Both the position numbers and the translations under genes were made by a program. Below, piece by piece: positions 1-64,000 of a stretch of DNA of 64,000 nt (positions within the stretch are counted from its first letter, which is position 1; each line of letters starts with the position of its first letter). The stretch lies in NCBI GenBank assembly GCA_021083345.1, contig JAJGRE010000001.1:1178001-1242000 (forward strand), written 5' to 3'. This stretch comes from Calditrichales bacterium MX18-03 (GTDB taxonomy: Bacteria; Bacillota; Clostridia; Lutisporales; Lutisporaceae). The notes below the pieces were generated by a model. That model worked only from the letters and a program-made list of their open reading frames with translations. It was not told where the DNA came from and did no database searches.

Positions 1-926
1 GCTATATCAAGGCATATGAGTCCGCTGAACGGTCAAGGGATCTGCAAACCCTGATGAAGACTTCAACGAATATTGCCGTCATTTACCATTCCCAGGGCAA
101 AATCACCCAGGCCATGACGTATTACAATATAGCCAAGGAATTATCCGGAAAGCTTTCACACCATCAAGGCTACGTTACCAGCATCACAAACCTGGGCGTG
201 CTGTATATGGATAGGGGGCATTTCAACAAAGCCAGAGCGCTTTTCAACGAAGCATTGCCTGCAGCCATGGAAGCGTCTATGCGGATTGTGGAGTCTTCGC
301 TTCATTCCAACCTTGCCGATGCCGAGTATTATCTGGGCAACTATGATGCGGCAGCAGAGCATATACGGGCAGCGCTATCCATCTCCCAAGAGATCGACGA
401 TCAGGAAGGCAAGGGAATTAACCTGATTGCCCTTGGGAAGATTGAAATAGAGCTGGATAATACCAAGCAGGCACGGCAGCACCTTGAAGATGCTTTAGCC
501 ATTATGGCGCAGTTAGAAAACTGCGATGGGATTTATGATTACCATTATTATTCGGCATGCTGCGACCTGTCGGAAGGCCTGCTCTCCCAAGCTGCCGTCC
601 ATGCAGAAGAGGCCTGGGGGTATGCCGTGCAGCTTGGAAGCGAGAAGAAAAAGGCAAAGCTGCAGCAGCTCAAAGGCCTCATCCGGCAGCAGCGGCACGA
701 TTGGGCCGGCTCAATATCATTATTTACGTCTGCTGCTTCCGCATTCGAGAAAGAAGCTGCCTTCCTTGATGCCGCACTGTCGCACAGCTACAGAGCCAGG
801 AGCCGTAAAGCGCTTGGGCTTGATGCCGAAGCCCGGCAGGATCAGGAGAAGGCCCGGCAGCTCATCGCGCAGATTGACAGCTGCAAGCTTACTGAAATGA
901 TTGTAAAGGAGTATGGCATCACTTGA
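1..926 (+). CDS. TPR-repeat protein, 5' end cut by window edge
   Basis: The frame is open from base 3 to the stop at 924-926, so the gene starts outside the window. The visible ~308 residues are almost wholly tetratricopeptide-like helical pairs; recognisable units include N-A-IYHSQGKITQAMTYY, NLGVLYMDRGHFNKARALF, ADAEYYLGNYDAAAEHI and ALGKIEIELDNTKQARQHL. No membrane segment or enzyme motif is visible. Such TPR tails often follow an AAA/ATPase or DNA-binding domain in large regulators, but that part is not here. The gene converges on the sigma-54 activator and the two stop inside one shared palindrome. Function unknown; probably protein-protein interaction. Confidence 0.85.
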   Translation, partial: YIKAYESAERSRDLQTLMKTSTNIAVIYHSQGKITQAMTYYNIAKELSGKLSHHQGYVTSITNLGVLYMDRGHFNKARALFNEALPAAMEASMRIVESSLHSNLADAEYYLGNYDAAAEHIRAALSISQEIDDQEGKGINLIALGKIEIELDNTKQARQHLEDALAIMAQLENCDGIYDYHYYSACCDLSEGLLSQAAVHAEEAWGYAVQLGSEKKKAKLQQLKGLIRQQRHDWAGSISLFTSAASAFEKEAAFLDAALSHSYRARSRKALGLDAEARQDQEKARQLIAQIDSCKLTEMIVKEYGIT

Positions 927-939
927 TCCCATACTCCTT
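906..939. terminator. Shared palindrome at the ends of two convergent genes
   Basis: Bases 906-916 (AAGGAGTATGG) pair with 929-939. After one C/C mismatch, 918-921 pair with 924-927, so 15 of 16 pairs match around a 2-nt loop. Both stop codons (924-926 plus, 919-921 minus) lie inside it. A short T run (944-948) follows on the plus strand only. It probably ends at least the plus-strand transcript. Confidence 0.6.
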
Positions 940-1866
940 CAGCTTTTTGTAAATGAAAGGCACGGACATGCCGATGAGTCCGGCCATCCTCTCCGCCGCG
1001 CCGCCGGCCTTCTTATAAGCAGCCTCCAGAAGCTCCCGTTCCTTGTTCCGCATATGCGCTTTGTATTGAAAGGTGAATCCTTCCTCCAGCCTGGCAGGCA
1101 CATTGGCTTTCAGCCTACCGAGGTCGATACGGTCCTCTGCGGCGAATACCATGCATTTCTCTATGAAATTCTTCAACTCCCGCACATTGCCCGGCCACGG
1201 GTAGGCTGTCAGTTCCTTGGCTTGTTTTTTTCCAATAGGCATAACGTTCTTGTTGAATTTGGCATTGTATTTTTCAATATAATAGTTGGTGATTTCCAGG
1301 ATATCGTCTCCCCGCTCCTGCAGTGCGGGCAGGTTGATTTCCAATACCGCCAGCCTGTAATAGAGGTCGGTGCGGAAGCTCCCTTCCATAACCAGTTTCT
1401 GCAGGTCCACGTTTGTTGCAATGATGAACCGGGCATCCGTTCTGGTGTACTCAGTGCCGCCTACTTTCCTGTATACCTTGTCCTCCAAGACCTGAAGCAG
1501 CTTGCTTTGAATAGCCGGTGATGCATTTTCGATCTCATCGATAAAAACCGTCCCAGCCTCTGCAACCTCAATCAAGCCTTTTTTGGAGGAAATGGCCCCG
1601 GTAAAAGCACCCTTCTCATAACCGAATACCTCGCTCTCAAATATGTTCTCACCGATATTGGGTATGGTGATTTTTACAAAGGGCCTGTCTTTCCTGACAT
1701 TATCCCTGAAATGGACCCAGCGGGCAACCAACTCTTTCCCTGTACCGGTTTCCCCGGTAATCAATACGGTGGAATCAAGGGCCAGAAGTTTGGCATGGTC
1801 TTCCATATAGGCATTCATGTTCTTTCCAACAATTTCAAAGTCCTGAAACAGCACATTCTGCTCCAT
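919..1866 (-). CDS. Sigma-54 interacting transcriptional activator without receiver domain
   Basis: A 315-residue bacterial enhancer-binding protein. The AAA+ domain begins almost at once: Walker A GETGTGKE (38-45), the sigma-54 contact loop GAFTGA (86-91) and Walker B VFIDE (107-111). The C-terminus carries a Fis-type helix-turn-helix (about 290-315). There is no N-terminal receiver, PAS or GAF domain, so it resembles PspF-type activators that are controlled by a partner protein. A GGGAG site 8 nt before the ATG supports the start. It is divergent from the secreted protein at 2113, whose upstream region has a -24/-12-like promoter; regulation of that gene is inferred. The last residues (KEYGI) mirror those of the convergent TPR protein. 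Confidence 0.93.
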   Translation of the reverse strand: MEQNVLFQDFEIVGKNMNAYMEDHAKLLALDSTVLITGETGTGKELVARWVHFRDNVRKDRPFVKITIPNIGENIFESEVFGYEKGAFTGAISSKKGLIEVAEAGTVFIDEIENASPAIQSKLLQVLEDKVYRKVGGTEYTRTDARFIIATNVDLQKLVMEGSFRTDLYYRLAVLEINLPALQERGDDILEITNYYIEKYNAKFNKNVMPIGKKQAKELTAYPWPGNVRELKNFIEKCMVFAAEDRIDLGRLKANVPARLEEGFTFQYKAHMRNKERELLEAAYKKAGGAAERMAGLIGMSVPFIYKKLKEYGIK

Positions 1867-1888
1867 CGACGGCTCCCTTCTATACGAT

Positions 1889-1919
1889 TGTATAAATTTA
1901 TATGCTTATATAAATACAA
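1889..1919. promoter_or_regulatory. AT-rich dyad, possible enhancer-binding site
   Basis: An imperfect inverted repeat (TTGTATAAATTTATA ... TATATAAATACAA) lies in the 246-bp divergent gap, about 140-170 bp upstream of the candidate -24/-12 promoter. That is a usual distance for an activator enhancer site. The dyad is visible; its role is inferred. Confidence 0.3.
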
Positions 1920-2053
1920 CATGATTATAGCACATTCAGGTATGGAAGGAAAGCCTGTCATTTTCCTGTTATCCCGGTCACGCTAGTGCTTAGGAACTAT
2001 CTTTATTCCCTGAAATTGAGACTTGTTCCGCATTTTTGAGCTTAGCTGCAATC

Positions 2054-2070
2054 TTGGCAGCATTCCTGCA
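2054..2070 (+). promoter_or_regulatory. Candidate sigma-54 (-24/-12) promoter
   Basis: The sequence TTGGCAGCATTCCTGCA has GG at 2056-2057 and GC at 2068-2069, exactly the 12-nt offset required between the -24 and -12 elements (consensus TGGCAC-N5-TTGC; here TGGCAG and CTGC). It lies 43 nt before the start of the secreted protein gene and opposite a divergent sigma-54 activator gene. Confidence 0.6.
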
Positions 2071-2112
2071 AGTATATAGCTGAGAAAACAAAGGATATGG
2101 AGGTTGAATAAA

Positions 2113-2517
2113 ATGAAAAGAAAGATTTTGGCAATCATGCTGATATTATCACTCTGCCTGGCAGGTACGCTGTCCGTATACGGTGAAGCGCTTACCGGCC
2201 CTGAGGAGTACCGGATTACGGTATCAAACAAAGGCGGAACGTACAGCTTTGATGGTATTTCCGTACATTTCAAAAAGGACTTCCTGGGAAAAGGTATGGA
2301 CCCGGCAGCCTTTGATGTGCGGATTTACGCAGAGGATGGGATCCCTTACATCGAGTTCAATCCCGATGTCGAAGACTTCGACAAGAAGGTCATGGTCAAG
2401 GTAGACCGCGGTGAACGAAGCTTTTATGATATCACAACCGGCGAGACAATAACGCTCCTCCTTGACCACAACAATTTTCATACTGACCATTTCTCCCGTT
2501 TAGTCGTCATTGATTAA
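2113..2517 (+). CDS. Small secreted protein, function unknown
   Basis: A 134-residue protein with a clear Sec signal peptide: KRK, then a hydrophobic stretch, with cleavage plausible near VYGEA at about residue 24. The mature part is about 110 residues, rich in D/E/G, beta-strand-like and without cysteine. I do not recognise the family. A GGAGG site at 2099-2103 fits the ATG at 2113 (9-nt spacing) better than the in-frame TTG at 2104. A candidate sigma-54 promoter lies just upstream and a strong terminator just downstream, so it is probably monocistronic and under the neighbouring activator. Confidence 0.8.
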   Translation: MKRKILAIMLILSLCLAGTLSVYGEALTGPEEYRITVSNKGGTYSFDGISVHFKKDFLGKGMDPAAFDVRIYAEDGIPYIEFNPDVEDFDKKVMVKVDRGERSFYDITTGETITLLLDHNNFHTDHFSRLVVID

Positions 2518-2529
2518 CCGACCATGAAG

Positions 2530-2567
2530 TAAAAGAGTTGATACCTGCCAAGGTATCAACTCTTTTA
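2530..2567. terminator. Bidirectional terminator between secreted protein gene and selB
   Basis: A 17-bp perfect stem, TAAAAGAGTTGATACCT with its complement around the loop GCCA, A-rich on one side and T-rich on the other. The selB stop codon (2568-2570) abuts it. It can serve both converging genes. Confidence 0.85.
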
Positions 2568-4478
2568 TTAGAACAATATCCGGTTATCACCGACGCGTTT
2601 GGTCAGTTTGATCTGATCAAAATGATCCAAGAGCGCCATGGCATACTTTCTGCTGGTGCCCAACAGGTCCCGGAACTGGCCCAGCTGAATGGCCTTATGG
2701 GCTGCCATATGCTGTTTCAGCATCGTGACGGCTTCATGATACGCTTCCTTTGAGAACACGATATCCTCCTCCACTTTGATCAGGTCACCCAGCTCAATCA
2801 GTGCGTTGTACACAATCTGAACCTGATTCTTGTCAAATCCGGTCAGATTGCCTATTTCCGTAAGTTTAGGCGGGTTGAACCTGTTTCCTGCATACTGGGC
2901 AATAAGGATATCTTTAATCTGTGTCTGAAGCTGGTTGAACCGGACTTCAAAGGTCTTCATGGAAACGTATTGGGTTTCCAGTCTGATCAGGTCCTGCTTT
3001 TCAAAATAACCCAGTACAGCATCGGACAGCTTGGGCTTGATGCCTTCGAAAAGCCTGGATTTCAGCTCCTCCTTGGAAATCCCGAATTTCAGCGGGTTTT
3101 TCTTGTGAAAAACCTCGAGAAGCCCCAGCAGCTTATTCTCAAGCTCGTTTAAATAGTCTGCATGCAGCACGAAGCTTTTGTCTCCCACTTTGAATACCTG
3201 GATCCTGCCGGCCTCAGCCAGTCTGGTGATAATATCCTTGTATTCATTTTCGCCGATCTGCCCTGCTGCTTTGATAACCGTTTTTCTTTCTGGAAACTTA
3301 TCGCTGTACTGCTGCAGATATTGCTCCACCACATGGGCCGGGTCTCCCTGCTCCTTGACCTTCAGTTCCTCCAGCACCTCTTCCTTATAGCGCTTGCGCT
3401 TCGGCGGATTGGGGTCCAGTACTGTACCGCCCCCAATGGTCAGCATCGGTGAATAGGTGCGTATAACAAACCGGTCACCCTTATGACAGGCAATCTGTTC
3501 TTCCAGCCGCAGCTGAACAAATGCACTTTCTCCTGGCTTCAGCTCCTCCCTGTCCAAAAGCACGACGCGGCACATGGTTTCCGACGTTCCGTGATACAAC
3601 CTCAGCCGGTCCCTGTTGTCGATGCTCTTTTCCGCTTCCTTCACCAGCTCCAGCCTAGCGTCCAGCATCAAGGTAGGCTCAATGCTTCCCGGCTTTGCCA
3701 GCACATCGCCCCTTTGGATATCCTCCAGCTTGATGCCTGCGATGTTGATAGCAACCCGCTGCCCGGCAAAAGCCGTCTTGACACTCTTCTCATGCACTTG
3801 CACCGATCGGATTCTGGCATCCAGCTTCGCAGGATAAATCTCTACTTTGTCCCCTTCGCTGACGCTGCCTGATATCAAAGTGCCTGTCACGACGGTGCCA
3901 AACCCGGTGATGGAAAAGACCCGGTCTACCGGCAATCGGAAAAATTCCTGGGTATTTTTTTCCTCGACAGTCCCGGTAATCTGGTCAATCTCCAGAATCA
4001 GTTCATCCAGACCTTCCTTTGTAACGGAAGACAGCGGAATGATGCTTGCCTCCTTCAGGAAGGTATCCTTTACCTCTTCCCTGACCTGCTCTGTTATCAT
4101 CTCAAGCCATTCCTGGTCCACCATATCTTTTTTCGTCAGAGCAATGATGCCTTTTTTAACATGCAGCAAGGACAAAATGCTCAGGTGTTCCCGGGTCTGC
4201 GGCATAACGCCCTCATCGGCAGCGATGACCAATACCACCACATCGATGCCGCCTGCTCCGGCAAGCATGTTTTTTATAAACCGCTCATGTCCCGGTACAT
4301 CAATGATCCCCGCCCTTCTGCCGCTGGGCAGGTCAAAAAAGGTAAAGCCCAGCTCAATGGATATACCTCTTTCCTTTTCTTCCTTCAGTCTGTCTGTCTC
4401 TCTCCCGGTCAAGGCCCTGATCAGGGAGGTCTTACCATGATCGATATGCCCTGCCGTCCCGATGATGATATTTTTCAT
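2568..4478 (-). CDS. selB: Selenocysteine-specific translation elongation factor SelB
   Basis: 636 residues. SelB binds GTP, Sec-tRNA(Sec) and the SECIS hairpin, delivering selenocysteine to in-frame UGA codons. The N-terminal EF-Tu-like GTPase shows GHIDHGKT (10-17), DVPGH (about 60-64) and TKKD (about 115). Beta-barrel domains follow, then a C-terminal set of winged helices (about 390-636) that binds mRNA. The start MKNIIIGTAGH is preferred over a longer upstream frame. It lies one base after the selA stop, so translation is coupled. Last gene of selD-selA-selB, ending at a terminator. No tRNA(Sec) gene was found nearby. Confidence 0.97.
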   Translation of the reverse strand: MKNIIIGTAGHIDHGKTSLIRALTGRETDRLKEEKERGISIELGFTFFDLPSGRRAGIIDVPGHERFIKNMLAGAGGIDVVVLVIAADEGVMPQTREHLSILSLLHVKKGIIALTKKDMVDQEWLEMITEQVREEVKDTFLKEASIIPLSSVTKEGLDELILEIDQITGTVEEKNTQEFFRLPVDRVFSITGFGTVVTGTLISGSVSEGDKVEIYPAKLDARIRSVQVHEKSVKTAFAGQRVAINIAGIKLEDIQRGDVLAKPGSIEPTLMLDARLELVKEAEKSIDNRDRLRLYHGTSETMCRVVLLDREELKPGESAFVQLRLEEQIACHKGDRFVIRTYSPMLTIGGGTVLDPNPPKRKRYKEEVLEELKVKEQGDPAHVVEQYLQQYSDKFPERKTVIKAAGQIGENEYKDIITRLAEAGRIQVFKVGDKSFVLHADYLNELENKLLGLLEVFHKKNPLKFGISKEELKSRLFEGIKPKLSDAVLGYFEKQDLIRLETQYVSMKTFEVRFNQLQTQIKDILIAQYAGNRFNPPKLTEIGNLTGFDKNQVQIVYNALIELGDLIKVEEDIVFSKEAYHEAVTMLKQHMAAHKAIQLGQFRDLLGTSRKYAMALLDHFDQIKLTKRVGDNRILF

Positions 4479-4479
4479 A

Positions 4480-5922
4480 TCAGACCTCACCTTCCATCCC
4501 CTTGGGTTTTCCAATCCGTTCGAAAGCCCAGGCCAAAGCTTCGGCAACTGCATCAAACTCGTGGTCCTGTATCGTCCGCACGTCCAGCAAGAGCTTATCC
4601 TTTGCGATCCTGGCAACCACCGGCGTCCTGTACCGGCGCAGCTGCTCCTCAGCCTTTGCCAGTGAACCGCTCTTCATTTCAATGCTGATAACCTTAGTAG
4701 GCATTTTCAGAAGGGGCATCGAGCCGCCTCCCACCTCCGAGTAATCATTTTCCAAGCCGATAGACACATCCGTCCCCATAGACTTCCTGAGCTTGCCGAG
4801 CAACCGCTTCCCTCTCCTGGCGAGTTCTTCCTGACTATAGGTCAGCATGCGCAGGACGGGAATTTCCTTCAATGCCTGCTCGCTGTCAAGATAAAGCCTT
4901 AAAGTACCTTCAAGTGCTGCCAGCGTCAGCTTGTCTATACGGATGGCCCTGGTCAGCGGATGTTTTTTCATTTTGTCCAGCCATTGCTTTTTCCCTATGA
5001 TGATCCCTGCCTGCGGTCCTCCCAGCATCTTGTCGCCGCTGAAGGTGACCACATCCATTCCGGCCTTGACGGCTTGCTGTACAGTGGGCTCATAGGGCAG
5101 TCCAAACCGTGTCAGGTCCAAGAGCATTCCGCTTCCCAAATCCTCCACCACCGGCAAGCCCAGCTTCTGTCCGAGCGCTGCCAGGGCTTCAGACTCCACC
5201 TCGCTGGTGAAGCCGCAGATCCTGTAGTTGCTGGTATGGATCTTCATTAGGGCGGCTGTATTCTCATTCACTGCCTTCTCATAGTCAGGCAGGTGCGTCT
5301 TGTTTGTTGTTCCCACTTCCTTCAGCACTGCACCGCTTTGCTCCATCACTTCCGGCACTCTAAAGGAACCGCCGATCTCTACCAACTGTCCTCTGGATAC
5401 CACGACTTCCTTCCCATTTGCCAGTGTACTCAGAACCAGCATAACAGCTGCCGCGTTGTTGTTGACAGCCATAGCCGCTTCAGCGCCGGTCAGCCGGCAA
5501 AGCAGCTCTTCCACATGGGAATACCGAGAGCCTCTCTCCCCGCTGTCCAGATCCATCTCCAGGTTGGAATAGCCTGATGCAATCTGCCACAGGCTGTCCT
5601 TCATGGCGGGAGACAGCGGCGCCCTTCCAAGGTTGGTATGAAGTACCACTCCCGTCCCGTTGATGACATGCATCAAATGGCTGCGCATCAGATCGTGGAT
5701 TCTGTCGATGATGCCCTCTATCAGGCCCGCTTGTGCAGCAGCCTCCAGTTCCTCTGCATCCTCCAGTGAAAGGATCCTTTGCCTGTAGTCCTTCAGATAG
5801 GACCGGATTCCTTCCGTCACCATGGTTCTGGGATAGGTAAAGGTCAATTTTTCTATCTCCTTTTCCCGCAGCAGCTCATCCACTGAGGGAATCCCGCTCA
5901 GAAGCTTTCTTTTATCCTGCAT
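4480..5922 (-). CDS. selA: L-seryl-tRNA(Sec) selenium transferase
   Basis: 480 residues. SelA is a PLP enzyme that converts Ser-tRNA(Sec) to Sec-tRNA(Sec) using selenophosphate from SelD. The PLP lysine is K298 in SGDKMLGGPQAG, and the family signatures NGTGVVLHTNLGRAPLS and NNNAAAV are present. The start is set by AAGGAGG 6 nt before ATG-CAG-GAT; an in-frame ATG nine codons upstream lacks a site. It lies 32 bases after selD and 1 base before selB, in the order the enzymes need. Confidence 0.97.
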   Translation of the reverse strand: MQDKRKLLSGIPSVDELLREKEIEKLTFTYPRTMVTEGIRSYLKDYRQRILSLEDAEELEAAAQAGLIEGIIDRIHDLMRSHLMHVINGTGVVLHTNLGRAPLSPAMKDSLWQIASGYSNLEMDLDSGERGSRYSHVEELLCRLTGAEAAMAVNNNAAAVMLVLSTLANGKEVVVSRGQLVEIGGSFRVPEVMEQSGAVLKEVGTTNKTHLPDYEKAVNENTAALMKIHTSNYRICGFTSEVESEALAALGQKLGLPVVEDLGSGMLLDLTRFGLPYEPTVQQAVKAGMDVVTFSGDKMLGGPQAGIIIGKKQWLDKMKKHPLTRAIRIDKLTLAALEGTLRLYLDSEQALKEIPVLRMLTYSQEELARRGKRLLGKLRKSMGTDVSIGLENDYSEVGGGSMPLLKMPTKVISIEMKSGSLAKAEEQLRRYRTPVVARIAKDKLLLDVRTIQDHEFDAVAEALAWAFERIGKPKGMEGEV

Positions 5923-5954
5923 TTTATCCTCCTTGAAAGGCTTTTCCATCTGTT

Positions 5955-7004
5955 TTATATGACTTCTATCTCCACTTCTTCCTTGGGCTTTACTTTTCCT
6001 ATCACGTTGAAATCCGTCTTATTGCTTTGCCGAAGCGCTGCCAACAAGCTGTCCAGCTTGCTCTGCGGCACTGAAATCAGAAGTCCACCTGATGTCTGGG
6101 GATCATAGAGAATATCGCGAATTTCCTGCCTGACACCAGCAGCAAACCGGATATGACCTTCCAGATGTCCGGCATTGCGGTAAGCGCCTGCAGGGATAAT
6201 CCCCATTCTTGCAAACTCAATGCTCTCTTTTATAACCGGCAGATAATCCGACCAGATCTCCATACTCACATTGCTGCCTACCGCCATCTCAAAAGCATGA
6301 CCCAGGAGCCCGAAGCCCGTGATGTCGGTGCAGCCGTTGATTCCCACCTGCTGCATGGCCCCGCATGCATCCTTGTTCAGATAGGCCATGACTTCCACTG
6401 CTTTTTTGTAGGTGGCTTCATCCGTCAGGTCAGCTTTGATGGCTGTGTTCAAAATACCGATACCCAGCGGCTTGGTAAGCACCAGCATATCCCCCGCCCT
6501 TGCACCTGCATTGGCTGCTACTTTGCCGGGATGCACCATCCCCATAACGGACAGCCCGTACTTGGGCTCGTTGTCTTCCACCGTATGGCCGCCCACAATC
6601 ACCGCCCCGGCCTCCATCACCTTATCGGCACCGCCTCTCAGGATCTCTCCCAGAATATCCATCGGCAGACAGGTTGGGAAACATACGATATTCATTGCAG
6701 TTACCGGTCTTCCCCCCATGGCGTAGACATCGCTCAAAGAGTTGGCGGCAGCTATCTGTCCATAGGTATAGGGATCGTCCACCACCGGTGTGAAAAAGTC
6801 CAGCGTCTGGATGATGGCCTTGTCCTCATCTATTTTATATACGGCAGCATCATCCGAGGTCTCAATCCCGACAATAAGATTGCCATCGTGAAATTTCGGC
6901 AGCTGGCACAGAACCTGTGCCAGGGTCTCCGGACCAATCTTGGCCGCTCAGCCGGAGCTGCTGGTCATGCCCGTCAGCCTGTATCGTTTTTTCCCGTTTT
7001 CCAT
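5955..7004 (-). CDS. selD: Selenide, water dikinase SelD, itself a selenoprotein (UGA at codon 19)
   Basis: 349 residues if the TGA at 6950-6948 (codon 19) is read as selenocysteine. SelD makes selenophosphate from selenide and ATP. Codons 14-22 read T-S-S-S-G-(Sec)-A-A-K, matching the E. coli active site, where Cys17 and Lys20 are essential. The frame stays open and SelD-like on both sides (LTGMTSSSG before; [37 protein letters not shown] after). AAAGGAGG precedes the ATG at 7004. The usual second Cys is Ala. A caller that treats TGA as stop would begin about 73 codons late, at [11 protein letters not shown] hairpin suited to be the SECIS follows the UGA. Only selA and selB follow it in the operon. 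Confidence 0.95.
6919..6950 (-). promoter_or_regulatory. Candidate bacterial SECIS element in selD
   Basis: Downstream of the UGA (6950-6948), GCCA (6944-6941) pairs with TGGC (6922-6919). GGTC (6935-6932) pairs with GACC (6927-6924), closing the tetraloop CGGA (6931-6928). The loop G at 6930 is 18 nt after the UGA, within the 16-37 nt range described for bacterial SECIS elements. Folded by eye. Confidence 0.6.
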
Positions 7005-7121
7005 TATGCCGCCTCCTTTCTATCATCTGATTTATATTTTATAAATGCTCCTTCCGTTGCTTCAAGCTTTATGAGTATTACCTATTCACAATACCATCAT
7101 TCAGAAGAAATATTCATCAAC

Positions 7122-7130
7122 ATTATATCA
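7122..7130 (-). promoter_or_regulatory. Extended -10 promoter for selDAB
   Basis: On the minus strand, TGATATAAT is a consensus extended -10 element about 118 nt before the selD start. No good -35 hexamer lies 17 nt upstream. It implies selDAB is transcribed separately from comEA. Confidence 0.45.
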
Positions 7131-7163
7131 TATCCCATTATGAGCGTATAGAACGGATGTGCT

Positions 7164-7838
7164 TTAGTCTGCCGTAATCCAATCCTTCAACTGCTCATAT
7201 TTCTTGTCGCCTATGCCTGCAACCTTCATCAGGTCCTCAGGCTTTTGAAATACCCCTTTCTCCTGTCTGTAAGCAATAATCTTCTGTGCTGTAGCGGGCC
7301 CCACCCCCGGCAGTTTTTCCAGTTCCGATTGCACCGCCGTATTGAGATTGACCTTTCCGCTGCCGGGCCTATCCATAAGGTTTGGCTGTCCTTTTTGCGC
7401 CGCTGGCTGCCCTTTGGATGCCTGAAGCTGCCCCTCCGGTAGATTGCCCCCCTTTTTCGGAATGTAGACATAGTCCTCATCCATCAGCTTTACTGCCAGG
7501 TTGACCTGTTCCAGATCCGCTTCCGCCAAAGCGCCGCCTGCCAGCTCAAGAGCCTCTCCCAACCGGGTATCCTTCTTTACCGTCACATTCCCCGGTTCTT
7601 TTACTGCCCCGCAGACATATACGGTAATATCCGGCTCCGGCTCATTTGCCGGCCCCAGCATGTTGGACTCCCTTTCCGGCGGTTCAGACAAATTTTGTAT
7701 CCCCAACGCCGTTTCCCCTTCAGCCAGTGCAACCTGAGCCGGTTTCCGCCATGTGGTGTATACTGTCCCACAGATGAGTATCAAGATCACAGCGGCAACA
7801 GCAGCAAAAAGCTTTTGCCGGTTATTCAAATAGAGCAT
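7164..7838 (-). CDS. comEA: ComEA-like DNA-binding competence protein
   Basis: About 224 residues. A single N-terminal membrane segment (LFAAVAAVILILICGTVY) anchors it. A SLBB/soluble-ligand-binding domain follows (ITVYVCGAVKEPGNV ... YVYIPKKGG), then a Gln/Lys/Pro-rich linker and a C-terminal helix-hairpin-helix domain (VNLNTAVQSELEKLPGVGPATAQKIIAYR). ComEA binds incoming double-stranded DNA at the outer face of the membrane during transformation. GGAGGTG 7 nt before MLYLNNRQ favours this start; an ATG six codons upstream (7856) also has a weaker GGAG. No comEB/comEC lies nearby. Confidence 0.9.
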   Translation of the reverse strand: MLYLNNRQKLFAAVAAVILILICGTVYTTWRKPAQVALAEGETALGIQNLSEPPERESNMLGPANEPEPDITVYVCGAVKEPGNVTVKKDTRLGEALELAGGALAEADLEQVNLAVKLMDEDYVYIPKKGGNLPEGQLQASKGQPAAQKGQPNLMDRPGSGKVNLNTAVQSELEKLPGVGPATAQKIIAYRQEKGVFQKPEDLMKVAGIGDKKYEQLKDWITAD

Positions 7839-8036
7839 TTTTTTCACCTCCGACATTTATATTCTCCATAATTTTCCAATTCCCTGCATCAATTTACATC
7901 ATTTTCACTGTTATGTTGAATAACATACCGGATGAAAGCAAATTTGATGCTGTAATCCCTTCACTTTTTTGGTATACTATAAAAGTCAATGGATCAGACG
8001 TTCAGGTCTCAGCTACAATGATTCTCGGAGGAAAAA

Positions 8037-9290
8037 ATGAAGAAATTCTTGATATATGCAACCCTTTCAACTTTTTTGTTATCACCGTTCCAAGTACTGG
8101 CAGAGCCCGCATCCTCATCCCCGGCTTCAGCCCCGCCGGCTGTTACAGCCCCATCTGCCATTTTGATTGATGCCAAATCCGGCAAGGTGCTTTTTGAAAG
8201 AAATGCGGATGAGAAAAGGTTTCCCGCCAGCACGACCAAAATCATGACGGGACTCCTGGCAGTGGAACACGGAAAACTGGAGGAAGTAGTGACCATCGGA
8301 ACTAATCCACCTCTGGTGGAGCGCGGCAGCAGTCAGATCTATCTGATTCCGGATGAACAGCTGACCTTTGAACAGTTGCTGTATGCCTTGATGCTGGAAT
8401 CAGCCAACGACGCGGCTGTGGCCATAGCAGAGCATGTGTCCGGCAGTGTGGAAGCCTTTGCGGATCTGATGAACAAGCGAGCAAGAGAGCTTAAAGCCTA
8501 CAATACCAACTTCGTTAACCCCAATGGGCTGCATAAAGACAACCATTATACCACGGCAAGGGACCTGGCTTTGATTGCACAGCACGCCATGACGCTTCCC
8601 AAGTTCAGGGAGGTTGTCAAAACAGTCAAATATACCATCCCGGCTACCAACAAGCAGGATACCCGGGATTATATCACCAACAGCAACAAGTTGATCTGGA
8701 AAACCTATGACAAGTACCGATATGAGCATGCAACCGGCATCAAGACGGGTTATACCGTAAAATCCAAGCACTGTCTGGTAGGAGGCGCACTTAAAGGGGA
8801 TATGGAGCTGATATCTGTCGTGCTCGGAGCAGAAGGGCAGTATATGTATACAGACACTATGGCCTTGTTTGAGTACGGCTTTGCCAATTACAAAAACGTC
8901 AGTATGCTGAAAAAGGATCAGATTGTGACCACTGTAACCCTGAAGGACGCGGAAGAAAAAATCAACCTGACTGCAGCTGAGGATTTCCATATCCTTTTGA
9001 AAAATACTGAGGAAGAAAAGGTTGTTACCAAAATCAGTACCCGGGATAATATCGTAAAACCGGTGAAAAAAGGAGAGGCTTTAGGCAGCATCAGCTTCTT
9101 TCTGAATGACCAAGAGTTGAAGAAGGTAGCGCTATTGTCTTCCATGGAGCTTTCACTGCCTCCGGCAAAGAAGGCAAGTAATTGGTGGTTATGGCTGATA
9201 CCTGCCTTCCTCCTGTACCGAACTGTCGTCACGATCAGCAAGCTTAGGAAAAGAAGGCTTAAGAAGCGATCTTGCATCATCAGGCGATGA
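8037..9290 (+). CDS. dacF: D-alanyl-D-alanine carboxypeptidase (DacF/PBP5 type)
   Basis: 417 residues. Signal peptide at 1-22 (ending QVLAEP), then an S11 serine peptidase domain with SxxK S65-TTK68, SxN S122-A-N124 and KTG K236-T-G238, all intact. A C-terminal beta domain follows, and a late hydrophobic segment (WWLWLIPAFLLYRTVVTI) anchors the enzyme at the outer membrane face. It trims the terminal D-Ala of peptidoglycan pentapeptides. CGGAGG precedes the ATG. An extended -10-like TGGTATACT sits near 7970-7978. DacF itself is forespore-expressed in Bacillus; here the choice between DacA and DacF is by similarity only. Confidence 0.93.
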   Translation: MKKFLIYATLSTFLLSPFQVLAEPASSSPASAPPAVTAPSAILIDAKSGKVLFERNADEKRFPASTTKIMTGLLAVEHGKLEEVVTIGTNPPLVERGSSQIYLIPDEQLTFEQLLYALMLESANDAAVAIAEHVSGSVEAFADLMNKRARELKAYNTNFVNPNGLHKDNHYTTARDLALIAQHAMTLPKFREVVKTVKYTIPATNKQDTRDYITNSNKLIWKTYDKYRYEHATGIKTGYTVKSKHCLVGGALKGDMELISVVLGAEGQYMYTDTMALFEYGFANYKNVSMLKKDQIVTTVTLKDAEEKINLTAAEDFHILLKNTEEEKVVTKISTRDNIVKPVKKGEALGSISFFLNDQELKKVALLSSMELSLPPAKKASNWWLWLIPAFLLYRTVVTISKLRKRRLKKRSCIIRR

Positions 9291-9295
9291 GCATA

Positions 9296-9327
9296 AAAAT
9301 CCGGAACACCAAAGTGTTCCGGATTTT
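9296..9327. terminator. Bidirectional terminator between dacF and ridA
   Basis: A 14-bp perfect stem (AAAATCCGGAACAC and complement) around CAAA, A-run on the left and T-run on the right. It sits between two converging stop codons. Confidence 0.9.
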
Positions 9328-9328
9328 T

Positions 9329-9715
9329 TTATGCTTCAATATATGCAACCGCTTCGATTTCTACAAGCACATCCTTCGGCAGCCTTGCCACTTCCACACA
9401 GGAACGTGCCGGTTGGTTCGCCGCAAAATACTGTCCATAGATCTCATTGATTCTGGGAAAATCATTCATATCCTTTATAAATACGGTTACCTTCAGTGCA
9501 TTCTCCAGTCTCGAGCCTGCTGCTTCAAGGACTGCCTTCACGTTCTCCAGAGACTGCCGTGTCTGGGCCTGCACATCCCCTTCAACGATTTGACCGGTTG
9601 CAGCGACTATGGGAATCTGACCGGATGTAAACACCAGATTGCCCAGCCGGACACCCTGGGAATATGGTCCGATCGCTGCCGGTGCATTGCTTGTGCTGAT
9701 GATTTCTTTTGCCAT
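9329..9715 (-). CDS. ridA: RidA family enamine/imine deaminase
   Basis: 128 residues, the usual RidA length. Signatures include [21 protein letters not shown], the arginine in [12 protein letters not shown] and the terminal VEIEAVAYI. The protein hydrolyses reactive 2-aminoacrylate and related enamines released by PLP enzymes. GGAGGAGGAGGG lies 6 nt before MAKEI, which excludes an upstream extension of nine residues. It lies 35 bases after a small unknown gene and ends at a terminator. Confidence 0.95.
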
Positions 9716-9750
9716 TCCGTTCCCTCCTCCTCCGTTATACACTTATTATA

Positions 9751-9996
9751 CTATACTATCTTGTATTTGGGTACTCTGCGGTCAAATTCCTCCATAAGCC
9801 ACCGCTCTCTATAGGCCCCCCGGAATGTATAGCAATAAATAAAGGTTTTTCCGTTTTTTTCTTCCATCCGGATACTATCCTTCATTTTCTGAGTGTCATA
9901 CCACCATTCGAACCAAACGTCACCTGCCTTATGCTCCTTGTCCCGGATCTCATACTTGACCAGCGCCTGGCCGTTTCGTTCCCTCAGTACAATCAT
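9751..9996 (-). CDS. Small hypothetical protein
   Basis: 81 residues, charged and aromatic (VWFEWWYDTQKMKDSIR, GAYRERWLMEEFDRR), without signal peptide, membrane span or cysteine cluster. I do not recognise the family. GGGGG seven bases before the ATG and the close spacing to ridA (35 nt) favour a real gene cotranscribed with it. Confidence 0.6.
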   Translation of the reverse strand: MIVLRERNGQALVKYEIRDKEHKAGDVWFEWWYDTQKMKDSIRMEEKNGKTFIYCYTFRGAYRERWLMEEFDRRVPKYKIV

Positions 9997-10164
9997 ATTG
10001 TTGCCCCCTTATCATGCATTTTATATCGTCTACATCTCATAATGGACAGTTAGTCCATATCCTATTCCGCTTGAGAAATATTGCATTGTTTTGGATGACG
10101 CTATACGTCTCCACTTTCTCCATGCAGACTATATTACAATATGCAATTGAGGCAGTTTTAGAAC

Positions 10165-10198
10165 AAAAAAAAGACGCCAATTTCTTGGAATCTTTTTT
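10165..10198 (-). terminator. Terminator after the YheO-like regulator
   Basis: On the minus strand AAAAAAGA-TT-CCAA, loop GAAA, TTGG-CG-TCTTTTTTTT. A GNRA-type tetraloop closes the inner stem and an A/T outer stem gives the T tract. It is just past the stop at 10220. The rest of 9997-10219 shows no gene I can support. Confidence 0.6.
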
Positions 10199-10219
10199 AA
10201 AAACAGTATGTGTTTTCGA

Positions 10220-10873
10220 TTAATCACTAACGCGTATCTCATCCAGATAATTGTAAATCGTGTATCTCGATACACATAGAACCTTTGCCACGTAGTCGAT
10301 TGCACCTTTGATCAGGAAGACCCCCTTGTCGTCCAGCATCTGAACGATATTGACCTTTTCTTCCTTCGTGATATAAGCAACCGGCTTCCCTACCGACTCC
10401 AGAGTCTTGTTGACGATGCTGCTTAAAACGTCATTGACAGTATTGCCGAAACCTTCGGTGCTTTCTTCGTTGAAATTCACTTCTTCGTTGATGTTGGTCA
10501 GGTCATTGATGATGTTTTTTATGACCGTCATCTCCGAAATATCATAATTGATGCAAAGGAATCCGATGCACTTGCCGCTTTCATCCTTAACGAACAGGGA
10601 TGAGGACTTCAGCAGCCTGCCGTCCTTTGTCTTCTTCTTATAGTTGATGATGGGCTTATCAAACTGCCCTTTTCTCAAGGTCGTCAACCCGTATTCGCTC
10701 ATTGGGCTTCCTACCGTTCTCCCCGTAACATGTCCGTTATGGATGGCGATGATGGAGCTCTGCGGATTTCGGATATCGTGCAGAATTACCTCACAGTTTT
10801 TACCGAAGGTGTTGGCAATGCCCTCCACCAGAGGCATCATGCTTTTCAGGATCGGATGAATCGTGTCGCTCAT
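10220..10873 (-). CDS. YheO/DauR-like PAS and helix-turn-helix transcriptional regulator
   Basis: 217 residues. The N-terminal YheO-type PAS domain (about 1-115; ILHDIRNPQSSIIAIHNGHVTGR, GRLLKSSSLFVKDESGKCIGFLCINYDIS) probably binds a small molecule. The C-terminal helix-turn-helix (about 165-215) contains KGAIDYVAKVLCVSRYTIYNYL. Relatives include DauR, which controls D-arginine catabolism. The start MSDTIHP is set by GAGGGG 8 nt upstream. A perfect consensus promoter precedes it. The neighbouring ridA and small gene could be targets, but that is only proximity. Confidence 0.88.
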   Translation of the reverse strand: MSDTIHPILKSMMPLVEGIANTFGKNCEVILHDIRNPQSSIIAIHNGHVTGRTVGSPMSEYGLTTLRKGQFDKPIINYKKKTKDGRLLKSSSLFVKDESGKCIGFLCINYDISEMTVIKNIINDLTNINEEVNFNEESTEGFGNTVNDVLSSIVNKTLESVGKPVAYITKEEKVNIVQMLDDKGVFLIKGAIDYVAKVLCVSRYTIYNYLDEIRVSD

Positions 10874-10899
10874 GTCAGCACCCCTCTTACATTCCAATG

Positions 10900-10926
10900 A
10901 AGATGTTCTCCATATGGGAACATCTT
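10900..10926. repeat. Leader hairpin upstream of the YheO-like gene
   Basis: AAGATGTTC pairs with GAACATCTT with further pairs inside, in the 5' leader of the regulator transcript. T-rich sequence follows it only on the plus strand, where no gene needs a terminator. The role is unclear: leader structure or operator. Confidence 0.4.
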
Positions 10927-10955
10927 TCTTTTTTTGAAAACAATTATTTTAAGTT

Positions 10956-10984
10956 ATTATAATGTATAGTCTACTGATTGTCAA
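10956..10984 (-). promoter_or_regulatory. Perfect sigma-A promoter for the YheO-like regulator
   Basis: TTGACA (10984-10979), a 17-nt spacer and TATAAT (10961-10956) all match consensus. The -35 box overlaps the last codons of rsfS. It gives a leader of about 75 nt containing the hairpin at 10900-10926. Confidence 0.85.
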
Positions 10985-11324
10985 CTAGGGTGGTCTTTGC
11001 ATCCACCCAAAGCCGTTCCAGGTTATAGAACTTCCGCTCCTCATCATGGAACAGATGGATGATGATATGGCCATAGTCCATCAAAATCCACCGGCCGTTA
11101 CGAAAGCCTTCCTTATGGTGCATTTTATACCCGGCCAGCTCCATCTTTTCGTCGAGTTCGTCGCTCATCGCCTGCACCTGTGTCGTGGAACTGCCTGTGG
11201 CAACGACAAAATAGTCGGCAATCGTGGAAATCTCATGTATATCCATCAATCTGATATCCTTTGCTTTTTTGCCTTTCAGCAGCTCTATGGCCTGATTGGC
11301 CATTTCCGTTGAAACTGAGTACAA
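10971..11324 (-). CDS. rsfS: Ribosome silencing factor RsfS
   Basis: 117 residues. Family signatures are KKAKDIRLMDI, ADYFVVATGSSTTQVQAMSDEL, KEGFRNGRWILMDYG and VIIHLF-type ends (HIIIHLFHDEERKFYNLERLW). RsfS binds ribosomal protein uL14 and blocks subunit joining in starvation. It starts with TTG immediately after the LCP stop codon (TGATTG); the GGAGG site lies in the last LCP codons, so translation is coupled. It ends a nadD-yqeK-LCP-rsfS operon. Confidence 0.96.
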   Translation of the reverse strand: MYSVSTEMANQAIELLKGKKAKDIRLMDIHEISTIADYFVVATGSSTTQVQAMSDELDEKMELAGYKMHHKEGFRNGRWILMDYGHIIIHLFHDEERKFYNLERLWVDAKTTLVDNQ

Positions 11325-12620
11325 TCAAATCCCTCCGTTTATCCTATCTTTCCCTATAATAATTGTTATATCATACCCGCAGGTAATGTCAATATCATTA
11401 TCGATAATATCGATGCCCAGATCTGCCGCAGCAAGCTTCACCTTATCGGGATTGCCGCACCGGTCAACCATTCTGGTGTAATTGAAGACCATATCCTTGG
11501 TGTCTCCAATTTTGACGACTTGGTAGCCTTTTGCCTCCAGTTCCTGCTTCAATTTGCTGGCCATGCCGCTTTTCCTGGAACTGTTCAGTATCTGAACCTT
11601 GATGTCAGACGGGCTGAAACCCGCTTCTTCTGCGGTATCGCTGCCCCCCTGACTGCCTGTTGTGGCGTCGGTTGCTGTGCCTCCTGCTTCCGCACTGGCA
11701 ACAGAAACCGGCTCCGAAGCCGCTTCTACCTCCAGATCCCGCTTGATCTGGTTCATCAGATTTACCAACTCGTACTGGTCATGTATATAATATGCTACTC
11801 CTTTTGCATATCCGGGCTTGCCAGGCAGGGTATACAGCTTGATATTGTCCACCTTCAGGTCTTTGACCTGCATGGCGTACTTGGCGATATCCCCCTGATC
11901 CATGTTGGTGCGGATGCATTTGGACATGGCATCGATAAGACTGAAAGCCTTCGGTATGGAAGAAGGACTGGTCAGCTTTGCCGCGAAGGCCTTGATAAAT
12001 TCCTGCTGCGCTTTTATTCTCCCCAGATCCTGATCGGGATAACCGGAGCGGAAGCGCACAAACTTGACTGCATTTTCCCCATCCAGCACTTGCTCCCCCC
12101 GTTTGATGTGTATATGCAAGTCTTGGGCTGGGTCATCATAATCCATATTAATAGGGACATTGACCTTGACGCCGCCCAGTATGTCTATAATGCGCTCAGC
12201 ACCTTTAAAGTCAATCTTGACATAATAGTGTATGGGCAGCTGAAAAAGGTGGCCTACCGTCTCCATAGCCAGCGCTGCGCCTTCCTTCCTGGCGGATGCC
12301 GCATTGATCTTGTCAAAGCCATAACCGGGAATCTCCACCCGGGTATCCCTGGGTATCGATACCAAGGTCATTTTGTTGTTCAGCTTGTTGTAGCTTGCCA
12401 GAATCATGATGTCCGACCTTGCTTCGTCAACACCCATCAGCAGTGCGTTGACCACGGTATCATCCTTGGGATCCTCCGGCTTCAGCTCTGGATTTTCGGT
12501 TATCGCTTTTTGGAAATCCGTCTCGGTAATTTTGGTTTTATATAGAAAATAAGCTCCGCCCATCAAGACGAAAAAAACGACGAATGATATCAGAAAAATC
12601 AAGATATACCTTTTTTTCAA
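11325..12620 (-). CDS. LytR-CpsA-Psr (LCP) family glycopolymer ligase
   Basis: About 431 residues. It starts at TTG with GGGGAGG five bases upstream, giving a short positive N-terminus and a membrane span (YILIFLISFVVFFVLMGGAYF). The LCP catalytic domain follows: LLMGVDEARSDIMIL, SIPRDTRVEIPGYG, DKINAA and FVRFRSGYPDQDLGRIKAQQ, whose Asp/Arg residues bind the pyrophosphate of the lipid donor. A Ser/Thr/Gly linker and a LytR_C domain end the protein. It attaches wall polymers to peptidoglycan outside the membrane. Its last codons hold the ribosome binding site of rsfS. Confidence 0.93.
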   Translation of the reverse strand: MKKRYILIFLISFVVFFVLMGGAYFLYKTKITETDFQKAITENPELKPEDPKDDTVVNALLMGVDEARSDIMILASYNKLNNKMTLVSIPRDTRVEIPGYGFDKINAASARKEGAALAMETVGHLFQLPIHYYVKIDFKGAERIIDILGGVKVNVPINMDYDDPAQDLHIHIKRGEQVLDGENAVKFVRFRSGYPDQDLGRIKAQQEFIKAFAAKLTSPSSIPKAFSLIDAMSKCIRTNMDQGDIAKYAMQVKDLKVDNIKLYTLPGKPGYAKGVAYYIHDQYELVNLMNQIKRDLEVEAASEPVSVASAEAGGTATDATTGSQGGSDTAEEAGFSPSDIKVQILNSSRKSGMASKLKQELEAKGYQVVKIGDTKDMVFNYTRMVDRCGNPDKVKLAAADLGIDIIDNDIDITCGYDITIIIGKDRINGGI

Positions 12621-12675
12621 AATAACCTCCCCAATCCTCTTAAAATAAATAAAATGTGTCTTGAGGGTATAAGCC

Positions 12676-13260
12676 TTAAGACTGCGTATTGCCGGCACCT
12701 TCCCGAATCAGGTAGTTCCTTGCCAGTACCGTATCGGTATGAATGGGCATTCCCTTCAACAGGATATATCGGATGGTGGTATCACAAGCGGCAATCAACG
12801 CCCTGCGCAAGTCCCTGAAAGCCAGTCGTCTCAGTTTTGCCACACCCGGGAAGTCTCTCTCCGGTTCGATGAAATCTGCAAGGAATATGATTTTTTCCAG
12901 CAGCGACATGTTTTCTCGTCCGGTCGTATGATAGCGTATTGCCGCCAGTATATCCCCATCATTTAGGTTGAATAAACTGCGGCAAAGATATACTGCCGCG
13001 GGACCGTGAAGCAGTTCCTTCGGTTCTGCCGCCGCTTCCGCTGCACCAAGACCGGCTTTCACGGCGAATTGGACCAGCTCCGGCTTTGTCAACTCCCTGG
13101 CACAATCATGCAAAAGCCCTGCTAACACCGCTTTTTCCGGGTCACACCCATAATGCAGAGCCAGCGACTCTGCCGTCCGGCATACATTGACGGAGTGTCT
13201 ATACCGCTTTTTTGATAAATTTTCCTCAAGAAAAATCAATATGTCCTGCTCATGAACCAT
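12676..13260 (-). CDS. yqeK: HD-domain nucleotide phosphohydrolase YqeK
   Basis: 194 residues. HD metal ligands are visible as RYRHSVNVCRTAESLA, LLHDCAREL, LHGPAAVYL and IRYHTTGRENMSLLEKIIFLADFIEPERDF, the YqeK signature. Firmicute YqeK enzymes hydrolyse diadenosine tetraphosphate (Ap4A) symmetrically, lowering this stress nucleotide. The start at MVHEQD follows GGGGTG by about six bases. It sits between nadD and the LCP gene, the usual order in Firmicutes. Confidence 0.93.
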   Translation of the reverse strand: MVHEQDILIFLEENLSKKRYRHSVNVCRTAESLALHYGCDPEKAVLAGLLHDCARELTKPELVQFAVKAGLGAAEAAAEPKELLHGPAAVYLCRSLFNLNDGDILAAIRYHTTGRENMSLLEKIIFLADFIEPERDFPGVAKLRRLAFRDLRRALIAACDTTIRYILLKGMPIHTDTVLARNYLIREGAGNTQS

Positions 13261-13287
13261 TGCCTTCACCCCGTGCACCCTGTTTCC

Positions 13288-13914
13288 TTATCGATAGATG
13301 CCGTTCTCCTGAATGTATTTTTCCACCCCTTCAGGCAGCAAATACTTGATTGGCATGCCGCATCTGACCCGGTTGCGGATATCGGTTGAGGAAATGGCAA
13401 GGGACGGTACCGTGATGCTGAAAATCCTTCTGTTATATTTAGACTGTATTTCCAGTATCTTTTGTTCCAAATCCTGCTTATTGAATCCAGGTCGGGTGGC
13501 AGCAACAAACTGGCATAGGGACAGAAGTTCTTCCGCCTTATGCCAAGTGAGTATTTCCAATATGGCATCTGCTCCTGTAATAAAATAAAACGCCGTAGCC
13601 TCTCCATAGAGGCTGATCAATTCTTTTATGGTATCAACCGTATAGGTCGTCCTGCTCTTTTCCAGCTCCAGCCTGGATACCTCAAAATGAGGATTGGTCG
13701 CCGCAGCAAGCACTGTCATCCGATAGCGGTGCACCGGCTCCGTGATACTCTCGTTATCCTTATGGGGCGGCTTGCCGGCCGGTATGAACAGCACCTTATC
13801 TAAGTTGAATTCTGCCCGGACTGCTTCAGCTGTCACCAAATGGCCATAATGAACAGGATCAAAGGTTCCACCCATGATTCCTATCTTTTGCTTTTTTTCG
13901 GTAGACAAATCCAT
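13288..13914 (-). CDS. nadD: Nicotinate-nucleotide adenylyltransferase
   Basis: 208 residues. It transfers AMP to nicotinate mononucleotide in NAD synthesis. The nucleotidyltransferase motif [11 protein letters not shown] lies near the N-terminus, PAGKPPHK follows, and [13 protein letters not shown] at the C-terminal side is the second ATP-binding signature. It heads the nadD-yqeK-LCP-rsfS operon. The ribosome site is weak (GAGTG). No promoter is clear in 13915-14080. Confidence 0.96.
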
Positions 13915-14082
13915 ATCACTCTTAACCTCGACTCAGCTTAATTATGTCCATTATACAATATTATGGTGCAACTTTAAAGTTTAATCAGGATTTTCTCTGC
14001 CAAAAGCTGCCTTTTACCACATTTTTCCTGAAATTATTATGCTGCTTGTATCTTCATGAATGACGAAAGCTGAAAAAAAAGA

Positions 14083-14117
14083 AAGATCCCTTATTTTAAA
14101 AGGATCTTTCTTTTTTT
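14083..14117. terminator. Strong terminator between small peptide gene and nadD
   Basis: AAAGAAAGATCC pairs with GGATCTTTCTTT across a 12-nt A/T loop, flanked by A and T runs. On the minus strand it follows the 27-codon gene by about 13 bases, which supports that gene being real. Confidence 0.8.
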
Positions 14118-14129
14118 ACAGTATGCATT

Positions 14130-14213
14130 TTAGTTGAATAACGGTGCAATAATGCTAAGCAGAAATGTAATGATCACTAATATACTGATAACCGCTGCAA
14201 CATTCCTCTTCAT
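14130..14213 (-). CDS. 27-residue single-pass membrane peptide
   Basis: A short reading frame with a start, stop and regulatory frame of its own. It begins MKRN, continues with about 20 hydrophobic residues (VAAVISILVIITFLLSIIA) and ends PLFN. AAGGAG lies 10 nt before the ATG, and a strong terminator follows the stop directly. Length, positive N-terminus and single span recall the Prli42-type stressosome membrane peptides of Firmicutes, but that match is from shape only. It occupies a stretch otherwise free of genes between yhbY and nadD. Confidence 0.65.
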   Translation of the reverse strand: MKRNVAAVISILVIITFLLSIIAPLFN

Positions 14214-14347
14214 TCCTGCATCACTCCTTCCCCCGGCTATAGATAACGCATAAGCAAAACTATTAATATCAAAGCGTTAGGCGTTGGCTAAGTTGTAAAT
14301 CGCTGCATCTTAACTGTAAAATAATGAGTGCGATTTATATAGATATA

Positions 14348-14641
14348 CTACTGTGGCAGAATGATATTCTGGTTTTCATCGGAGGGTCTGTATAGTGTGA
14401 ACCTCCCGCCGATAACCTGTACAACGTCGGCATTCAGCTTCTCTGCAACCTCAATGCTTGCCGCTCTGACATCCGTCATGCTGTTGTTCAATACTTTGAT
14501 TTTTATCAGTTCCCTTGCCTCCAGGGCCGCATCCATATCATGGATCATATTGCTGCTTAATCCGCCTTTCCCAATCAGAAATATCGGCTCGATGGTATTG
14601 GCCAGGCTTCGCAGATATGCCCTCTGTTTGCTCGTCAACAT
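14348..14641 (-). CDS. yhbY: YhbY-type RNA-binding protein (CRM domain)
   Basis: 97 residues, a single CRM domain: LTSKQRAYLRSLANTIEPIFLIGKGGLS with the GxxG-like RNA loop, then VLNNS and VVQVIGGRFTLYR. It associates with pre-50S ribosomal particles. GGAGG lies 8 nt before the ATG. The neighbours obg, rplU and rpmA are ribosome-assembly genes. It is separated from them by a weak terminator, so it may have its own transcript. Confidence 0.94.
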   Translation of the reverse strand: MLTSKQRAYLRSLANTIEPIFLIGKGGLSSNMIHDMDAALEARELIKIKVLNNSMTDVRAASIEVAEKLNADVVQVIGGRFTLYRPSDENQNIILPQ

Positions 14642-14692
14642 GCTTGTTTCCTCCGTGTGTTCGGGTCTTATTATTTGACTGTTTCTAAATAA

Positions 14693-14712
14693 AAGCAGAC
14701 TTTCGTCTGCTA
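14693..14712 (-). terminator. Terminator after the obg operon
   Basis: AGCAGAC pairs with GTCTGCT around GAAA on the minus strand, followed by TTTATTT. It lies just past the small Cys-protein gene and before yhbY. Confidence 0.65.
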
Positions 14713-14725
14713 TTGTTGCGTATTA

Positions 14726-14911
14726 TTATACTTCGACCTCTTTCCGGACCTTGCGGCGGTGCGTTTCATAGCCCGGGTCGCCCTTCTTCCAGCCGCTCCT
14801 GCTTTTTTCGTTATTAGTGACGTAATTTTCATTAATGATAATCTCGTTCCTTGACAGGCAGAAATACGTTGCGGTGTTCTGTTTACAGTTCTCACAATGC
14901 ATGCAGTTCAT
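14726..14911 (-). CDS. Small cysteine-motif protein downstream of obg
   Basis: About 61 residues. CMHCENCKQNTATYFCL gives three or four closely spaced cysteines, suggesting a metal-binding knuckle; the C-terminal half is very basic (GYETHRRKVRKEVEV). I do not recognise the family. GGAGG lies 12 nt before this ATG; another ATG at 14938 overlaps the obg stop (ATGATGA) and would add nine residues. Position suggests a ribosome-linked role, but that is only context. Confidence 0.6.
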   Translation of the reverse strand: MNCMHCENCKQNTATYFCLSRNEIIINENYVTNNEKSRSGWKKGDPGYETHRRKVRKEVEV

Positions 14912-14934
14912 TCTAACAATTGACCTCCAGTTCA

Positions 14935-16212
14935 TCATTCAAAATATTCGAATTCCCAATCTTGCATTTTTACCGTATCCCCATCTTTGACGCCCATTTG
15001 CTTCAGCTCATCAACGATACCCCTCTTTCTGAGCACTTTTTGGAAGTATTTTACGGAATCGCTGTCATCCAGGTTGACGGATGCTAAGAGTTGGTCAACC
15101 AAATCCCCCTCGACCACAAATACTCCATTTTCCTTTTTGATGTTAAACGGTTTATCATTTGTAGTTTTATGATACAACAATTCTGATATTTCTTCAACAG
15201 GTTCTTCCACATCTTTTAGGGTTTCCAACAAGTTGTACACCCTGTTCATCAGCGGATCGATACCCTCTCTTGTGGCCGCAGATATGGCATATACCTCATA
15301 GCCCTTTTCTGCCAGCGCTTCAGACACCCGCTTAAGGTTTTCGGCCGCTTCCGGCAGATCCATCTTATTGCAGGCCACTACCTGGGGCTTTTTGGACAGC
15401 CGCTCACTGTACAGCTTCAATTCTGCATTGATCTTGTCAAAATCATCCAGCGGGTCCCTGCCTTCCAGTCCGGATGCATCCAGAATATGAATCATGACCT
15501 TTGTACGCTCCACATGCCTCAAAAAATCATGACCCAAGCCCACCCCGCTGTGAGCTCCTTCAATCAATCCCGGTATATCGGCTATGACGAAGTTCCTGCC
15601 CGCCCCCAGGTCCACGACACCGAGATTGGGCACAAGGGTGGTAAAAGGATAGTTTGCAATTTTGGGCTTCGCTGAGGTAACAATGGAGAGGAAAGTGGAC
15701 TTTCCGACATTGGGGAACCCTACAAGACCCACATCTGCCAGCAGCTTCAGCTCCAGCTCCACCTCTCTGGCTTCCCCTTTTTCTCCAGGCTGAGCAAACC
15801 GGGGGGCCTGACGGGTAGAGGTTGCAAAATGCCAGTTGCCTTTTCCCCCTCTTCCGCCATGCGCGGCAATGACCTGATCGCCGGGTTCCTTCAGATCCGC
15901 CAGCACCGCACCTGTCTCGGCATCCCGTATAATGGTCCCCTGGGGAACCTTTATAATTAAATCCTCAGCACTTTTTCCGAAAGCGTTGTTGTCTTCTCCA
16001 TCGTTGCCGTTGACCGCAGCATGCTTTCTTTTATATCTGAAATCCATGAGTGTCCTCATGTTTTCGTCCACAAGAAAGATCACATCCCCGCCTTTTCCGC
16101 CGTCACCGCCATCCGGACCGCCGTTGGGCACATATTTTTCCCGTCTGAAAGAGATTTTGCCGTTCCCACCGTTCCCGGCTTTTATATGTATTTTTGCCTT
16201 ATCTACAAACAT
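14935..16212 (-). CDS. obgE: GTPase Obg/CgtA
   Basis: 425 residues. N-terminal glycine-rich Obg fold (FVDKAKIHIKAGNGGNGKISFRREKYVP; GRGGKGN), then a GTPase domain with GFPNVGKST, DIPGLIEGA and NKMD, then the C-terminal OCT domain of Gram-positive Obg (about 345-425). It acts in late 50S assembly and in Firmicutes also feeds into stress and sporulation control. GAGGTGG precedes the ATG. It lies 24 bases after the Spo0B-like gene, the Bacillus spo0B-obg arrangement. Confidence 0.97.
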   Translation of the reverse strand: MFVDKAKIHIKAGNGGNGKISFRREKYVPNGGPDGGDGGKGGDVIFLVDENMRTLMDFRYKRKHAAVNGNDGEDNNAFGKSAEDLIIKVPQGTIIRDAETGAVLADLKEPGDQVIAAHGGRGGKGNWHFATSTRQAPRFAQPGEKGEAREVELELKLLADVGLVGFPNVGKSTFLSIVTSAKPKIANYPFTTLVPNLGVVDLGAGRNFVIADIPGLIEGAHSGVGLGHDFLRHVERTKVMIHILDASGLEGRDPLDDFDKINAELKLYSERLSKKPQVVACNKMDLPEAAENLKRVSEALAEKGYEVYAISAATREGIDPLMNRVYNLLETLKDVEEPVEEISELLYHKTTNDKPFNIKKENGVFVVEGDLVDQLLASVNLDDSDSVKYFQKVLRKRGIVDELKQMGVKDGDTVKMQDWEFEYFE

Positions 16213-16236
16213 TCTTCCACCTCAAGCCTCATCATT

Positions 16237-16941
16237 TTATTTATTTCTGCGCATCGCAATGGATACGCTTGCATTCTGTTCATCAATCAGCAGCTCTAAG
16301 GCTGCATTCCTGCACCATGCAGCTATTGCGCGGACTGCAGGAACCTCTCTGGAAATCTTCCGCCAGTAAAAGGTCTCATCAGTCAACTTGAGCCACGAAG
16401 CCTCCGGACACACAGGACCCTCCAGCTTTTCCCTCGCCGATACCGTCAGCCTGTAAGTATCCGGCTCCTCCTTCAAATGACAGGATACGACACCATTTTG
16501 AACACCCAGGCTGTGCATCCGGAAGAAAAACTGGGATATGATGCCGTTTATTGCCATAAGGCAGCTTTCCTGCTCCAGCATCCGAATGTCGGGCTCAAAA
16601 TCAATATCGATCAGAAATTCCATATTCAGGTCGATGATACCTGCCTCTTTCTCTTTAGTGTAAAGTAAATCCGCTAATTTTATACATCTGGCATTGTATA
16701 ATCTTCCTATATTTTCCATTTTGCTGCAATACTCCCGTATCAAAGCCAGTACCTTTTCCGGCTTCTTCAATTGAGTAAAACCGTATATCAGCTGCAAAAG
16801 ATTGAATATATCATGGCGCTGCTCACTGAGATGAGCCCGGAGGCTCTCCACGGCTTCCTCATTCCTGCCGGTATGAGTGCTGCAGCTTGTCCGGCTGCGG
16901 TACATATACTTGAGTCTGCTTGCTCCAATCCTTTTCAGCAT
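16237..16941 (-). CDS. Spo0B-like sporulation phosphotransferase or sensor-kinase remnant
   Basis: About 234 residues. The helical-hairpin region has LRAHLSEQRHDIFNLLQLIYG, where QRHD-x-x-N carries the phosphorylatable histidine of the Spo0B/SPOB_a fold. A degenerate ATPase-like C-terminal domain follows, without clear N, G1 or G2 boxes, as in Spo0B. The position between rpmA and obg is the same as spo0B in Bacillus. AAGGAG 7 nt before MLKRIGAS sets the start; a longer frame from 17049 would add a hydrophobic N-terminus (IIFLVLCIVRFIYY) but has a poor site. An intact phosphorelay is not shown by this alone. Confidence 0.78.
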   Translation of the reverse strand: MLKRIGASRLKYMYRSRTSCSTHTGRNEEAVESLRAHLSEQRHDIFNLLQLIYGFTQLKKPEKVLALIREYCSKMENIGRLYNARCIKLADLLYTKEKEAGIIDLNMEFLIDIDFEPDIRMLEQESCLMAINGIISQFFFRMHSLGVQNGVVSCHLKEEPDTYRLTVSAREKLEGPVCPEASWLKLTDETFYWRKISREVPAVRAIAAWCRNAALELLIDEQNASVSIAMRRNK

Positions 16942-17266
16942 GATCTCACTCCTTGCCACGGTTGTTTGGATATATTTCTCATAATATATAAATCGCACTA
17001 TACAAAGAACAAGAAAGATGATGCGATTTATAAGATATAGATAGCACATTCATCCTTTGTACCAATAAGAGTAAATATGAAGCAGTTGTGCTAGCTAATT
17101 TATAAGTAACACATCCTTTGGTACTTTATTGAGCAGCGTTACTTATAAAGCCAGCGACGATGCTTTACACGCATGTCAATTATGCAAATTTTATAATGTG
17201 CTGTCTATAATTTAAAACACTTTCTACACAATGTAAATAGCTTTGCATAAATAAAACTGTATCAAT
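16942..17266. other. Gene-free stretch with a 12-bp inverted repeat
   Basis: The stretch is AT-rich and no convincing gene is seen. TTTATAAGTAAC (17099-17110) is repeated inverted at 17138-17149. CATCCTTTG occurs twice in direct orientation (17051 and 17112), each followed by a TAC. No spaced -35/-10 pair is convincing. It is the upstream region of the spo0B-like/obg operon, so control elements are expected. Confidence 0.5.
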
Positions 17267-17297
17267 AAAAAAAAGGTACGGTAATCCGTACCCTTTC
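17267..17297 (-). terminator. Terminator of the rplU-prp-rpmA operon
   Basis: On the minus strand, GGTACGG pairs with CCGTACC around ATTA, followed by eight T. Confidence 0.9.
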
Positions 17298-17306
17298 ATC
17301 ATCTTA

Positions 17307-17591
17307 TTACTGAGCAGCAGGATAAACACTGACCTGCTTCTTGTCTCTGCCTTTACGCTCAAACTTCACAACGCCTTCAACCAGTGCAAATAGTGTATCG
17401 TCCTTACCGATGCCGACATTGTTTCCGGGATGAATCTTTGTCCCTCTCTGTCTTACCAATATGTTACCAGCAAGAACCGTCTGCCCGTCGGCTCTTTTGG
17501 TGCCAAGGCGCTTGGATTCGCTGTCTCTACCGTTTCTGGAGCTTCCAACCCCTTTTTTGTGAGCAAACAACTGAAGGTTAATTCTGAACAT
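17307..17591 (-). CDS. rpmA: 50S ribosomal protein bL27 with cleavable N-terminus
   Basis: 94 residues. The protein starts [16 protein letters not shown]. The N-terminal nonapeptide matches the Firmicute pre-L27 extension removed by the protease Prp before L27 enters the ribosome, exposing the residues that reach the peptidyl transferase centre. GGAGGTG precedes the ATG. It follows prp by 3 bases, so substrate and protease are cotranscribed. Confidence 0.98.
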
Positions 17592-17594
17592 GGA

Positions 17595-17927
17595 TTACAC
17601 CTCCTCTTCCATGATTGCAATATACTTTTTATAACATTCTCTAATATCACTTAACCCTGCATACATGGTTTCCAAAATGGCAGTACACATTATTCTCTTT
17701 TCGCTTGACTCAATCTCAGGAAGCCGGCATTGTAGGAAGCCGTCATTTATCTCATAGCGTGCATCGACACCTGCCACTTTGATAATGCCCAGCAAAGCTG
17801 TCTGGGCTACTGCAGATACGGCACTGCATACAATATCTTTTCCGTGCTTGTCATAGCTTGCGTGTCCTGTAATCTCGAAACCCATCATTGTACCCTCTCG
17901 GGTCCTCATGATTCTGATCCTGATCAT
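17595..17927 (-). CDS. prp: Ribosomal-processing cysteine protease Prp
   Basis: 110 residues, formerly YsxB. The catalytic pair is seen as H22 (GHASYDKHG) and C34 (DIVCSAVSA), the same numbers as in Staphylococcus aureus Prp. It cleaves the N-terminal extension of bL27, whose gene follows at once. The ribosome site is short (GGCAGGT directly at the ATG), so translation may be coupled to rplU, nine bases upstream. Confidence 0.95.
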   Translation of the reverse strand: MIRIRIMRTREGTMMGFEITGHASYDKHGKDIVCSAVSAVAQTALLGIIKVAGVDARYEINDGFLQCRLPEIESSEKRIMCTAILETMYAGLSDIRECYKKYIAIMEEEV

Positions 17928-17936
17928 ACCTGCCGA

Positions 17937-18248
17937 TTAAGCGTTGATCTTTTCGATTTTTACTCTGGTATAAGGCTGTCTGTGACCCTGCTTCTTCCTG
18001 TAGTCTTTCTTCGGCTTGTACTTGAATACAATAACCTTCTTTGACTTGCCATGTCCGACAACAGATGCTTCTACCTTTGCGCCGGCCACAACCGGTGCTC
18101 CGAACTGAAGCTCACCGTCCTTGCCTACTGCAAGAACCTCTTCGAACATAACCTTTTCTCCGGAAGCTGCGTCCAGCTTTTCCACGGTTAAGACATCACC
18201 TTCATTAACCATGTATTGTTTTCCGCCAGTCTTTATAATTGCATACAT
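17937..18248 (-). CDS. rplU: 50S ribosomal protein bL21
   Basis: 103 residues: [17 protein letters not shown] at the start and [25 protein letters not shown] at the end are bL21 hallmarks. GGAGG nine bases before MYAIIK sets the start. First gene of rplU-prp-rpmA, preceded by an L21-type leader and a strong promoter. Confidence 0.98.
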
Positions 18249-18261
18249 TAGGCTACACCTC

Positions 18262-18330
18262 CTCATTTTAAGTCTCGCCGAAAGCTAGGTAAAATTTTAG
18301 ACCCGTTTCGAGCGGATACGCCTACATCAA
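18262..18330 (-). ncRNA. Candidate L21 leader (autoregulatory mRNA leader)
   Basis: Between promoter and rplU, the minus strand reads CCGCTCGAAACGGGTC then, about 10 nt on, CCTAGCTTTCGGCGAGAC. Paired GC blocks with CTAGCTTTCGGCGAGAC agree with my memory of the Firmicute L21 leader consensus. These leaders are thought to mediate feedback by bL21. No covariance search was run. Confidence 0.65.
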
Positions 18331-18333
18331 TAT

Positions 18334-18362
18334 ACTTTACCACAATGCCCGTCTTTTGTCAA
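18334..18362 (-). promoter_or_regulatory. Sigma-A promoter of rplU-prp-rpmA
   Basis: TTGACA (18362-18357), a 17-nt spacer and TAAAGT (18339-18334). It gives a leader of about 80 nt that holds the L21-type element. Confidence 0.8.
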
Positions 18363-18436
18363 TTTGCAAATCCATTTATTATTTTTCATAGAACCGGACT
18401 TCCTTATTCAAATGCTATGAATAGACAAGCACGCTA

Positions 18437-19972
18437 TTATGCATTAGGCTGCATCAATCTGCAATTCTCCAGCTCCATGCCGAAGGCTTCCCTGCTATCA
18501 ATCCCTCTGACAGCGTATTCTTCCCTTCGGAAGGCTGCCGACGATCGGATGTAAACCGGTCTCTGACTCCCTTTTCCCATAGACAGCAAGCGCTCGTCCG
18601 ACAACAGCCGGATGGCTGCTTCGATTTCGGGATTCAGCTCCACCAGCACGGCCATTGCACCGCCCTGATTGAAAAGATTGTTGATTTCCTTTTCAATTTT
18701 TTTGACGATGGTCTCGTTGGAAAGGATCCTACCCTCACCGTTGCAATAGGGACAGGGTGCCAGAAGGACGCTTTCCACCCTTTGCCGCACCTTCTTACGC
18801 GTCATCTCCAGAAGGCCCAGCTGCGTCATTCCCAATACATTGGTGCGGGTCCTGTCCTTCCGCAGTACGTTCTTCAGTGTTTCTATGACCATGTTCTCAT
18901 GTTCCTTGTCCGGCATATCGATAAAATCAATGATGATGATGCCTCCGATATCCCGCAGCCGGAGCTGCTTGGCAATCTCCCTTGCCGCCTCCAGGTTTGT
19001 CTTCAGTACAGTATCTTTGAGGTCCACCGAACCTACAAACTTTCCGGTATTGACATCAATGGAGGTCAAGGCTTCTGTCTGGTCTATGACCAGATAACCG
19101 CCGGATTTCAGCCACACCTTCCTGTTCAGTATCTTGCTGATCTGTATCTCTACCTGGTGGTATTCAAATAAATCGTACCCTTTGCTGAAATATTCCACCC
19201 GTCCCTTCAGATGGGGGGAAATAGCGGAAACCAGCTCCAGCACCTTCTCATACTGCTCCTTGCTGTTGACCACAAAGCGGTCAATATCCTTGGTAAACAT
19301 ATCTCTTACCGTGCGGTAAATGATATTCATATCCTTATGTACCAGCCTGGGTGTTACCCCTGATCGCTGCTTCTGCTTGATGCTTTCCCAAAGCTTGATC
19401 AGAAACTCGATGTCTGAAAGAAAATCCTCCCGCCGGCAGTCCTCAGCAGCAGTCCGCACAATCAGGCCCATCCCACGGGGCTTCACTTCTTCGGCAATTT
19501 GCTTGAGCCGTTCTCTTTCCGGCTCGCTCTCGATCCTTCTGGATATTCCGACATATTCGACAGTGGGCATCAACACCAGGAAGCGTCCCGGCAGCGTGAT
19601 GTGCGTACTTACCCTGGCCCCCTTGGTATCTATGGGCTCCTTCATAACCTGCACCATGATTTCCTGCCCGACTTTCAGAAGTTCATCGATATGATAATCC
19701 TTATACTGGGACGGGTCGACATAATCGTCGTCATCGTCATAATACGTATTGGGCAGCGCATCCTTCACATAGAGAAAAGCGTTTTTTTCCAGGCCGATAT
19801 CCACAAACGCCGCCTGCATTCCGGGCAGTACGTTTTCAACTCTTCCTTTATAAATGTTCCCGGTGATCCTTTCACTGTTTTGCCTCTCAATACATATTTC
19901 CGTCAGCTCTCTGTTTTCAAGAAGTGCAACACGGGTTTGACCGGCCCCGACATCAACAATTATTTCCTTCAT
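18437..19972 (-). CDS. rng: Ribonuclease G/E family endoribonuclease
   Basis: 511 residues, RNase G size. The S1-like domain with YKGRVENVLPGMQAAFVDIG occupies about 35-125. The DNase I-like catalytic part has D306 (SIDVNTG) and D349 (IIIDFID), which bind Mg. The zinc-link cysteines are C407-PY-C410. It cuts single-stranded AU-rich RNA and matures rRNA. GAAGGAG precedes the ATG. It follows the radical-SAM pair, a conserved order before rplU in Clostridia. Confidence 0.96.
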   Translation of the reverse strand: MKEIIVDVGAGQTRVALLENRELTEICIERQNSERITGNIYKGRVENVLPGMQAAFVDIGLEKNAFLYVKDALPNTYYDDDDDYVDPSQYKDYHIDELLKVGQEIMVQVMKEPIDTKGARVSTHITLPGRFLVLMPTVEYVGISRRIESEPERERLKQIAEEVKPRGMGLIVRTAAEDCRREDFLSDIEFLIKLWESIKQKQRSGVTPRLVHKDMNIIYRTVRDMFTKDIDRFVVNSKEQYEKVLELVSAISPHLKGRVEYFSKGYDLFEYHQVEIQISKILNRKVWLKSGGYLVIDQTEALTSIDVNTGKFVGSVDLKDTVLKTNLEAAREIAKQLRLRDIGGIIIIDFIDMPDKEHENMVIETLKNVLRKDRTRTNVLGMTQLGLLEMTRKKVRQRVESVLLAPCPYCNGEGRILSNETIVKKIEKEINNLFNQGGAMAVLVELNPEIEAAIRLLSDERLLSMGKGSQRPVYIRSSAAFRREEYAVRGIDSREAFGMELENCRLMQPNA

Positions 19973-20051
19973 GGACTTAACTCCTTCGCCATATATTCAA
20001 AATGTCCGGCGCTTATATAAGACACTGTAACATTTGCCGCTCAATCTCCAA

Positions 20052-20762
20052 TTATTTATGATCCAGCAATTCGACAAGTTTGCCGTCCTTTTCAGCATAA
20101 ACCGCTTCCCGGTTGATCCGGATGCCGCTTACTTCATAACCGGTGAATTCCCTGAAGGCGCCTATCAAAAGCTCAGGCTTCAGGTTTGCTTTGCTCCCGC
20201 TCTGAAGCAGACAGTTGATCAGGTATTCACCTTTTCCTTCACCGGATATCCCTGGAATCAACTTCATACCGATGATCATCGGCCGTATATCCGTCTCTTT
20301 CAGCTCAAAATCCTTCTTGGGCTGTTTTTTCATCACCAAAATTGCTTTTTGCTCCAAAAAACGCTGGATATCCTGCTGCAGCCGCTCTTCTCCGGTATCG
20401 GGAATCAACATCCGGACAGTATACCTTGCATGGGTTACAATAGCCATAGCGCTTTTTGCATTCTCAGAGAGTATGATGCCACCTGATATGCGGATGCCCT
20501 GCGGCAGGCTCTTGTTCAGTCTTTCCGAGACTTCTGCCGGTTCCATTTGTTTGGCTAGCTTTATGTCAACATACTCGGCGCTGCTGGAGGTCCCCAACGC
20601 CAGGGGTGCTCCGAAGGATATCTCCTGATGGGGATTGAACCCGCTGCTGTAGGCAATGGGAATATCTGCCCTACGTATGGCCCGCTGAAAGGTCCGCATC
20701 AGGTCCAGATGGGAAATGTATTTGACTTCCTCACCCTTTGTAAATTTCAACCGAATCTGCAT
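20052..20762 (-). CDS. TIGR03936/DUF2344 family protein linked to radical SAM
   Basis: 236 residues, matching the family that begins R-L-KFTKGEEVKYISHLDLMRTFQRAIRRADIP and carries SSGFNPHQEISFGAPLALG. The biochemical function is unknown to me. Its ATG overlaps the stop of the radical SAM gene upstream (TAATG). In some genomes the two are fused, so they very probably work together, possibly in RNA modification; that last step is inference. Confidence 0.92.
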   Translation of the reverse strand: MQIRLKFTKGEEVKYISHLDLMRTFQRAIRRADIPIAYSSGFNPHQEISFGAPLALGTSSSAEYVDIKLAKQMEPAEVSERLNKSLPQGIRISGGIILSENAKSAMAIVTHARYTVRMLIPDTGEERLQQDIQRFLEQKAILVMKKQPKKDFELKETDIRPMIIGMKLIPGISGEGKGEYLINCLLQSGSKANLKPELLIGAFREFTGYEVSGIRINREAVYAEKDGKLVELLDHK

Positions 20763-22618
20763 TATTTACAGACACCGCCTTCCTCCAGAAGATTGATGCC
20801 GCAGCCGGTGCACACAACACGACAGTCCCGGGTGAGCTCGCCCTTTTGCGCTTTTTTCATTTCACTTCTAAGGTATTTCTTGGTAATCCCTACATCAATA
20901 TGGTCCCAGGGCAGGACCTCTTCGATTTCCCGCCTCCGGTTGGCATAAAAGGACGGATCGATGCCGCAGTCCCGGAAGGCCTGCATCCACAGGTCCATCT
21001 TGAAATACTGATCCCAGCCGTCAAATTTGCAGCCCAACTCCCATGCCCTGTTTAGTACCTTGCCGAGCCGCCTGTCGCCTCTGGCAAAAACAGCTTCCAG
21101 ATAGCTGACATCCGGCTCATGCCAATTGTAGGTAACCTGTTTCTTTTTGATCGCCTTCTGCAGATACCGCTGCTTTTGTGCCAATTGCTCCACGGTGTCC
21201 TGAGGCTCCCATTGGAAGGGGGTAAAGGGTTTGGGCACAAAGGAGGAAACACTGACCGTCACATTCAAGCCCTTGCCTCTTTGCTGCTTCGGCACCTCAT
21301 AGTACCGGTCCACCACCTTAAAAGCCAGGTCGGCTATGCCCTGAACATCTTCCATGGTCTCGGTAGGCAGGCCAATCATAAAATAAAGCTTGAGGCTGTT
21401 ATAGCCCGTTTCAAATGCCGCACCCGCAGACTGGATCAAATCCTCTTCATCCACGCCTTTGTTGATCACATCCCGCATTCTTTGTGTACCTGCCTCCGGT
21501 GCAAAGGTAAGGCCGCTCTTTCTCACTTTCTGTACTTCCCGCACCAGCTTCAGTGAAAAGGAATCGATCCTGAGAGAGGGCAGAGACAGGCTCACTTTCT
21601 TGCTTTCATACTTGGACATCAACTTCTCCACCAGCTCATTCAGCTTGGAAAAATCGCTTGTGGACAGTGAGGACAGAGAAACCTCCTCATAACCTGAGCT
21701 TTCTATGAGCCTATCGGCTATTTCCACCAACTCATCCACTTCACGTTCCCGGACCGGACGATAAATCATGCCGGCCTGGCAAAAACGGCAGCCTCTGGTG
21801 CAGCCTCTGAAGATCTCCAGCATAATGCGGTCATGAACGATATCGATAAACGGAACGATAATCTTATCGGGAAAATAGGCGCCCTTCAGGTTCTTGATGA
21901 CCCTTTTCCTGATTTTGGGCGGAATATCAGCACGCTTGGGCGCTACCTGCCTGACAGTCCCATCCTCGTTGTACGCCACATCATAGAATGCCGGAACATA
22001 GACACCCTTTATCTTCGCCACCAGCCTGAGATAGTCCTCTCGGTCTCCGTCAGTGCGTTTCCATTGTCGGTAAGCTTCCATGACCTCCAGGATGATTTCT
22101 TCGCCTTCCCCAAGCATGAAAAAATCGACAAAGTCGCAAAGGGGCTCTGCATTGTAGGCACACGGTCCGCCGGCCACCACAAAGGGCTGCCCCTTCTTCC
22201 GGTCCGTGGCTTGCAGGGGTATGCCTGCCAGATCCAGCATATTTAATATATTGGTATAGCTCATCTCGTATTGAAGCGTAAAGCCCACAAAATCGAAAGC
22301 ATCGATGGCATCACGGCTTTCCAGTGCAAAAAGCTTGTTTCCGCTTTTGCGGAGCTCCGCCTCCATATCCGTCCAAGGTGCAAAAACACGCTCGCAATAA
22401 ATATCCTCCTGATCATTCAGAAGGTGATAGAGTATTTTCATTCCCAAATGGGACATGCCGACTTCATAAACATCCGGGAAGCAAAATGCAAACCGGATGT
22501 GGCTATCATCAAGGTCCTTGTGGATGCTGTTCCATTCCGTACCGATATACCGTCCGGGCTTTTCCACCCGGGGGAGTATTTCGTCATAGAGATAATCCTT
22601 GGTATCGTTATGTATCAT
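20762..22618 (-). CDS. TIGR03960 family B12-binding-like radical SAM protein
   Basis: 618 residues. The radical SAM cluster motif is C-x3-C-x2-C in EIFRGCTRGCRFCQAGMIYRP. A cobalamin-type N-terminal region precedes it (PGRYIGTEWNSIHKD; FPDVYEVGMSHLGMKILYH). Family features ASLSTSDF-like (LSSLSTSDFSKL), FAPEAGTQRMRDVINKG and a cysteine-bearing C-terminus (CRVVCTGCGIN) are seen. The reaction is not known to me. AGGAGG precedes the ATG; it is coupled to the DUF2344 partner. Confidence 0.93.
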   Translation of the reverse strand: MIHNDTKDYLYDEILPRVEKPGRYIGTEWNSIHKDLDDSHIRFAFCFPDVYEVGMSHLGMKILYHLLNDQEDIYCERVFAPWTDMEAELRKSGNKLFALESRDAIDAFDFVGFTLQYEMSYTNILNMLDLAGIPLQATDRKKGQPFVVAGGPCAYNAEPLCDFVDFFMLGEGEEIILEVMEAYRQWKRTDGDREDYLRLVAKIKGVYVPAFYDVAYNEDGTVRQVAPKRADIPPKIRKRVIKNLKGAYFPDKIIVPFIDIVHDRIMLEIFRGCTRGCRFCQAGMIYRPVREREVDELVEIADRLIESSGYEEVSLSSLSTSDFSKLNELVEKLMSKYESKKVSLSLPSLRIDSFSLKLVREVQKVRKSGLTFAPEAGTQRMRDVINKGVDEEDLIQSAGAAFETGYNSLKLYFMIGLPTETMEDVQGIADLAFKVVDRYYEVPKQQRGKGLNVTVSVSSFVPKPFTPFQWEPQDTVEQLAQKQRYLQKAIKKKQVTYNWHEPDVSYLEAVFARGDRRLGKVLNRAWELGCKFDGWDQYFKMDLWMQAFRDCGIDPSFYANRRREIEEVLPWDHIDVGITKKYLRSEMKKAQKGELTRDCRVVCTGCGINLLEEGGVCK

Positions 22619-22769
22619 GTTTTCCTCCTAGCTGTTCATTTCCCGGAGAATCTTTAATCCATCCGCAGGGTTGGAATAATTTCCAACCGTCTCTATATAT
22701 TATTACATAAATACTGTATAAAATTCTACATAAAGCACATCGGTCCGTCAAAAAATATTTGAAGCTATC

Positions 22770-23618
22770 TTATCTTTTTTTCATTTCCAGCAGGTCCTTC
22801 ACCTTCCCGTCATAGCCCAGCTTCATGAAGGAAGCCATGATTTCCTTCTCGCTCAGCTCGGCTACCGTTTCCCCTGAATAGTCCTTCACCAGAACGGTGC
22901 ATAAATTCCCGGGACTGAATTGGCTGACAAGCTGGCGGATATAGGTCTCCGGCGAGGCCTGAAGGCTGCGCTGCCTAATCCGGTTGCACCGGACCAGCGA
23001 GGTCTTTCTGCTGCTGCTGTTTAAGAGATAGTGATAGGAGCAGTATTTTACCTCCTTTGAAGTGCCGGAAAAAATGAACACGGCAATAATGGCAGCTGTG
23101 ATATCATAGCTGCCTTGAACCAGACTGTAAATATTCCACCCCAGCAGTAATATGGACAGGACTCGCCCCCAAAGGACCAGGACCTGAGTGGCCCTTTTAT
23201 AACCCATCAGATATAGCAGCAGGTTTCTGAGTATTCTTCCGCCATCCATGGGCAGCACGGGCAATAGATTAAAAAAGCAAAGTATCCGGTTGTACTTTGC
23301 ACATAATATGAAAATGTCCTTATCCGTCGGGGCAGAATATGCCAGCAAGGCAAGCAGCCCGCTGACGGCAGGTCCTGCAGCCGCTATCAATGCTTCAACG
23401 GCGCCGCCGTACTTGGTTATATCCTCCATCCTGGCCACGCTGCCGAAGGGAAAAAGCTCAAGTTCCTCAACTCGGACGTGCATCAGGCGTGCTGCCATAA
23501 CATGTCCCATTTCATGCAGCAGCACCGAAGCAAACAAGACTGACATTTCCGTCAAACGGTCCCAATAATAGCCTGCAAATAAAAAAAGGATAAAAAACAC
23601 ATTCAGTTTTATCCTCAC
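22770..23618 (-). CDS. spoIVFB: SpoIVFB-like M50 site-2 protease
   Basis: About 282 residues, multi-spanning. Zinc ligands are HEMGH near residue 40 and the Asp in NLLPVLPMDGGRI. In Bacillus, SpoIVFB cleaves pro-sigma-K in the mother cell. GGAGGA 8 nt upstream favours the GTG that begins RIKLNVFF; an ATG five codons earlier is possible. The gene follows spoIVFA, its usual regulator. The C-terminal cytosolic part (about 190-282) resembles a CBS-type domain, as expected. Confidence 0.92.
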   Translation of the reverse strand: MRIKLNVFFILFLFAGYYWDRLTEMSVLFASVLLHEMGHVMAARLMHVRVEELELFPFGSVARMEDITKYGGAVEALIAAAGPAVSGLLALLAYSAPTDKDIFILCAKYNRILCFFNLLPVLPMDGGRILRNLLLYLMGYKRATQVLVLWGRVLSILLLGWNIYSLVQGSYDITAAIIAVFIFSGTSKEVKYCSYHYLLNSSSRKTSLVRCNRIRQRSLQASPETYIRQLVSQFSPGNLCTVLVKDYSGETVAELSEKEIMASFMKLGYDGKVKDLLEMKKR

Positions 23619-23681
23619 AATGCGCTCCTCCATGCAACTTCATTCAATACCATTATATGTTGCATCGCACCTCCATGTGCT

Positions 23682-24431
23682 CTAAAGGATATTTCCCATT
23701 TTATCAGCAGGATTCACCGGTGTGCCGTTTTCCTGTATTTCAAAGTGCAGGTGCGGACCGGATACAACCCCCGTATCGCCTACTTCACCAATGGTATCCC
23801 CCTGCTTGACAGCTTGACCTTCCTTCACAAGGATAGCGCTGCAATGGGCATAAACACACTCGATGCCGCCGCTTTTTATCCGGACATACTTACCATTGAC
23901 GGCATCTTCCCCCACCTTGGTCACCAAGCCGTCGGCTGCAGATTTGAAAGGTGTTCCCAACTCGGCATTGATATCGATGCCCGTATGCATTTTTATCGTA
24001 TTGAATACAGGATGGATCCGCTCTCCAAAGGGGGATGTGATCTCCCCTTCCAGGGGCATGACAAACTCCGGCTTTACTTCCTCGGCGGCTGCGATATTCT
24101 CAATTCCCTCCGCCTCTCCGGTGCCGGTATTCTGTGGTGCCAGGGGAATGGCATTCCTGAAATCCGAAAAAGCATCCAATGCTTTGGAAAGGTTCATATT
24201 CCAGTTGATCGTGCTCTTGATGCTCTGAGATATGGAATTGGTAAAACCGCTATCGATGTTGTTGATCAAAAGGATGCAGACCACCATCACCAGCGACACA
24301 AAGGACTGCATGATGAAGGTGTCCAGATACCTTCGCTCACCGAACTTTCTGGGTTTCCATATTTCGCCTATTTTTTTGTATTCATTCACGTACCTCGGTT
24401 TCGGTATGTTCTCAAAATTGCCGTTGCTCAT
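23682..24431 (-). CDS. spoIVFA: SpoIVFA-like membrane protein with M23 (LytM) domain
   Basis: 249 residues. A basic cytosolic N-terminus, one membrane span (QSFVSLVMVVCILLINN, about 42-60), then an extracytoplasmic M23 domain (about 125-249): SPFGERIHPV, HTGIDI and HLHFE. The metal ligands H-x3-D and H-x-H are present, so unlike classical SpoIVFA it may be catalytically competent. Position before spoIVFB supports the SpoIVFA call; a SpoIIQ-like role is the alternative. GGAGG nine bases before the ATG. Confidence 0.85.
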   Translation of the reverse strand: MSNGNFENIPKPRYVNEYKKIGEIWKPRKFGERRYLDTFIMQSFVSLVMVVCILLINNIDSGFTNSISQSIKSTINWNMNLSKALDAFSDFRNAIPLAPQNTGTGEAEGIENIAAAEEVKPEFVMPLEGEITSPFGERIHPVFNTIKMHTGIDINAELGTPFKSAADGLVTKVGEDAVNGKYVRIKSGGIECVYAHCSAILVKEGQAVKQGDTIGEVGDTGVVSGPHLHFEIQENGTPVNPADKMGNIL

Positions 24432-24534
24432 GCACGATCTCCTCCATTGCTTACTGCGGCAGGTCCATCTTTCATTTATGGACCATGCTCAGTCAATCTT
24501 TCTACATGTATATTATGGGCAACACAATTTAGAA

Positions 24535-24575
24535 CAAAAAAAACAGATGGACCCGTCTATGGTGTCCATCTGTTC
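24535..24575 (-). terminator. Terminator of the mre/min operon
   Basis: On the minus strand, AACAGATGGAC pairs with GTCCATCTGTT across an 11-nt loop, followed by a run of T. It ends the operon 11 bases after the minE stop. Confidence 0.85.
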
Positions 24576-24585
24576 CTATAGAAAT

Positions 24586-24867
24586 TTATATCTTTCCGTT
24601 ATCCTTCATCCGCTTGATGGGAATATTGGCAACTAGTGCGGGAACGGTTGAATTGTCATAATCCCTTCTGGTTCTGGTCAGGGTGATTTCCAGCCCTTTC
24701 TCATCTATTTCCATGTAGTCGGAAATGACACCGATAATCTCGCTTTTGATCATTTCCAGAAACTGAGGAGATACATTCGCCCTGTCATGGATTAACACCA
24801 GCTTCAGCCGCTCCTTGGCAATATCCTTGCTGCTGTCATTTTTACCAAACAATTTGAATAGATCCAT
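24586..24867 (-). CDS. minE: Cell division topological specificity factor MinE
   Basis: 93 residues. The N-terminal amphipathic helix MDLFKLFG binds membrane, the anti-MinCD segment contains AKERLKLVLIHDRANVSPQFLEMIKSEII, and the topological domain follows with YMEID. It drives oscillation of MinD. GGAGG 8 nt before MDLFK favours this start over a GTG three codons earlier. Many Firmicutes use DivIVA instead; this lineage has MinE. Confidence 0.97.
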   Translation of the reverse strand: MDLFKLFGKNDSSKDIAKERLKLVLIHDRANVSPQFLEMIKSEIIGVISDYMEIDEKGLEITLTRTRRDYDNSTVPALVANIPIKRMKDNGKI

Positions 24868-24883
24868 AACCGCCACCTCCTCT

Positions 24884-25687
24884 TTACCTGCGTTTGGTGA
24901 AGCCGAACATTTTAACCAGCCTGGTCAAAAAACCCTCGTCCGACTCCAGATTCATAAAGGGAACATCCTCGCCCATAATCCTGCGGACGATATTCCTGTA
25001 AGCCTGGCCTGCCAGGGATGCTTCATTTGCAATCGCCGGCTCTCCCCTGTTGGTGGAAACCACGATCATGTCGTCATCAGGCACCACCCCTAGAAGGTCT
25101 ATGGCCAATATATCAATCATATCATCGATGTTCATCATATCTCCCCGCTTCACCATGTCAATCTTGATCCGGTTGATGACCAGCTGGGGATTTCGAAGGC
25201 CGCTGGCCTCCAACAGACCGATGATCCGGTCGGCATCCCTGACCGCAGAGACCTCAGGCGTCGTCACGACCACTGCACGGCTCGCGCCGGCTATGGCATT
25301 CTTGAAGCCTTGCTCGATGCCTGCCGGGCAGTCCACCATGACATAATCAAATTCTTCTGCCAGATCGGAGGTCAGCTTTTGCATCTGCTCCGGATTGACA
25401 GCGTTCTTGTCTTTTGTCTGAGCGGCAGGCAGCAAATACAGATTGGCAAACCGCTTGTCCTTTATCAAAGCCTGCCTTAAGCGGCAGCTTCCTTCAACCA
25501 CGTCCACCAGGTCATATACGATCCGGTTTTCCAAGCCCATTACCACATCCAGGTTTCTGAGTCCGATATCCGCATCCACCAGTACCACGCTTTTCCCTTT
25601 CAAGGACAAGCCGGTCCCGATATTGGCGGTGGTCGTTGTCTTGCCTACGCCGCCCTTACCGGATGTTACTACGATCACTTCTCCCAT
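24884..25687 (-). CDS. minD: Septum site-determining ATPase MinD
   Basis: 267 residues. The deviant Walker A KGGVGKTTTTANIG is at the N-terminus, with DADIGLRNLDVVMGLENR and VDCPAGIEQGF (Walker B). The C-terminal amphipathic helix FLTRLVKMFGFTKRR is the membrane-targeting sequence. MinD recruits MinC to the membrane. It follows minC and precedes minE by 16 bases. Confidence 0.98.
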   Translation of the reverse strand: MGEVIVVTSGKGGVGKTTTTANIGTGLSLKGKSVVLVDADIGLRNLDVVMGLENRIVYDLVDVVEGSCRLRQALIKDKRFANLYLLPAAQTKDKNAVNPEQMQKLTSDLAEEFDYVMVDCPAGIEQGFKNAIAGASRAVVVTTPEVSAVRDADRIIGLLEASGLRNPQLVINRIKIDMVKRGDMMNIDDMIDILAIDLLGVVPDDDMIVVSTNRGEPAIANEASLAGQAYRNIVRRIMGEDVPFMNLESDEGFLTRLVKMFGFTKRR

Positions 25688-25719
25688 TATATTACCTCCA
25701 AACTATCCATTCATCATCG

Positions 25720-26385
25720 CTATTTATTGGGCAAATAAGGTTCAACAACAATCATGCCCTGCTTGACCAACGCAATTTCCGGGTTGCTTATCTTGGGGCT
25801 GATGCTGTCCGGTGCCCGGGTGATGATATCCCCTATCCGAAGCTGCATCGGCTGAATCTTAAAAGCCACAATAAAAGCACTGTAGTCTCCGTTCACCCCG
25901 GCGTGTGCTATCCCACGCATGCTTCCCATGACGATAATGCTGCCGGCTGCCTTGATATGGGCACCGGGATTGACATCACCGATAATGACGATATTGCCTT
26001 TATAATCTATCAATTGTCCAGAACGAACTGTGGCTCTGACAACCAGGGCTTCGCCCTTTTGCACATGCTCATAGGGCAGCTGCTCCAGAATACCTGTGTC
26101 GCTGTGCTCTTCCCTGTCATGCTTCGAAGCAAAGCTAAGCTCGTTATAGCTTCCTGTAAAGGTCATGCCGTAGTCCTGCTCAATAATGCCCTTCAGTTCG
26201 TCGAATTCTTCCCTGCTCAACCTTTTCCCTTTGAAGTTAACGATCTTGGCACCTTCGAAAAACCGCTTGGAGGGTCTGATTTTTTTGTCCAGGTGGTTTT
26301 TTATGACTGAAACATCCAGTTCTTCTTTTAAGATGATGTACAAGCCTTCCTTCGTACCCTTGAAAACTACTGCATTGTCGTTCAT
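25720..26385 (-). CDS. minC: Septum site-determining protein MinC
   Basis: 221 residues. The N-terminal FtsZ-inhibiting domain (1-100) is followed by the C-terminal beta-helix (about 110-215) with TVRSGQLIDYKGNIVIIGDVNPGAHIKA-type turns, GSMRGIAHAG and AFKIQPMQLRIGD. It stops FtsZ rings forming at the poles. AAGGGG six bases before MNDNAVV sets the start. A 64-nt palindrome sits between it and mrdA. Confidence 0.96.
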   Translation of the reverse strand: MNDNAVVFKGTKEGLYIILKEELDVSVIKNHLDKKIRPSKRFFEGAKIVNFKGKRLSREEFDELKGIIEQDYGMTFTGSYNELSFASKHDREEHSDTGILEQLPYEHVQKGEALVVRATVRSGQLIDYKGNIVIIGDVNPGAHIKAAGSIIVMGSMRGIAHAGVNGDYSAFIVAFKIQPMQLRIGDIITRAPDSISPKISNPEIALVKQGMIVVEPYLPNK

Positions 26386-26522
26386 GATATACCCCTTGCC
26401 TGTCATCTATTGTCCGCTGCACAGCCGCGTTATGTAAATCAGATAATCCCTATATAGATTCTTCATCCTTCGCCTAATTCCTTCTTTTTCTTTAAAAATA
26501 AAAGAAAAAAGGTGGAAATGTA

Positions 26523-26586
26523 GGGACGGTTCTTGAATTGAATGATTGAATGCGAACATTTAATCATTCAATTCAAGAACCGTCCC
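26523..26586. repeat. Perfect 30-bp-stem palindrome, REPIN/MITE-like
   Basis: Bases 26523-26552 pair with 26557-26586, all Watson-Crick except one G-U, around the loop CGAA. The ends read TAGGGACGG and, inverted, TAGGGGACGG. The GGGACGGTTCTT head resembles dispersed palindromes that I recall from Clostridia genomes. It begins four bases past the mrdA stop. No run of T follows on the minus strand, so it is not a typical terminator. Confidence 0.8.
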
Positions 26587-26590
26587 CTAT

Positions 26591-29032
26591 TTACTGATAA
26601 AGGTTATTTTCGGGAATCACGGCATCATTGGCAGCATCAGGCGCCAAGTACTGCTCGATGATTGCCCTTGCTACAGGCGCATTATAATTGCCGTGTCCCC
26701 CCTGAAAGATCAGAACAGCAACTGCGATTTCCGGCTTTTCATACGGTGCAAAGGCCACAAACCAAGCGTGGTCGTCGTACCCCTTCCCAGCCTCTGCCGT
26801 ACCGGTCTTGCCCGATATGACCACTTTGCTGCCCACAAAGGCACTCCTGGCCGTACCACCCATTTCATTGGTCACGGCAAACATGCCCTTCTTTATGGCT
26901 TCCAGATTGGGTGCGTGGATTTCGATGCGGTCCTGGGGCTCCGGCCGGTTTACCAGCTTGACCGTTCCGTCATAGCTGATGACCTTGTCCACCAGGTAGG
27001 GCTTATAGCGGGTGCCGCCATTGACAAGAGTAGCAATATAATTCACCATCTGAAGGGGCGTCACATCATTCAGACCCTGTCCGATGACCGCATTCAGCAC
27101 ATTGCCCGGCTGCCACTTGCTTTCTGCCACATAGAAGATGACCCTGTCCATGACCTTGGTATCGGTTATCCCCAGCTCTTTCATTCTGTTCCTGATCAGT
27201 CGGGTACCGGGGTTATCATCGATGAACCCCTTGAATTCTTCCCTGACTTTCTCGTCCTTGATTTTCAGCGTATTCAACAGATAGCTGTTGAGATAGCGCT
27301 TATAAAGAGCTTTCTTATGCTCTGGTCCCTCCACATTTCCTGCATGCTCCGCCGACAGTTCAATGCCTGTTCGTTGTCCAAAGCCGAAATGCTGGGCATA
27401 GTTCTCAAAATTCTGACCTCCCATACGCCTTCCCACTTCAAAAAAGAAGTAATTGCAGGAATTCTTGATAGCCAGGATCACATCCTGGGATCCATGGGCA
27501 CGGTGAAGGGATTTCCAGATGGCACAGGAAGGTGATACGCCTGGAATAGCGGTATACGGTCCCTTGTCGTAAATCGTCTCACTGGTTGTGATGACCCTGT
27601 TTTCCAGACCGGCTACTGCACTGACCATTTTCATGGTGGAGCCTGGCGGCAGGGTAGCCGAAATCACGTTATTGATCAAGGGCTTCGGCGCATACACGTC
27701 CTTGCTTGTTGGCTGCATAAGCCGCCAGTTTTCCGTGCTGATACCGGCAGCAAAAAGGTTGGGGTCGAACTTGGGTTCACTGGCCATGGCCAGTATCTTT
27801 CCTGTGTTGACATCGATGGCCACAGCCGCACCGGAGGTTGCATTGGCATAGGCCTTGTCCTTCTTGTTCCCGCTTTGAATATCCGCCATTGTTGCTTTCA
27901 AGGCGTCTTCCGCCACCTTCTGCAGCTTGGAATCAATGGTCAGGAAAACCGTATCGCCGGGCGTGGGGTCAATTTCGTTCAAGGTATTCATCAGTGTCCC
28001 GTTGACATTGACTTCGATCTGTTTGGAGCCGTGCTGACCCTTCAAGTACTTCTCCATGGACTGCTCAATGCCCGATTTCCCCATCAGGTCCTGGGGCGTA
28101 TAGCCCTGCTTTACCAGCTCATCCAGCTCACTGCCTATTTTGCTCATATAACCGATGATATGGCCGGCAAAATTACCTCCCGGGTACGATCGGAGCGGTC
28201 TTTCAATAATCTCAACGCCGGTCAGAAAGATCCTGTTCTCTTCAATTTTGGCGCGGGTGACTTCCTTGATGTTGGCTGCGATTTCTACGGGCTCATAGGC
28301 CTTGAACCGGTTCTGGCCGATCAGGTATTTGACAGCCAGTATCTTCTTGGCCTGATCATCTTTATACATATCTCTCGGAATATTGTACTTGGAAAGCAGT
28401 GCTCCGAATACTTCCTCAGCAGTCGCTTCCACTTTGAAGCCGTTTGCTTCCTTCCATTTTTTTTCTTCCTTGGCAAAGGTAAACTGGAACTCCTCCATGT
28501 CAAAGGGCAGCTCCACATTGTTGTCTTCCTTTAAGATTTCATAGGCTTCCACGTCAATCACATCGGCCGGAATGCCGTAATCGGCTTTCAGCTTGTTAAA
28601 TGCATCCCGAGCGCCAGCCTGATCAGGAATACCGTATTTCCTTTTCCAGTTCAGCTCATCCTCCTTGTAGGCAAACCGCACCGGATTGATGAAAATCGGA
28701 ATATCATCCTTGTAACTGTCGCCGTTTTGCTCAATGATATTCAGTACCGACAGGGCAATCTCATTCAATGAGGCCTGCGGGATCTCCGTCTTCATGATAT
28801 TGACGGAATAGCTCTGCTTGTTGCCGGCAACAATACGCCCGAACCGGTCTACGATATTTCCCCGGGGCGCCGTAACGGTAATATTCCGTGTCCTGATGGT
28901 CTCGGATTTTTTTCTATAATATTCGCCCTTAACGATCTGCAGGTCCGCAAGCTTGAAGACGATAACCAGCAGAATAAGGACCACCACTGCTCTGATGATA
29001 TCCAACCTGTCCTTGAAATACTTTTTCAACAT
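26591..29032 (-). CDS. mrdA: Penicillin-binding protein 2 (class B transpeptidase)
   Basis: About 813 residues, much longer than the ~630 of E. coli PBP2. One N-terminal span (IIRAVVVLILLVIVFKLADL), pedestal start TAPRGNIVDRFGRIVAGN, then the transpeptidase with SxxK in PPGSTMKM, SxN in KNSCNYF and KTG in SGKTGTAE. The extra length lies in the pedestal (about 85-270), which seems to hold two similar ~60-residue units, and in a helical insert before YVAESKWQPG. It cross-links peptidoglycan with the MreBCD elongation machinery. GGTGG precedes MLKKYF. Confidence 0.95.
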   Translation of the reverse strand: MLKKYFKDRLDIIRAVVVLILLVIVFKLADLQIVKGEYYRKKSETIRTRNITVTAPRGNIVDRFGRIVAGNKQSYSVNIMKTEIPQASLNEIALSVLNIIEQNGDSYKDDIPIFINPVRFAYKEDELNWKRKYGIPDQAGARDAFNKLKADYGIPADVIDVEAYEILKEDNNVELPFDMEEFQFTFAKEEKKWKEANGFKVEATAEEVFGALLSKYNIPRDMYKDDQAKKILAVKYLIGQNRFKAYEPVEIAANIKEVTRAKIEENRIFLTGVEIIERPLRSYPGGNFAGHIIGYMSKIGSELDELVKQGYTPQDLMGKSGIEQSMEKYLKGQHGSKQIEVNVNGTLMNTLNEIDPTPGDTVFLTIDSKLQKVAEDALKATMADIQSGNKKDKAYANATSGAAVAIDVNTGKILAMASEPKFDPNLFAAGISTENWRLMQPTSKDVYAPKPLINNVISATLPPGSTMKMVSAVAGLENRVITTSETIYDKGPYTAIPGVSPSCAIWKSLHRAHGSQDVILAIKNSCNYFFFEVGRRMGGQNFENYAQHFGFGQRTGIELSAEHAGNVEGPEHKKALYKRYLNSYLLNTLKIKDEKVREEFKGFIDDNPGTRLIRNRMKELGITDTKVMDRVIFYVAESKWQPGNVLNAVIGQGLNDVTPLQMVNYIATLVNGGTRYKPYLVDKVISYDGTVKLVNRPEPQDRIEIHAPNLEAIKKGMFAVTNEMGGTARSAFVGSKVVISGKTGTAEAGKGYDDHAWFVAFAPYEKPEIAVAVLIFQGGHGNYNAPVARAIIEQYLAPDAANDAVIPENNLYQ

Positions 29033-29059
29033 ATGACCACCCAATCATCACATAATCTA

Positions 29060-29572
29060 TTAATAAATCCTTCGATTCATAAAATCCATCTCATCCAACC
29101 TGTATATATACCTGTACACCAAGGCGCCAATGGCTGCGTTGTAGATGCTCTGCGGCAAGATCACATGCATGAGCGTCTGAACGTAAGTAATGCCTGTGCC
29201 TGCCAAATTATTGGTCAGATAGGCCAGCATGAAGTAAAGGTGCTGCGCTGTGAAAACAGCTGCCAGATTGAAGATGACGGCTGGCAGATAGCTGTCCTTA
29301 AACACGTTTTCATGCATCTGCCCGATGAGATAGCCGGTCAGCATATTGGAAAAGGCATTCATGCCGATGGTTATGCCGTACATCATATCCAGCAGTAAAC
29401 CGATGCTCAGTCCCAAAAACGCACCAAAACCGCTGCCTCTCATGATGGCAAAAGCAACGATCAATGCCAGACCCAGGTCCGGCTTAATCCCATAGATGCG
29501 TGTATATTGCAGTAGAGTCGACTCCAGTATTAAGCTGACAACAGCCAGAAGGCTTACAATCACTATCCTCAC
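29060..29572 (-). CDS. mreD: Rod shape-determining protein MreD
   Basis: 170 residues, five or six membrane spans. Recognisable elements are LLQYTRIYGIKPDLGLALIVAFAIMRG and GLSIGLLLDMMYG. It links MreC to the wall synthesis machinery. It begins with GTG behind GGGG. Between mreC (19 bases) and mrdA (27 bases). Confidence 0.94.
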   Translation of the reverse strand: MRIVIVSLLAVVSLILESTLLQYTRIYGIKPDLGLALIVAFAIMRGSGFGAFLGLSIGLLLDMMYGITIGMNAFSNMLTGYLIGQMHENVFKDSYLPAVIFNLAAVFTAQHLYFMLAYLTNNLAGTGITYVQTLMHVILPQSIYNAAIGALVYRYIYRLDEMDFMNRRIY

Positions 29573-29590
29573 GGTGCTTCCCCTTTTATC

Positions 29591-30406
29591 CTATTCGCTG
29601 TATTTCAGTACAAAAACTTCTTCCAGACGCTTGAAATCTACCGCCGGCTCGATGACCACCATCTTTTGCAGTTTCCGCTCCTGCTTCTCAACGCTTTTCA
29701 CTTTGCCGATATACAATCCTTTGGGCAGGGTACTGTACTCTGAGGTAATGATGTCATCGCCCTTTACAATATCGGCCTCAAGGTCCATAATGGCAATCAC
29801 ATCGGAATCATTGCTCCCCGATACGATGCCCAGATCCCGCGTCCTGTTGACTATGATGCTGACTGAGCTTCGCTCGTCAATGATCGAGAGGATCTTTGAG
29901 TAGTTGCCGCCTGTTTCGATAACCTTTCCTACCAGATAGCCGTGGCCTGCGATGACGGCATCATTAACTGCCACACCATCCCGGCTTCCCTTATTGATGG
30001 TATAGACGTCGAACCAGTTCCCAGGGTCCCTGCCGGTGACCCCTGCTCCAATATAGCTATACTGCTCGTTTGCTTCGGTAAAATCCAGGAGGCTCCTCAG
30101 TCTGTTATTCTCAAGGGCCATTTGGATCAATTGCCTGTTCTGTTCCTGCAGCTTTTCCACTTCTTCTTTAAGCGCTGTGTTCTCTGCCTTCAGGTTCCTG
30201 ATCTCATACAGGTTCCGGAAGGTGTTCCTGAAAAATTCGGTTGAAGAATAAACCACTCGCTGAACCGGCGTCATTATCCTTCCTATGATACCGTCAACAG
30301 CAGTAGGTCTTGTCCTACCATGGGATGTAAAAACGATAACCATGATGAGCATCATCGAGACGACAATCACGGTTATCAGAAGCTTGTTTCTTAGAATTCT
30401 CATCAT
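29591..30406 (-). CDS. mreC: Rod shape-determining protein MreC
   Basis: 271 residues: an N-terminal membrane span (LLITVIVVSMMLIMVIVF), a coiled coil (YEIRNLKAENTALKEEVEKLQEQN), then the two beta-barrels with GVTGRDPGNWFDVYTINKGSRDGV and STLPKGLYIGKVKSVE. It is a periplasm-side scaffold for PBP2 and MreB. GAGGTGAGG precedes the ATG pair. Confidence 0.96.
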   Translation of the reverse strand: MMRILRNKLLITVIVVSMMLIMVIVFTSHGRTRPTAVDGIIGRIMTPVQRVVYSSTEFFRNTFRNLYEIRNLKAENTALKEEVEKLQEQNRQLIQMALENNRLRSLLDFTEANEQYSYIGAGVTGRDPGNWFDVYTINKGSRDGVAVNDAVIAGHGYLVGKVIETGGNYSKILSIIDERSSVSIIVNRTRDLGIVSGSNDSDVIAIMDLEADIVKGDDIITSEYSTLPKGLYIGKVKSVEKQERKLQKMVVIEPAVDFKRLEEVFVLKYSE

Positions 30407-30446
30407 AACCTCACCTCATCCTGTGTCCGGCACCCCTTTACATGTG

Positions 30447-32209
<1,763 letters not shown>

Positions 32210-32219
32210 TCATAGCTCC

Positions 32220-32789
32220 TCACAGCAGCTTCACACCGAAGCGCTCAAAAATCCGGGCCAGCCTGAATAGCGGAAGCCCCACCACATTGAAGTAATCTCC
32301 CTCAATCCCCTCGACAAACAGCGAACCTAGTCCCTGAATGGCATAAGCGCCGGCCTTATCCGCGGGTTCACCGCTTCCGATATAACGGCTGATCTCCTCA
32401 TCCGACAGCGGCTTTATCCTGACACGGGTACACTCATACTCCGTAATGCTTTTTCCGGAAGTATTATGTATGACGGATACGCCTGACAGCACTTCATGGG
32501 TCCGCCCCGAAAGCTTCCTCAACATCTCGAAGGCATCCCGGCTATCTTTCGGTTTCCCCATCACCTCATCCAGAAAAACAACCGTGTCCGAGCCGATGAT
32601 CAGCGCTTCCCCGGAAATGCCGGGTACAACATCCAATGCCTTCATATAGGCAAAATGCTTCACTAGTTCATTGGGTGCCAAATCCAGCACTTTCTCTTCA
32701 AAGCCGGAGGGCACCACGGTAAAATCAACCCCGACCTGTGCAAGCAATTCCCTTCGCCTTGGCGAATTCGATGCCAGTATCACTCTCAT
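32220..32789 (-). CDS. maf: Maf-type nucleoside triphosphate pyrophosphatase
   Basis: 189 residues. ILASNSPRRRELLAQVG, IGSDTVVFLDEVMGKPKD and AYAIQGLGSLFVEGIEGDYFNVVGLP are the family signatures. Maf proteins hydrolyse dTTP, UTP and modified pyrimidine triphosphates, and overexpression blocks septation in Bacillus. Positioned between DUF4321 and radC. Confidence 0.96.
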   Translation of the reverse strand: MRVILASNSPRRRELLAQVGVDFTVVPSGFEEKVLDLAPNELVKHFAYMKALDVVPGISGEALIIGSDTVVFLDEVMGKPKDSRDAFEMLRKLSGRTHEVLSGVSVIHNTSGKSITEYECTRVRIKPLSDEEISRYIGSGEPADKAGAYAIQGLGSLFVEGIEGDYFNVVGLPLFRLARIFERFGVKLL

Positions 32790-32813
32790 GCCTCTAACCT
32801 CTTTTAGTGATTA

Positions 32814-33065
32814 CTAAAACTTTCTATAAAAGTAAATGGCAAGCAAAATGCCCAGAATGCAAAACATATTGATATTCAAGGTCAAACCCAGTGTCAGCTT
32901 GAGAATCCCCAAGTCCCACGTATGGGTGGAAAAACCGAAGGGATAACCGAACTTCAATGCCGGCAGCTGCTTCCCCAGCAGATCGCTGAGGAATCCGCCC
33001 AATACAATGCCTGACAGGAGCATAAATGCCAAAATCAAGCTGTTCTTCGTGTGTTCCTTTCTCAT
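32814..33065 (-). CDS. DUF4321 small membrane protein
   Basis: 83 residues with two or three membrane spans (LILAFMLLSGIVLGGFL and MFCILGILLAIYFYRKF). FGYPFGFSTHTWDLGILKLTLGLTLNIN matches the DUF4321 family as I know it, which usually lies just upstream of maf. Function unknown. GGAG 8 nt before MRKEHTKN sets the start. It is the first gene of the maf-radC-mre-mrdA-min operon. Confidence 0.82.
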   Translation of the reverse strand: MRKEHTKNSLILAFMLLSGIVLGGFLSDLLGKQLPALKFGYPFGFSTHTWDLGILKLTLGLTLNINMFCILGILLAIYFYRKF

Positions 33066-33186
33066 CCTTTCATCTCCTTTAGTATTGACAAAAAATGACT
33101 CCCTCATAATCCGTGGTCTAAATTATTTTATGCCTGTCCGTCATGATGGGAATTTGATTGCTTCTACATTTTTACCGTCATAGTTT

Positions 33187-33215
33187 AGTTTAACATTTTA
33201 GAATTTGGACTTCAA
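33187..33215 (-). promoter_or_regulatory. Promoter of the DUF4321-maf-radC-mre-mrdA-min operon
   Basis: TTGAAG (33215-33210), a 17-nt spacer and TAAACT (33192-33187), four of six matches in each box. Leader about 120 nt. Confidence 0.6.
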
Positions 33216-33313
33216 CTTTTTTGGCAGTAATTTGCCATGGGAAGCGCACGTTTTTTTACATTTTTTAACATTTTTTTCTCTTTAAAGTGGAAAAGCCATA
33301 CTTTTCACTCGAT

Positions 33314-33347
33314 AAAAAAAGCCGCATATCAGTCTGCGGCTTTTTTT
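33314..33347. terminator. Terminator after rnfB
   Basis: AAAAAAAGCCGCA pairs with TGCGGCTTTTTTT, one base past the rnfB stop. It works in both directions and ends the rnf operon. Confidence 0.92.
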
Positions 33348-33348
33348 A

Positions 33349-34323
33349 CTATTTCATTTCAATGGCTTTCTTGGGGCATTTGGCAACACATTGACTGCAG
33401 CCGACACATTTGTCTTCCAGAATCTTGTGTTTGCCCTTCAGTTCTCCCTCAATGGCTTCAAAATTGCAGTGCTTTTTACAGATCGTGCAGCCAATGCACT
33501 TGTCGTCAATGATGGCAGCCTTCTTGCGGTTCTTGAAGTTGGCATAGATCGTCTTGGTGGGGCAGGCTTCTGCGCACATCATGCAGTTGACACATTTGCT
33601 GTAATCGATCTTTGCAAGATTGTTTTCAAATACAATCGCATCAAATTTACAAGCTTTAACGCATTTCTGGCATGCGATGCAGCCCACCTTGCAGGATTCC
33701 ATGACTGCCTTGCCCTTTTCTGTATTTTTGCAGAGTACCCTGACTTCTTTGGAAACTGGGACCAGCTCGATAATATTTTTTGGACATACTGCAATGCACT
33801 TCTTACATGCCGTACATTTTTCTTCATCTACGACAGCTACCCCGTTGACAACATGAATGGCATCGAAGGGGCAAGCCTTGACACAGGTTCCCAGCCCTGT
33901 GCAGCCGAAGCGGCAGCTTTTGGAACCGCCTGCCAGCATCTCTGCCGCCTTGCAGTCCTCTATACCGAAATACTCGTATTTTTCTTTTGCATTATTTTTA
34001 TCACCACAGCAGATGACCCTGGCAACATGCTTTTCCATGCTGTCGGCTTCAACGCCCATCAACGCTGCAATCTTCGCTGCCAGTTCAGACCCCCCTACCG
34101 GACATGCGGTAATGGCGGCGTCGCCTTTCACGATTGCATCCGCCAGGGCATCACAGCCTGCATACCCGCAGCCGCCGCAATTTGCTCCCGGCAGTACATT
34201 TCTGATATCCGTCACCCTGGGGTCAACCTCTACTGCAAACTTCTTTGATGCAAAAGCCAGCACCAAGCCAAAGAAAATTGCCAGGCCACCCAGTGTTACA
34301 ACCGGCCACAAAACCATATTCAT
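33349..34323 (-). CDS. rnfB: Rnf complex subunit RnfB, polyferredoxin type
   Basis: About 324 residues. An N-terminal membrane helix, the NCGGCGYAGCDALA iron-sulfur domain, then six further ferredoxin-like cysteine motifs (CTGLGTCVKACP-, CTACKKCIAVCP, CIACQKCVKAC, CVNCMMCAEACP, CIGCTICKKHC, CVGCSQCVAKCP). It accepts electrons from reduced ferredoxin at the cytosolic face. GAGGTG upstream of MNMVLWPVV sets the start, giving the usual clostridial N-terminus. Last gene of rnfCDGEAB. Confidence 0.96.
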   Translation of the reverse strand: MNMVLWPVVTLGGLAIFFGLVLAFASKKFAVEVDPRVTDIRNVLPGANCGGCGYAGCDALADAIVKGDAAITACPVGGSELAAKIAALMGVEADSMEKHVARVICCGDKNNAKEKYEYFGIEDCKAAEMLAGGSKSCRFGCTGLGTCVKACPFDAIHVVNGVAVVDEEKCTACKKCIAVCPKNIIELVPVSKEVRVLCKNTEKGKAVMESCKVGCIACQKCVKACKFDAIVFENNLAKIDYSKCVNCMMCAEACPTKTIYANFKNRKKAAIIDDKCIGCTICKKHCNFEAIEGELKGKHKILEDKCVGCSQCVAKCPKKAIEMK

Positions 34324-34394
34324 AAAGGTGATCACCTCTTTCATAAAAAATCCGACTTGCGCCGTCTACGCGCGGCGTATATTTGCCGCGTCTG

Positions 34395-34979
34395 TTAGAA
34401 AAATTTGGAGAACAATCCTCCGAAGCCAAGGAATGCAATGGAGAAAAGGCTTGCTGCAATCATCGCGATGGGGAAGCCTTCCAATGCCTTGGGGATCGGA
34501 GCCGTTTCCAGCCGTTCCCTTACACCGGCAAACAGGACGATAGCCACTGTAAAGCTGATACCGCCGTAAATGCCGTTGAACAAAGTTGTAATGAGATTAT
34601 AGCTGCTCTGAATATTCAGGATGGCTACACCCAATACGGCGCAGTTTGTGGTGATTAGGGGAAGATATACGCCCAGGGCCTGATACAGAGTGGGGCTGGT
34701 CTTTTTGATTACCATTTCCACAAATTGAACCAAACCGGCAATAACCAGGATAAAGGCTATTGTCTGCATATATTCGATATGAAGCGGTACCAGCACAAAA
34801 TACTGCACCAGCCAGCTCATAACGGAAGCCAAGCCCATGACGAACGTAACGGCTACACTCATGCCGATAGCCGTTTCAACCTTTTTGGAAACGCCCAGGA
34901 AGGGACATATCCCCAAAAACCTTGAAAGCACGAAGTTATTTATAAATACGGTACTGACCAATAATAATAATAGTGTCAT
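34395..34979 (-). CDS. rnfA: Rnf complex membrane subunit RnfA
   Basis: 194 residues with six spans. FINNFVLSRFLGICPFLGVSKK and LPLITTNCAVLGVAI carry the two half-site cysteines that together with RnfE hold an intramembrane 2Fe-2S cluster. RnfA and RnfE are homologous and insert with opposite topology. GGAGG precedes the ATG. Confidence 0.97.
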   Translation of the reverse strand: MTLLLLLVSTVFINNFVLSRFLGICPFLGVSKKVETAIGMSVAVTFVMGLASVMSWLVQYFVLVPLHIEYMQTIAFILVIAGLVQFVEMVIKKTSPTLYQALGVYLPLITTNCAVLGVAILNIQSSYNLITTLFNGIYGGISFTVAIVLFAGVRERLETAPIPKALEGFPIAMIAASLFSIAFLGFGGLFSKFF

Positions 34980-34993
34980 TACGCTGCCCTCCT

Positions 34994-35590
34994 CTAAGCT
35001 TTCTTACGCGAAGTAAGTTTGTTTACTGCAGCAATTGTCAAACCAAAGACAAGGAATCCGCCGGGGGGCAGTATCATGATCAAAGCCGGCTCGAAGCCTG
35101 CGCCGAAAAGTGGCATGCCGAAGATCGTTCCGGCTCCCAGGATCTCCCTGACAGAGCTGATGATGACAAGTGCCAATGTAAAGCCGATGCCCATTCCGAT
35201 ACCGTCCATGACGGAATTGAGTGGCGGGTTTTTGGCAGCAAAAGACTCTGCCCTGGCGAGGATAATACAGTTAACAACGATCAGGGGTATGAATATCCCC
35301 AGCTGTTTGTCCAGTTCCGGTGAAAAGGCCTGTATCAGCATCTGCACCGCTGTAACGAAGGTTGCTATGACTACGATATAAATCGGGATCCTGACTTCAT
35401 TTGGAACAATTTTCTTGATTGCCGATATAATCAGGTTGGAGCCGATCAGAACGGCGGTTGCAGCTATTCCCATGCCGATCCCGTTAAACAGCGCAGTTGT
35501 AACAGCCAGCGTAGGGCATGTTCCCAGAACCAGTCTCAATACAGGATTTTCTTTAATGATGCCGTTCTTAAAATCCTTCCACAAATTCAT
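34994..35590 (-). CDS. rnfE: Rnf complex membrane subunit RnfE
   Basis: 198 residues with six spans. NPVLRLVLGTCPTLAVTTALFNGIGMG and LIVVNCIILARAESFA carry the conserved cysteines shared with RnfA. GGAGGTGAAGTAG precedes the ATG. It lies 25 bases after rnfG and 14 before rnfA. Confidence 0.97.
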   Translation of the reverse strand: MNLWKDFKNGIIKENPVLRLVLGTCPTLAVTTALFNGIGMGIAATAVLIGSNLIISAIKKIVPNEVRIPIYIVVIATFVTAVQMLIQAFSPELDKQLGIFIPLIVVNCIILARAESFAAKNPPLNSVMDGIGMGIGFTLALVIISSVREILGAGTIFGMPLFGAGFEPALIMILPPGGFLVFGLTIAAVNKLTSRKKA

Positions 35591-35615
35591 CTACTTCACC
35601 TCCAAGTTAATATTT

Positions 35616-36200
35616 CTATTTTCCGGATAATTCCTTCGCTGCTTCCATTGCCTGATTGACCCCAAGGGCAACAGCCTTGGAGGTAATAGTAGCACCGGCT
35701 ATAGCAACGATCTCATTGTCCTTTGGAGTTCCGCTCTTAATAACACCGACAGCGTTATCCCATTTCTTGGCGTTAAACTGGTCCTGGAACTTCGGGTTGG
35801 CAGCGTTCTTTCCAAGTCCGGGCGTCTCGGTATTGTTTCCCACCTTGATGCCTTGAATGCTACCTTCCAGACTGATCCCGACCATCACTTCAACGGGTCC
35901 TGCATAACCCTTCGGTGCAGTCTTGATGGCATAACCGATTACGTTGCCGCCCGACTTTGCCAAGTAAGCTTCCTGAACGGTGCTGTACTTGCTGTTTCCC
36001 TTAATTTTGGAAAATGCAGCCTCATCCAACTGTTCAAACGTGTCTGCGTCGGACATGACGGCTTTTCTGGCTTCATCGTTTGACCGGACGATCTGTTCCT
36101 GTATCTTATCAAAGGTAATGTCATTGGTAAAACCTAAAAGTGCGGCTGCAATCGCACAGACAATGAACAATATTCCTGCCAATCTTACATAATCACGCAC
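35616..36200 (-). CDS. rnfG: Rnf complex flavoprotein subunit RnfG
   Basis: 194 residues. One N-terminal membrane helix (LAGILFIVCAIAAALLGF) and an extracytoplasmic FMN-binding domain; AIAGATITSKAV contains the threonine that carries covalent FMN. GTG start behind GGAGGTG; it overlaps the rnfD end by eight bases. Confidence 0.96.
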   Translation of the reverse strand: MRDYVRLAGILFIVCAIAAALLGFTNDITFDKIQEQIVRSNDEARKAVMSDADTFEQLDEAAFSKIKGNSKYSTVQEAYLAKSGGNVIGYAIKTAPKGYAGPVEVMVGISLEGSIQGIKVGNNTETPGLGKNAANPKFQDQFNAKKWDNAVGVIKSGTPKDNEIVAIAGATITSKAVALGVNQAMEAAKELSGK

Positions 36201-37185
36201 TTTTCTTCACCTCCCCGAATTTTTTGGGCATGGTATACCGGTCGATCAGCGGTGTAGCAATATTCATCAACAGGATCGAATAGGATACACCCTCCGGATA
36301 GCCTCCAAAGAACCGGATCACGGCAGTCAGGAGGCCGCAGCCGATACCCATGATGATCTGGCCTTTTGCAGTCATCGGTGAAGTGGAATAATCAGTGGCC
36401 ATAAAAAATGCGCCTAGGAATAAACCGCCTGAAACCAGGTGGTAAACCATCAGGTAAAAATCAAATTTGCCGAACAGCAGGGCCAGAACAGCGACCGTTC
36501 CAATATAGCTGGCCGGTATTCTGTAGCTTATGACGCCCCTATACATCAAGTAGGCTCCCCCAAGCAAAAGTGCAAGGGCTGAGGTTTCACCGATACATCC
36601 GCCGATGCTTCCCATAAAAAGCTGCGTCAGGCTCGGCAGTACCTGTCCTGCCGCTTCACCGCCGGCTGCAGCCGGTACGCCCTGTGCATACTGGATGCCT
36701 TCCTTAACCAGGGCCAGCGGTGTTGCTGTCGAAACAGCATCAGCACCGGGTGTTACCCAGTTGGTCATCCTGACCGGCCAGGATGCCAGAAGCATGGCTC
36801 TGGCTGCCAGTGCCGGATTAATGAAATTATAGCCCAATCCGCCGAAGCATTGCTTGGCAATCACAATTGCGAATATTGAACCGATGGCTACCATCCAAAG
36901 CGGTGCGGTAACAGGCAGGTTGAAAGCTAAGAGCACCCCGGTAACGGCGGCACTCAAATCGTTTATGGTCACAGGCCGCTTCATCAGCTTTTGCATCGCT
37001 GCTTCTGCAGCAACTGCAAAGACCACAGCCACAATAGTCACTGTCAATGCTTTAAAACCGAAATAAAGAATACCGGCTAAAAGTGCAGGCATTAATGCCA
37101 GTATCACGTCCAGCATTACTCTCTGAGTCGTTTCACCCGCCCGGATATGAGGCGATGATGAAACGATAAATCTACTATTCTCCAA
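36193..37185 (-). CDS. rnfD: Rnf complex membrane subunit RnfD
   Basis: About 330 residues, multi-spanning. SPHIRAGETTQRVMLDVILALMP at the start, GGLGYNFINPALAARAMLLASWP, and DAVSTATPLALVKEG, where a threonine is expected to carry FMN. GGAGGGG six bases before a TTG fixes the start. RnfD takes part in the ion-translocating electron path. Confidence 0.96.
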   Translation of the reverse strand: MENSRFIVSSSPHIRAGETTQRVMLDVILALMPALLAGILYFGFKALTVTIVAVVFAVAAEAAMQKLMKRPVTINDLSAAVTGVLLAFNLPVTAPLWMVAIGSIFAIVIAKQCFGGLGYNFINPALAARAMLLASWPVRMTNWVTPGADAVSTATPLALVKEGIQYAQGVPAAAGGEAAGQVLPSLTQLFMGSIGGCIGETSALALLLGGAYLMYRGVISYRIPASYIGTVAVLALLFGKFDFYLMVYHLVSGGLFLGAFFMATDYSTSPMTAKGQIIMGIGCGLLTAVIRFFGGYPEGVSYSILLMNIATPLIDRYTMPKKFGEVKKSA

Positions 37186-37199
37186 TTTTACCCCTCCTA

Positions 37200-38537
37200 T
37201 CACTTCGATTGAGCCTTTTTACGCCTTGCCAGGATCTCACGCTTTGCCACTCTGATTGAATCCACCAGCGGTCTCTTGGCCGGACATACAAAGGAGCAGG
37301 ACCCACATTCGATGCAGTCCATGGCATGCAGTCCCTCAGCTTGCTCAAACCGATCCAGCAGTGCATTGGCACTGATATTGATGGGCATCAGATTGATTGG
37401 ACATACGTCGATGCATTTTCCGCAGCGGATGCAGTTTGAAGGCTTCGGTAGTCTGGCTTCTTGCTCGGACAGTATAAGTATTCCCGACGTTCCCTTGATA
37501 ACCGGAACATCCAGGGAAAACTGGGTAATACCCATCATGGGGCCCCCTGCCACGATTTTTCCTACCTGTCCGTTCAAGCCGCCGCATTGCTCAACTACTT
37601 CCCTGAAGGATGTCCCTATCTTAACCATCAGATTCTTGGGCGTTTTTACACCGGCTCCGGTAATGGTGACGATTCTTTCCACCAGCGGCATGCCGGTCTT
37701 TATAGCTTTTGCCACGGCTGCGGCTGTGCCTACGTTGTTTACCACGACACCGGCATCTGCAGGCAGCCCGCCTGAAGGTACTTCTCTTCCGGTACACGCA
37801 TAAATCAATTGCTTTTCAGCACCCTGGGGGTATTTGGTTTTCAGAGCGACAACCTCTATCCCTTCAATACCCTTTGCAGCGTTGTAGATGACTTCAATCG
37901 CATCGGGTTTATTGACCTCAATCCCGATAAAGCCTTTTTTCACACCCAATGCCTTCATCAATGCCTTAAGGCCGTCAACGACATCCTCGGGGCTTTCCAG
38001 CATGAGCCTGTGATCGGCTGTCAAATACGGTTCGCACTCAGCGCCGTTTAAAATGACGGTATCCACCTTCTTGTCCGGCGGCGGTGCCAGTTTGACATGG
38101 GTGGGGAAAGCAGCGCCGCCCATACCCACAATGCCTGCGTCCTTGATAATGGTTTTGATTTCATCCGCTGTCAGGTTTTCGATGTCACCCTTCGGTGCGA
38201 TATCCGGATGCACGGTATTTTGCATATCCGATTCGATCACCACACAGGTAACCACCGTACCACCGGTATAAAGTCTCGGCTCTACGGAAACCACTCTGCC
38301 GGAAACACTGGAATGGACCGGTACCGATACAAAGCCTTTGGCTTCTCCAATTTTCTGTCCCAGCTTGACTTCATCCCCTGCCTTTACAATAGGCTCGCAT
38401 GGCGCGCCAATATGCTGCTGCATCGGAATGATAACAAGCTTCGGCTCCAATGTCCTTTCTACGGCATGCATTTCAGTGGCTTTCTTGCTGTGTGGTGGAT
38501 GAGTCCCGCCCTTAAATGTCAGAGTTCTAATATTCAA
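37200..38537 (-). CDS. rnfC: Rnf complex NADH-binding subunit RnfC
   Basis: 445 residues. HPPHSKKATEM at the N-terminus, NAD/FMN-binding region (IVGMGGAAFPTHVKL; LNGAECEPYLTADHRLM), SLBB-like region and two 4Fe-4S motifs CIRCGKCIDVCP and CIECGSCSFVCP. It hands electrons to NAD+. Start is TTG behind GGGGTGAGG. First gene of rnfCDGEAB, the usual bacterial order; the complex couples ferredoxin oxidation to Na+ or H+ export. Confidence 0.97.
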   Translation of the reverse strand: MNIRTLTFKGGTHPPHSKKATEMHAVERTLEPKLVIIPMQQHIGAPCEPIVKAGDEVKLGQKIGEAKGFVSVPVHSSVSGRVVSVEPRLYTGGTVVTCVVIESDMQNTVHPDIAPKGDIENLTADEIKTIIKDAGIVGMGGAAFPTHVKLAPPPDKKVDTVILNGAECEPYLTADHRLMLESPEDVVDGLKALMKALGVKKGFIGIEVNKPDAIEVIYNAAKGIEGIEVVALKTKYPQGAEKQLIYACTGREVPSGGLPADAGVVVNNVGTAAAVAKAIKTGMPLVERIVTITGAGVKTPKNLMVKIGTSFREVVEQCGGLNGQVGKIVAGGPMMGITQFSLDVPVIKGTSGILILSEQEARLPKPSNCIRCGKCIDVCPINLMPINISANALLDRFEQAEGLHAMDCIECGSCSFVCPAKRPLVDSIRVAKREILARRKKAQSK

Positions 38538-39018
38538 TTACCTCACCCCTTAATTTGATTGAATGGTTATAGAAAATGTCAGTACAATGCTGATATTTGC
38601 ATTGTACCAGTACAACTAAATAGGTTTTCCGAAGACCGTGGGTTTTATCCCTGAAGACGCTGAAATTGTACGGTTTTTCCAAAATTGGGATAAATTCAGT
38701 CCCTCGAAAACTGCATGAAATCAACAATTAGTTACTATTCGACATTTGTATACAAAATCCTTTATGATGCATAATATTTCACAGGTTATTTTTTTAACGA
38801 CTAGGGTCACGATTTTTACTAAGTCTCAGTCCGCTATTTTGCTCATTTTCAGAATTTTTTGCAAAATTTTTGTAACCCTTAAAATTATTATATATGCAAA
38901 TTTATGCAGATTAATACATCCATTCATATTATTCGCATTTTCACAGATACTATAATACGTACCTTGTTAAGATTGAAAAACTTATTCAGTTGAATTTCTA
39001 ACATTTTGAGGTGACGAT
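38538..39018. other. Divergent intergenic region upstream of rnf, possible structured leader
   Basis: 481 bases without a gene. GTACAATGC (38582-38590) repeats inverted at 38599-38607, a 9-bp hairpin 45 bases before rnfC. TTTATCCC (38644-38651) pairs with GGGATAAA (38687-38694). The right half is very AT-rich; TATAAT occurs at 38951-38956 toward the DUF3189 gene, without a clear -35. I see no known riboswitch. Confidence 0.5.
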
Positions 39019-39543
39019 ATGGTAATCATATACAATTGCTATGGCGGTACACATTCCTCTATCCTATCCTCCGCAGTCCATCTGGGAAAGCTGCCTTCTG
39101 ACCGGATTCCGACCAAAAACGAAATCAGGAATCTGACATATTTCAACAAGCTCCGATACAAGGATATGGGGAGGCTGATCTTTCATGGCATCGATGAAGC
39201 GGGGAACAAGGTCTACACCATCGGCAGGGGCACTTCCAGAGCGCTGATACCTGCCATGGAAAACCTGGTGGCGGAACTGCACCAGCTGTCGCAATTCCAA
39301 GAGCACTTCGCCTTTGTCAACACCTCCCATACCGTACCCTTAGCAATGACCATGGGAGGTTTTTTTTCCCGGGGGCTGCATCTGGATTTCATAGGAGAGC
39401 CGCTGCTTCTGACCGGAGCACGCCAAACCTATCCCAATATTCTGAAGCTGGTGGAAAAAACCAAGAAACTTTGCTCTGAAAAGCAGGAAATGTGTTTGAT
39501 CCTTGAATTGGATGGAAAAGGCCGGCTTAGTCTTATACACTAA
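39019..39543 (+). CDS. DUF3189 family protein
   Basis: 174 residues. The opening MVIIYNCYGGTHSSILSSAVHLGKLP is the DUF3189 signature as I know it, found in sporulating Firmicutes; the Cys and the GGTHSS loop look like an active or ligand site. FHGIDEAGNKVYTIGRGTSR and NTSHTVPLAMTMGGF follow. No signal or membrane segment. Function unknown. GAGGTGACGAT precedes the ATG. It is the only plus-strand gene between about 9.3 and 47 kb. Confidence 0.85.
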   Translation: MVIIYNCYGGTHSSILSSAVHLGKLPSDRIPTKNEIRNLTYFNKLRYKDMGRLIFHGIDEAGNKVYTIGRGTSRALIPAMENLVAELHQLSQFQEHFAFVNTSHTVPLAMTMGGFFSRGLHLDFIGEPLLLTGARQTYPNILKLVEKTKKLCSEKQEMCLILELDGKGRLSLIH

Positions 39544-39550
39544 ACCGGCC
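39520..39550. terminator. Bidirectional hairpin between DUF3189 and the NuoF-like gene
   Basis: GGCCGG-C-TTAGT pairs with ACTAA-A-CCGGCC, one mismatch. The DUF3189 stop is inside. A T-rich tail follows on the plus side. Confidence 0.75.
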
Positions 39551-39557
39551 CTCTTTA

Positions 39558-41351
39558 TTATTTCTTTTCTATAGCCTTGAACGGGCATTTTGTCATACAA
39601 ACGCCGCACTTGATGCACTTGTCGGAGTTGATCTTGTATACTGTTTTTGGCTGTCCGGAGATGCAGGAAACCGGGCACTGTTTTGCGCAGATTCCGCATC
39701 CCTTGCACTTTTCATCGATAACCGTATAACTCAACAGTGCTTGACAAACGCCTGCCGGGCATTTCTTGTCCCGAATATGAGCTTCATATTCATCCCTAAA
39801 ATACTTCAAGGTAGACAGGATGGGGTTGGGTGCTGTCTGGCCCAGACCGCAGAGTGCGGAATTCTTGATGTTCTTTGCCAGTGTCTCCAGCTTTTCGATA
39901 TCGGATTCTTCGCCTTTACCCTCAGTGATCCTTTCCAGGATCTCCAGCATTCTCTTGGTGCCTTCACGGCAGGGTGTACACTTGCCGCAGGACTCATCGA
40001 CAGTGAAGTCAAGGAAGTACCTTGCGATGTCTACCATACAGTTGTCTTCATCCATAACGATCAATCCGCCGGAACCCATCATGGAGCCTAAAGCGATCAG
40101 GTTCTCATAATCGATAGCTACATCCAGGTGGGATGCCGGTATGCAACCCCCTGAAGGACCTCCCGTCTGGGCTGCCTTATATTTTTTGCCATTGGGGCAT
40201 CCGCCGCCGATTTCGTATATGACTTCCCGCATGGTGGTACCCATAGGGATTTCCACAAGTCCTGTATTGTTGATCTTCCCACCCAGTGCGAATACTTTTG
40301 TACCCTTGGATTTTTCAGTACCCATGCTTGCAAACCATTCCGGACCATTCAGGAAAATAGGACAGATGTTGGCATAGGTTTCAACATTATTGAGGATCGT
40401 TGGCTTGCCGAAAAGACCTTTTACTGCCGGGAACGGCGGTCTGGGCCTTGGCATGCCCCTCTGGCCTTCAATGGACGCTATTAACGCAGTTTCTTCGCCG
40501 CACACAAATGCGCCGGCACCCAGTCTGACTTCAAGGTCGAAATTGAAGTTTGTTCCCATAATGCCCTTGCCCAGCAAGCCGTATTCCCTTGCCTGGCTGA
40601 TGGCAATGGCAAGACGCTTAACGGCAATGGGGTACTCTGCTCTGACATAGATATAACCCTGGTTTGCACCGATCGCATAGCCGGCTATGGTCATAGCTTC
40701 GATAACAGAGTGCGGGTCTCCCTCGAGTACGCTTCTGTCCATGAATGCGCCTGGGTCTCCTTCGTCCGCATTGCAAAGAACATACTTCTGCTCATTGTGG
40801 GATTTTGAAGCAAATTCCCACTTCATGCCTGTGGGGAAGCCGGCACCGCCTCTTCCTCTCAAGCCTGACTTCTTGACCGTATCAATGACCTGAACAGGTG
40901 TCATTTCCGTCAGGACCTTTGCCAACGCTTTATAGCCGTCAAAGGCTATGTATTCGTCAATATTCTCTGGGTTTATGATGCCGCAGTTTCTCAGCGCTAC
41001 ACGAACCTGCTTCTTATAGAAATCTACTTCGTTGATGGACTTTATTCTATCTTCTTCAACAGACTCCGCATAGAGCAGTCTCTTGACCACTCTGCCCTTT
41101 ACCAGGTGCTCTTTGACGATCTCTTCCACATCTTCCGGCTTGACCAGACTATAGAAGGAGGCCTCCGGGTAAATGATCACGATGGGGCCTAAAGCGCAGA
41201 GTCCGAAGCAGCCAGTTCTCTCAACCACGACTTCTTTCTCAAGGCCGTGTTTTTTGATTTCTTCTTCAAAATTCTTGGCGATCTGCTCGGAATTGGCGGA
41301 AGTACAGCCGGTACCCCTGCAGATCATGACATGGGAACGATACATCTCCAT
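39558..41351 (-). CDS. NADH-binding NuoF/HydB-like flavin and iron-sulfur subunit
   Basis: 597 residues. N-terminal thioredoxin-like 2Fe-2S domain (CRGTGC near 11-16, TGCFGLC), NuoF core (GLRGRGGAGFPTGMKWEF; NADEGDPGAFMDRS; LEVRLGAGAFVCGEETALI) binding FMN and NAD(H), SLBB, 4Fe-4S (SCGKCTPCREGTKRML), and two C-terminal 4Fe-4S motifs (CKGCGICAKQCP, CIKCGVCMTKCP). This is the beta subunit layout of electron-bifurcating or NADP-reducing hydrogenases (HydB/HndC). The catalytic HydA is not downstream; a terminator is. Confidence 0.94.
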   Translation of the reverse strand: MEMYRSHVMICRGTGCTSANSEQIAKNFEEEIKKHGLEKEVVVERTGCFGLCALGPIVIIYPEASFYSLVKPEDVEEIVKEHLVKGRVVKRLLYAESVEEDRIKSINEVDFYKKQVRVALRNCGIINPENIDEYIAFDGYKALAKVLTEMTPVQVIDTVKKSGLRGRGGAGFPTGMKWEFASKSHNEQKYVLCNADEGDPGAFMDRSVLEGDPHSVIEAMTIAGYAIGANQGYIYVRAEYPIAVKRLAIAISQAREYGLLGKGIMGTNFNFDLEVRLGAGAFVCGEETALIASIEGQRGMPRPRPPFPAVKGLFGKPTILNNVETYANICPIFLNGPEWFASMGTEKSKGTKVFALGGKINNTGLVEIPMGTTMREVIYEIGGGCPNGKKYKAAQTGGPSGGCIPASHLDVAIDYENLIALGSMMGSGGLIVMDEDNCMVDIARYFLDFTVDESCGKCTPCREGTKRMLEILERITEGKGEESDIEKLETLAKNIKNSALCGLGQTAPNPILSTLKYFRDEYEAHIRDKKCPAGVCQALLSYTVIDEKCKGCGICAKQCPVSCISGQPKTVYKINSDKCIKCGVCMTKCPFKAIEKK

Positions 41352-41379
41352 TTATATATACCTCCTAAAGAATTACAAT

Positions 41380-41748
41380 TTATTTGTCTTCCGCTCCGAT
41401 TGTATACTCCTCTACAACCTTGCCCTGTCTGATATGCTCATTTACGATGCGGATTGCCTTGCCTTCGTTTACCTTTACGTATGTCACCTTCTCTTCGCCG
41501 GGCCTGTAGACTTCAACGATGGGCTCCAGACGGCACATGCCGATGCAGCCGGTCTGCGCCACGATGACATCTGCGAGACTATTCTTCTTTACTTCATCCA
41601 TTATCGTCAAAAGAACCGGTCTTGCACCTGCTGCAATCCCGCAGGTTGCCATTCCGACTACGACTCTTGTTCCGGATCTGTCTTTTCTCACATTAATGGT
41701 TTCCAGGGTCCTTCTTCTTATTTCTTCCAATTCCTGAATCGATTTCAT
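41380..41748 (-). CDS. HndB-like thioredoxin-fold 2Fe-2S protein
   Basis: 122 residues: VVVGMATCGIAAGARPVL and AQTGCIGMCRLEPIVEV match the HndB family of NADP-reducing hydrogenases as I recall it. Only three cysteines are visible, where a classical thioredoxin-like 2Fe-2S site uses four. Its ATG overlaps the stop of the GHKL ATPase by one base. It probably relays electrons or assists the NuoF-like subunit. Confidence 0.88.
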   Translation of the reverse strand: MKSIQELEEIRRRTLETINVRKDRSGTRVVVGMATCGIAAGARPVLLTIMDEVKKNSLADVIVAQTGCIGMCRLEPIVEVYRPGEEKVTYVKVNEGKAIRIVNEHIRQGKVVEEYTIGAEDK

Positions 41749-42314
41749 TATTGTACACCTCCATGCAAATTCGCTAAACCTTCTTTAATATAATCGTTAA
41801 TCCATGCCAAAACTTCCGGTTCGGTCAATGATACGTCTGCTCCCAGAACTGCCTTGATCTCACGCGTATCGAAGACGAACGTTCTGCCGTTCAGCATGTG
41901 CGTATAAACAAAATCAACACTACCCTTTTCATTGATACCGCATAATATCAGGGTGACCAGCGTCTCCGCCATATTCCCTATGGGCGCCCTGTCAATATGG
42001 CTGTACCTGAATACAGCGGTAAGCTTTGTACCGCTCCCTAAACTGGAAACGATCTCCAGATCGCCGTCACATCTCCTGCAAGCGGCCAGCATCAAGGGTA
42101 TACCCAGTCCGATGCGCCTGCTGGTCCGTGTCGTAACAAAGGGATCTTTTACGCTGGCCAGCAGCTCCGGCGGCATCCCTTTTCCATTGTCTTCAATCAA
42201 AATGGTCAGCCGGTCCGATACGGCATCCTCATTGATTGAAATGGCGACCAGGTCTGCGACCGCAGATATTGCATTCTGAGCCAAATCAAGTACGTGCAGC
42301 GACAAGTCCTTCAT
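41748..42314 (-). CDS. GHKL ATP-binding protein of the hydrogenase-type operon
   Basis: 188 residues. Bergerat-fold boxes are N (DLAQNAISAV), G1 (IEDNGKGMP) and G2 (RIGLGIPLML). There is no phosphoacceptor His domain. Homologues sit between NuoE- and NuoF-like genes in Clostridia such as C. thermocellum (from memory). Role unknown: a protein kinase or an assembly or regulatory ATPase are both possible. Confidence 0.88.
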   Translation of the reverse strand: MKDLSLHVLDLAQNAISAVADLVAISINEDAVSDRLTILIEDNGKGMPPELLASVKDPFVTTRTSRRIGLGIPLMLAACRRCDGDLEIVSSLGSGTKLTAVFRYSHIDRAPIGNMAETLVTLILCGINEKGSVDFVYTHMLNGRTFVFDTREIKAVLGADVSLTEPEVLAWINDYIKEGLANLHGGVQ

Positions 42315-42322
42315 ATGGCGCT

Positions 42323-42796
42323 TTATTCGTATTTCTTCAATATGCCTGGTATATCGTCGGCTGCAAGCTTGCCGTATACGTCCTCATTGATCATGATTAC
42401 AGGTGCAAGACCGCAGCAGCCCAAGCATCTTGTCGCTTCCAAAGTGAATTTGCCGTCATCCGTGGAATCCCCGGGCTTAATCTTCAATTCATCCTTCAGT
42501 CTGTCCATGATGCTCTGAGCATCCTTTACATAACAGGCCGTTCCCAGACATACCCCGATTGTGTATTTGCCTCTGGGCTTTAATGTAAATCTTGAATAGA
42601 ATGTAGCAACGCCGTATATTTCCGCCGTTGGTACAAGGGTAACCTCGGATATTCTCTTCTGGGCTTCTTCGGGGAGATATCCGAACAGTTCCTGTGTTTC
42701 GTGAAGAATTGGCATAAGTGCGCCTTGCTTATTCTTGTGTTCTTCCAATATATGCTCCAATTTCTCCATTTTTTCTTTGAATGCAATGTCCGACAT
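42323..42796 (-). CDS. NuoE/HydC-like 2Fe-2S subunit
   Basis: 157 residues. Helical N-terminus with LMPILHETQELFGYLPEEAQ, then a thioredoxin-like 2Fe-2S domain: GVCLGTACYVK and TRCLGCCGLAPVI provide the four cysteines. It pairs with the NuoF-like subunit. First gene of the NuoE-ATPase-HndB-NuoF operon, with a candidate promoter and a Rex-like site upstream. Confidence 0.95.
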   Translation of the reverse strand: MSDIAFKEKMEKLEHILEEHKNKQGALMPILHETQELFGYLPEEAQKRISEVTLVPTAEIYGVATFYSRFTLKPRGKYTIGVCLGTACYVKDAQSIMDRLKDELKIKPGDSTDDGKFTLEATRCLGCCGLAPVIMINEDVYGKLAADDIPGILKKYE

Positions 42797-42840
42797 TAGG
42801 GGTTCCCTCCTTCGAAATGTGTAAAATAAACCGTATCCAA

Positions 42841-42858
42841 TTGACAGAAATTTATCAA
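42841..42858. promoter_or_regulatory. Rex-like redox operator candidate
   Basis: On the minus strand TTGATAA-ATTT-CTGTCAA, 18 nt, against the clostridial Rex consensus TTGTTAA-N4-TTAACAA (10 of 14 fixed positions). It lies about 20 nt downstream of the candidate -10 box, a repressing position. Rex answers the NADH/NAD+ ratio, which suits this operon. The match is inexact. Confidence 0.35.
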
Positions 42859-42876
42859 TTAAATCACCTAAAACTT

Positions 42877-42905
42877 ATTGTAACATAAACCTGTTCTTTT
42901 TTTAA
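42877..42905 (-). promoter_or_regulatory. Candidate promoter of the NuoE-like operon
   Basis: TTAAAA (42905-42900), 17-nt spacer, TACAAT (42882-42877). A run of A and T (42909-42932) lies just upstream, like an UP element. Confidence 0.45.
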
Positions 42906-43012
42906 CAAGAAAAAAAATTTTTTTTTTTGCTTTCATGGTTTTTTGGGAGATTCCGGGGAAAACTATTTGTTTTCGGCTTGTGCAGGCAGCGGCGGAATGC
43001 GGTGCGATGCAG

Positions 43013-43723
43013 TCATCCATCCAGCTTTTTAAACAACTCCGAAAGGCTGAGATAGTCCAGATCGATAAAAAACTCCCTTTCATTGATATCCTGTAAATAA
43101 TGGGCATCAGAGGACACTATGTACTGATACTTTTTAAGGAAGGGATATTTTTCCATCATATGCTTCGGCCTATTTTTTTTGGATATCTCAATTGTTTTTA
43201 CCTTTAAGGACGGCGGTACGAAGCCCAGGTTGGTCATGATACTGTATCCCGTCCTATCTATATGGGCAGGTATGCAGATTCCGCCAAGCCCTCTCACCAA
43301 TATAAAAACATCGTTGACCGAAAGCGTTGTGGAGGAAAGCAGCAGCTTGTCTACTTTGCCGGTAATCCTGTCGGAAGCGTCCAATATCAATTGACTTCCA
43401 AACACCGCTTCGTTTGCCGGCATATCGGGCAGACAGTTATATACGATCTCGCCGAACTTCATTGCGGCTTCCAGCCTCTTAAAGAGGCATAGTATATGAA
43501 CCTCCTCCTTGGTCTGCACCTCCATCCCCGGGATGACCATCAGGCCGTTGGCAGCCCCTACCGCCAGCAAGGCAGGCAGGTTATGGCAGGCATTGTGATC
43601 TGTGACAGCAATGATATCCAATCCCTTCAGCAACGCCATATTCACGATGTTGTTGGGTGTCATGTCATCATCCCCGCAGGGCGAAAGCACGCTGTGAATG
43701 TGAAAATCCACTGCAAATTCCAT
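43013..43723 (-). CDS. PHP-domain metal-dependent phosphoesterase
   Basis: 236 residues. Metal ligands follow the PHP order: HIHS, TDHNA, the Glu in GMEVQTKEEVHIL, IPAHIDR and SSDAHYL. The family includes phosphatases and 3',5'-nucleotide exonucleases; the substrate is unknown. It lies two bases after the second DRTGG gene and ends the signalling-type set before the NuoE operon. Confidence 0.9.
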   Translation of the reverse strand: MEFAVDFHIHSVLSPCGDDDMTPNNIVNMALLKGLDIIAVTDHNACHNLPALLAVGAANGLMVIPGMEVQTKEEVHILCLFKRLEAAMKFGEIVYNCLPDMPANEAVFGSQLILDASDRITGKVDKLLLSSTTLSVNDVFILVRGLGGICIPAHIDRTGYSIMTNLGFVPPSLKVKTIEISKKNRPKHMMEKYPFLKKYQYIVSSDAHYLQDINEREFFIDLDYLSLSELFKKLDG

Positions 43724-43725
43724 GG

Positions 43726-44061
43726 CTATTCGATGCCTGCCTTGCAGAAGGCCTTGGCAAGCGCATAGGCACTCATGGAGGACTGCAGTATGGGAATCCC
43801 CTCGACCTCCGCTTTCTGCAGCGTCTCTTCCTCAACCTCGATGCCTTCCGGTACGATCACACAGGCCAGCTCCAGCAATACGGCAACTGCAATCACATTG
43901 GAATGGGTCTGCACCGTGATCCATGCATCCCCCTTTCCGGCATGGGCCATGACCCAGCTCAGAAGATCACAGATATAGAGTCCTGTCAATTCCTTATCCA
44001 AGCCCACGTTGCCTGCCAGTACCCGTAATCCGATTTTTTCACTCACGTCCCTGATTAACAT
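43726..44061 (-). CDS. DRTGG domain protein (second copy)
   Basis: 111 residues: LRVLAGNVGLDKELTGLYICDLLSWVMAHAGKGDAWITVQTH and IPILQSSMSAYALAKAF are DRTGG-domain features (the HPr-kinase N-terminal-like fold, a putative ligand-binding module). GGAGG sets the start at MLIRDVS. It overlaps the hydrogenase-like gene by 23 bases. Probable small-molecule or partner sensor. Confidence 0.82.
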   Translation of the reverse strand: MLIRDVSEKIGLRVLAGNVGLDKELTGLYICDLLSWVMAHAGKGDAWITVQTHSNVIAVAVLLELACVIVPEGIEVEEETLQKAEVEGIPILQSSMSAYALAKAFCKAGIE

Positions 44062-45361
44062 TTTGTCCCTCCTTGCCGTTTCCGGCATTTTTCTTATTCT
44101 TCAAGTTTTCCATTGTCTTGACGATACAAATGGCTTTTTGGTTTTCGCCTTTTACGATATCTTCGGCAAAGGCACGGCAGGTGGGTGCGCCGCAGACGCC
44201 GCAGTCTATTCCCGGCAGATATTTCATCATTTCCTTGATCATTTCCATTTTTTTGATGGATTTGGCGATATCTTCATCCAGCCGTGTGATTTCCTTGGGT
44301 TCTATCTTTTCAGTCAGTCGGATGAAGCCATCTTCATACATCCTGATCTGGTGGGCTACCGCTTCATCGGTAGGCTGATTGCCCGGAAGACCTTTGGCCA
44401 GGGACCGTATGCGGCTTCTGGCGATAAAAGGATTTTCCAGCGTCAGCGGTCCCCCCACACAGCCGCCGATACAGGCCATGCCTTCAAAAAACTCCAGATC
44501 TTCCAGTTTCTCCATCTCTATCTCTTCCAGCACCTTAATCACTTCATGAATCCCATCCACTGCCAAGTAGTTTTCAATGCCTAAGGATACTGATTGTCCG
44601 CCGATGATGGGCCACAGGAGCGCATCCTTTGTACCTCGCACCAGATTCTCGGTGGGACCGTTGTTCAGATTGCGCAGAATTTCACCATAAATCGTTTTCA
44701 TGGACACCACGCCGTCCATATAGGATCTTTCAATGCCCAGCGGATTCCTGATGCTGGTCATCCGGGCGGTGCAAGGAGATATGAAGATGACGCCGATTTC
44801 TTCCATAGGCAGCCCGGTTTTTCTGACTGCCTCCTGCTTGGCCAGACGTGCCGTGATTTCCATAGGCGTTTCGATATCGATGATGTTGGGAATCAGTTCG
44901 GGAAATCGTACCTGTATAAGCCGCAGGATCGCCGGACAGGTTGCATTGATCAGAGGCTTTCTGATATCCGGCTTCTTTAATATATGCCTGGATATGACAT
45001 TGGATATGATATCAATGCCCAATGCAGCTTCATATACCTCGTCAAAGCCGATGCGCTTGATGGCCGTCAGCATTTCGTTGATGCCCACATTTCCTGCAAA
45101 CTGGCCGTATAGCACCATGGACGGGATGGCAATGGTATATTTGAACCGCTTGATGATGTCAAGGCTGTCGGTGACGGCGCTCTTGGCTTTATTGGGACAA
45201 AGGCGGATGCATTCGCCGCAGTCAATGCACCTTTCACCGATGATCCGCGCTTTACCGTCACGGACCCGGATGGCTTCAGTGGGGCAGGCCTTCAGGCAGT
45301 TGGTGCAGCCTATGCATCTGTCTTCCTTCAGTATAACCGAGTGAAAATATTGGTTCTCCAT
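44039..45361 (-). CDS. Atypical [FeFe]-hydrogenase-like iron-sulfur protein
   Basis: 440 residues. Two ferredoxin 4Fe-4S motifs (C16,19,22,26; C45,48,51,55), then a Fe_hyd_lg_C domain. The four H-cluster cysteine positions are kept: TCP (C142), SPC (C197), and CIGGC (C297, C301). The motifs otherwise differ from catalytic enzymes (usually TSCCP, MPC, ExMxCxGGC). A C-terminal 4Fe-4S domain has C386, C389, C394 and C411. There is no PAS domain. It resembles putative sensory hydrogenases, and the neighbours are signalling proteins, so H2 or redox sensing is inferred. Confidence 0.85.
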   Translation of the reverse strand: MENQYFHSVILKEDRCIGCTNCLKACPTEAIRVRDGKARIIGERCIDCGECIRLCPNKAKSAVTDSLDIIKRFKYTIAIPSMVLYGQFAGNVGINEMLTAIKRIGFDEVYEAALGIDIISNVISRHILKKPDIRKPLINATCPAILRLIQVRFPELIPNIIDIETPMEITARLAKQEAVRKTGLPMEEIGVIFISPCTARMTSIRNPLGIERSYMDGVVSMKTIYGEILRNLNNGPTENLVRGTKDALLWPIIGGQSVSLGIENYLAVDGIHEVIKVLEEIEMEKLEDLEFFEGMACIGGCVGGPLTLENPFIARSRIRSLAKGLPGNQPTDEAVAHQIRMYEDGFIRLTEKIEPKEITRLDEDIAKSIKKMEMIKEMMKYLPGIDCGVCGAPTCRAFAEDIVKGENQKAICIVKTMENLKNKKNAGNGKEGQNVNQGRE

Positions 45362-45793
45362 TCAAGCACCTGCTTTCAATGCCATTTCAATCGTGATGAC
45401 TGTACCTTTTCCTTTTTCCGATCTGACATAAAACCTATCCGAGTTTCTTTTCATATTGGGAAGACCCATTCCGGCACCAAAGCCCATTTCCCTTGCCTTG
45501 TCCGTGGCGGTAGAGTAGCCTTCCTGCATGGCCAGATCAATATCTTCTATTCCAGGGCCTCTGTCTGCTGCGATGACCCGTATATAGGACGGATCGATTT
45601 CCAGTTCAATGCATCCGCCCAGAGAGTGGATGACGATGTTGATTTCGGCTTCATAAGTGGCAATGGCAAGCCTTCTGATGATGCCGGAGTCAATGCCCAA
45701 TTGCCTCAATAGTTTCTTAATATTGCTGGATGCCTGGCCCGCAAGGACGAAGTCATCTTTTTCCACATTGAAGGTGTATTTCATTTGCTCCAT
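45362..45793 (-). CDS. RsbW/RsbT-like ATP-binding serine kinase
   Basis: 143 residues of HATPase_c_2 type. N box EAEINIVIHS, G1 ADRGPGIEDI, G2 GFGAGMGLPNM. RsbT-type and anti-sigma kinases phosphorylate a partner Ser/Thr. No partner STAS protein or PP2C phosphatase lies in the window. Its TGA is followed directly by the ATG of the hydrogenase-like gene (TGAATG). Confidence 0.88.
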   Translation of the reverse strand: MEQMKYTFNVEKDDFVLAGQASSNIKKLLRQLGIDSGIIRRLAIATYEAEINIVIHSLGGCIELEIDPSYIRVIAADRGPGIEDIDLAMQEGYSTATDKAREMGFGAGMGLPNMKRNSDRFYVRSEKGKGTVITIEMALKAGA

Positions 45794-45816
45794 AATCCGC
45801 TCCTCCGAATCCCATT

Positions 45817-46167
45817 CTAATCCAGCTGTATGCCGGCCAGGCCCCTTGCATAGAGCTTCCCCGAAGCCGAATAAAGGGTATCCCGTGTCAAAAGTACAAT
45901 GATGTTGTTCTCCTGGGCCAAACGGATGATATCCTCCTCCGGCTTTTTACCCCTGACAAAAACAATGGCGCTAAGGTCCGCCATTTCCGCCGTCCGGATG
46001 ACCTGCTGGTTAATGAGACCTGTCAGGAGCACCGTCTTTCCTTTTACAAATGCCAGGACATCGCTCATCAGGTCCGAACCGAATGCACAGCTGATTTCAG
46101 TGTCCAGGCCGTCAAATCCGCACAATATTTCTGCATTTAAAGCTTCCGCTATTTCTCTGACCTTCAT
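45817..46167 (-). CDS. DRTGG domain protein (first copy)
   Basis: 116 residues: MKVREIAEALNAEILCGFDG, SDLMSDVLAFVKGKTVLLTGL and NNIIVLLTRDTLYSASGKLY. The same small fold as the gene at 43726, with low visible identity. 23 bases before the kinase-like gene. Confidence 0.82.
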   Translation of the reverse strand: MKVREIAEALNAEILCGFDGLDTEISCAFGSDLMSDVLAFVKGKTVLLTGLINQQVIRTAEMADLSAIVFVRGKKPEEDIIRLAQENNIIVLLTRDTLYSASGKLYARGLAGIQLD

Positions 46168-46187
46168 CTGTTTCCCCCCTCTATCTA

Positions 46188-47000
46188 CTAAATCGATAGC
46201 TTAGCCGCAAAATGAGCATAGGCTTCTATCTGATTGAACAAGCCTTCCTGAATCCTATAATAATCGTTTTTGACCGTTTCTTCAATCCTATGCGCCAATA
46301 TTGCAGCAAGAAGCTCCGAAAGCCTTTCTTTGAAAAGCACGACATTTTCACCGACTACCAGTTCCTCTGCGTAGGATCGGTATTTCTCCAGATGTGCTTC
46401 GTCAGCCGCAATATCTGCCAGGCGCTGCTCCACATTCTTGGCTGTTTTAGCATACAGCTCGCTGCTAAGCAGGGCTTTTTCGCCGGCGATTTTGCGGATG
46501 AGCTGTTCCGCTGATTCCGCAACCTCCATAAACAAACGGTCGCTGTCACTGTACCGGATATTGAAACTGCCGGCGTTAACCTCTTCGATGGTATTCTTCA
46601 CAGTCTTTGAAAGCAAGCCGCTGACCTTTTCAGCCGTCTCACGATCGGTAAAAACACCGAATATGACATGATAGCCGTCTTCTTTCAATATAAATGCATT
46701 CAGCTTTTTGCTTTTCAGCGTCGAAACATGCTTTTCTGCCATTTCAAAGCTGTCATACTGCCCCAAATTAACCCTATACAGCTTCCATAAGGTGACGGAA
46801 TAATCGTAGCTGTAAGCAGTCGTCGCTGCAGTATCGCTACCGGCAGCTGTCTCCTGGGTGCGCTGCTTTCCGGTATAGACCGACATGATCAGATAGGATG
46901 CTGTTATTGCCAAGACAGGAATCACAACCAGAAACAGCCACAAAAGCGCCGCTCTGACCGTACGCACCCGTTTATATTTTAAGACTCTTCCTGCTCTCAT
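46188..47000 (-). CDS. SPOR-like membrane-anchored protein
   Basis: 270 residues. A basic N-terminus, one membrane span ([21 protein letters not shown]), a SPOR-like domain (about 72-140; [51 protein letters not shown]), then a long helical tail. SPOR domains bind denuded glycan strands. AGGAG precedes the ATG. First gene ahead of the DRTGG set, 20 bases apart; whether it belongs functionally is unclear. Confidence 0.82.
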
Positions 47001-47089
47001 GAAATCACTCCTGTTCCATAAATTGTACCCGGCATGGCTATTGATGTACCAGCCTGTTTATATTAAAATGAATGAAAGGAGATGGTTTT

Positions 47090-47632
47090 ATGCCTTCCAG
47101 TCTGCATGGCATATTGAGGCAGAAGCTCTTAGCCATACAAAGCCAATTGCCGCCCTATGTCAAGATCATCAGAGACAATGCACCGGTCTTTAAAACAATG
47201 CTCAATGATGAAGTGAGCGCTCAGGCCGGAGTGTCTGCCACTCCCGCAGCTGCGGAATTCAATGGAAATTTCGATCAGCTTATTGAAGCCGCCGCCCGCA
47301 AATACCAGATCGGCAGCAGCATCATTAAAGCTGTCATAAAGGCTGAATCCAATTTTAACCCCAATGCCGTTTCGCCAATGGGCGCTATGGGACTGATGCA
47401 GCTGATGCCTGGAACAGCAAAAGCCCTGGGCGTTGAAAACGCTTTTGATCCCCGTCAGAACATCGATGGCGGCGTCAGATACCTGAAAAACATGCTGAAG
47501 GAATTTGACGGCAGCTTGGAGCTGGCCTTGGCAGCCTATAATGCCGGACCCAACAATGTAAAAAAATACGGAGGTATTCCGCCTTTTGCCGAAACCCGTA
47601 ATTATGTAAAAAAAATCATGTCCTATATATAA
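47090..47632 (+). CDS. Lytic transglycosylase (SLT domain)
   Basis: 180 residues. The SLT fold spans about 75-180: [34 protein letters not shown] with catalytic Glu in KAESNF, and [22 protein letters not shown]. No signal peptide is visible, so export, if any, is by another route. AAGGAG 8 nt before MPSSLHG sets the start. Confidence 0.93.
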
Positions 47633-47641
47633 GTCCCGATG

Positions 47642-47679
47642 AAATAAAACCGGTCAGACACCTGACACGGTTTTATTTT
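47642..47679. terminator. Bidirectional terminator between SLT and GNAT genes
   Basis: AAATAAAACCG-GTCAG, loop ACAC, CTGAC-A-CGGTTTTATTT, one bulge, with T tail. Confidence 0.88.
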
Positions 47680-48221
47680 TGCGATATTTCCTTTTGCATG
47701 ATGATAAAATCCTCTGCATGGTGGTTCAGTGTCATATATTGCTCGATGGTCCTCAAATAATTGAAGCCCATGTTCTGCCAAAAGCAGCGGCCGATACTGT
47801 TGCCGGAAATGATACCAATAAAAAACTTCTTTATATCATAGGCATGATTCAAGTGGTTCACGATGGCATTGACGGATTTGGTACCGATTCCCTGGTGCTG
47901 ATAGCGGTTGTCGATGAGGACGGAGGAAATCCAGGCCTCTTCGCTGTTTTCATAATCAATTCTCCCTTTAACAACGCCAATCAGTTTGCTGCTATCCGCA
48001 CTTCCGTCATTATGCAAAAAAATACCCGTAAAAAACTCATAGCTGCTGACCAGGACCTCCAGATATTTCTCATGGATATCCTCAAGCGACATCAGCCTGT
48101 CTATCCCGGTAGCATAGATATTTTTTTCATTTTGATTGTATAGATTCAGTATCTGCTCCAAGTCATCTTTGGCAATATCTTTAAACATCAAGCAATCCTT
48201 TGTAAATTTCAGCGTAAGCAT
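47673..48221 (-). CDS. GNAT family N-acetyltransferase
   Basis: 182 residues. The acetyl-CoA motif A reads SVLIDNRYQHQGIGTKSVNAIV, and GNSIGRCFWQNMGFNYLRT is motif B. The substrate is unknown. AAGGTG precedes the ATG. Confidence 0.88.
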   Translation of the reverse strand: MLTLKFTKDCLMFKDIAKDDLEQILNLYNQNEKNIYATGIDRLMSLEDIHEKYLEVLVSSYEFFTGIFLHNDGSADSSKLIGVVKGRIDYENSEEAWISSVLIDNRYQHQGIGTKSVNAIVNHLNHAYDIKKFFIGIISGNSIGRCFWQNMGFNYLRTIEQYMTLNHHAEDFIIMQKEISQK

Positions 48222-48312
48222 AGCATCACCTTATATCCTTTATTGCAGAATATATTCTACACGCCCCTATAAAATCCTCTTTTCAAAATTTGCACAATCT
48301 GTAGAAAAGCGC

Positions 48313-48353
48313 TAGTACACTGTCAACTCTAAACTAGGGTTGACAGTGTACTA
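48313..48353. repeat. 41-nt near-perfect palindrome
   Basis: TAGTACACTGTCAAC (48313-48327) pairs fully with 48339-48353, and four inner pairs (one G-T) close a 3-nt loop. No T run follows on either side, so it is not a typical terminator. It lies upstream of the HD-GYP gene and could be an operator or a mobile palindrome. Confidence 0.7.
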
Positions 48354-48424
48354 ACTCAAAATGCTTAAAATATTGCAAAATTCCTAAGATTTTGTAGATG
48401 CTTATTCCTGCAGGGACAAGTTTT

Positions 48425-48433
48425 TGCTATAAT
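48425..48433 (+). promoter_or_regulatory. Extended -10 promoter for the HD-GYP gene
   Basis: TTGCTATAAT is a consensus extended -10 (TGC-TATAAT) about 45 nt before the start; -35 poor. Confidence 0.5.
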
Positions 48434-48477
48434 GAAGCTGAGTCTTATTTATAATTTTGAAAGAATCAGGTGATAGG

Positions 48478-49512
48478 ATGCAGGAAACGTGGACAATGTC
48501 GACTACCAAGTGTGAGCCAGGAATGGTTGTCTCGTCGGACATCGTGAATGAGTACGGCGCCGTCATACTCTACCGCGACTCGGTTCTGGATGAACATGCC
48601 ATTGCCAAGCTGAGCAAGCTGGGTATTGAATATGTGCAAATTTACCGCGAGTATGAATTAAAGGAAAAAAAGCAGGCCGTCATTGAAGCGCAATACAATA
48701 ACTGCGTCCAGGATTTCAAGCAAGTTGTCTGGGATATCAGCTGCGGCAGGAGTGTGGACATGCAGCTGGTCCAGGATATTTCACGCGGTCTTACCAACCA
48801 ATTCGATTCCATCAACGATGTGGTTTCATGTTTGAACAAAGTCCGTGCTGTAGATGAATATACTTACACCCACAGTATGAATGTGTCGCTCTTGTGCTCC
48901 CTTCTGGGTTCATGGCTGAATCTGGATACGCTGAAAGTCAAGCAGTTGACCTACTGCGGCCTGATGCACGATATTGGAAAGTCAAAAATACCTCACGAGA
49001 TCCTGAATAAGCCGGATGCTCTGACACCCAAGGAATTCGAAGAGATAAAAAAGCATCCCGTAACCGGCTACAAGCTGCTGGATAAGAACATAGCCGTCAG
49101 CAAGGATATTGCTGCAGGCGTCCTCATGCATCACGAGCGGGAGGATGGCTCAGGTTATCCGCTGGCCTTGAAATCCGGCCAGATCCACTTTTTTGCAAAG
49201 GTCGTCGCAGTAGCCGATGTATATGATGCCATGACCTCCAACCGAATATACAAAAGAAGACTGCCTCCTTTTGACGTGCTGGAAATGTTTGAAAGCGAAT
49301 ACCTCACTAAGTGTGATGCCTCCATCATGCTTACCTTTCTGAGGCGCATATCCAGCTACTATATCGGCACCCAGGTCAAGCTGAATAACGGCAAAAAAGG
49401 TGAAATCATCTATATCAATCCTAACCGGATTTCGCGCCCCCTTGTCAAGGTCGGCGATCAGATTCTGGATCTCTCTTATAATATGGAGCTTAGGATTACG
49501 GAAATGGTATAA
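48478..49512 (+). CDS. HD-GYP domain cyclic-di-GMP phosphodiesterase
   Basis: About 344 residues. HD-GYP signatures are HSMNVSLLCSLLG, GLMHDIGKSKIPHEILNKP, HPVTGYKLL, HHEREDGSGYP and ADVYDAMTSNRIYK. The N-terminal part (1-125) resembles a DUF3391-like region; there is no receiver or membrane segment. It hydrolyses cyclic di-GMP. AGGTG precedes MQETWTM. Confidence 0.93.
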   Translation: MQETWTMSTTKCEPGMVVSSDIVNEYGAVILYRDSVLDEHAIAKLSKLGIEYVQIYREYELKEKKQAVIEAQYNNCVQDFKQVVWDISCGRSVDMQLVQDISRGLTNQFDSINDVVSCLNKVRAVDEYTYTHSMNVSLLCSLLGSWLNLDTLKVKQLTYCGLMHDIGKSKIPHEILNKPDALTPKEFEEIKKHPVTGYKLLDKNIAVSKDIAAGVLMHHEREDGSGYPLALKSGQIHFFAKVVAVADVYDAMTSNRIYKRRLPPFDVLEMFESEYLTKCDASIMLTFLRRISSYYIGTQVKLNNGKKGEIIYINPNRISRPLVKVGDQILDLSYNMELRITEMV

Positions 49513-49560
49513 ATTTTTCCGATTATACAAATTTTATATTACAAACAGGAAAAAATCTGG

Positions 49561-49566
49561 TATAAT
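49561..49566 (+). promoter_or_regulatory. -10 box of the aldolase promoter
   Basis: TGGTATAAT (49558-49566) is an extended -10; TTACAA lies 16 nt upstream (49539-49544). The leader is about 125 nt. Confidence 0.5.
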
Positions 49567-49625
49567 GTATGAAGAATCTAGTTGGACATTTTTTATACTC
49601 TAGGGATAAATTTCGTCCCAATCGG

Positions 49626-49648
49626 AGATAAGCAGAGCTTATCTTTTG
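49626..49648 (+). terminator. Hairpin in the aldolase leader, attenuator-like
   Basis: AGATAAGC pairs with GCTTATCT around AGA, followed by TTT. In the untranslated leader of the aldolase gene it could be an attenuator or a processing stem. Confidence 0.35.
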
Positions 49649-49699
49649 AGTGACAATCATTTAGATTGAAAATACTTATATATCAGAGGAGGTATGATT

Positions 49700-50629
49700 A
49701 TGCCATTAGTAACGTCAAAGGACATGTTCAAGAAAGCCTACGAAGGCGGTTATGCCATCGGCGCCTTCAATGTCAACAACATGGAAATCATCCAGGGGAT
49801 TACTGAAGCAGCAAAGGAAGAAAACGCACCGCTTATTCTTCAAGTTTCTGCCGGCGCAAGAAAATACGCAAACCATACATACCTGGTCAAGCTGGTAGAG
49901 GCGGCCATTCATGAGACCGGACTTCCCATCTGCCTGCACTTGGATCACGGCGATTCCTTCGAGCAGTGCAAGTCCTGCATCGACGGCGGCTTCACATCCG
50001 TTATGATTGACGGTTCCCACCATTCCTTCGAGGAGAACATCGAAGTAACCAAGAAGGTCGTTGAATACGCCCATGCCAGAGGTGTCGTCGTTGAAGCCGA
50101 GTTAGGCAAGCTTGCAGGTATAGAAGATGCAGTGAACGTCTCCGAAAAGGATGCTGCATTTACAGACCCCAACCAGGTAGAGGAATTCGTAACGAAGACA
50201 GGCGTAGACTCCCTTGCCATCGCTATCGGCACAAGCCATGGCGCATACAAGTTCAAAGGTGCTGCACAGCTGAGGTTTGATATACTGGAAGAAATCCAGA
50301 AAAGGCTTCCCGGCTACCCCATCGTGCTGCATGGCGCGTCCTCCGTTATCCCGGAGTATGTCGACATGATCAACCAGTTCGGCGGCCAGATGCCAGGCGC
50401 CAAAGGCGTTCCGGAGGATATGCTTCGTAAAGCTGCTTCCATGGCAGTCTGCAAGATCAATATCGACTCCGACCTGAGGCTGGCTATGACAGCTACCATC
50501 CGGAAATATTTTGCAGAGAACCCCTCACACTTCGACCCTAGACAGTACCTGGGACCGGCAAGAACTGCCATCAAGGACCTGGTAAGGCACAAGCTGGTGC
50601 ACGTACTGGGTTGCAGCGGCAAAGCATAA
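49700..50629 (+). CDS. fba: Class II fructose-1,6-bisphosphate aldolase
   Basis: 309 residues. Zinc and substrate residues appear in LHLDHGDSFEQC, VMIDGSHHSFEENI, VEAELGKLAG, AIGTSHGAYKF, IVLHGASSV and CKINIDSDLR. Cleaves fructose bisphosphate in glycolysis. GGAGG seven bases before the ATG at 49700 favours it over the ATG at 49694. Monocistronic between promoter and terminator. Confidence 0.96.
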   Translation: MPLVTSKDMFKKAYEGGYAIGAFNVNNMEIIQGITEAAKEENAPLILQVSAGARKYANHTYLVKLVEAAIHETGLPICLHLDHGDSFEQCKSCIDGGFTSVMIDGSHHSFEENIEVTKKVVEYAHARGVVVEAELGKLAGIEDAVNVSEKDAAFTDPNQVEEFVTKTGVDSLAIAIGTSHGAYKFKGAAQLRFDILEEIQKRLPGYPIVLHGASSVIPEYVDMINQFGGQMPGAKGVPEDMLRKAASMAVCKINIDSDLRLAMTATIRKYFAENPSHFDPRQYLGPARTAIKDLVRHKLVHVLGCSGKA

Positions 50630-50640
50630 ATGAGCATAGA

Positions 50641-50672
50641 AAATCCAATGGGCATAACCCATTGGATTTTTT
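50641..50672. terminator. Terminator after fba
   Basis: AAATCCAATGGG pairs with CCCATTGGATTT around CATAA, then T run. Bidirectional. Confidence 0.9.
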
Positions 50673-50682
50673 TCTTACTGTT

Positions 50683-51444
50683 CTATTTACTTTTGGCCAT
50701 CGCGATTTCCTTTTTGCAGGCATTCAGGATAAAGGACTCAAACACTTGAAAACCGATGTACTGGAAGCCCTGCTGAATCCTCAGCCTTGCCTTCTCTGCA
50801 GTGGGCACAAAGATTCCTGCTGCGACACCATATTTTTTCGTCACCTCTATGACCTTTTCAGTCATTTCCTGGATGACGGGATGGTCGATCTGCCCCGGTA
50901 TGCCCAAGGACTGGGACATATCGAAGGGGCCGAAAAAGACAACATCCACACCCGGTACGCTTGCCACCGCTTCAAGGTTTTCAAAACATGCCTTACTCTC
51001 ACAGTGCACCACGACCAAGGTCTCTTCATTGGCATTAGCGAAATAATCAAGGGCATTGACATTCCCGTAGTCGGCTGCTCTCGCTAAGGCCATCCCACGG
51101 TTTCCGACCGGAAAATATTTTGCAGCATCGACCACCTTCCTGGCATCCTCTGCCGTTGTGACCTGAGGCACTTGTACCCCATGGGCACCCACATCCAGAA
51201 CACGCAGTATCTGGGTAGCCGTATTCTCAGTTACTCTAGCAATGGGTGTAATTCCTCTGTATTCCGCCGCCCTGACCAGGTTTTTGGTGGTTTCTACCGA
51301 CAGCGGTCCATGCTCGGTATCGATAATAACAAAATCGAAGCCGCCCAGGGCCATGATTTCGATCAAGTCCGGCGATTCATTGAGTACAAAAGTGCCGATT
51401 GCCGCTCCGCCTTCCTTCAGTGTCCTTTTCAGCTTGTTGATCAT
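50683..51444 (-). CDS. HpcH/HpaI family aldolase
   Basis: 253 residues. FVIIDTEHGPLS, ARVTENTATQILRVLDVGAHGVQVPQV, FPVGNRGMA and VFFGPFDMSQSLG are the class II pyruvate-aldolase signatures (metal ligands Glu and Asp). It would cleave 2-keto-3-deoxy or hydroxy acids; the substrate is not known. Its ATG overlaps the aminotransferase stop (ATGA), so the two are coupled and may act in one amino-acid or keto-acid route. Confidence 0.93.
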   Translation of the reverse strand: MINKLKRTLKEGGAAIGTFVLNESPDLIEIMALGGFDFVIIDTEHGPLSVETTKNLVRAAEYRGITPIARVTENTATQILRVLDVGAHGVQVPQVTTAEDARKVVDAAKYFPVGNRGMALARAADYGNVNALDYFANANEETLVVVHCESKACFENLEAVASVPGVDVVFFGPFDMSQSLGIPGQIDHPVIQEMTEKVIEVTKKYGVAAGIFVPTAEKARLRIQQGFQYIGFQVFESFILNACKKEIAMAKSK

Positions 51445-52604
51445 GTGGTACACCCCTTTCTTATGAATGCATCGATTCTCCGGATTGCTTCCTGCAGGTT
51501 TTCATCGGAATTTGCAAATACCAGACGCAGGTAGCCTTCTCCCATGCTTCCGAAGGCTGAGCCGGGCACTGCCACAACTTTTGCCCCCATTACCAGCTCT
51601 TCGGCAAATTCCTGGGAGGTCTTGCCGAAGGATTTGATGTTGGCAAAGGCATAAAAGCTGCCAGGAGGCTTCTGGCAGGTGATGCCCGGAATCCGGTTCA
51701 AACCATCAACCAGGATATCGCGGCGCCGTGAATAGTCCGCCTGCATACGTCCGATAGCTGTCTGCGGGCCGACAAGGGCTTCTACCGCTGCCTTCTGAAT
51801 GAATGTGGGTACACAGGAAGCAATGCCTTCCTGAAGCTTGGGCATGTTGGAGATGATCTCCCGGCTTCCCACGATATAGCCCAGCCGCCACCCTGTCATG
51901 GCATAGGTCTTGGAAAGGCTGTTGATGATCAAGACTCTTTCCTGCATACCAGGGATCTGCCCCATGCTGAAATATGCACCGTTGTCATAAATCAGCCTGT
52001 CATACACCTCATCGGAATACACCAGCAAATCATACTTCAAAACAACTTCAGCTATTGCTTCAATATCCGCCTGATTCAGCACTGAACCCAACGGATTGCT
52101 TGGAGAGTTCAGCAGTATGGCTTTTGTTTTCGGCGTGATGGCCTTTTCAATATCCTCCGCCCTTATTTTAAACCGATTCTGTTCGCAGACCGGCACCGTC
52201 ACCGGCCTTGCTCCCACCATCATGACCTGCCCTACGTAATTGGGAAAGCCCGGATCAGGGATAATGACTTCATCTCCGGGATTGACGGTTGTCAGAAGAC
52301 TTAGAAAAAGCGCTTCCATTCCACCCACCGTGACCATCACATTCTCGCCGGTATACGCTTCCGAATAATGCCTGTACCGCTGGGCAACCGCCTCGCGAAG
52401 TTCTTCCAATCCGGCATTGGGGTTATAATGGGTATGACCTTCATGAAGAGCTCTGACGCAGGCTTCCTTAATATTGTCCGGTGTATCGAAATTAGGCTCG
52501 CCAACCGTCAGCTTGATGACGTCGTCATACTGCCGGGCCAGGTCGAACATTCGCCTGATGCCCGAAGCCGGATAGTCGGCTGCAACTTTTGACAGATACT
52601 TCAA
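51441..52604 (-). CDS. Class I/II PLP-dependent aminotransferase
   Basis: 387 residues. PLP lysine in NSLSKTYAMTGWRLGY; NSPSNPLGSVL and YSDEVYDRL are the PLP-binding Asn and Tyr regions; VPGSAFGSMGEGYLRL is the carboxylate-binding arginine region. Substrate not assignable; similar to aspartate or aromatic aminotransferases. TTG start behind GGGAG. Confidence 0.95.
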   Translation of the reverse strand: MKYLSKVAADYPASGIRRMFDLARQYDDVIKLTVGEPNFDTPDNIKEACVRALHEGHTHYNPNAGLEELREAVAQRYRHYSEAYTGENVMVTVGGMEALFLSLLTTVNPGDEVIIPDPGFPNYVGQVMMVGARPVTVPVCEQNRFKIRAEDIEKAITPKTKAILLNSPSNPLGSVLNQADIEAIAEVVLKYDLLVYSDEVYDRLIYDNGAYFSMGQIPGMQERVLIINSLSKTYAMTGWRLGYIVGSREIISNMPKLQEGIASCVPTFIQKAAVEALVGPQTAIGRMQADYSRRRDILVDGLNRIPGITCQKPPGSFYAFANIKSFGKTSQEFAEELVMGAKVVAVPGSAFGSMGEGYLRLVFANSDENLQEAIRRIDAFIRKGCTT

Positions 52605-52700
52605 GTGCTCACTCCCTAACGCATGTTCTCTATTCCATCTTAATCCAATACACAGCTGCCATCAATCGGTATTTTTGCATAACACGGCATTATTTACAGA

Positions 52701-52752
52701 AAAAAACACCTCACATGCGTAAAGCTGAACAATACGGCATGTAAGGTGTTTC
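52701..52752 (-). terminator. Terminator after the repeat-built secreted protein
   Basis: On the minus strand AAACACCT-T-ACATGC pairs with GCATGT-G-AGGTGTTT across an 18-nt loop, then T run. Confidence 0.8.
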
Positions 52753-52784
52753 TTCTTAAGTCTGATTGGTCCGATTCAACGGCC

Positions 52785-55481
52785 TTATCTTGCCTTTACT
52801 TCCTGCACGCCGGACACGGAGCTGTTTGCATCCATAGTGAACGTATCCTTGGCTGCCTGGGTAGCAAAGTAAATATTTCCGGTAACCTTATTGTTGACCA
52901 ATGAGAAGTTTTCTGCTTCAACATAAATGTCTCCTACAAAGTAGCCGTACTGCAGAGTTGCAAACGGGCTCTTGATTGTCAGGGACGGTGCTGTCAATGT
53001 AAAGGAGTGGGTTGCTTTCTTCTTGTCTGCAGGATCATTGTGCGTATAGAGGCCGATCTTACGCTTAAGGGCTTTTGTCGGGTCGTTCTTGTCATGGAAC
53101 GTTCCTTCAACAACAAGCGCCTTGTCAGTAGTCAGGTCAATGATCGGAACGATGATCCAGTAGCCGTCCTTGCTGATCGCTTTTTCGAAAGCTGCAATGT
53201 TCTGTACCTGAGTAGGAGTAGCAGTTGTTACTGCATCTGCATCAAACAGGATCTTCTTTCCTGTAATGACGCTCTTCTCGTCCATTGTAAAGGTGTCTTT
53301 GGCTTCCTGGGTTGTGAAGTAGACATTTCCGTCAACTTTTGCTTCAACTAATTTGAAGTTCTTCGCTGAAACGTAAAGATCCCCTTTGAAGGTACCCTTT
53401 GAAATATTGGCATCCGGGCTCTTTATCGTCATTTTCGGCGCTGTCAGTGTGAAGCTGGAAATTGTCTTGCGGTTCTCATCCTGTGAATAAAGGGCTATCT
53501 TGCGAGTAGAAACCGGAGGCGTCTTGGTGTTTAAGAAATCGCCTTCCACTACCAGCGGTTTGTTGAAAGTCAGATTATTCAGAGCACAAATGATCCAAAC
53601 GCCGTCCTTGCTGATGGCCTTTTCAAAACCAGCTGTATCCTGTACCAGTGAAGCGGTTGATACTGCATCAACACCGGCAATAAACTGCTTTCCAACGATT
53701 GAGCTCTTGTTGTCGATTGTGAAGGTATCCTTTGCCTTCTGGTTTGCAAAATAAACATTGCCTACTACTTTAGTGTCTACAAGAGCGAAGTTGTTTGCAT
53801 TGACAAAAAGATCGCCCTTAAAGGTTCCGCTCTGGAGTCTGGCATTGGGGCTGTTAATAGTCAGCTTGGGTGCTACCAGTGTGTATCTTGCTGTAACGTT
53901 TTTGTTCTCATCTTGTGCATAAAGTGAAATCTTCCGGGCCACTGCCGGAGGCGTCTTGGTGTTCTTGAACTCACCGTCCAGGACAATGGGCTTGTCAAAG
54001 GTCAGGTTCTTAAGGATCGAGATGATCCAAGTACCTTCTTTGCCGATGGATTTTTCGAAAGCAGCCTCATTGTTGACCAGTGAGGCGGTCGTTACGGCAT
54101 CTGCCACCGGAATCGTTGAGTTTGCAGCTGCAACGATTGCAGAAACATAACCGAAGGTGTCTACCAATGTAGCGCCGCTTACAGCGTCAACCATCTTTTC
54201 TTTTGGAGTATCTTTAAGTATTGCTTCCAGTGCTTTAACCGCTTTTCCGGTTGTGTATTTTTCGATCGCTGCCAAGGATACATCAACAGGCAGTGTCGCA
54301 TTGGCCTTCTTCTTCATGTTTGCACTGTACTGAGCAGCATTCGCAAGCTTGGATCCCAGAACCATGCCTTCCGGATAGTTCTTTCCGAAATCAGCGTCCG
54401 AATTCGGAACGCCTACCGAACCCTCTTTTGCCATGAACTGATAGTCATCCAAAAGTGCACCGACAACTTTTCCGCCGGTAACAGTTGTAAATGCTACCGT
54501 GAAGCATTTTGTTCCATGGGCAGCCAATTCAGCTTTTCCAAGCTTCAAGGTCTTTAAAGCGTCAGCTTCTACTTCTATGGTGTTCTTTGCAGCTTTAGCA
54601 GCAGCAACGATTGTCTTAATGTAGCCGTCCGTGTCAACCAGGGTTGCACCGCTAACGACATCAACCATCTGTTCTTTGGTATTCTTTGCAAGTGTTGCTT
54701 CCAATTCTGCAACTGTTTTTCCGACAACGTACGCCTGAATAGCATCCAGGGATTTGTCAACCGGTGTAGTGGCGTTGGCCTTCACCTTCATGTTTTCGCT
54801 GTACTGGTCTGCATTGGCTCTCTTTGAACCCAGAACCATTCCTGCCGGATAATTCTTGCCAAAGTCAGCTGCTGAATTCGGAACGCCTACAGAACCAATT
54901 GCTGCCATGAACTGATAATCATCCAATAAAGCAGCAGCGATTTTATCACCTGCCATGACGACGCCGGCGACTGTGAAGCATTTTGTTCCATGGGCTGCAT
55001 ATTCAGCCTTGCCTAATTTGAGCATGACCTTCTCAGCTGCCGCAGCAACAGGCGCAAGCTTCGCAAGTACCTTAGGCCCTACGATGCCGTCTGTCTTAAG
55101 GCCGTTCTTGCTCTGGAAATCCTTAACAGCCGCGGTGGTCTTGGCTCCGAAGAAACCATCAACCTTGAGCATGTAACCGTTTGCGTTAAGCATTGCCTGC
55201 AAAAGCTCAACTTCTGCACCGAAAGAACCCTCTACAAGTAAACGTGTTATATTTCCAACGGGTACCTTCACCTCAGCCGGTGCAGCTGCAGCAGGCTTTG
55301 CCGGTGCAGCAGGCGCGGGCTTAGCTGGCGCGGGCTTAGCTGGCGCAGCCGGTGTTGATGTTTCGCCGGTAGCAGCTGAAACAACGTCCACACCGAAAGG
55401 TGCTATTGTCGGGCTTACACCCAACGTAAGCAGCGCCAGTGTGAGCAATGCGCAGGTCAATAATTTTAGTCTTTTTTTCAA
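52785..55481 (-). CDS. Large secreted peptidoglycan-binding protein with two repeat families
   Basis: 898 residues. Signal peptide at 1-36 (ends VVSAATG), Pro/Ala/Lys linker (44-72), one PG_binding_1 domain (about 78-142; GSFGAEVELLQAMLNANGY). Two copies of an FMN-binding-like unit lie at about 153-296 and 311-456, each with LGKAE-AAHGTKCFTV, a DDYQFM core and VSGATLVDT-GY, the last like the SGAT flavin motif of RnfG. Three copies of a ~146-residue beta-rich unit fill 460-898 (FEK-I-K-G-WII..., APK-TI-SP-A). TTG start with GGAGG. Probably wall-bound. Function unknown; extracellular flavin electron transfer is a speculation. Confidence 0.85.
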   Translation of the reverse strand: MKKRLKLLTCALLTLALLTLGVSPTIAPFGVDVVSAATGETSTPAAPAKPAPAKPAPAAPAKPAAAAPAEVKVPVGNITRLLVEGSFGAEVELLQAMLNANGYMLKVDGFFGAKTTAAVKDFQSKNGLKTDGIVGPKVLAKLAPVAAAAEKVMLKLGKAEYAAHGTKCFTVAGVVMAGDKIAAALLDDYQFMAAIGSVGVPNSAADFGKNYPAGMVLGSKRANADQYSENMKVKANATTPVDKSLDAIQAYVVGKTVAELEATLAKNTKEQMVDVVSGATLVDTDGYIKTIVAAAKAAKNTIEVEADALKTLKLGKAELAAHGTKCFTVAFTTVTGGKVVGALLDDYQFMAKEGSVGVPNSDADFGKNYPEGMVLGSKLANAAQYSANMKKKANATLPVDVSLAAIEKYTTGKAVKALEAILKDTPKEKMVDAVSGATLVDTFGYVSAIVAAANSTIPVADAVTTASLVNNEAAFEKSIGKEGTWIISILKNLTFDKPIVLDGEFKNTKTPPAVARKISLYAQDENKNVTARYTLVAPKLTINSPNARLQSGTFKGDLFVNANNFALVDTKVVGNVYFANQKAKDTFTIDNKSSIVGKQFIAGVDAVSTASLVQDTAGFEKAISKDGVWIICALNNLTFNKPLVVEGDFLNTKTPPVSTRKIALYSQDENRKTISSFTLTAPKMTIKSPDANISKGTFKGDLYVSAKNFKLVEAKVDGNVYFTTQEAKDTFTMDEKSVITGKKILFDADAVTTATPTQVQNIAAFEKAISKDGYWIIVPIIDLTTDKALVVEGTFHDKNDPTKALKRKIGLYTHNDPADKKKATHSFTLTAPSLTIKSPFATLQYGYFVGDIYVEAENFSLVNNKVTGNIYFATQAAKDTFTMDANSSVSGVQEVKAR

Positions 55482-55725
55482 AACTATTCCTCCTCACAAT
55501 TGTTTTCTGTAAGTTATTTTTCTACATGATGCCCCGTCTCTCCATTAACAAATAAATTGTTAATTTTCAAACAATTTATTTGTTAATTATCAAACTATTC
55601 AGAGTATCATTATTAGAAAAAATACATTACAAGGTGAATTATACCAAAAAAATTATGCGGAGTATATGCCGTTTTTTGTATTTTTATTAATTCATTGTAC
55701 AGATACGGCATGAAGACGCCAAAAA
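55482..55725. other. Upstream region with an 18-bp AT palindrome
   Basis: ATTAACAAATAAATTGTT (55544-55561) is repeated inverted at 55570-55587 around an 8-nt loop. It contains three TTGTTAA/TTAACAA elements, the half-site of Rex operators; TTGTTAA-TTTT-CAAACAA (55557-55574) is an 18-nt near match. It probably holds the promoter and operator of the secreted protein; no certain -10 is seen. Confidence 0.5.
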
Positions 55726-55761
55726 ACGAAAAACCCCCTGCCGCTTTTGCTTCAGCAGGGG
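55726..55761 (-). terminator. Terminator after the C_GCAxxG_C_C gene
   Basis: On the minus strand CCCCTGC pairs with GCAGGGG across a 13-nt loop, then GTTTTTCG with further T runs. Confidence 0.8.
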
Positions 55762-55773
55762 AGTATGCCTTCT

Positions 55774-56217
55774 TTATTTCTCCAATTCCTCTATCACCCA
55801 ACCTGTCACTTCCTGCACAATAGGGCCGCAAAGCTCCTTGTGCATGCGCTCTTTATTCCTGGCAACCTCATCAGGATCTCTCATATTGACGCCGGTAATA
55901 TCAGAACAGCAGGCGGAGCCGAATTTCTCCTTGAAGCTGTTGAAAATCCTGTCGGCAGGCAAGTAGGATGCATCCCGGCTGTCCTCATTGGAGCTTCTGC
56001 CCTTCATCATGCCCATACAGACAAAGGCTGCATTCAATGCACCGCAGTTGCTGCCGTTGCGGCTCATGCCGGAGCCGAAGGGCGTCGCAATCCTAAGCGG
56101 CATTTCCTTGTCGGTGCCGAAATAATCGCACACTGCCAATACCACCGACTCACAGCAGTTATAGCCGCCGTCGAAATATTCCTGAGCCTTGTTTTTGATC
56201 TCTGCTTTCTTATCCAT
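55774..56217 (-). CDS. C_GCAxxG_C_C family protein
   Basis: 147 residues. The motif GYNCCESVVLAV and SGMSRNGSNCGALNAAFVCMG fit the family pattern, with more cysteines at GSACCSDITG and ELCGP. It is assumed to bind a metal or have a redox role. GGAGG six bases before MDKKAEI sets the start. Next to an alpha/beta hydrolase gene, 18 bases. Confidence 0.92.
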   Translation of the reverse strand: MDKKAEIKNKAQEYFDGGYNCCESVVLAVCDYFGTDKEMPLRIATPFGSGMSRNGSNCGALNAAFVCMGMMKGRSSNEDSRDASYLPADRIFNSFKEKFGSACCSDITGVNMRDPDEVARNKERMHKELCGPIVQEVTGWVIEELEK

Positions 56218-56235
56218 ATACATCCTCCTCCGTTC

Positions 56236-57039
56236 TTATAACCGTTCCCTTATCCAGGAAAAAATGTCCGCCAGTACCGTTTCCTTTTGCGGTTCATTCA
56301 TGATTTCATGATAAAAACCGTCATAGGACTTAAATGTCTTATCTTCTACCGTCAATCTGTTAAAGAACTGCTCTGTTGCCGCGGGGTCCACGATCCGGTC
56401 ATCGCCTGCCTGCATAACGAGGCACGGATAATGAAACCTGCCGACATTCTCCTGCAGCACACCGCGCGCTTTCACCATCTCCACGAACCATCCAGCCGTA
56501 ACGGTTTTACAGGTCAGTTCATCTTGGGTATAAGCCCTGCACACGGCTTTGTCATGACACAGCATATCACTGGTAATGCCGCTTGGCAGCCTGAACCTTG
56601 GCATGTGCCTGCCCATGAATTTCCCAGCCCGCAGCTTCCATCCCGGAATCGTCAGTTTTTCCTTAATATAGGGTGAGGTCGCGATGATCCCGCTTACACC
56701 GGAAGCATCATCCCCGATCCCAAAGTATAATGCAATCAGTCCGCCCATACTATGACCCAGAACAAAAATCGGCTTGTCATCCTCTACCCGGCTGATCAGA
56801 AAGCGGACATCCTTCAGATAATCCTCCACTGAACCGATATAGACCCTGGTGCCATCGCTCCGGCCATGTCCCAGTAAATCTCCGGTATAGACGTTGATTC
56901 CTCGTGCCGAAAAGAACTCGCCTACATGACAATAGCGCCCCGAATGCTCTCCAACGCCGTGTATAATGACCAGGTTTGCAAAGTTTCCTTCATGCTTCCA
57001 TTTGCGTAGGTATGTGCCTCCAATTTTTTGCTCTTCCAT
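56236..57039 (-). CDS. Alpha/beta hydrolase, monoacylglycerol lipase type
   Basis: 267 residues. Oxyanion HGVGEHSGRY, nucleophile elbow GHSMGG, acid AGDDRIVDP and His in YHEIMNE. Like lysophospholipase/monoacylglycerol lipases (Hydrolase_4). No signal peptide. GGGGTG precedes the ATG. Confidence 0.92.
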   Translation of the reverse strand: MEEQKIGGTYLRKWKHEGNFANLVIIHGVGEHSGRYCHVGEFFSARGINVYTGDLLGHGRSDGTRVYIGSVEDYLKDVRFLISRVEDDKPIFVLGHSMGGLIALYFGIGDDASGVSGIIATSPYIKEKLTIPGWKLRAGKFMGRHMPRFRLPSGITSDMLCHDKAVCRAYTQDELTCKTVTAGWFVEMVKARGVLQENVGRFHYPCLVMQAGDDRIVDPAATEQFFNRLTVEDKTFKSYDGFYHEIMNEPQKETVLADIFSWIRERL

Positions 57040-57059
57040 GCAATCACACCCCTAAGGCT

Positions 57060-57584
57060 TTAATGATCCTTGCTGCGAAAAAGATATACCCTATCTTCAT
57101 AGTATCCCAAAAGCCGGGTATATACATAATCATAAAGAAAAAACAGAAGCTGCACCCCCAACCAGGCACCGGCAGCATACATCCCGCCCTGGGGAAATGC
57201 TTCCAAGAGAGGAACCGACAGCAGAAGTCCTGCCATGATATAGCCGGCACCCAATGAAAGGTTAAAAGTTAGAAGCTTCATCGAGATTTCAAAAACCACA
57301 TTACGCCGCTTCTCTATAAAAAACTTTATGATGCCGTAATGTCCGAAAAACAGGACAAAAGGAAGCACACCGGGTACATTTCCCACCAACAACAGCGAGA
57401 GGATGGATGCAGATACATAGACGCCAATACCGGTAGTGGCACCGGCTTCAATAATGGCCAAGGCAACCGGCAGGCCGCTGACAAAATATAAGGTAGCCCT
57501 GCCCGTGGGCATGACAGAGGCAAGATATAGAAAAATAATGGCCAATGCTGTAAAAACGCCTCCAAATGCAATTTTCCGGTTCAT
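57060..57584 (-). CDS. Multi-spanning membrane protein, possibly ECF-S-like
   Basis: About 174 residues with five or six spans (IAFGGVFTALAIIFLYLASVMP, LSLLLVGNVPGVLPFVLFFGHYG). The start ALAIIFLYLASVMPTGRATLY recalls substrate-binding ECF components or DUF2232-like proteins, but I cannot name it. GGGGG upstream of MNRKIAF sets the start. Between DnaJ and the hydrolase. Confidence 0.75.
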   Translation of the reverse strand: MNRKIAFGGVFTALAIIFLYLASVMPTGRATLYFVSGLPVALAIIEAGATTGIGVYVSASILSLLLVGNVPGVLPFVLFFGHYGIIKFFIEKRRNVVFEISMKLLTFNLSLGAGYIMAGLLLSVPLLEAFPQGGMYAAGAWLGVQLLFFLYDYVYTRLLGYYEDRVYLFRSKDH

Positions 57585-57598
57585 TGCCTTACATCCCC

Positions 57599-58234
57599 CT
57601 AGCAGCAGCTGATGAAATCGCTGCCCATACATTCACAGCAACAATCCGTACAGATCATGCACTGGCATAGGGAGCACATGTCTGGCCCACTGTTGTAGCC
57701 GCGCCGCTGGTATACGGTGGATTGATACTGACGGTTTGAGTTCATGACCCGGTTTAAAGCCTCACGGTATTCAAAGTTGTTGGGTTCCATATTGACAGCT
57801 GTCCTCAAACTGGTCAGCGCATCGTTATACCAGCCCTTCCGCATGCATACCAATCCGTACAGGTAGTACCACTCCCCGTCACGATTGCCGGCCTGACTCA
57901 GAAGATTTTCAGCAGCTGCGAATTTGTTGATGTTGATATAGGACCGTACTTGGTCGTAATAGCTTCTGTCGCTGCTGTTCTGATATCCGTTGTTCTGTGC
58001 TTCGCGGAAATCACTCTGCGTACTGCGCCGGGAACCCAGGTCCGCTTCGGCCTTTTTTATGAGATAGTCATATGCCTGGTTTATTTCCTTAAGTTTCTCC
58101 TCTGCCAGATCCGACAGCGGATTGTTCATATACTGATCAGGATGGTATTTTTTTACTAATTCCTTATATGCGCGCTTGATCCCTTCTATGTCTGTCCCTT
58201 CCCTAATTCCCAGCACTTCGTACGGATTTCTCAT
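57599..58234 (-). CDS. DnaJ-domain protein with TPR-like region and Cys-rich tail
   Basis: 211 residues. J domain at 1-65 with the HPD motif (KKYHPDQYM). A helical repeat follows (about 95-165; YLYGLVCMRKGWYNDALTSLRTAVNMEPNN). The last 25 residues hold ten cysteines (CSLCQCMICTDCCCECMG, then CC). Zinc-binding or redox tail presumed. It overlaps the DUF5685 gene by 32 bases, so they are coupled. Confidence 0.92.
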   Translation of the reverse strand: MRNPYEVLGIREGTDIEGIKRAYKELVKKYHPDQYMNNPLSDLAEEKLKEINQAYDYLIKKAEADLGSRRSTQSDFREAQNNGYQNSSDRSYYDQVRSYININKFAAAENLLSQAGNRDGEWYYLYGLVCMRKGWYNDALTSLRTAVNMEPNNFEYREALNRVMNSNRQYQSTVYQRRGYNSGPDMCSLCQCMICTDCCCECMGSDFISCC

Positions 58235-59120
58235 TTTCCTGACATCTCCTTTTCTGCCTTGTACAGTCTTTGCATAATATCTCCTCTGTCTTTTTAAAGA
58301 GACCGTTATAGAGAATATTATCGAGGATTCCCTTGTTGTCCGGGTTCAGCAGCTCTACGGACTCTGTGGTCTGCCGCAGAGCCTGCAGCAAGCCTGCACG
58401 GATTTCTTCACTGATCCGGTCTTTGAAAAGACCAATCCCTTCACCTGCATACCGGTATTGAAGCAGCAGCGGGTTATAGCTGCCTGTCTTGACATCTTTA
58501 TCAATATCATCAAAAGCATCGATGGTATAAATCCATTTCCCCAGATTATAGCCGGTCCATTCCAGTATCCTGCCAATGTTTTTGTCTTCGCCCCTATAGC
58601 CCAGCACCAGCAGCTGCTTCATCATATCGGCAAAGGGTTCCGCAGCCCGATCCAGGGAATCGCATTTCTCTTTTTCCAGCAAGGCCAGCCTTTGGACAGC
58701 CGCCGCTATTTTTTTATCCGCTTCAGTATTCCTGCCGGCCGCCCGTTTATAGCCTGGATTAATTGCAGCAGAAGCTGCCAGTGCAGCATAGCTTCTTTCA
58801 TCCTGCCAATTGTCCTTCAACTTATAATACGTCAGCAAGACGTTGATGTCTGCTGCGAAATTAACGGATGGGCTGCCCTTAATGACCCATTTGCGCTTGA
58901 TGGGATTGGCAATGCAGCCTTCCCTGGCAAGCTCCGGCTTCTCTTTATGGACGGAGGCAAGGAACAAACCCAGAAAAACAGAGTCATAGTTCAGCGTCAG
59001 CCGTGAGAAGAGGCCGAAGCTCCGTCCCATGGCCTTACATACGCCGCAGTAATAGGCTCTGAAGGCTTCAAATTCTTTTATTTTGAGTTCCGGTTTATCC
59101 GGAAGTACATAACCAAACAT
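58203..59120 (-). CDS. DUF5685 family protein
   Basis: 305 residues. MFGYVLPDKPELKIKEFEAFRAYYCGVCKAMGRSFGLFSRLTLNYDSVFL is the DUF5685 start as I know it; YCGVC and a late CKDCTRQKRRC suggest metal ligands. Mostly helical. Function unknown. AAAAGGAG precedes the ATG. Adjacent to a Cys-tailed DnaJ, perhaps partner. Confidence 0.82.
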   Translation of the reverse strand: MFGYVLPDKPELKIKEFEAFRAYYCGVCKAMGRSFGLFSRLTLNYDSVFLGLFLASVHKEKPELAREGCIANPIKRKWVIKGSPSVNFAADINVLLTYYKLKDNWQDERSYAALAASAAINPGYKRAAGRNTEADKKIAAAVQRLALLEKEKCDSLDRAAEPFADMMKQLLVLGYRGEDKNIGRILEWTGYNLGKWIYTIDAFDDIDKDVKTGSYNPLLLQYRYAGEGIGLFKDRISEEIRAGLLQALRQTTESVELLNPDNKGILDNILYNGLFKKTEEILCKDCTRQKRRCQENEKSVRSAGN

Positions 59121-59172
59121 AAAAACTCCTTTTCGAATGGATAAAACGCCAGACGACCTGTCCGTTCCTACT

Positions 59173-59181
59173 ATTATATCA
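59173..59181 (-). promoter_or_regulatory. Extended -10 promoter of the DUF5685-dnaJ operon
   Basis: TGATATAAT on the minus strand, 53 nt before the start; -35 weak (TTTATT at 17 nt). Confidence 0.5.
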
Positions 59182-59198
59182 TAATGGAATAAAATAAT

Positions 59199-59224
59199 AA
59201 AACCGCATATGCTATGCGATTTTA
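59199..59224 (-). terminator. Terminator of the ppx-ppk operon
   Basis: On the minus strand AAAATCGCATA pairs with TATGCGGTTTT (one mismatch) around GCA, followed by ATTATTTTATT. Confidence 0.7.
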
Positions 59225-59325
59225 CATTCTCCAATATGTCCGCTAACCTTATATAACAGCGTTTTCAGTGTGCTTCTGTGTCTTCTGTGCTATTCGTTTC
59301 TTTCGTGATACGACATTCATTAAGA

Positions 59326-61404
59326 TTATTCTTCTTTCCTGCGCTCCGACTGCGCCTTGATGGTCTCATAGAGGCACCGCTGGCTTTGAAGCTGCTTTTT
59401 TCCTCGTTTATCCACATGCCGGTATTTGCCGTCCGAATCCAATATCCGGGATTTGACCGTATCTTGCAGCATGATGTCCAGCCATACCTTGATCCTTGCC
59501 TTCAAGCTTTCATCCTCAACCGGGAATGCTACCTCCACCCTTCTATCCAGGTTCCGATGCATCCAATCCGCACTTCCCAGGAGAATCTGCTCGTAGCCGT
59601 TATTGTGGAAGCAAAAAATCCGGCTGTGTTCCAAGAAACGGTCCACAATGCTGATGACTTTGATGTTTTCACTTAGTCCGGGGACCCCCGGTCTTAAGCA
59701 GCAAATACCCCTTACAATCAGCTGAATGGAAACGCCGCCTTGTGAAGCATCATATAGCGCCTGAATGACTTCATCATCGACCAGCGCATTCATTTTCGCA
59801 ATGATCCCGGCATTTTTCCCGGCTTTGGCGTTCTTAACCTCCATTGCGATTAAGTCCAGAAACCGTCTGCGCAGGCCATAGGGTGCCACTTCCAGCTTAT
59901 ACAGCCGGTCCAGTTGCGAGTAACCCGAAAGCATATTGAAAATGGATGAGGTATCCGTTGCGATATACGGATCAGCCGTCAAAAGCCCTATGTCCGTATA
60001 TAGTTTGGCCGTGATATCGTTGTAGTTTCCCGTACCCAGATGGACATAACGCTTGATGCCCTCTTCTTCCTTCCGGACAACCAGGGTCATCTTGCAATGG
60101 GTCTTCAAGCCGGCTAAACCGTATATGACATGGCAGCCCGCCTTTTCAAGCCGCTTTGCCCAATTGATATTGTTCTCCTCATCGAACCGCGCCTTTAGCT
60201 CCAAAAGTACGGTTACCTGCTTTCCGTTTTCAGCTGCCTCCCCAAGGGCATTGACGATGGGCGAATTGCCGCTGACACGGTATAGGGTCTGTTTGATAGC
60301 CAGCACATTGGGATCCTGAGATGCTTTTTTTATGAACTCCACCACATAATCAAAGGATTCATAAGGATGATGCAGCAAAATGTCCTTCTCGGCTATAGAC
60401 CGGAAAATGTCTTCACTACCTGCCAGATCTATCGGCACCACCGGCACAAATACCCGGTTCCGCAGATGATCGTATAATGAGCTTAATCGGTTGCCGAATT
60501 TCATGAGGTATGTCAGGTCCAAGTGCCCGTTAATATAATAGATTTCTTCATTCCGTACTTCCAGTTCTTCTTTAAGCACCCTTAGAAGCCGCTCATCCAT
60601 CCCATAATCAACCTCGAGACGGATAGCAGAGCCCCATTTCCTTTTCTTCAGTGACTTCTCTATGGCTTCCAGAAGATCCTCTGCGCCTTCTTCATCGATG
60701 CTAAGGTCGGCATTCCGTGTAATGCGGTATTTTCCGCTGCACAAAACCCGGTGCCCCTTAAACAATCTGTCAATATACATTTTGATGATCTCATCCAGCA
60801 AAACATAGTTTTCCGCTTCTCCCGGCAGCCGGGTGACCCTGTCCAAAATGGATGGCACCTGTACTGTGGCGAAAATTTGCGCTTGATCAGGCTGGCTGAT
60901 CTCCAAAAGCAGAGCAACATTCAAACTCTTATTCTGAATCAGCGGGAAAGGCCTGCTTTTATCCACGGCCATCGGTGTCAGAACGGGATAAAGCGTATCC
61001 TGGAAGTAACGGTCCAGAAACTGCTTCTGCTCCCCGCTCAAATCCGCTTGCTCTAATAAGCTTATCCCTTCCTTCTCCAATGCTGGTACCACAGAGCGGT
61101 TATAGCAGTTATACTGCTCATAAACCATGCTATGTATTTTTATGGATATCCTTTTAAGCTGCTCCGTCGGCGTCATTCCGGAATAGTCTGCTTTGGACAG
61201 CCCGGCGTGAACCTGATCCTTTAAAGAAGCAACCCGGATCATAAAGAACTCGTCCAGGTTGGAGCTTACGATGGATAGGAACTTCATCCTTTCCAGCAGG
61301 GGATTGGTCCTGTCCTGCGCTTCCTCCAGAACCCGGCTGTTAAATTCCAGCCAGCTTAGTTCCCTGTTGATATAATTTGTTAAAATACGGTTCTCCAGTT
61401 CCAC
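59326..61404 (-). CDS. ppk1: Polyphosphate kinase 1
   Basis: 692 residues. It polymerises the gamma phosphate of ATP. N domain FINRELSWLEFNSRVLEEA-type start (NYINRELSWLEFN), phospho-histidine region GLKTHCKMTLV, second His FCFHNNGYEQILLGSADWMHRNL. Starts at GTG behind GGGGAGG. It lies two bases after ppx, so synthesis and breakdown enzymes are cotranscribed. Confidence 0.97.
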   Translation of the reverse strand: MELENRILTNYINRELSWLEFNSRVLEEAQDRTNPLLERMKFLSIVSSNLDEFFMIRVASLKDQVHAGLSKADYSGMTPTEQLKRISIKIHSMVYEQYNCYNRSVVPALEKEGISLLEQADLSGEQKQFLDRYFQDTLYPVLTPMAVDKSRPFPLIQNKSLNVALLLEISQPDQAQIFATVQVPSILDRVTRLPGEAENYVLLDEIIKMYIDRLFKGHRVLCSGKYRITRNADLSIDEEGAEDLLEAIEKSLKKRKWGSAIRLEVDYGMDERLLRVLKEELEVRNEEIYYINGHLDLTYLMKFGNRLSSLYDHLRNRVFVPVVPIDLAGSEDIFRSIAEKDILLHHPYESFDYVVEFIKKASQDPNVLAIKQTLYRVSGNSPIVNALGEAAENGKQVTVLLELKARFDEENNINWAKRLEKAGCHVIYGLAGLKTHCKMTLVVRKEEEGIKRYVHLGTGNYNDITAKLYTDIGLLTADPYIATDTSSIFNMLSGYSQLDRLYKLEVAPYGLRRRFLDLIAMEVKNAKAGKNAGIIAKMNALVDDEVIQALYDASQGGVSIQLIVRGICCLRPGVPGLSENIKVISIVDRFLEHSRIFCFHNNGYEQILLGSADWMHRNLDRRVEVAFPVEDESLKARIKVWLDIMLQDTVKSRILDSDGKYRHVDKRGKKQLQSQRCLYETIKAQSERRKEE

Positions 61405-61406
61405 GG

Positions 61407-62948
61407 CTACCTCCCCTTCTTCTTGATAATGGGTTTTTCCCCGAAAACCTCGTAAAAGAATTGCGCTTTATTCTCAAAGACCCACTGCTCCAATATCATA
61501 TCCGAGTCGGTTTCCGCTTTCACTATCAGATCCTCATCGGTTGTTACTTCCAGAGCTTTAACGCACTGTTTGTGGCTGATATCCAATGAATCGGCCAGCT
61601 GCAAAATTGCAGAAAGCTTGGAGACAATAATACGCTCAAAGGGTTCCAATGTGCGATAGCTTTCATCCAGTCTGCTGGGGTCTTCCTCGCTGTGAAACTT
61701 TGCAATATTGGCCACAATCTCCAGATCCCGGTCGGACAGCCCGATGATATTGGATTGGGTAATCAGGTTGTACGAACTGATATGATGCTGGTTCATGCTG
61801 ACAAACTTGCCGATATCGTGCAGGATCGCTGCCATTTGAAGATAAAAGCGCTCCCTGTCCTTCAACCCGTGCAGCTTTCTGGTTCCGTCGAAAACGGTCA
61901 GTGCCAGCCTCTCTACCTGCATGCTGTGCGGCTCGTCATAATGATATTTTCTACCCATATATCGAAGCGAATGGATGATATCATTCTGGAAATCGGTTTT
62001 GCGCTTAAGCTTCAGCTTATTGTCCGCGATATCGGCTACCAGGCCGTCCCGTAATGAAATCAGAGGCGCTAGGAGCACTTCTGAGTCTACCAGCTCCAAA
62101 AACTTGATGAATACAATAACCGACGGCAGCAATATTTCAGCCCGGTCACTTGCAATGCCGTACTTTTGCACGATATTCTGCGTGCTCATGGACTTTAGCA
62201 TCCCAAAGAGCCTAATCAGCTCCTGCTTATGTAATCTCACGACATGATCAAGCTTGTGATTGCACAGCACTGAGATGACTTTCAATTCGCCGCCGATGCC
62301 GATCATGTTTTTTAAGCCGCTTTCTCTGATCTGCGATTTAAGGAGATAGATCCTGCTTTCGACAAAAGCGTCCATCACGTTGGGGAAATCAAGGGTTTTG
62401 CGCTCCAGATCATGCAGAATCTCACGAAGGCGAAGGGATCCCACTTTAATATTCTCGGTATAATTCAGATGCCCATGCTTATAGACCGAGGCTTCCACCC
62501 CGCCGGATCCGATATCCAGCACCAAAACACCGTCACTTCTCAGACCGGTATAATCCTGTATCTTGTCTCTAATACCCTTATAGGTATAGAAGCGTTCCTG
62601 TGCATTATTGATGATTTCCACATCAATTCCGGTTTTTGTTCGGATCTGCTCAAGGATATAATCGCAATTTTCGGCTTCACGGATTGCACTGGTAGAAACG
62701 GCACGGTATACCTTGACTTTGTATTCCTTCAACAGCATGTGGTAGTCATTGAGGATTTCACAGGTCTTTTGCACCGTTTCGGATTTGATAATGCCGTAGG
62801 AAAAGGAGTCCCGCCCCAGGTTGATGGTCTTTCTGAGATCCTCAAGGGGAATGATCCTGCCATTGTTTTTTATTTCTACAATTTTCATCCTGATGGAATT
62901 GGAGCCGATATCAATTGCTGCCGCCAAATCATTCTTCAACATGCCCAT
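61407..62948 (-). CDS. ppx: Ppx/GppA phosphatase with C-terminal HD domain
   Basis: About 513 residues. Actin-like Ppx/GppA domain: AAIDIGSNSIRMKIVEI, VYRAVSTSAIREAENCD, LDIGSGGVEASVYK and MIGIGGELKVIS. The C-terminal HD part (about 330-500) has AAILHDIGKFV and HHISSYNLI. Exopolyphosphatase or pppGpp phosphatase. GGAGG seven bases before MGMLKND sets the start. Confidence 0.95.
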   Translation of the reverse strand: MGMLKNDLAAAIDIGSNSIRMKIVEIKNNGRIIPLEDLRKTINLGRDSFSYGIIKSETVQKTCEILNDYHMLLKEYKVKVYRAVSTSAIREAENCDYILEQIRTKTGIDVEIINNAQERFYTYKGIRDKIQDYTGLRSDGVLVLDIGSGGVEASVYKHGHLNYTENIKVGSLRLREILHDLERKTLDFPNVMDAFVESRIYLLKSQIRESGLKNMIGIGGELKVISVLCNHKLDHVVRLHKQELIRLFGMLKSMSTQNIVQKYGIASDRAEILLPSVIVFIKFLELVDSEVLLAPLISLRDGLVADIADNKLKLKRKTDFQNDIIHSLRYMGRKYHYDEPHSMQVERLALTVFDGTRKLHGLKDRERFYLQMAAILHDIGKFVSMNQHHISSYNLITQSNIIGLSDRDLEIVANIAKFHSEEDPSRLDESYRTLEPFERIIVSKLSAILQLADSLDISHKQCVKALEVTTDEDLIVKAETDSDMILEQWVFENKAQFFYEVFGEKPIIKKKGR

Positions 62949-63056
62949 GGTCATCCCTCCGGTTTTCCTTTGTTACTCACTATTATAGCGGATTGTACGG
63001 CAAAAATTGACAAGAACTTGCAAGATTTTGTGTTATGTTTATGTAAAATTCTGCTC

Positions 63057-64000
63057 CTATATTATAACCAACTCTTTCTTGAATACCTTTTTAAATGCAG
63101 CACCCTGCTTAGCTGCCTCCGATATCTCCAGCGCCCCGTCTCCATCCTTCAAGGTTTCAAATATGACCCTTTCGCCCTTGATGCTGCATGCCACATCCTT
63201 GATGACTCCCGATTTGCTCCGGTCCAACTTGTCACATAACGTCAGCAATATGATCAGTTTTTTGAGCGCTTTATAGTCCTCCTTGGAAACGATATCCGAA
63301 TGCTTCATATAAAGGTTTTTAAGCTTGTCGCCCGAGAACTTCGGCGCAATCAGCGCTGCCATGACGATCTCGTGGTGTGTCAGACCATTCAGGCGGGCAT
63401 TGGTGATCAGGTAATACGTATGCCGGTCCCGGTTATAAAAATCAATGTTGATGCCCGCATCATGCAAAAGCGCCGCCCGTTCAAAGATCTGCCGGTATCG
63501 GTCCGGTGAATCCAGTATTCTTCCCATCTGATCATAAACCCGCATTGCAAGATGGGTCACATGTCCGGCATGAACCCGATCTATATCGTACAGTTTCAGG
63601 AAATTATTCATACTGAATTCGGCAGCATTCTCAATTGCAGAAATGCCCATCTGCCTCAAATAGTGACTGTAGAAAATTCCTTCCCGGATCCCGCTGCCGC
63701 TTATGATAAACCGGTCTGTTCCAAGCACTTCCAAAAGCTTGTTGACCGCACAGACACCGGCAGGGAGTATATCGGCCCGGTCCTTGGAAACCCCCGGCAT
63801 GCTGCACAGCTCTTCATAGCTCTTGCTTTTAATATCATTATAGATAATTAATACATCCGTCTGATTCATTTGGTACTGATGGGTAATATCCAGACTATAG
63901 CCTTTATTGACCCGATCGATCTTGCAAATGTTTCGGATCGTTCCCCCTACACCGATCAGTGGGAGAGCCGTGCCGGCCTGCAGCCAGGGAATGGATGCCA
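63057..64000 (-). CDS. Second Ppx/GppA-HD protein, 5' end beyond window
   Basis: The frame is open to the right edge. LIGVGGTIRNICKIDR near the edge and AGVCAVNKLLEVLGTDRFIISGSGIREGIFYSHYL are Ppx/GppA features; the C-terminal HD region reads ERAALLHDAGINIDFYNRDRHTYYLI. An internal ATG at 63869 is not the start. It precedes ppx by 109 bases. Tandem paralogue; the N-terminal half is missing here. Confidence 0.92.
   Translation of the reverse strand, partial: ASIPWLQAGTALPLIGVGGTIRNICKIDRVNKGYSLDITHQYQMNQTDVLIIYNDIKSKSYEELCSMPGVSKDRADILPAGVCAVNKLLEVLGTDRFIISGSGIREGIFYSHYLRQMGISAIENAAEFSMNNFLKLYDIDRVHAGHVTHLAMRVYDQMGRILDSPDRYRQIFERAALLHDAGINIDFYNRDRHTYYLITNARLNGLTHHEIVMAALIAPKFSGDKLKNLYMKHSDIVSKEDYKALKKLIILLTLCDKLDRSKSGVIKDVACSIKGERVIFETLKDGDGALEISEAAKQGAAFKKVFKKELVII

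Follow-up and report, generated by a model that had tools for sequence, protein, structure and literature searches.

A group D [FeFe]-hydrogenase-type putative sensor and the conserved DRTGG-RsbW-PHP cassette of its candidate signalling partners

Known sensory hydrogenases and the layout of the locus

Among the closest described systems is TamHydS of Thermoanaerobacter mathranii, a group D protein (PMC8163306, PMC10407848, PMC13104023) for which a histidine-kinase-like ATPase neighbour has been reported, as is found here. A proton path (E252-E289-S249-D265), which does not form part of the original class definition, has been reported as conserved in group D; the E252V and E252D mutants of TamHydS retain <0.01% of the H2 oxidation, and in E252V electrons still reach the accessory clusters under H2 (PMC10407848). 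The 2026 study of this protein regarded the identification of its interaction partners as critical to an understanding of how it signals (PMC13104023).

The group C sensors, such as TmHydS, HfsB of T. saccharolyticum and HydS of R. albus, share with the system described here a sensor-type H-domain, a C-terminal cluster, a linked kinase or phosphatase and a proposed control of the hydrogenase and fermentation genes, whereas their PAS domain and serine-phosphatase (or other) output are replaced here by a protein with no PAS and a PHP-type phosphoesterase. Deletion of hfsA/hfsB, a PAS-type group C sensor system, raised both the adhE transcripts and the ethanol yield (PMC5707799); control of the H2/ferredoxin flow bears on fermentation yields, and the group C system already serves as a target for engineering (PMC5707799).

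The window, i.e., the whole 64,000-nt stretch of DNA that was analysed, comes from Calditrichales bacterium MX18-03 (contig JAJGRE010000001.1:1,178,001-1,242,000, GCA_021083345.1), and contains the following genes:

46188..47000, minus: SPOR-domain protein, 270 aa (ORF and Pfam SPOR)
45817..46167, minus: DRTGG1 (D1), 116 aa (Pfam, conservation, AlphaFold2 model and structural match)
45362..45793, minus: RsbW/SpoIIAB-type HATPase, 143 aa (Pfam/NCBIfam, invariant residues and co-occurrence)
44039..45361, minus: HydS, group D (M2e) [FeFe]-hydrogenase-type putative sensor, 440 aa
43726..44088, minus: DRTGG2 (D2), a paralogue of D1 (Pfam and conservation)
43013..43723, minus: PHP-family metallo-phosphoesterase, 236 aa (Pfam and invariant metal-site residues)
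42323..42796, minus: NuoE/HydC-type [2Fe-2S] subunit of a bifurcating hydrogenase (Pfam/NCBIfam and conservation)
41748..42314, minus: GHKL (histidine-kinase-type) HATPase, 188 aa (domain profile, model and gene order)
41380..41748, minus: HndB/HydE-like [2Fe-2S] protein (NCBIfam fdxn_Clost, below its cut-off; conserved C36, C68 and C72)
39558..41351, minus: NuoF/HydB-type flavoprotein, 597 aa, with an N-terminal 2Fe-2S and a C-terminal 2x[4Fe-4S] part (Pfam/NCBIfam)
39019..39543, plus: DUF3189 gene, between NuoF and Rnf (ORF and Pfam)
33349..38537, minus: complete Rnf operon (RnfC by Pfam, the others from their ORFs and order), made up of RnfC (37200-38537), RnfD (36193-37203), RnfG (35616-36200), RnfE (34994-35590), RnfA (34395-34979) and RnfB (33349-34344)

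All the minus-strand genes named in the earlier note were found in the order that it gave, and its set of nine stands, but the span that it assigned to them (41380-46167) holds eight, with NuoF lying outside. The note mentioned neither the upstream SPOR gene nor the complete Rnf operon downstream, nor that NuoF is not followed by HydA. The SPOR-domain gene lies on the same strand, 20 bp 5' of DRTGG1, and probably opens the transcript, and a homologue precedes DRTGG1 in some other loci. From DRTGG1 to NuoF, the genes are separated by 0-28 bp or overlap briefly, with the sole exception of the 216 bp between PHP and NuoE, and the true start of DRTGG2 may be internal to the called ORF. On the opposite strand, DUF3189 parts the NuoF transcript from that of Rnf. 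An Rfam search of the window returned 0 RNA elements, the signals from a promoter and terminator scan were near the shuffled expectation, and the viral contigs searched contained 0 homologues.

Class and residues of HydS

By its sequence, HydS is a putative sensory [FeFe]-hydrogenase of group D (M2e, TamHydS-type), which is a described class, and the label "atypical" that the protein was given earlier is thus not retained. As in TamHydS, C299 is absent (T141 occupies the position), M353 is replaced by Ser (S195), the H-domain ligand motifs are those of group D, and an N-terminal two-cluster domain (2x[4Fe-4S], C16/19/22/26 and C45/48/51/55) is accompanied by a C-terminal Cx2Cx4Cx16C cluster (C387/390/395/412). 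The four H-cluster cysteines, C142, C197, C297 and C301, are at the residues first reported for them and are invariant in 150/150 aligned rows, while the lack of a PAS domain was confirmed by Pfam. The motifs that had been described as degenerate are those usual for group D, apart from a few changes special to the window's family, and a degenerate or pseudogene hydrogenase is ruled out by the invariant ligand cysteines and the 61-74% identity across the genera of this family. In a quick-method tree, built, like all the trees here, without bootstrap, HydS falls with a support of 99 in a 14-row clade that includes the HydS of Thermoanaerobacter (T. wiegelii, rather than T. mathranii), apart from group A and from the PAS/MCP types. 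The genome also encodes hydE, hydG and hydF.

The proton path of group D is incomplete in this protein, given that E293 and D269 are kept, while E252 has become Q256 and S249 has become I253; I411, in turn, stands at the position of D403 in TamHydS. Within the window's family, Q at E252 and I/V at D403 (TamHydS numbering) are found in 12/12 loci, whereas in the 97 loci outside it E252 is kept in 86, Q occurs in seven and I/V at D403 in none. The earlier note had counted membership of a clade with proven catalytic activity as evidence against its sensor reading; group D does include TamHydS, which turns over H2 slowly, but the window's family lacks the glutamate that TamHydS requires for H2 oxidation. 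The substitution E252Q is not among the published TamHydS mutants that were found, and may retain some activity. A family in which it occurs naturally provides a ready test of whether sensing requires H2 turnover.

The conserved cassette and its proteins

The gene order DRTGG1-RsbW-HydS-DRTGG2-PHP is conserved in 80 loci and in 20 further, more divergent loci, down to 38-40% HydS identity, and its presence across Bacillota and in MAGs of Desulfobacterota bears out the conservation beyond close relatives that had been set beforehand as a test. Co-occurrence was profiled in 148 genomes, 72 of them with HydS, and the PHP family was present in 70/72 HydS genomes and 0/76 others, while the RsbW family was present in 70/72 and 1/76, respectively, the single exception being a fragmented genome (Fisher p ~1e-40, uncorrected for phylogeny). 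In several genomes (G010, G015, G021, G052), PHP and HydS still co-occur on different contigs, and in two genomes DRTGG1 and RsbW are fused into a single protein. A chance neighbourhood is ruled out by the profile of the 148 genomes and by the recurrence of the set at ~100 loci besides this one. The literature search found no link of DRTGG or PHP genes with a group D hydrogenase, and no description of DRTGG, PHP or RsbW partners in the TamHydS papers. What is new here is the conserved cassette as a source of candidate HydS partners, named by the co-occurrence and the DRTGG1-RsbW fusion, which brings the question of how group D hydrogenases signal within reach of tests on a few purified proteins.

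The ATP-binding residues of RsbW are intact and invariant, including the N-box (E48/N52), D77xGxG and the lid GFGAGMGLPN. As in the partner switching of RsbW, SpoIIAB and RsbT, a small HATPase with a kinase-type site lies beside a small partner and a phosphoesterase gene, but here DRTGG takes the place of STAS, PHP that of PP2C, and the set includes no sigma factor. RsbW could alternatively be an anti-sigma factor that acts on a sigma factor encoded elsewhere, DRTGG1 then having the anti-anti-sigma role, a reading that accords with the D1-RsbW fusion and with the nearest NCBIfam model, the anti-sigma factor SpoIIAB (spIIAB). The match to this model is nevertheless far under the cut-off (51.8 vs 135 bits), and the conserved neighbourhood contains no STAS protein or sigma factor, which makes the anti-sigma role quite improbable.

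Both DRTGG proteins exceed the Pfam DRTGG cut-off. The invariant residues are D32 and S35 in D1, at the N-terminus of a helix, and D41 and S44 in D2. The AlphaFold2 model of D1 (pLDDT 95.8) has structural matches in 3l2b and 2ioj, the latter with a Z of 17.7 and an rmsd of 2.0 over 114 residues. The same genome encodes a 558-aa protein with a DRTGG domain, which gave no usable alignment with the DRTGG serine of the cassette. The metal-site residues of PHP (H8, H10, D42, H43, E68, E73, H76, H154, D206 and H208) are complete and invariant.

The GHKL ATPase has no DHp domain and carries an extra C-terminal alpha/beta part; its gene stays with the sensor cassette in lineages whose enzyme genes stand elsewhere, and it probably belongs to the HydS signalling cassette. 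Its model also resembles, weakly over full length, the MutL-type ATPases, and the cassette is tightly linked to the enzyme genes, as might be expected of an assembly or protection factor for HydABC or Rnf in which chaperone functions would fall to the ATPases and the DRTGG proteins, and HydS, rather than sensing, would carry electrons in an accessory role. This role is nonetheless very unlikely, given that the cassette lies apart from NuoEF/HydA in many genomes, that the N-box and lid of RsbW are of the kinase type, and that the relative in group C acts on gene expression (PMC5707799).

A proposed signalling route and the fate of HydA

Taken together, the class of the proteins, their intact sites, the conserved order, the co-occurrence and the DRTGG1-RsbW fusion point to a HydS with a dedicated signalling cassette. 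The reading that is preferred here, and to which we would give about an even chance, is that HydS and this cassette form a sensor that responds to H2 or low-potential electrons, works through reversible phosphorylation and, in the window's family, has been uncoupled from hydrogenase turnover. HydS would report H2 or low-potential electrons to RsbW, which, perhaps alongside the GHKL ATPase, would phosphorylate a DRTGG protein at the invariant serine of the helix N-terminus (candidate sites S35 in D1 and S44 in D2). The DRTGG protein would thus stand in for the STAS protein of the RsbW/SpoIIAB systems, PHP would take off the phosphate, and the output would tune the ferredoxin/NAD enzyme encoded alongside, usually the bifurcating hydrogenase HydABC. 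The serine could, on the other hand, be a ligand-binding residue rather than a phosphosite, and the cassette itself encodes neither a transcription factor nor a STAS protein, a point against this route. The sensor reading of the earlier note is partly supported, as it fits the sensor proposals for group D (PMC8163306, PMC13104023).

What the earlier note had treated as a separate NuoE-NuoF module is rather, on its predicted subunits, a bifurcating-hydrogenase operon (NuoE-GHKL-HndB-NuoF) minus the catalytic subunit HydA. Its gene order and architecture are those of the HydABC/Hnd operons of Clostridia (NuoE-GHKL-HndB-NuoF-HydA), but, here and across the operons of the window's family, hydA is missing after NuoF, and Rnf, an ion-pumping enzyme, occupies the position that HydA has in other lineages, with RnfC following NuoF in the 7/7 family loci (window included) where the contig extends that far. 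HydA is encoded instead at another locus in 5/5 family genomes searched, and lies next to hydEGF in three family genomes (that of the window and two related ones), and in a tree built without NuoF rows this orphan nests within the clade of operon HydAs, which rules out the outright loss of the subunit.

This nesting, the recurrence of the orphan and the intact Fe-S cysteines of NuoE would also be expected if the family HydS were an ordinary group D H2 sensor, with Q256 and the absence of a neighbouring HydA being inconsequential, the orphan HydA joining NuoE and NuoF as HydABC, and the cassette regulating in trans. The H2 response that TamHydS E252V retains by spectroscopy points in the same direction, but the fixation of E252Q together with D403I/V throughout the family, at a site where most other loci keep E, is unlike drift at a free site, and the ordinary sensor is possible, if somewhat unlikely. 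In the window's family, the proton-path glutamate has been lost, HydA is encoded elsewhere and Rnf lies downstream; the most probable role of HydS there is that of a redox or H2 sensor, working without turnover or with very slow turnover, for the ferredoxin/NADH branch. A broader version of this proposal, which is decidedly doubtful, is that of a new type of HydS-RsbW-DRTGG-PHP phospho-pathway across anaerobes, with a DRTGG switch replacing STAS, which this family would have repurposed from the sensing of H2 turnover for HydABC to the non-turnover redox sensing of Rnf/ferredoxin.

Finally, E252Q has arisen in at least two independent events, four on the best tree, and these 2-4 events are too few to tie it to the absence of HydA or the adjacency of Rnf, so that the association is a description only. 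Another Q lineage, L209, has HydA nearby, and Rnf is also found downstream of some E-type cassettes (L119, L144, L147 and L169).

Class and surroundings of HydS

The [FeFe]-hydrogenase-like protein of the window, HydS (440 aa; 44039-45361, minus strand), has two [4Fe-4S] motifs at its N-terminus and a Cx2Cx4Cx16C motif at its C-terminus, with no C299 and a serine at the position of M353, while the four H-cluster cysteines and the lack of a PAS domain are as claimed in the earlier note. Judged from its motifs, HydS has the features published for TamHydS of Thermoanaerobacter mathranii as the signature of group D (M2e) (PMC8163306). In a quick tree, it groups with the Thermoanaerobacter HydS (support 99), and is separate from the nine other hydrogenase-domain proteins of its own genome. 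Given both the signature and this clustering, the motifs once read as degenerate are actually normal for a described class, and HydS is a known class of sensor.

Open reading frames and profile matches recovered the nine minus-strand genes in the order claimed, i.e., a cassette of DRTGG1, an RsbW-type ATPase, HydS, DRTGG2, and a PHP phosphoesterase, and then NuoE, a GHKL ATPase, HndB, and NuoF. The intergenic gaps are of 0-28 bp or short overlaps, except for the 216 bp between PHP and NuoE.

Genes around the nine-gene set
20 bp upstream: SPOR-domain gene
Between the set and the Rnf operon, opposite strand: DUF3189 gene
38537-33349, downstream: complete Rnf operon, RnfC to RnfB (subunits except RnfC assigned from ORF sequence and order)

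Conservation of the cassette and its partners

The cassette was followed through 80 homologous loci, with flanks of up to 10 kb annotated by profiles built from the window proteins, and its members were counted only over the loci whose flank permits a verdict. Upstream of HydS, RsbW is found in 70/77 loci and DRTGG1 in 68/72, and PHP lies downstream in 64/72; DRTGG2, the most divergent member, was detected in 54/75, with a gap of its size at several of the apparent absences. Four of the seven loci scored as RsbW-less do have the gene, which is either joined to DRTGG1 as one continuous reading frame (L082, Tepidanaerobacter; L144, Thermosediminibacteraceae) or was overlooked by the distance rule of the annotation script (L125, L147), and only L085, L091, and L100 (Anaerosolibacter, Alkaliphilus) genuinely lack it. 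The same order recurs in nearly all of 20 extra loci picked from more distant homologues, mostly at 38-46% identity, and the cassette is also present in Desulfobacterota MAGs (L105, L118, L132), so that the neighbourhood, whose conservation had been proposed as a check, is kept beyond close relatives.

A natural minimal version, DRTGG1-HydS without RsbW, occurs in L085, L091, and L100; in the first two, whose flanks are long enough to judge, PHP is missing as well. L172 has an intact cassette apart from HydS, the frame of which is broken into two pieces.

Of 148 genomes, 72 carry HydS, 70 have the PHP family, each of them along with HydS, and 71 have the RsbW family (Fisher p ~1e-40 for PHP and ~1e-38 for RsbW, phylogeny being ignored). 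HydS is found without RsbW in G049, whose contig starts within HydS, and in G084, and RsbW without HydS in one genome, G132, which belongs to the window's family and is fragmented. As PHP lies on a different contig from HydS in four genomes (G010, G015, G021, G052; some assemblies are fragmented), the association does not arise from adjacency alone. Given this co-occurrence, RsbW and PHP look like dedicated partners of HydS. Neither a description of the conserved partner set nor any paper tying DRTGG or PHP genes to a group D hydrogenase was found in the literature searched, largely without subscription journals.

A possible phospho-switch

RsbW retains a kinase-type N-box (E48, N52), the DxGxG motif, and a family-specific lid, GFGAGMGLPN, and the metal-site residues of PHP are complete. 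DRTGG1 and DRTGG2 are paralogues with a common invariant D-x-x-S, the serine of which is placed at a helix N-terminus in the predicted DRTGG1 model (pLDDT 95.8). Among solved folds, this model comes closest to DRTGG domains and, after these, to the N-domains of Mur ligases and HPr kinase. The cassette has no STAS protein. Beyond the list of partners, the simplest mechanism that we infer is a DRTGG phospho-switch, which RsbW would phosphorylate and from which PHP would remove the phosphate. The GHKL protein is an ATPase of the histidine-kinase type without a DHp domain, and it remains with the cassette in lineages where NuoE, HndB, NuoF, and HydA are separate (L206-L209, L123), which suggests that it belongs to the sensor rather than to the enzyme.

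Variant of the window's family and other sensors

In TamHydS, the proposed proton path runs E252-E289-S249-D265, and E252V/D leaves <0.01% of H2 oxidation, although electrons still reach the accessory clusters of E252V under H2 (PMC10407848, which holds no E252Q mutant). This numbering was verified on the T. wiegelii homologue, in which all the residues cited agree with the published ones. HydS of the window has Q256 for E252 and I253 for S249, and retains E293 and D269. Of 150 rows (the window's row being counted twice), 127 have E at position 256, 18 have Q, 3 have A, and 2 have D; the residue is Q in 12/12 loci of the window's family, in which D403, adjoining the C-terminal cluster, is also replaced by I or V (12/12 vs 0/97 others). 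The window's family is thus a variant at the family level with a changed active-site path, and, by analogy with E252V, its HydS could sense without turnover. The divergent HydS of L168 and L172 have Asp at the E252 position.

The family operons have no HydA after NuoF, and RnfC follows NuoF in 7/7 family loci whose contig extends that far, the window included. An orphan HydA (76-82% identity) is present in 5/5 family genomes searched, one copy being truncated by a contig end, which rules out the loss of this catalytic subunit; it adjoins hydEGF in the genome of the window, G081, and G132, and, with starred support, is nested among the HydAs encoded in operons. The best HydS tree needs four changes for E252Q, at least two of them forced by starred branches. 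Given that Rnf follows the cassette in the Q lineages L181 and L206 and equally in the E-type L119, L144, L147, and L169, and that an independent-pairs test is without power, the joint E252/HydA/Rnf change is a description of the window's family, not a shown correlation.

Finally, the genome of the window encodes other hydrogenase sensors. A 911-aa protein (L161:11239-13974; G000:C8:620241-622973, minus) combines a sensory [FeFe]-hydrogenase domain, an FeS cluster, PAS, and a sigma-54 activator with HTH, and is possibly a one-component H2-responsive transcription factor, with near end-to-end homologues in 8/148 genomes, its own included. Its neighbours are NuoE, HydA, and an adjoining 1030-aa fusion of NuoF with a pyridine nucleotide-disulphide oxidoreductase module with Fer4_20 (L161:7407-10499). 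Two [FeFe]-hydrogenase domains are fused to MCP chemotaxis signalling domains (L164:3952-5865 and L165:3656-5899), the latter adjoining a CheA-like gene, named by eye. Given these proteins and a SpoIIE-linked sensor, the bacterium apparently has several outputs through which it reads H2 or redox state. In this last pair (L163:3927-6817), a SpoIIE-type phosphatase comes after the sensory hydrogenase, which matches the phosphatase-linked arrangement of HydDB group C3.
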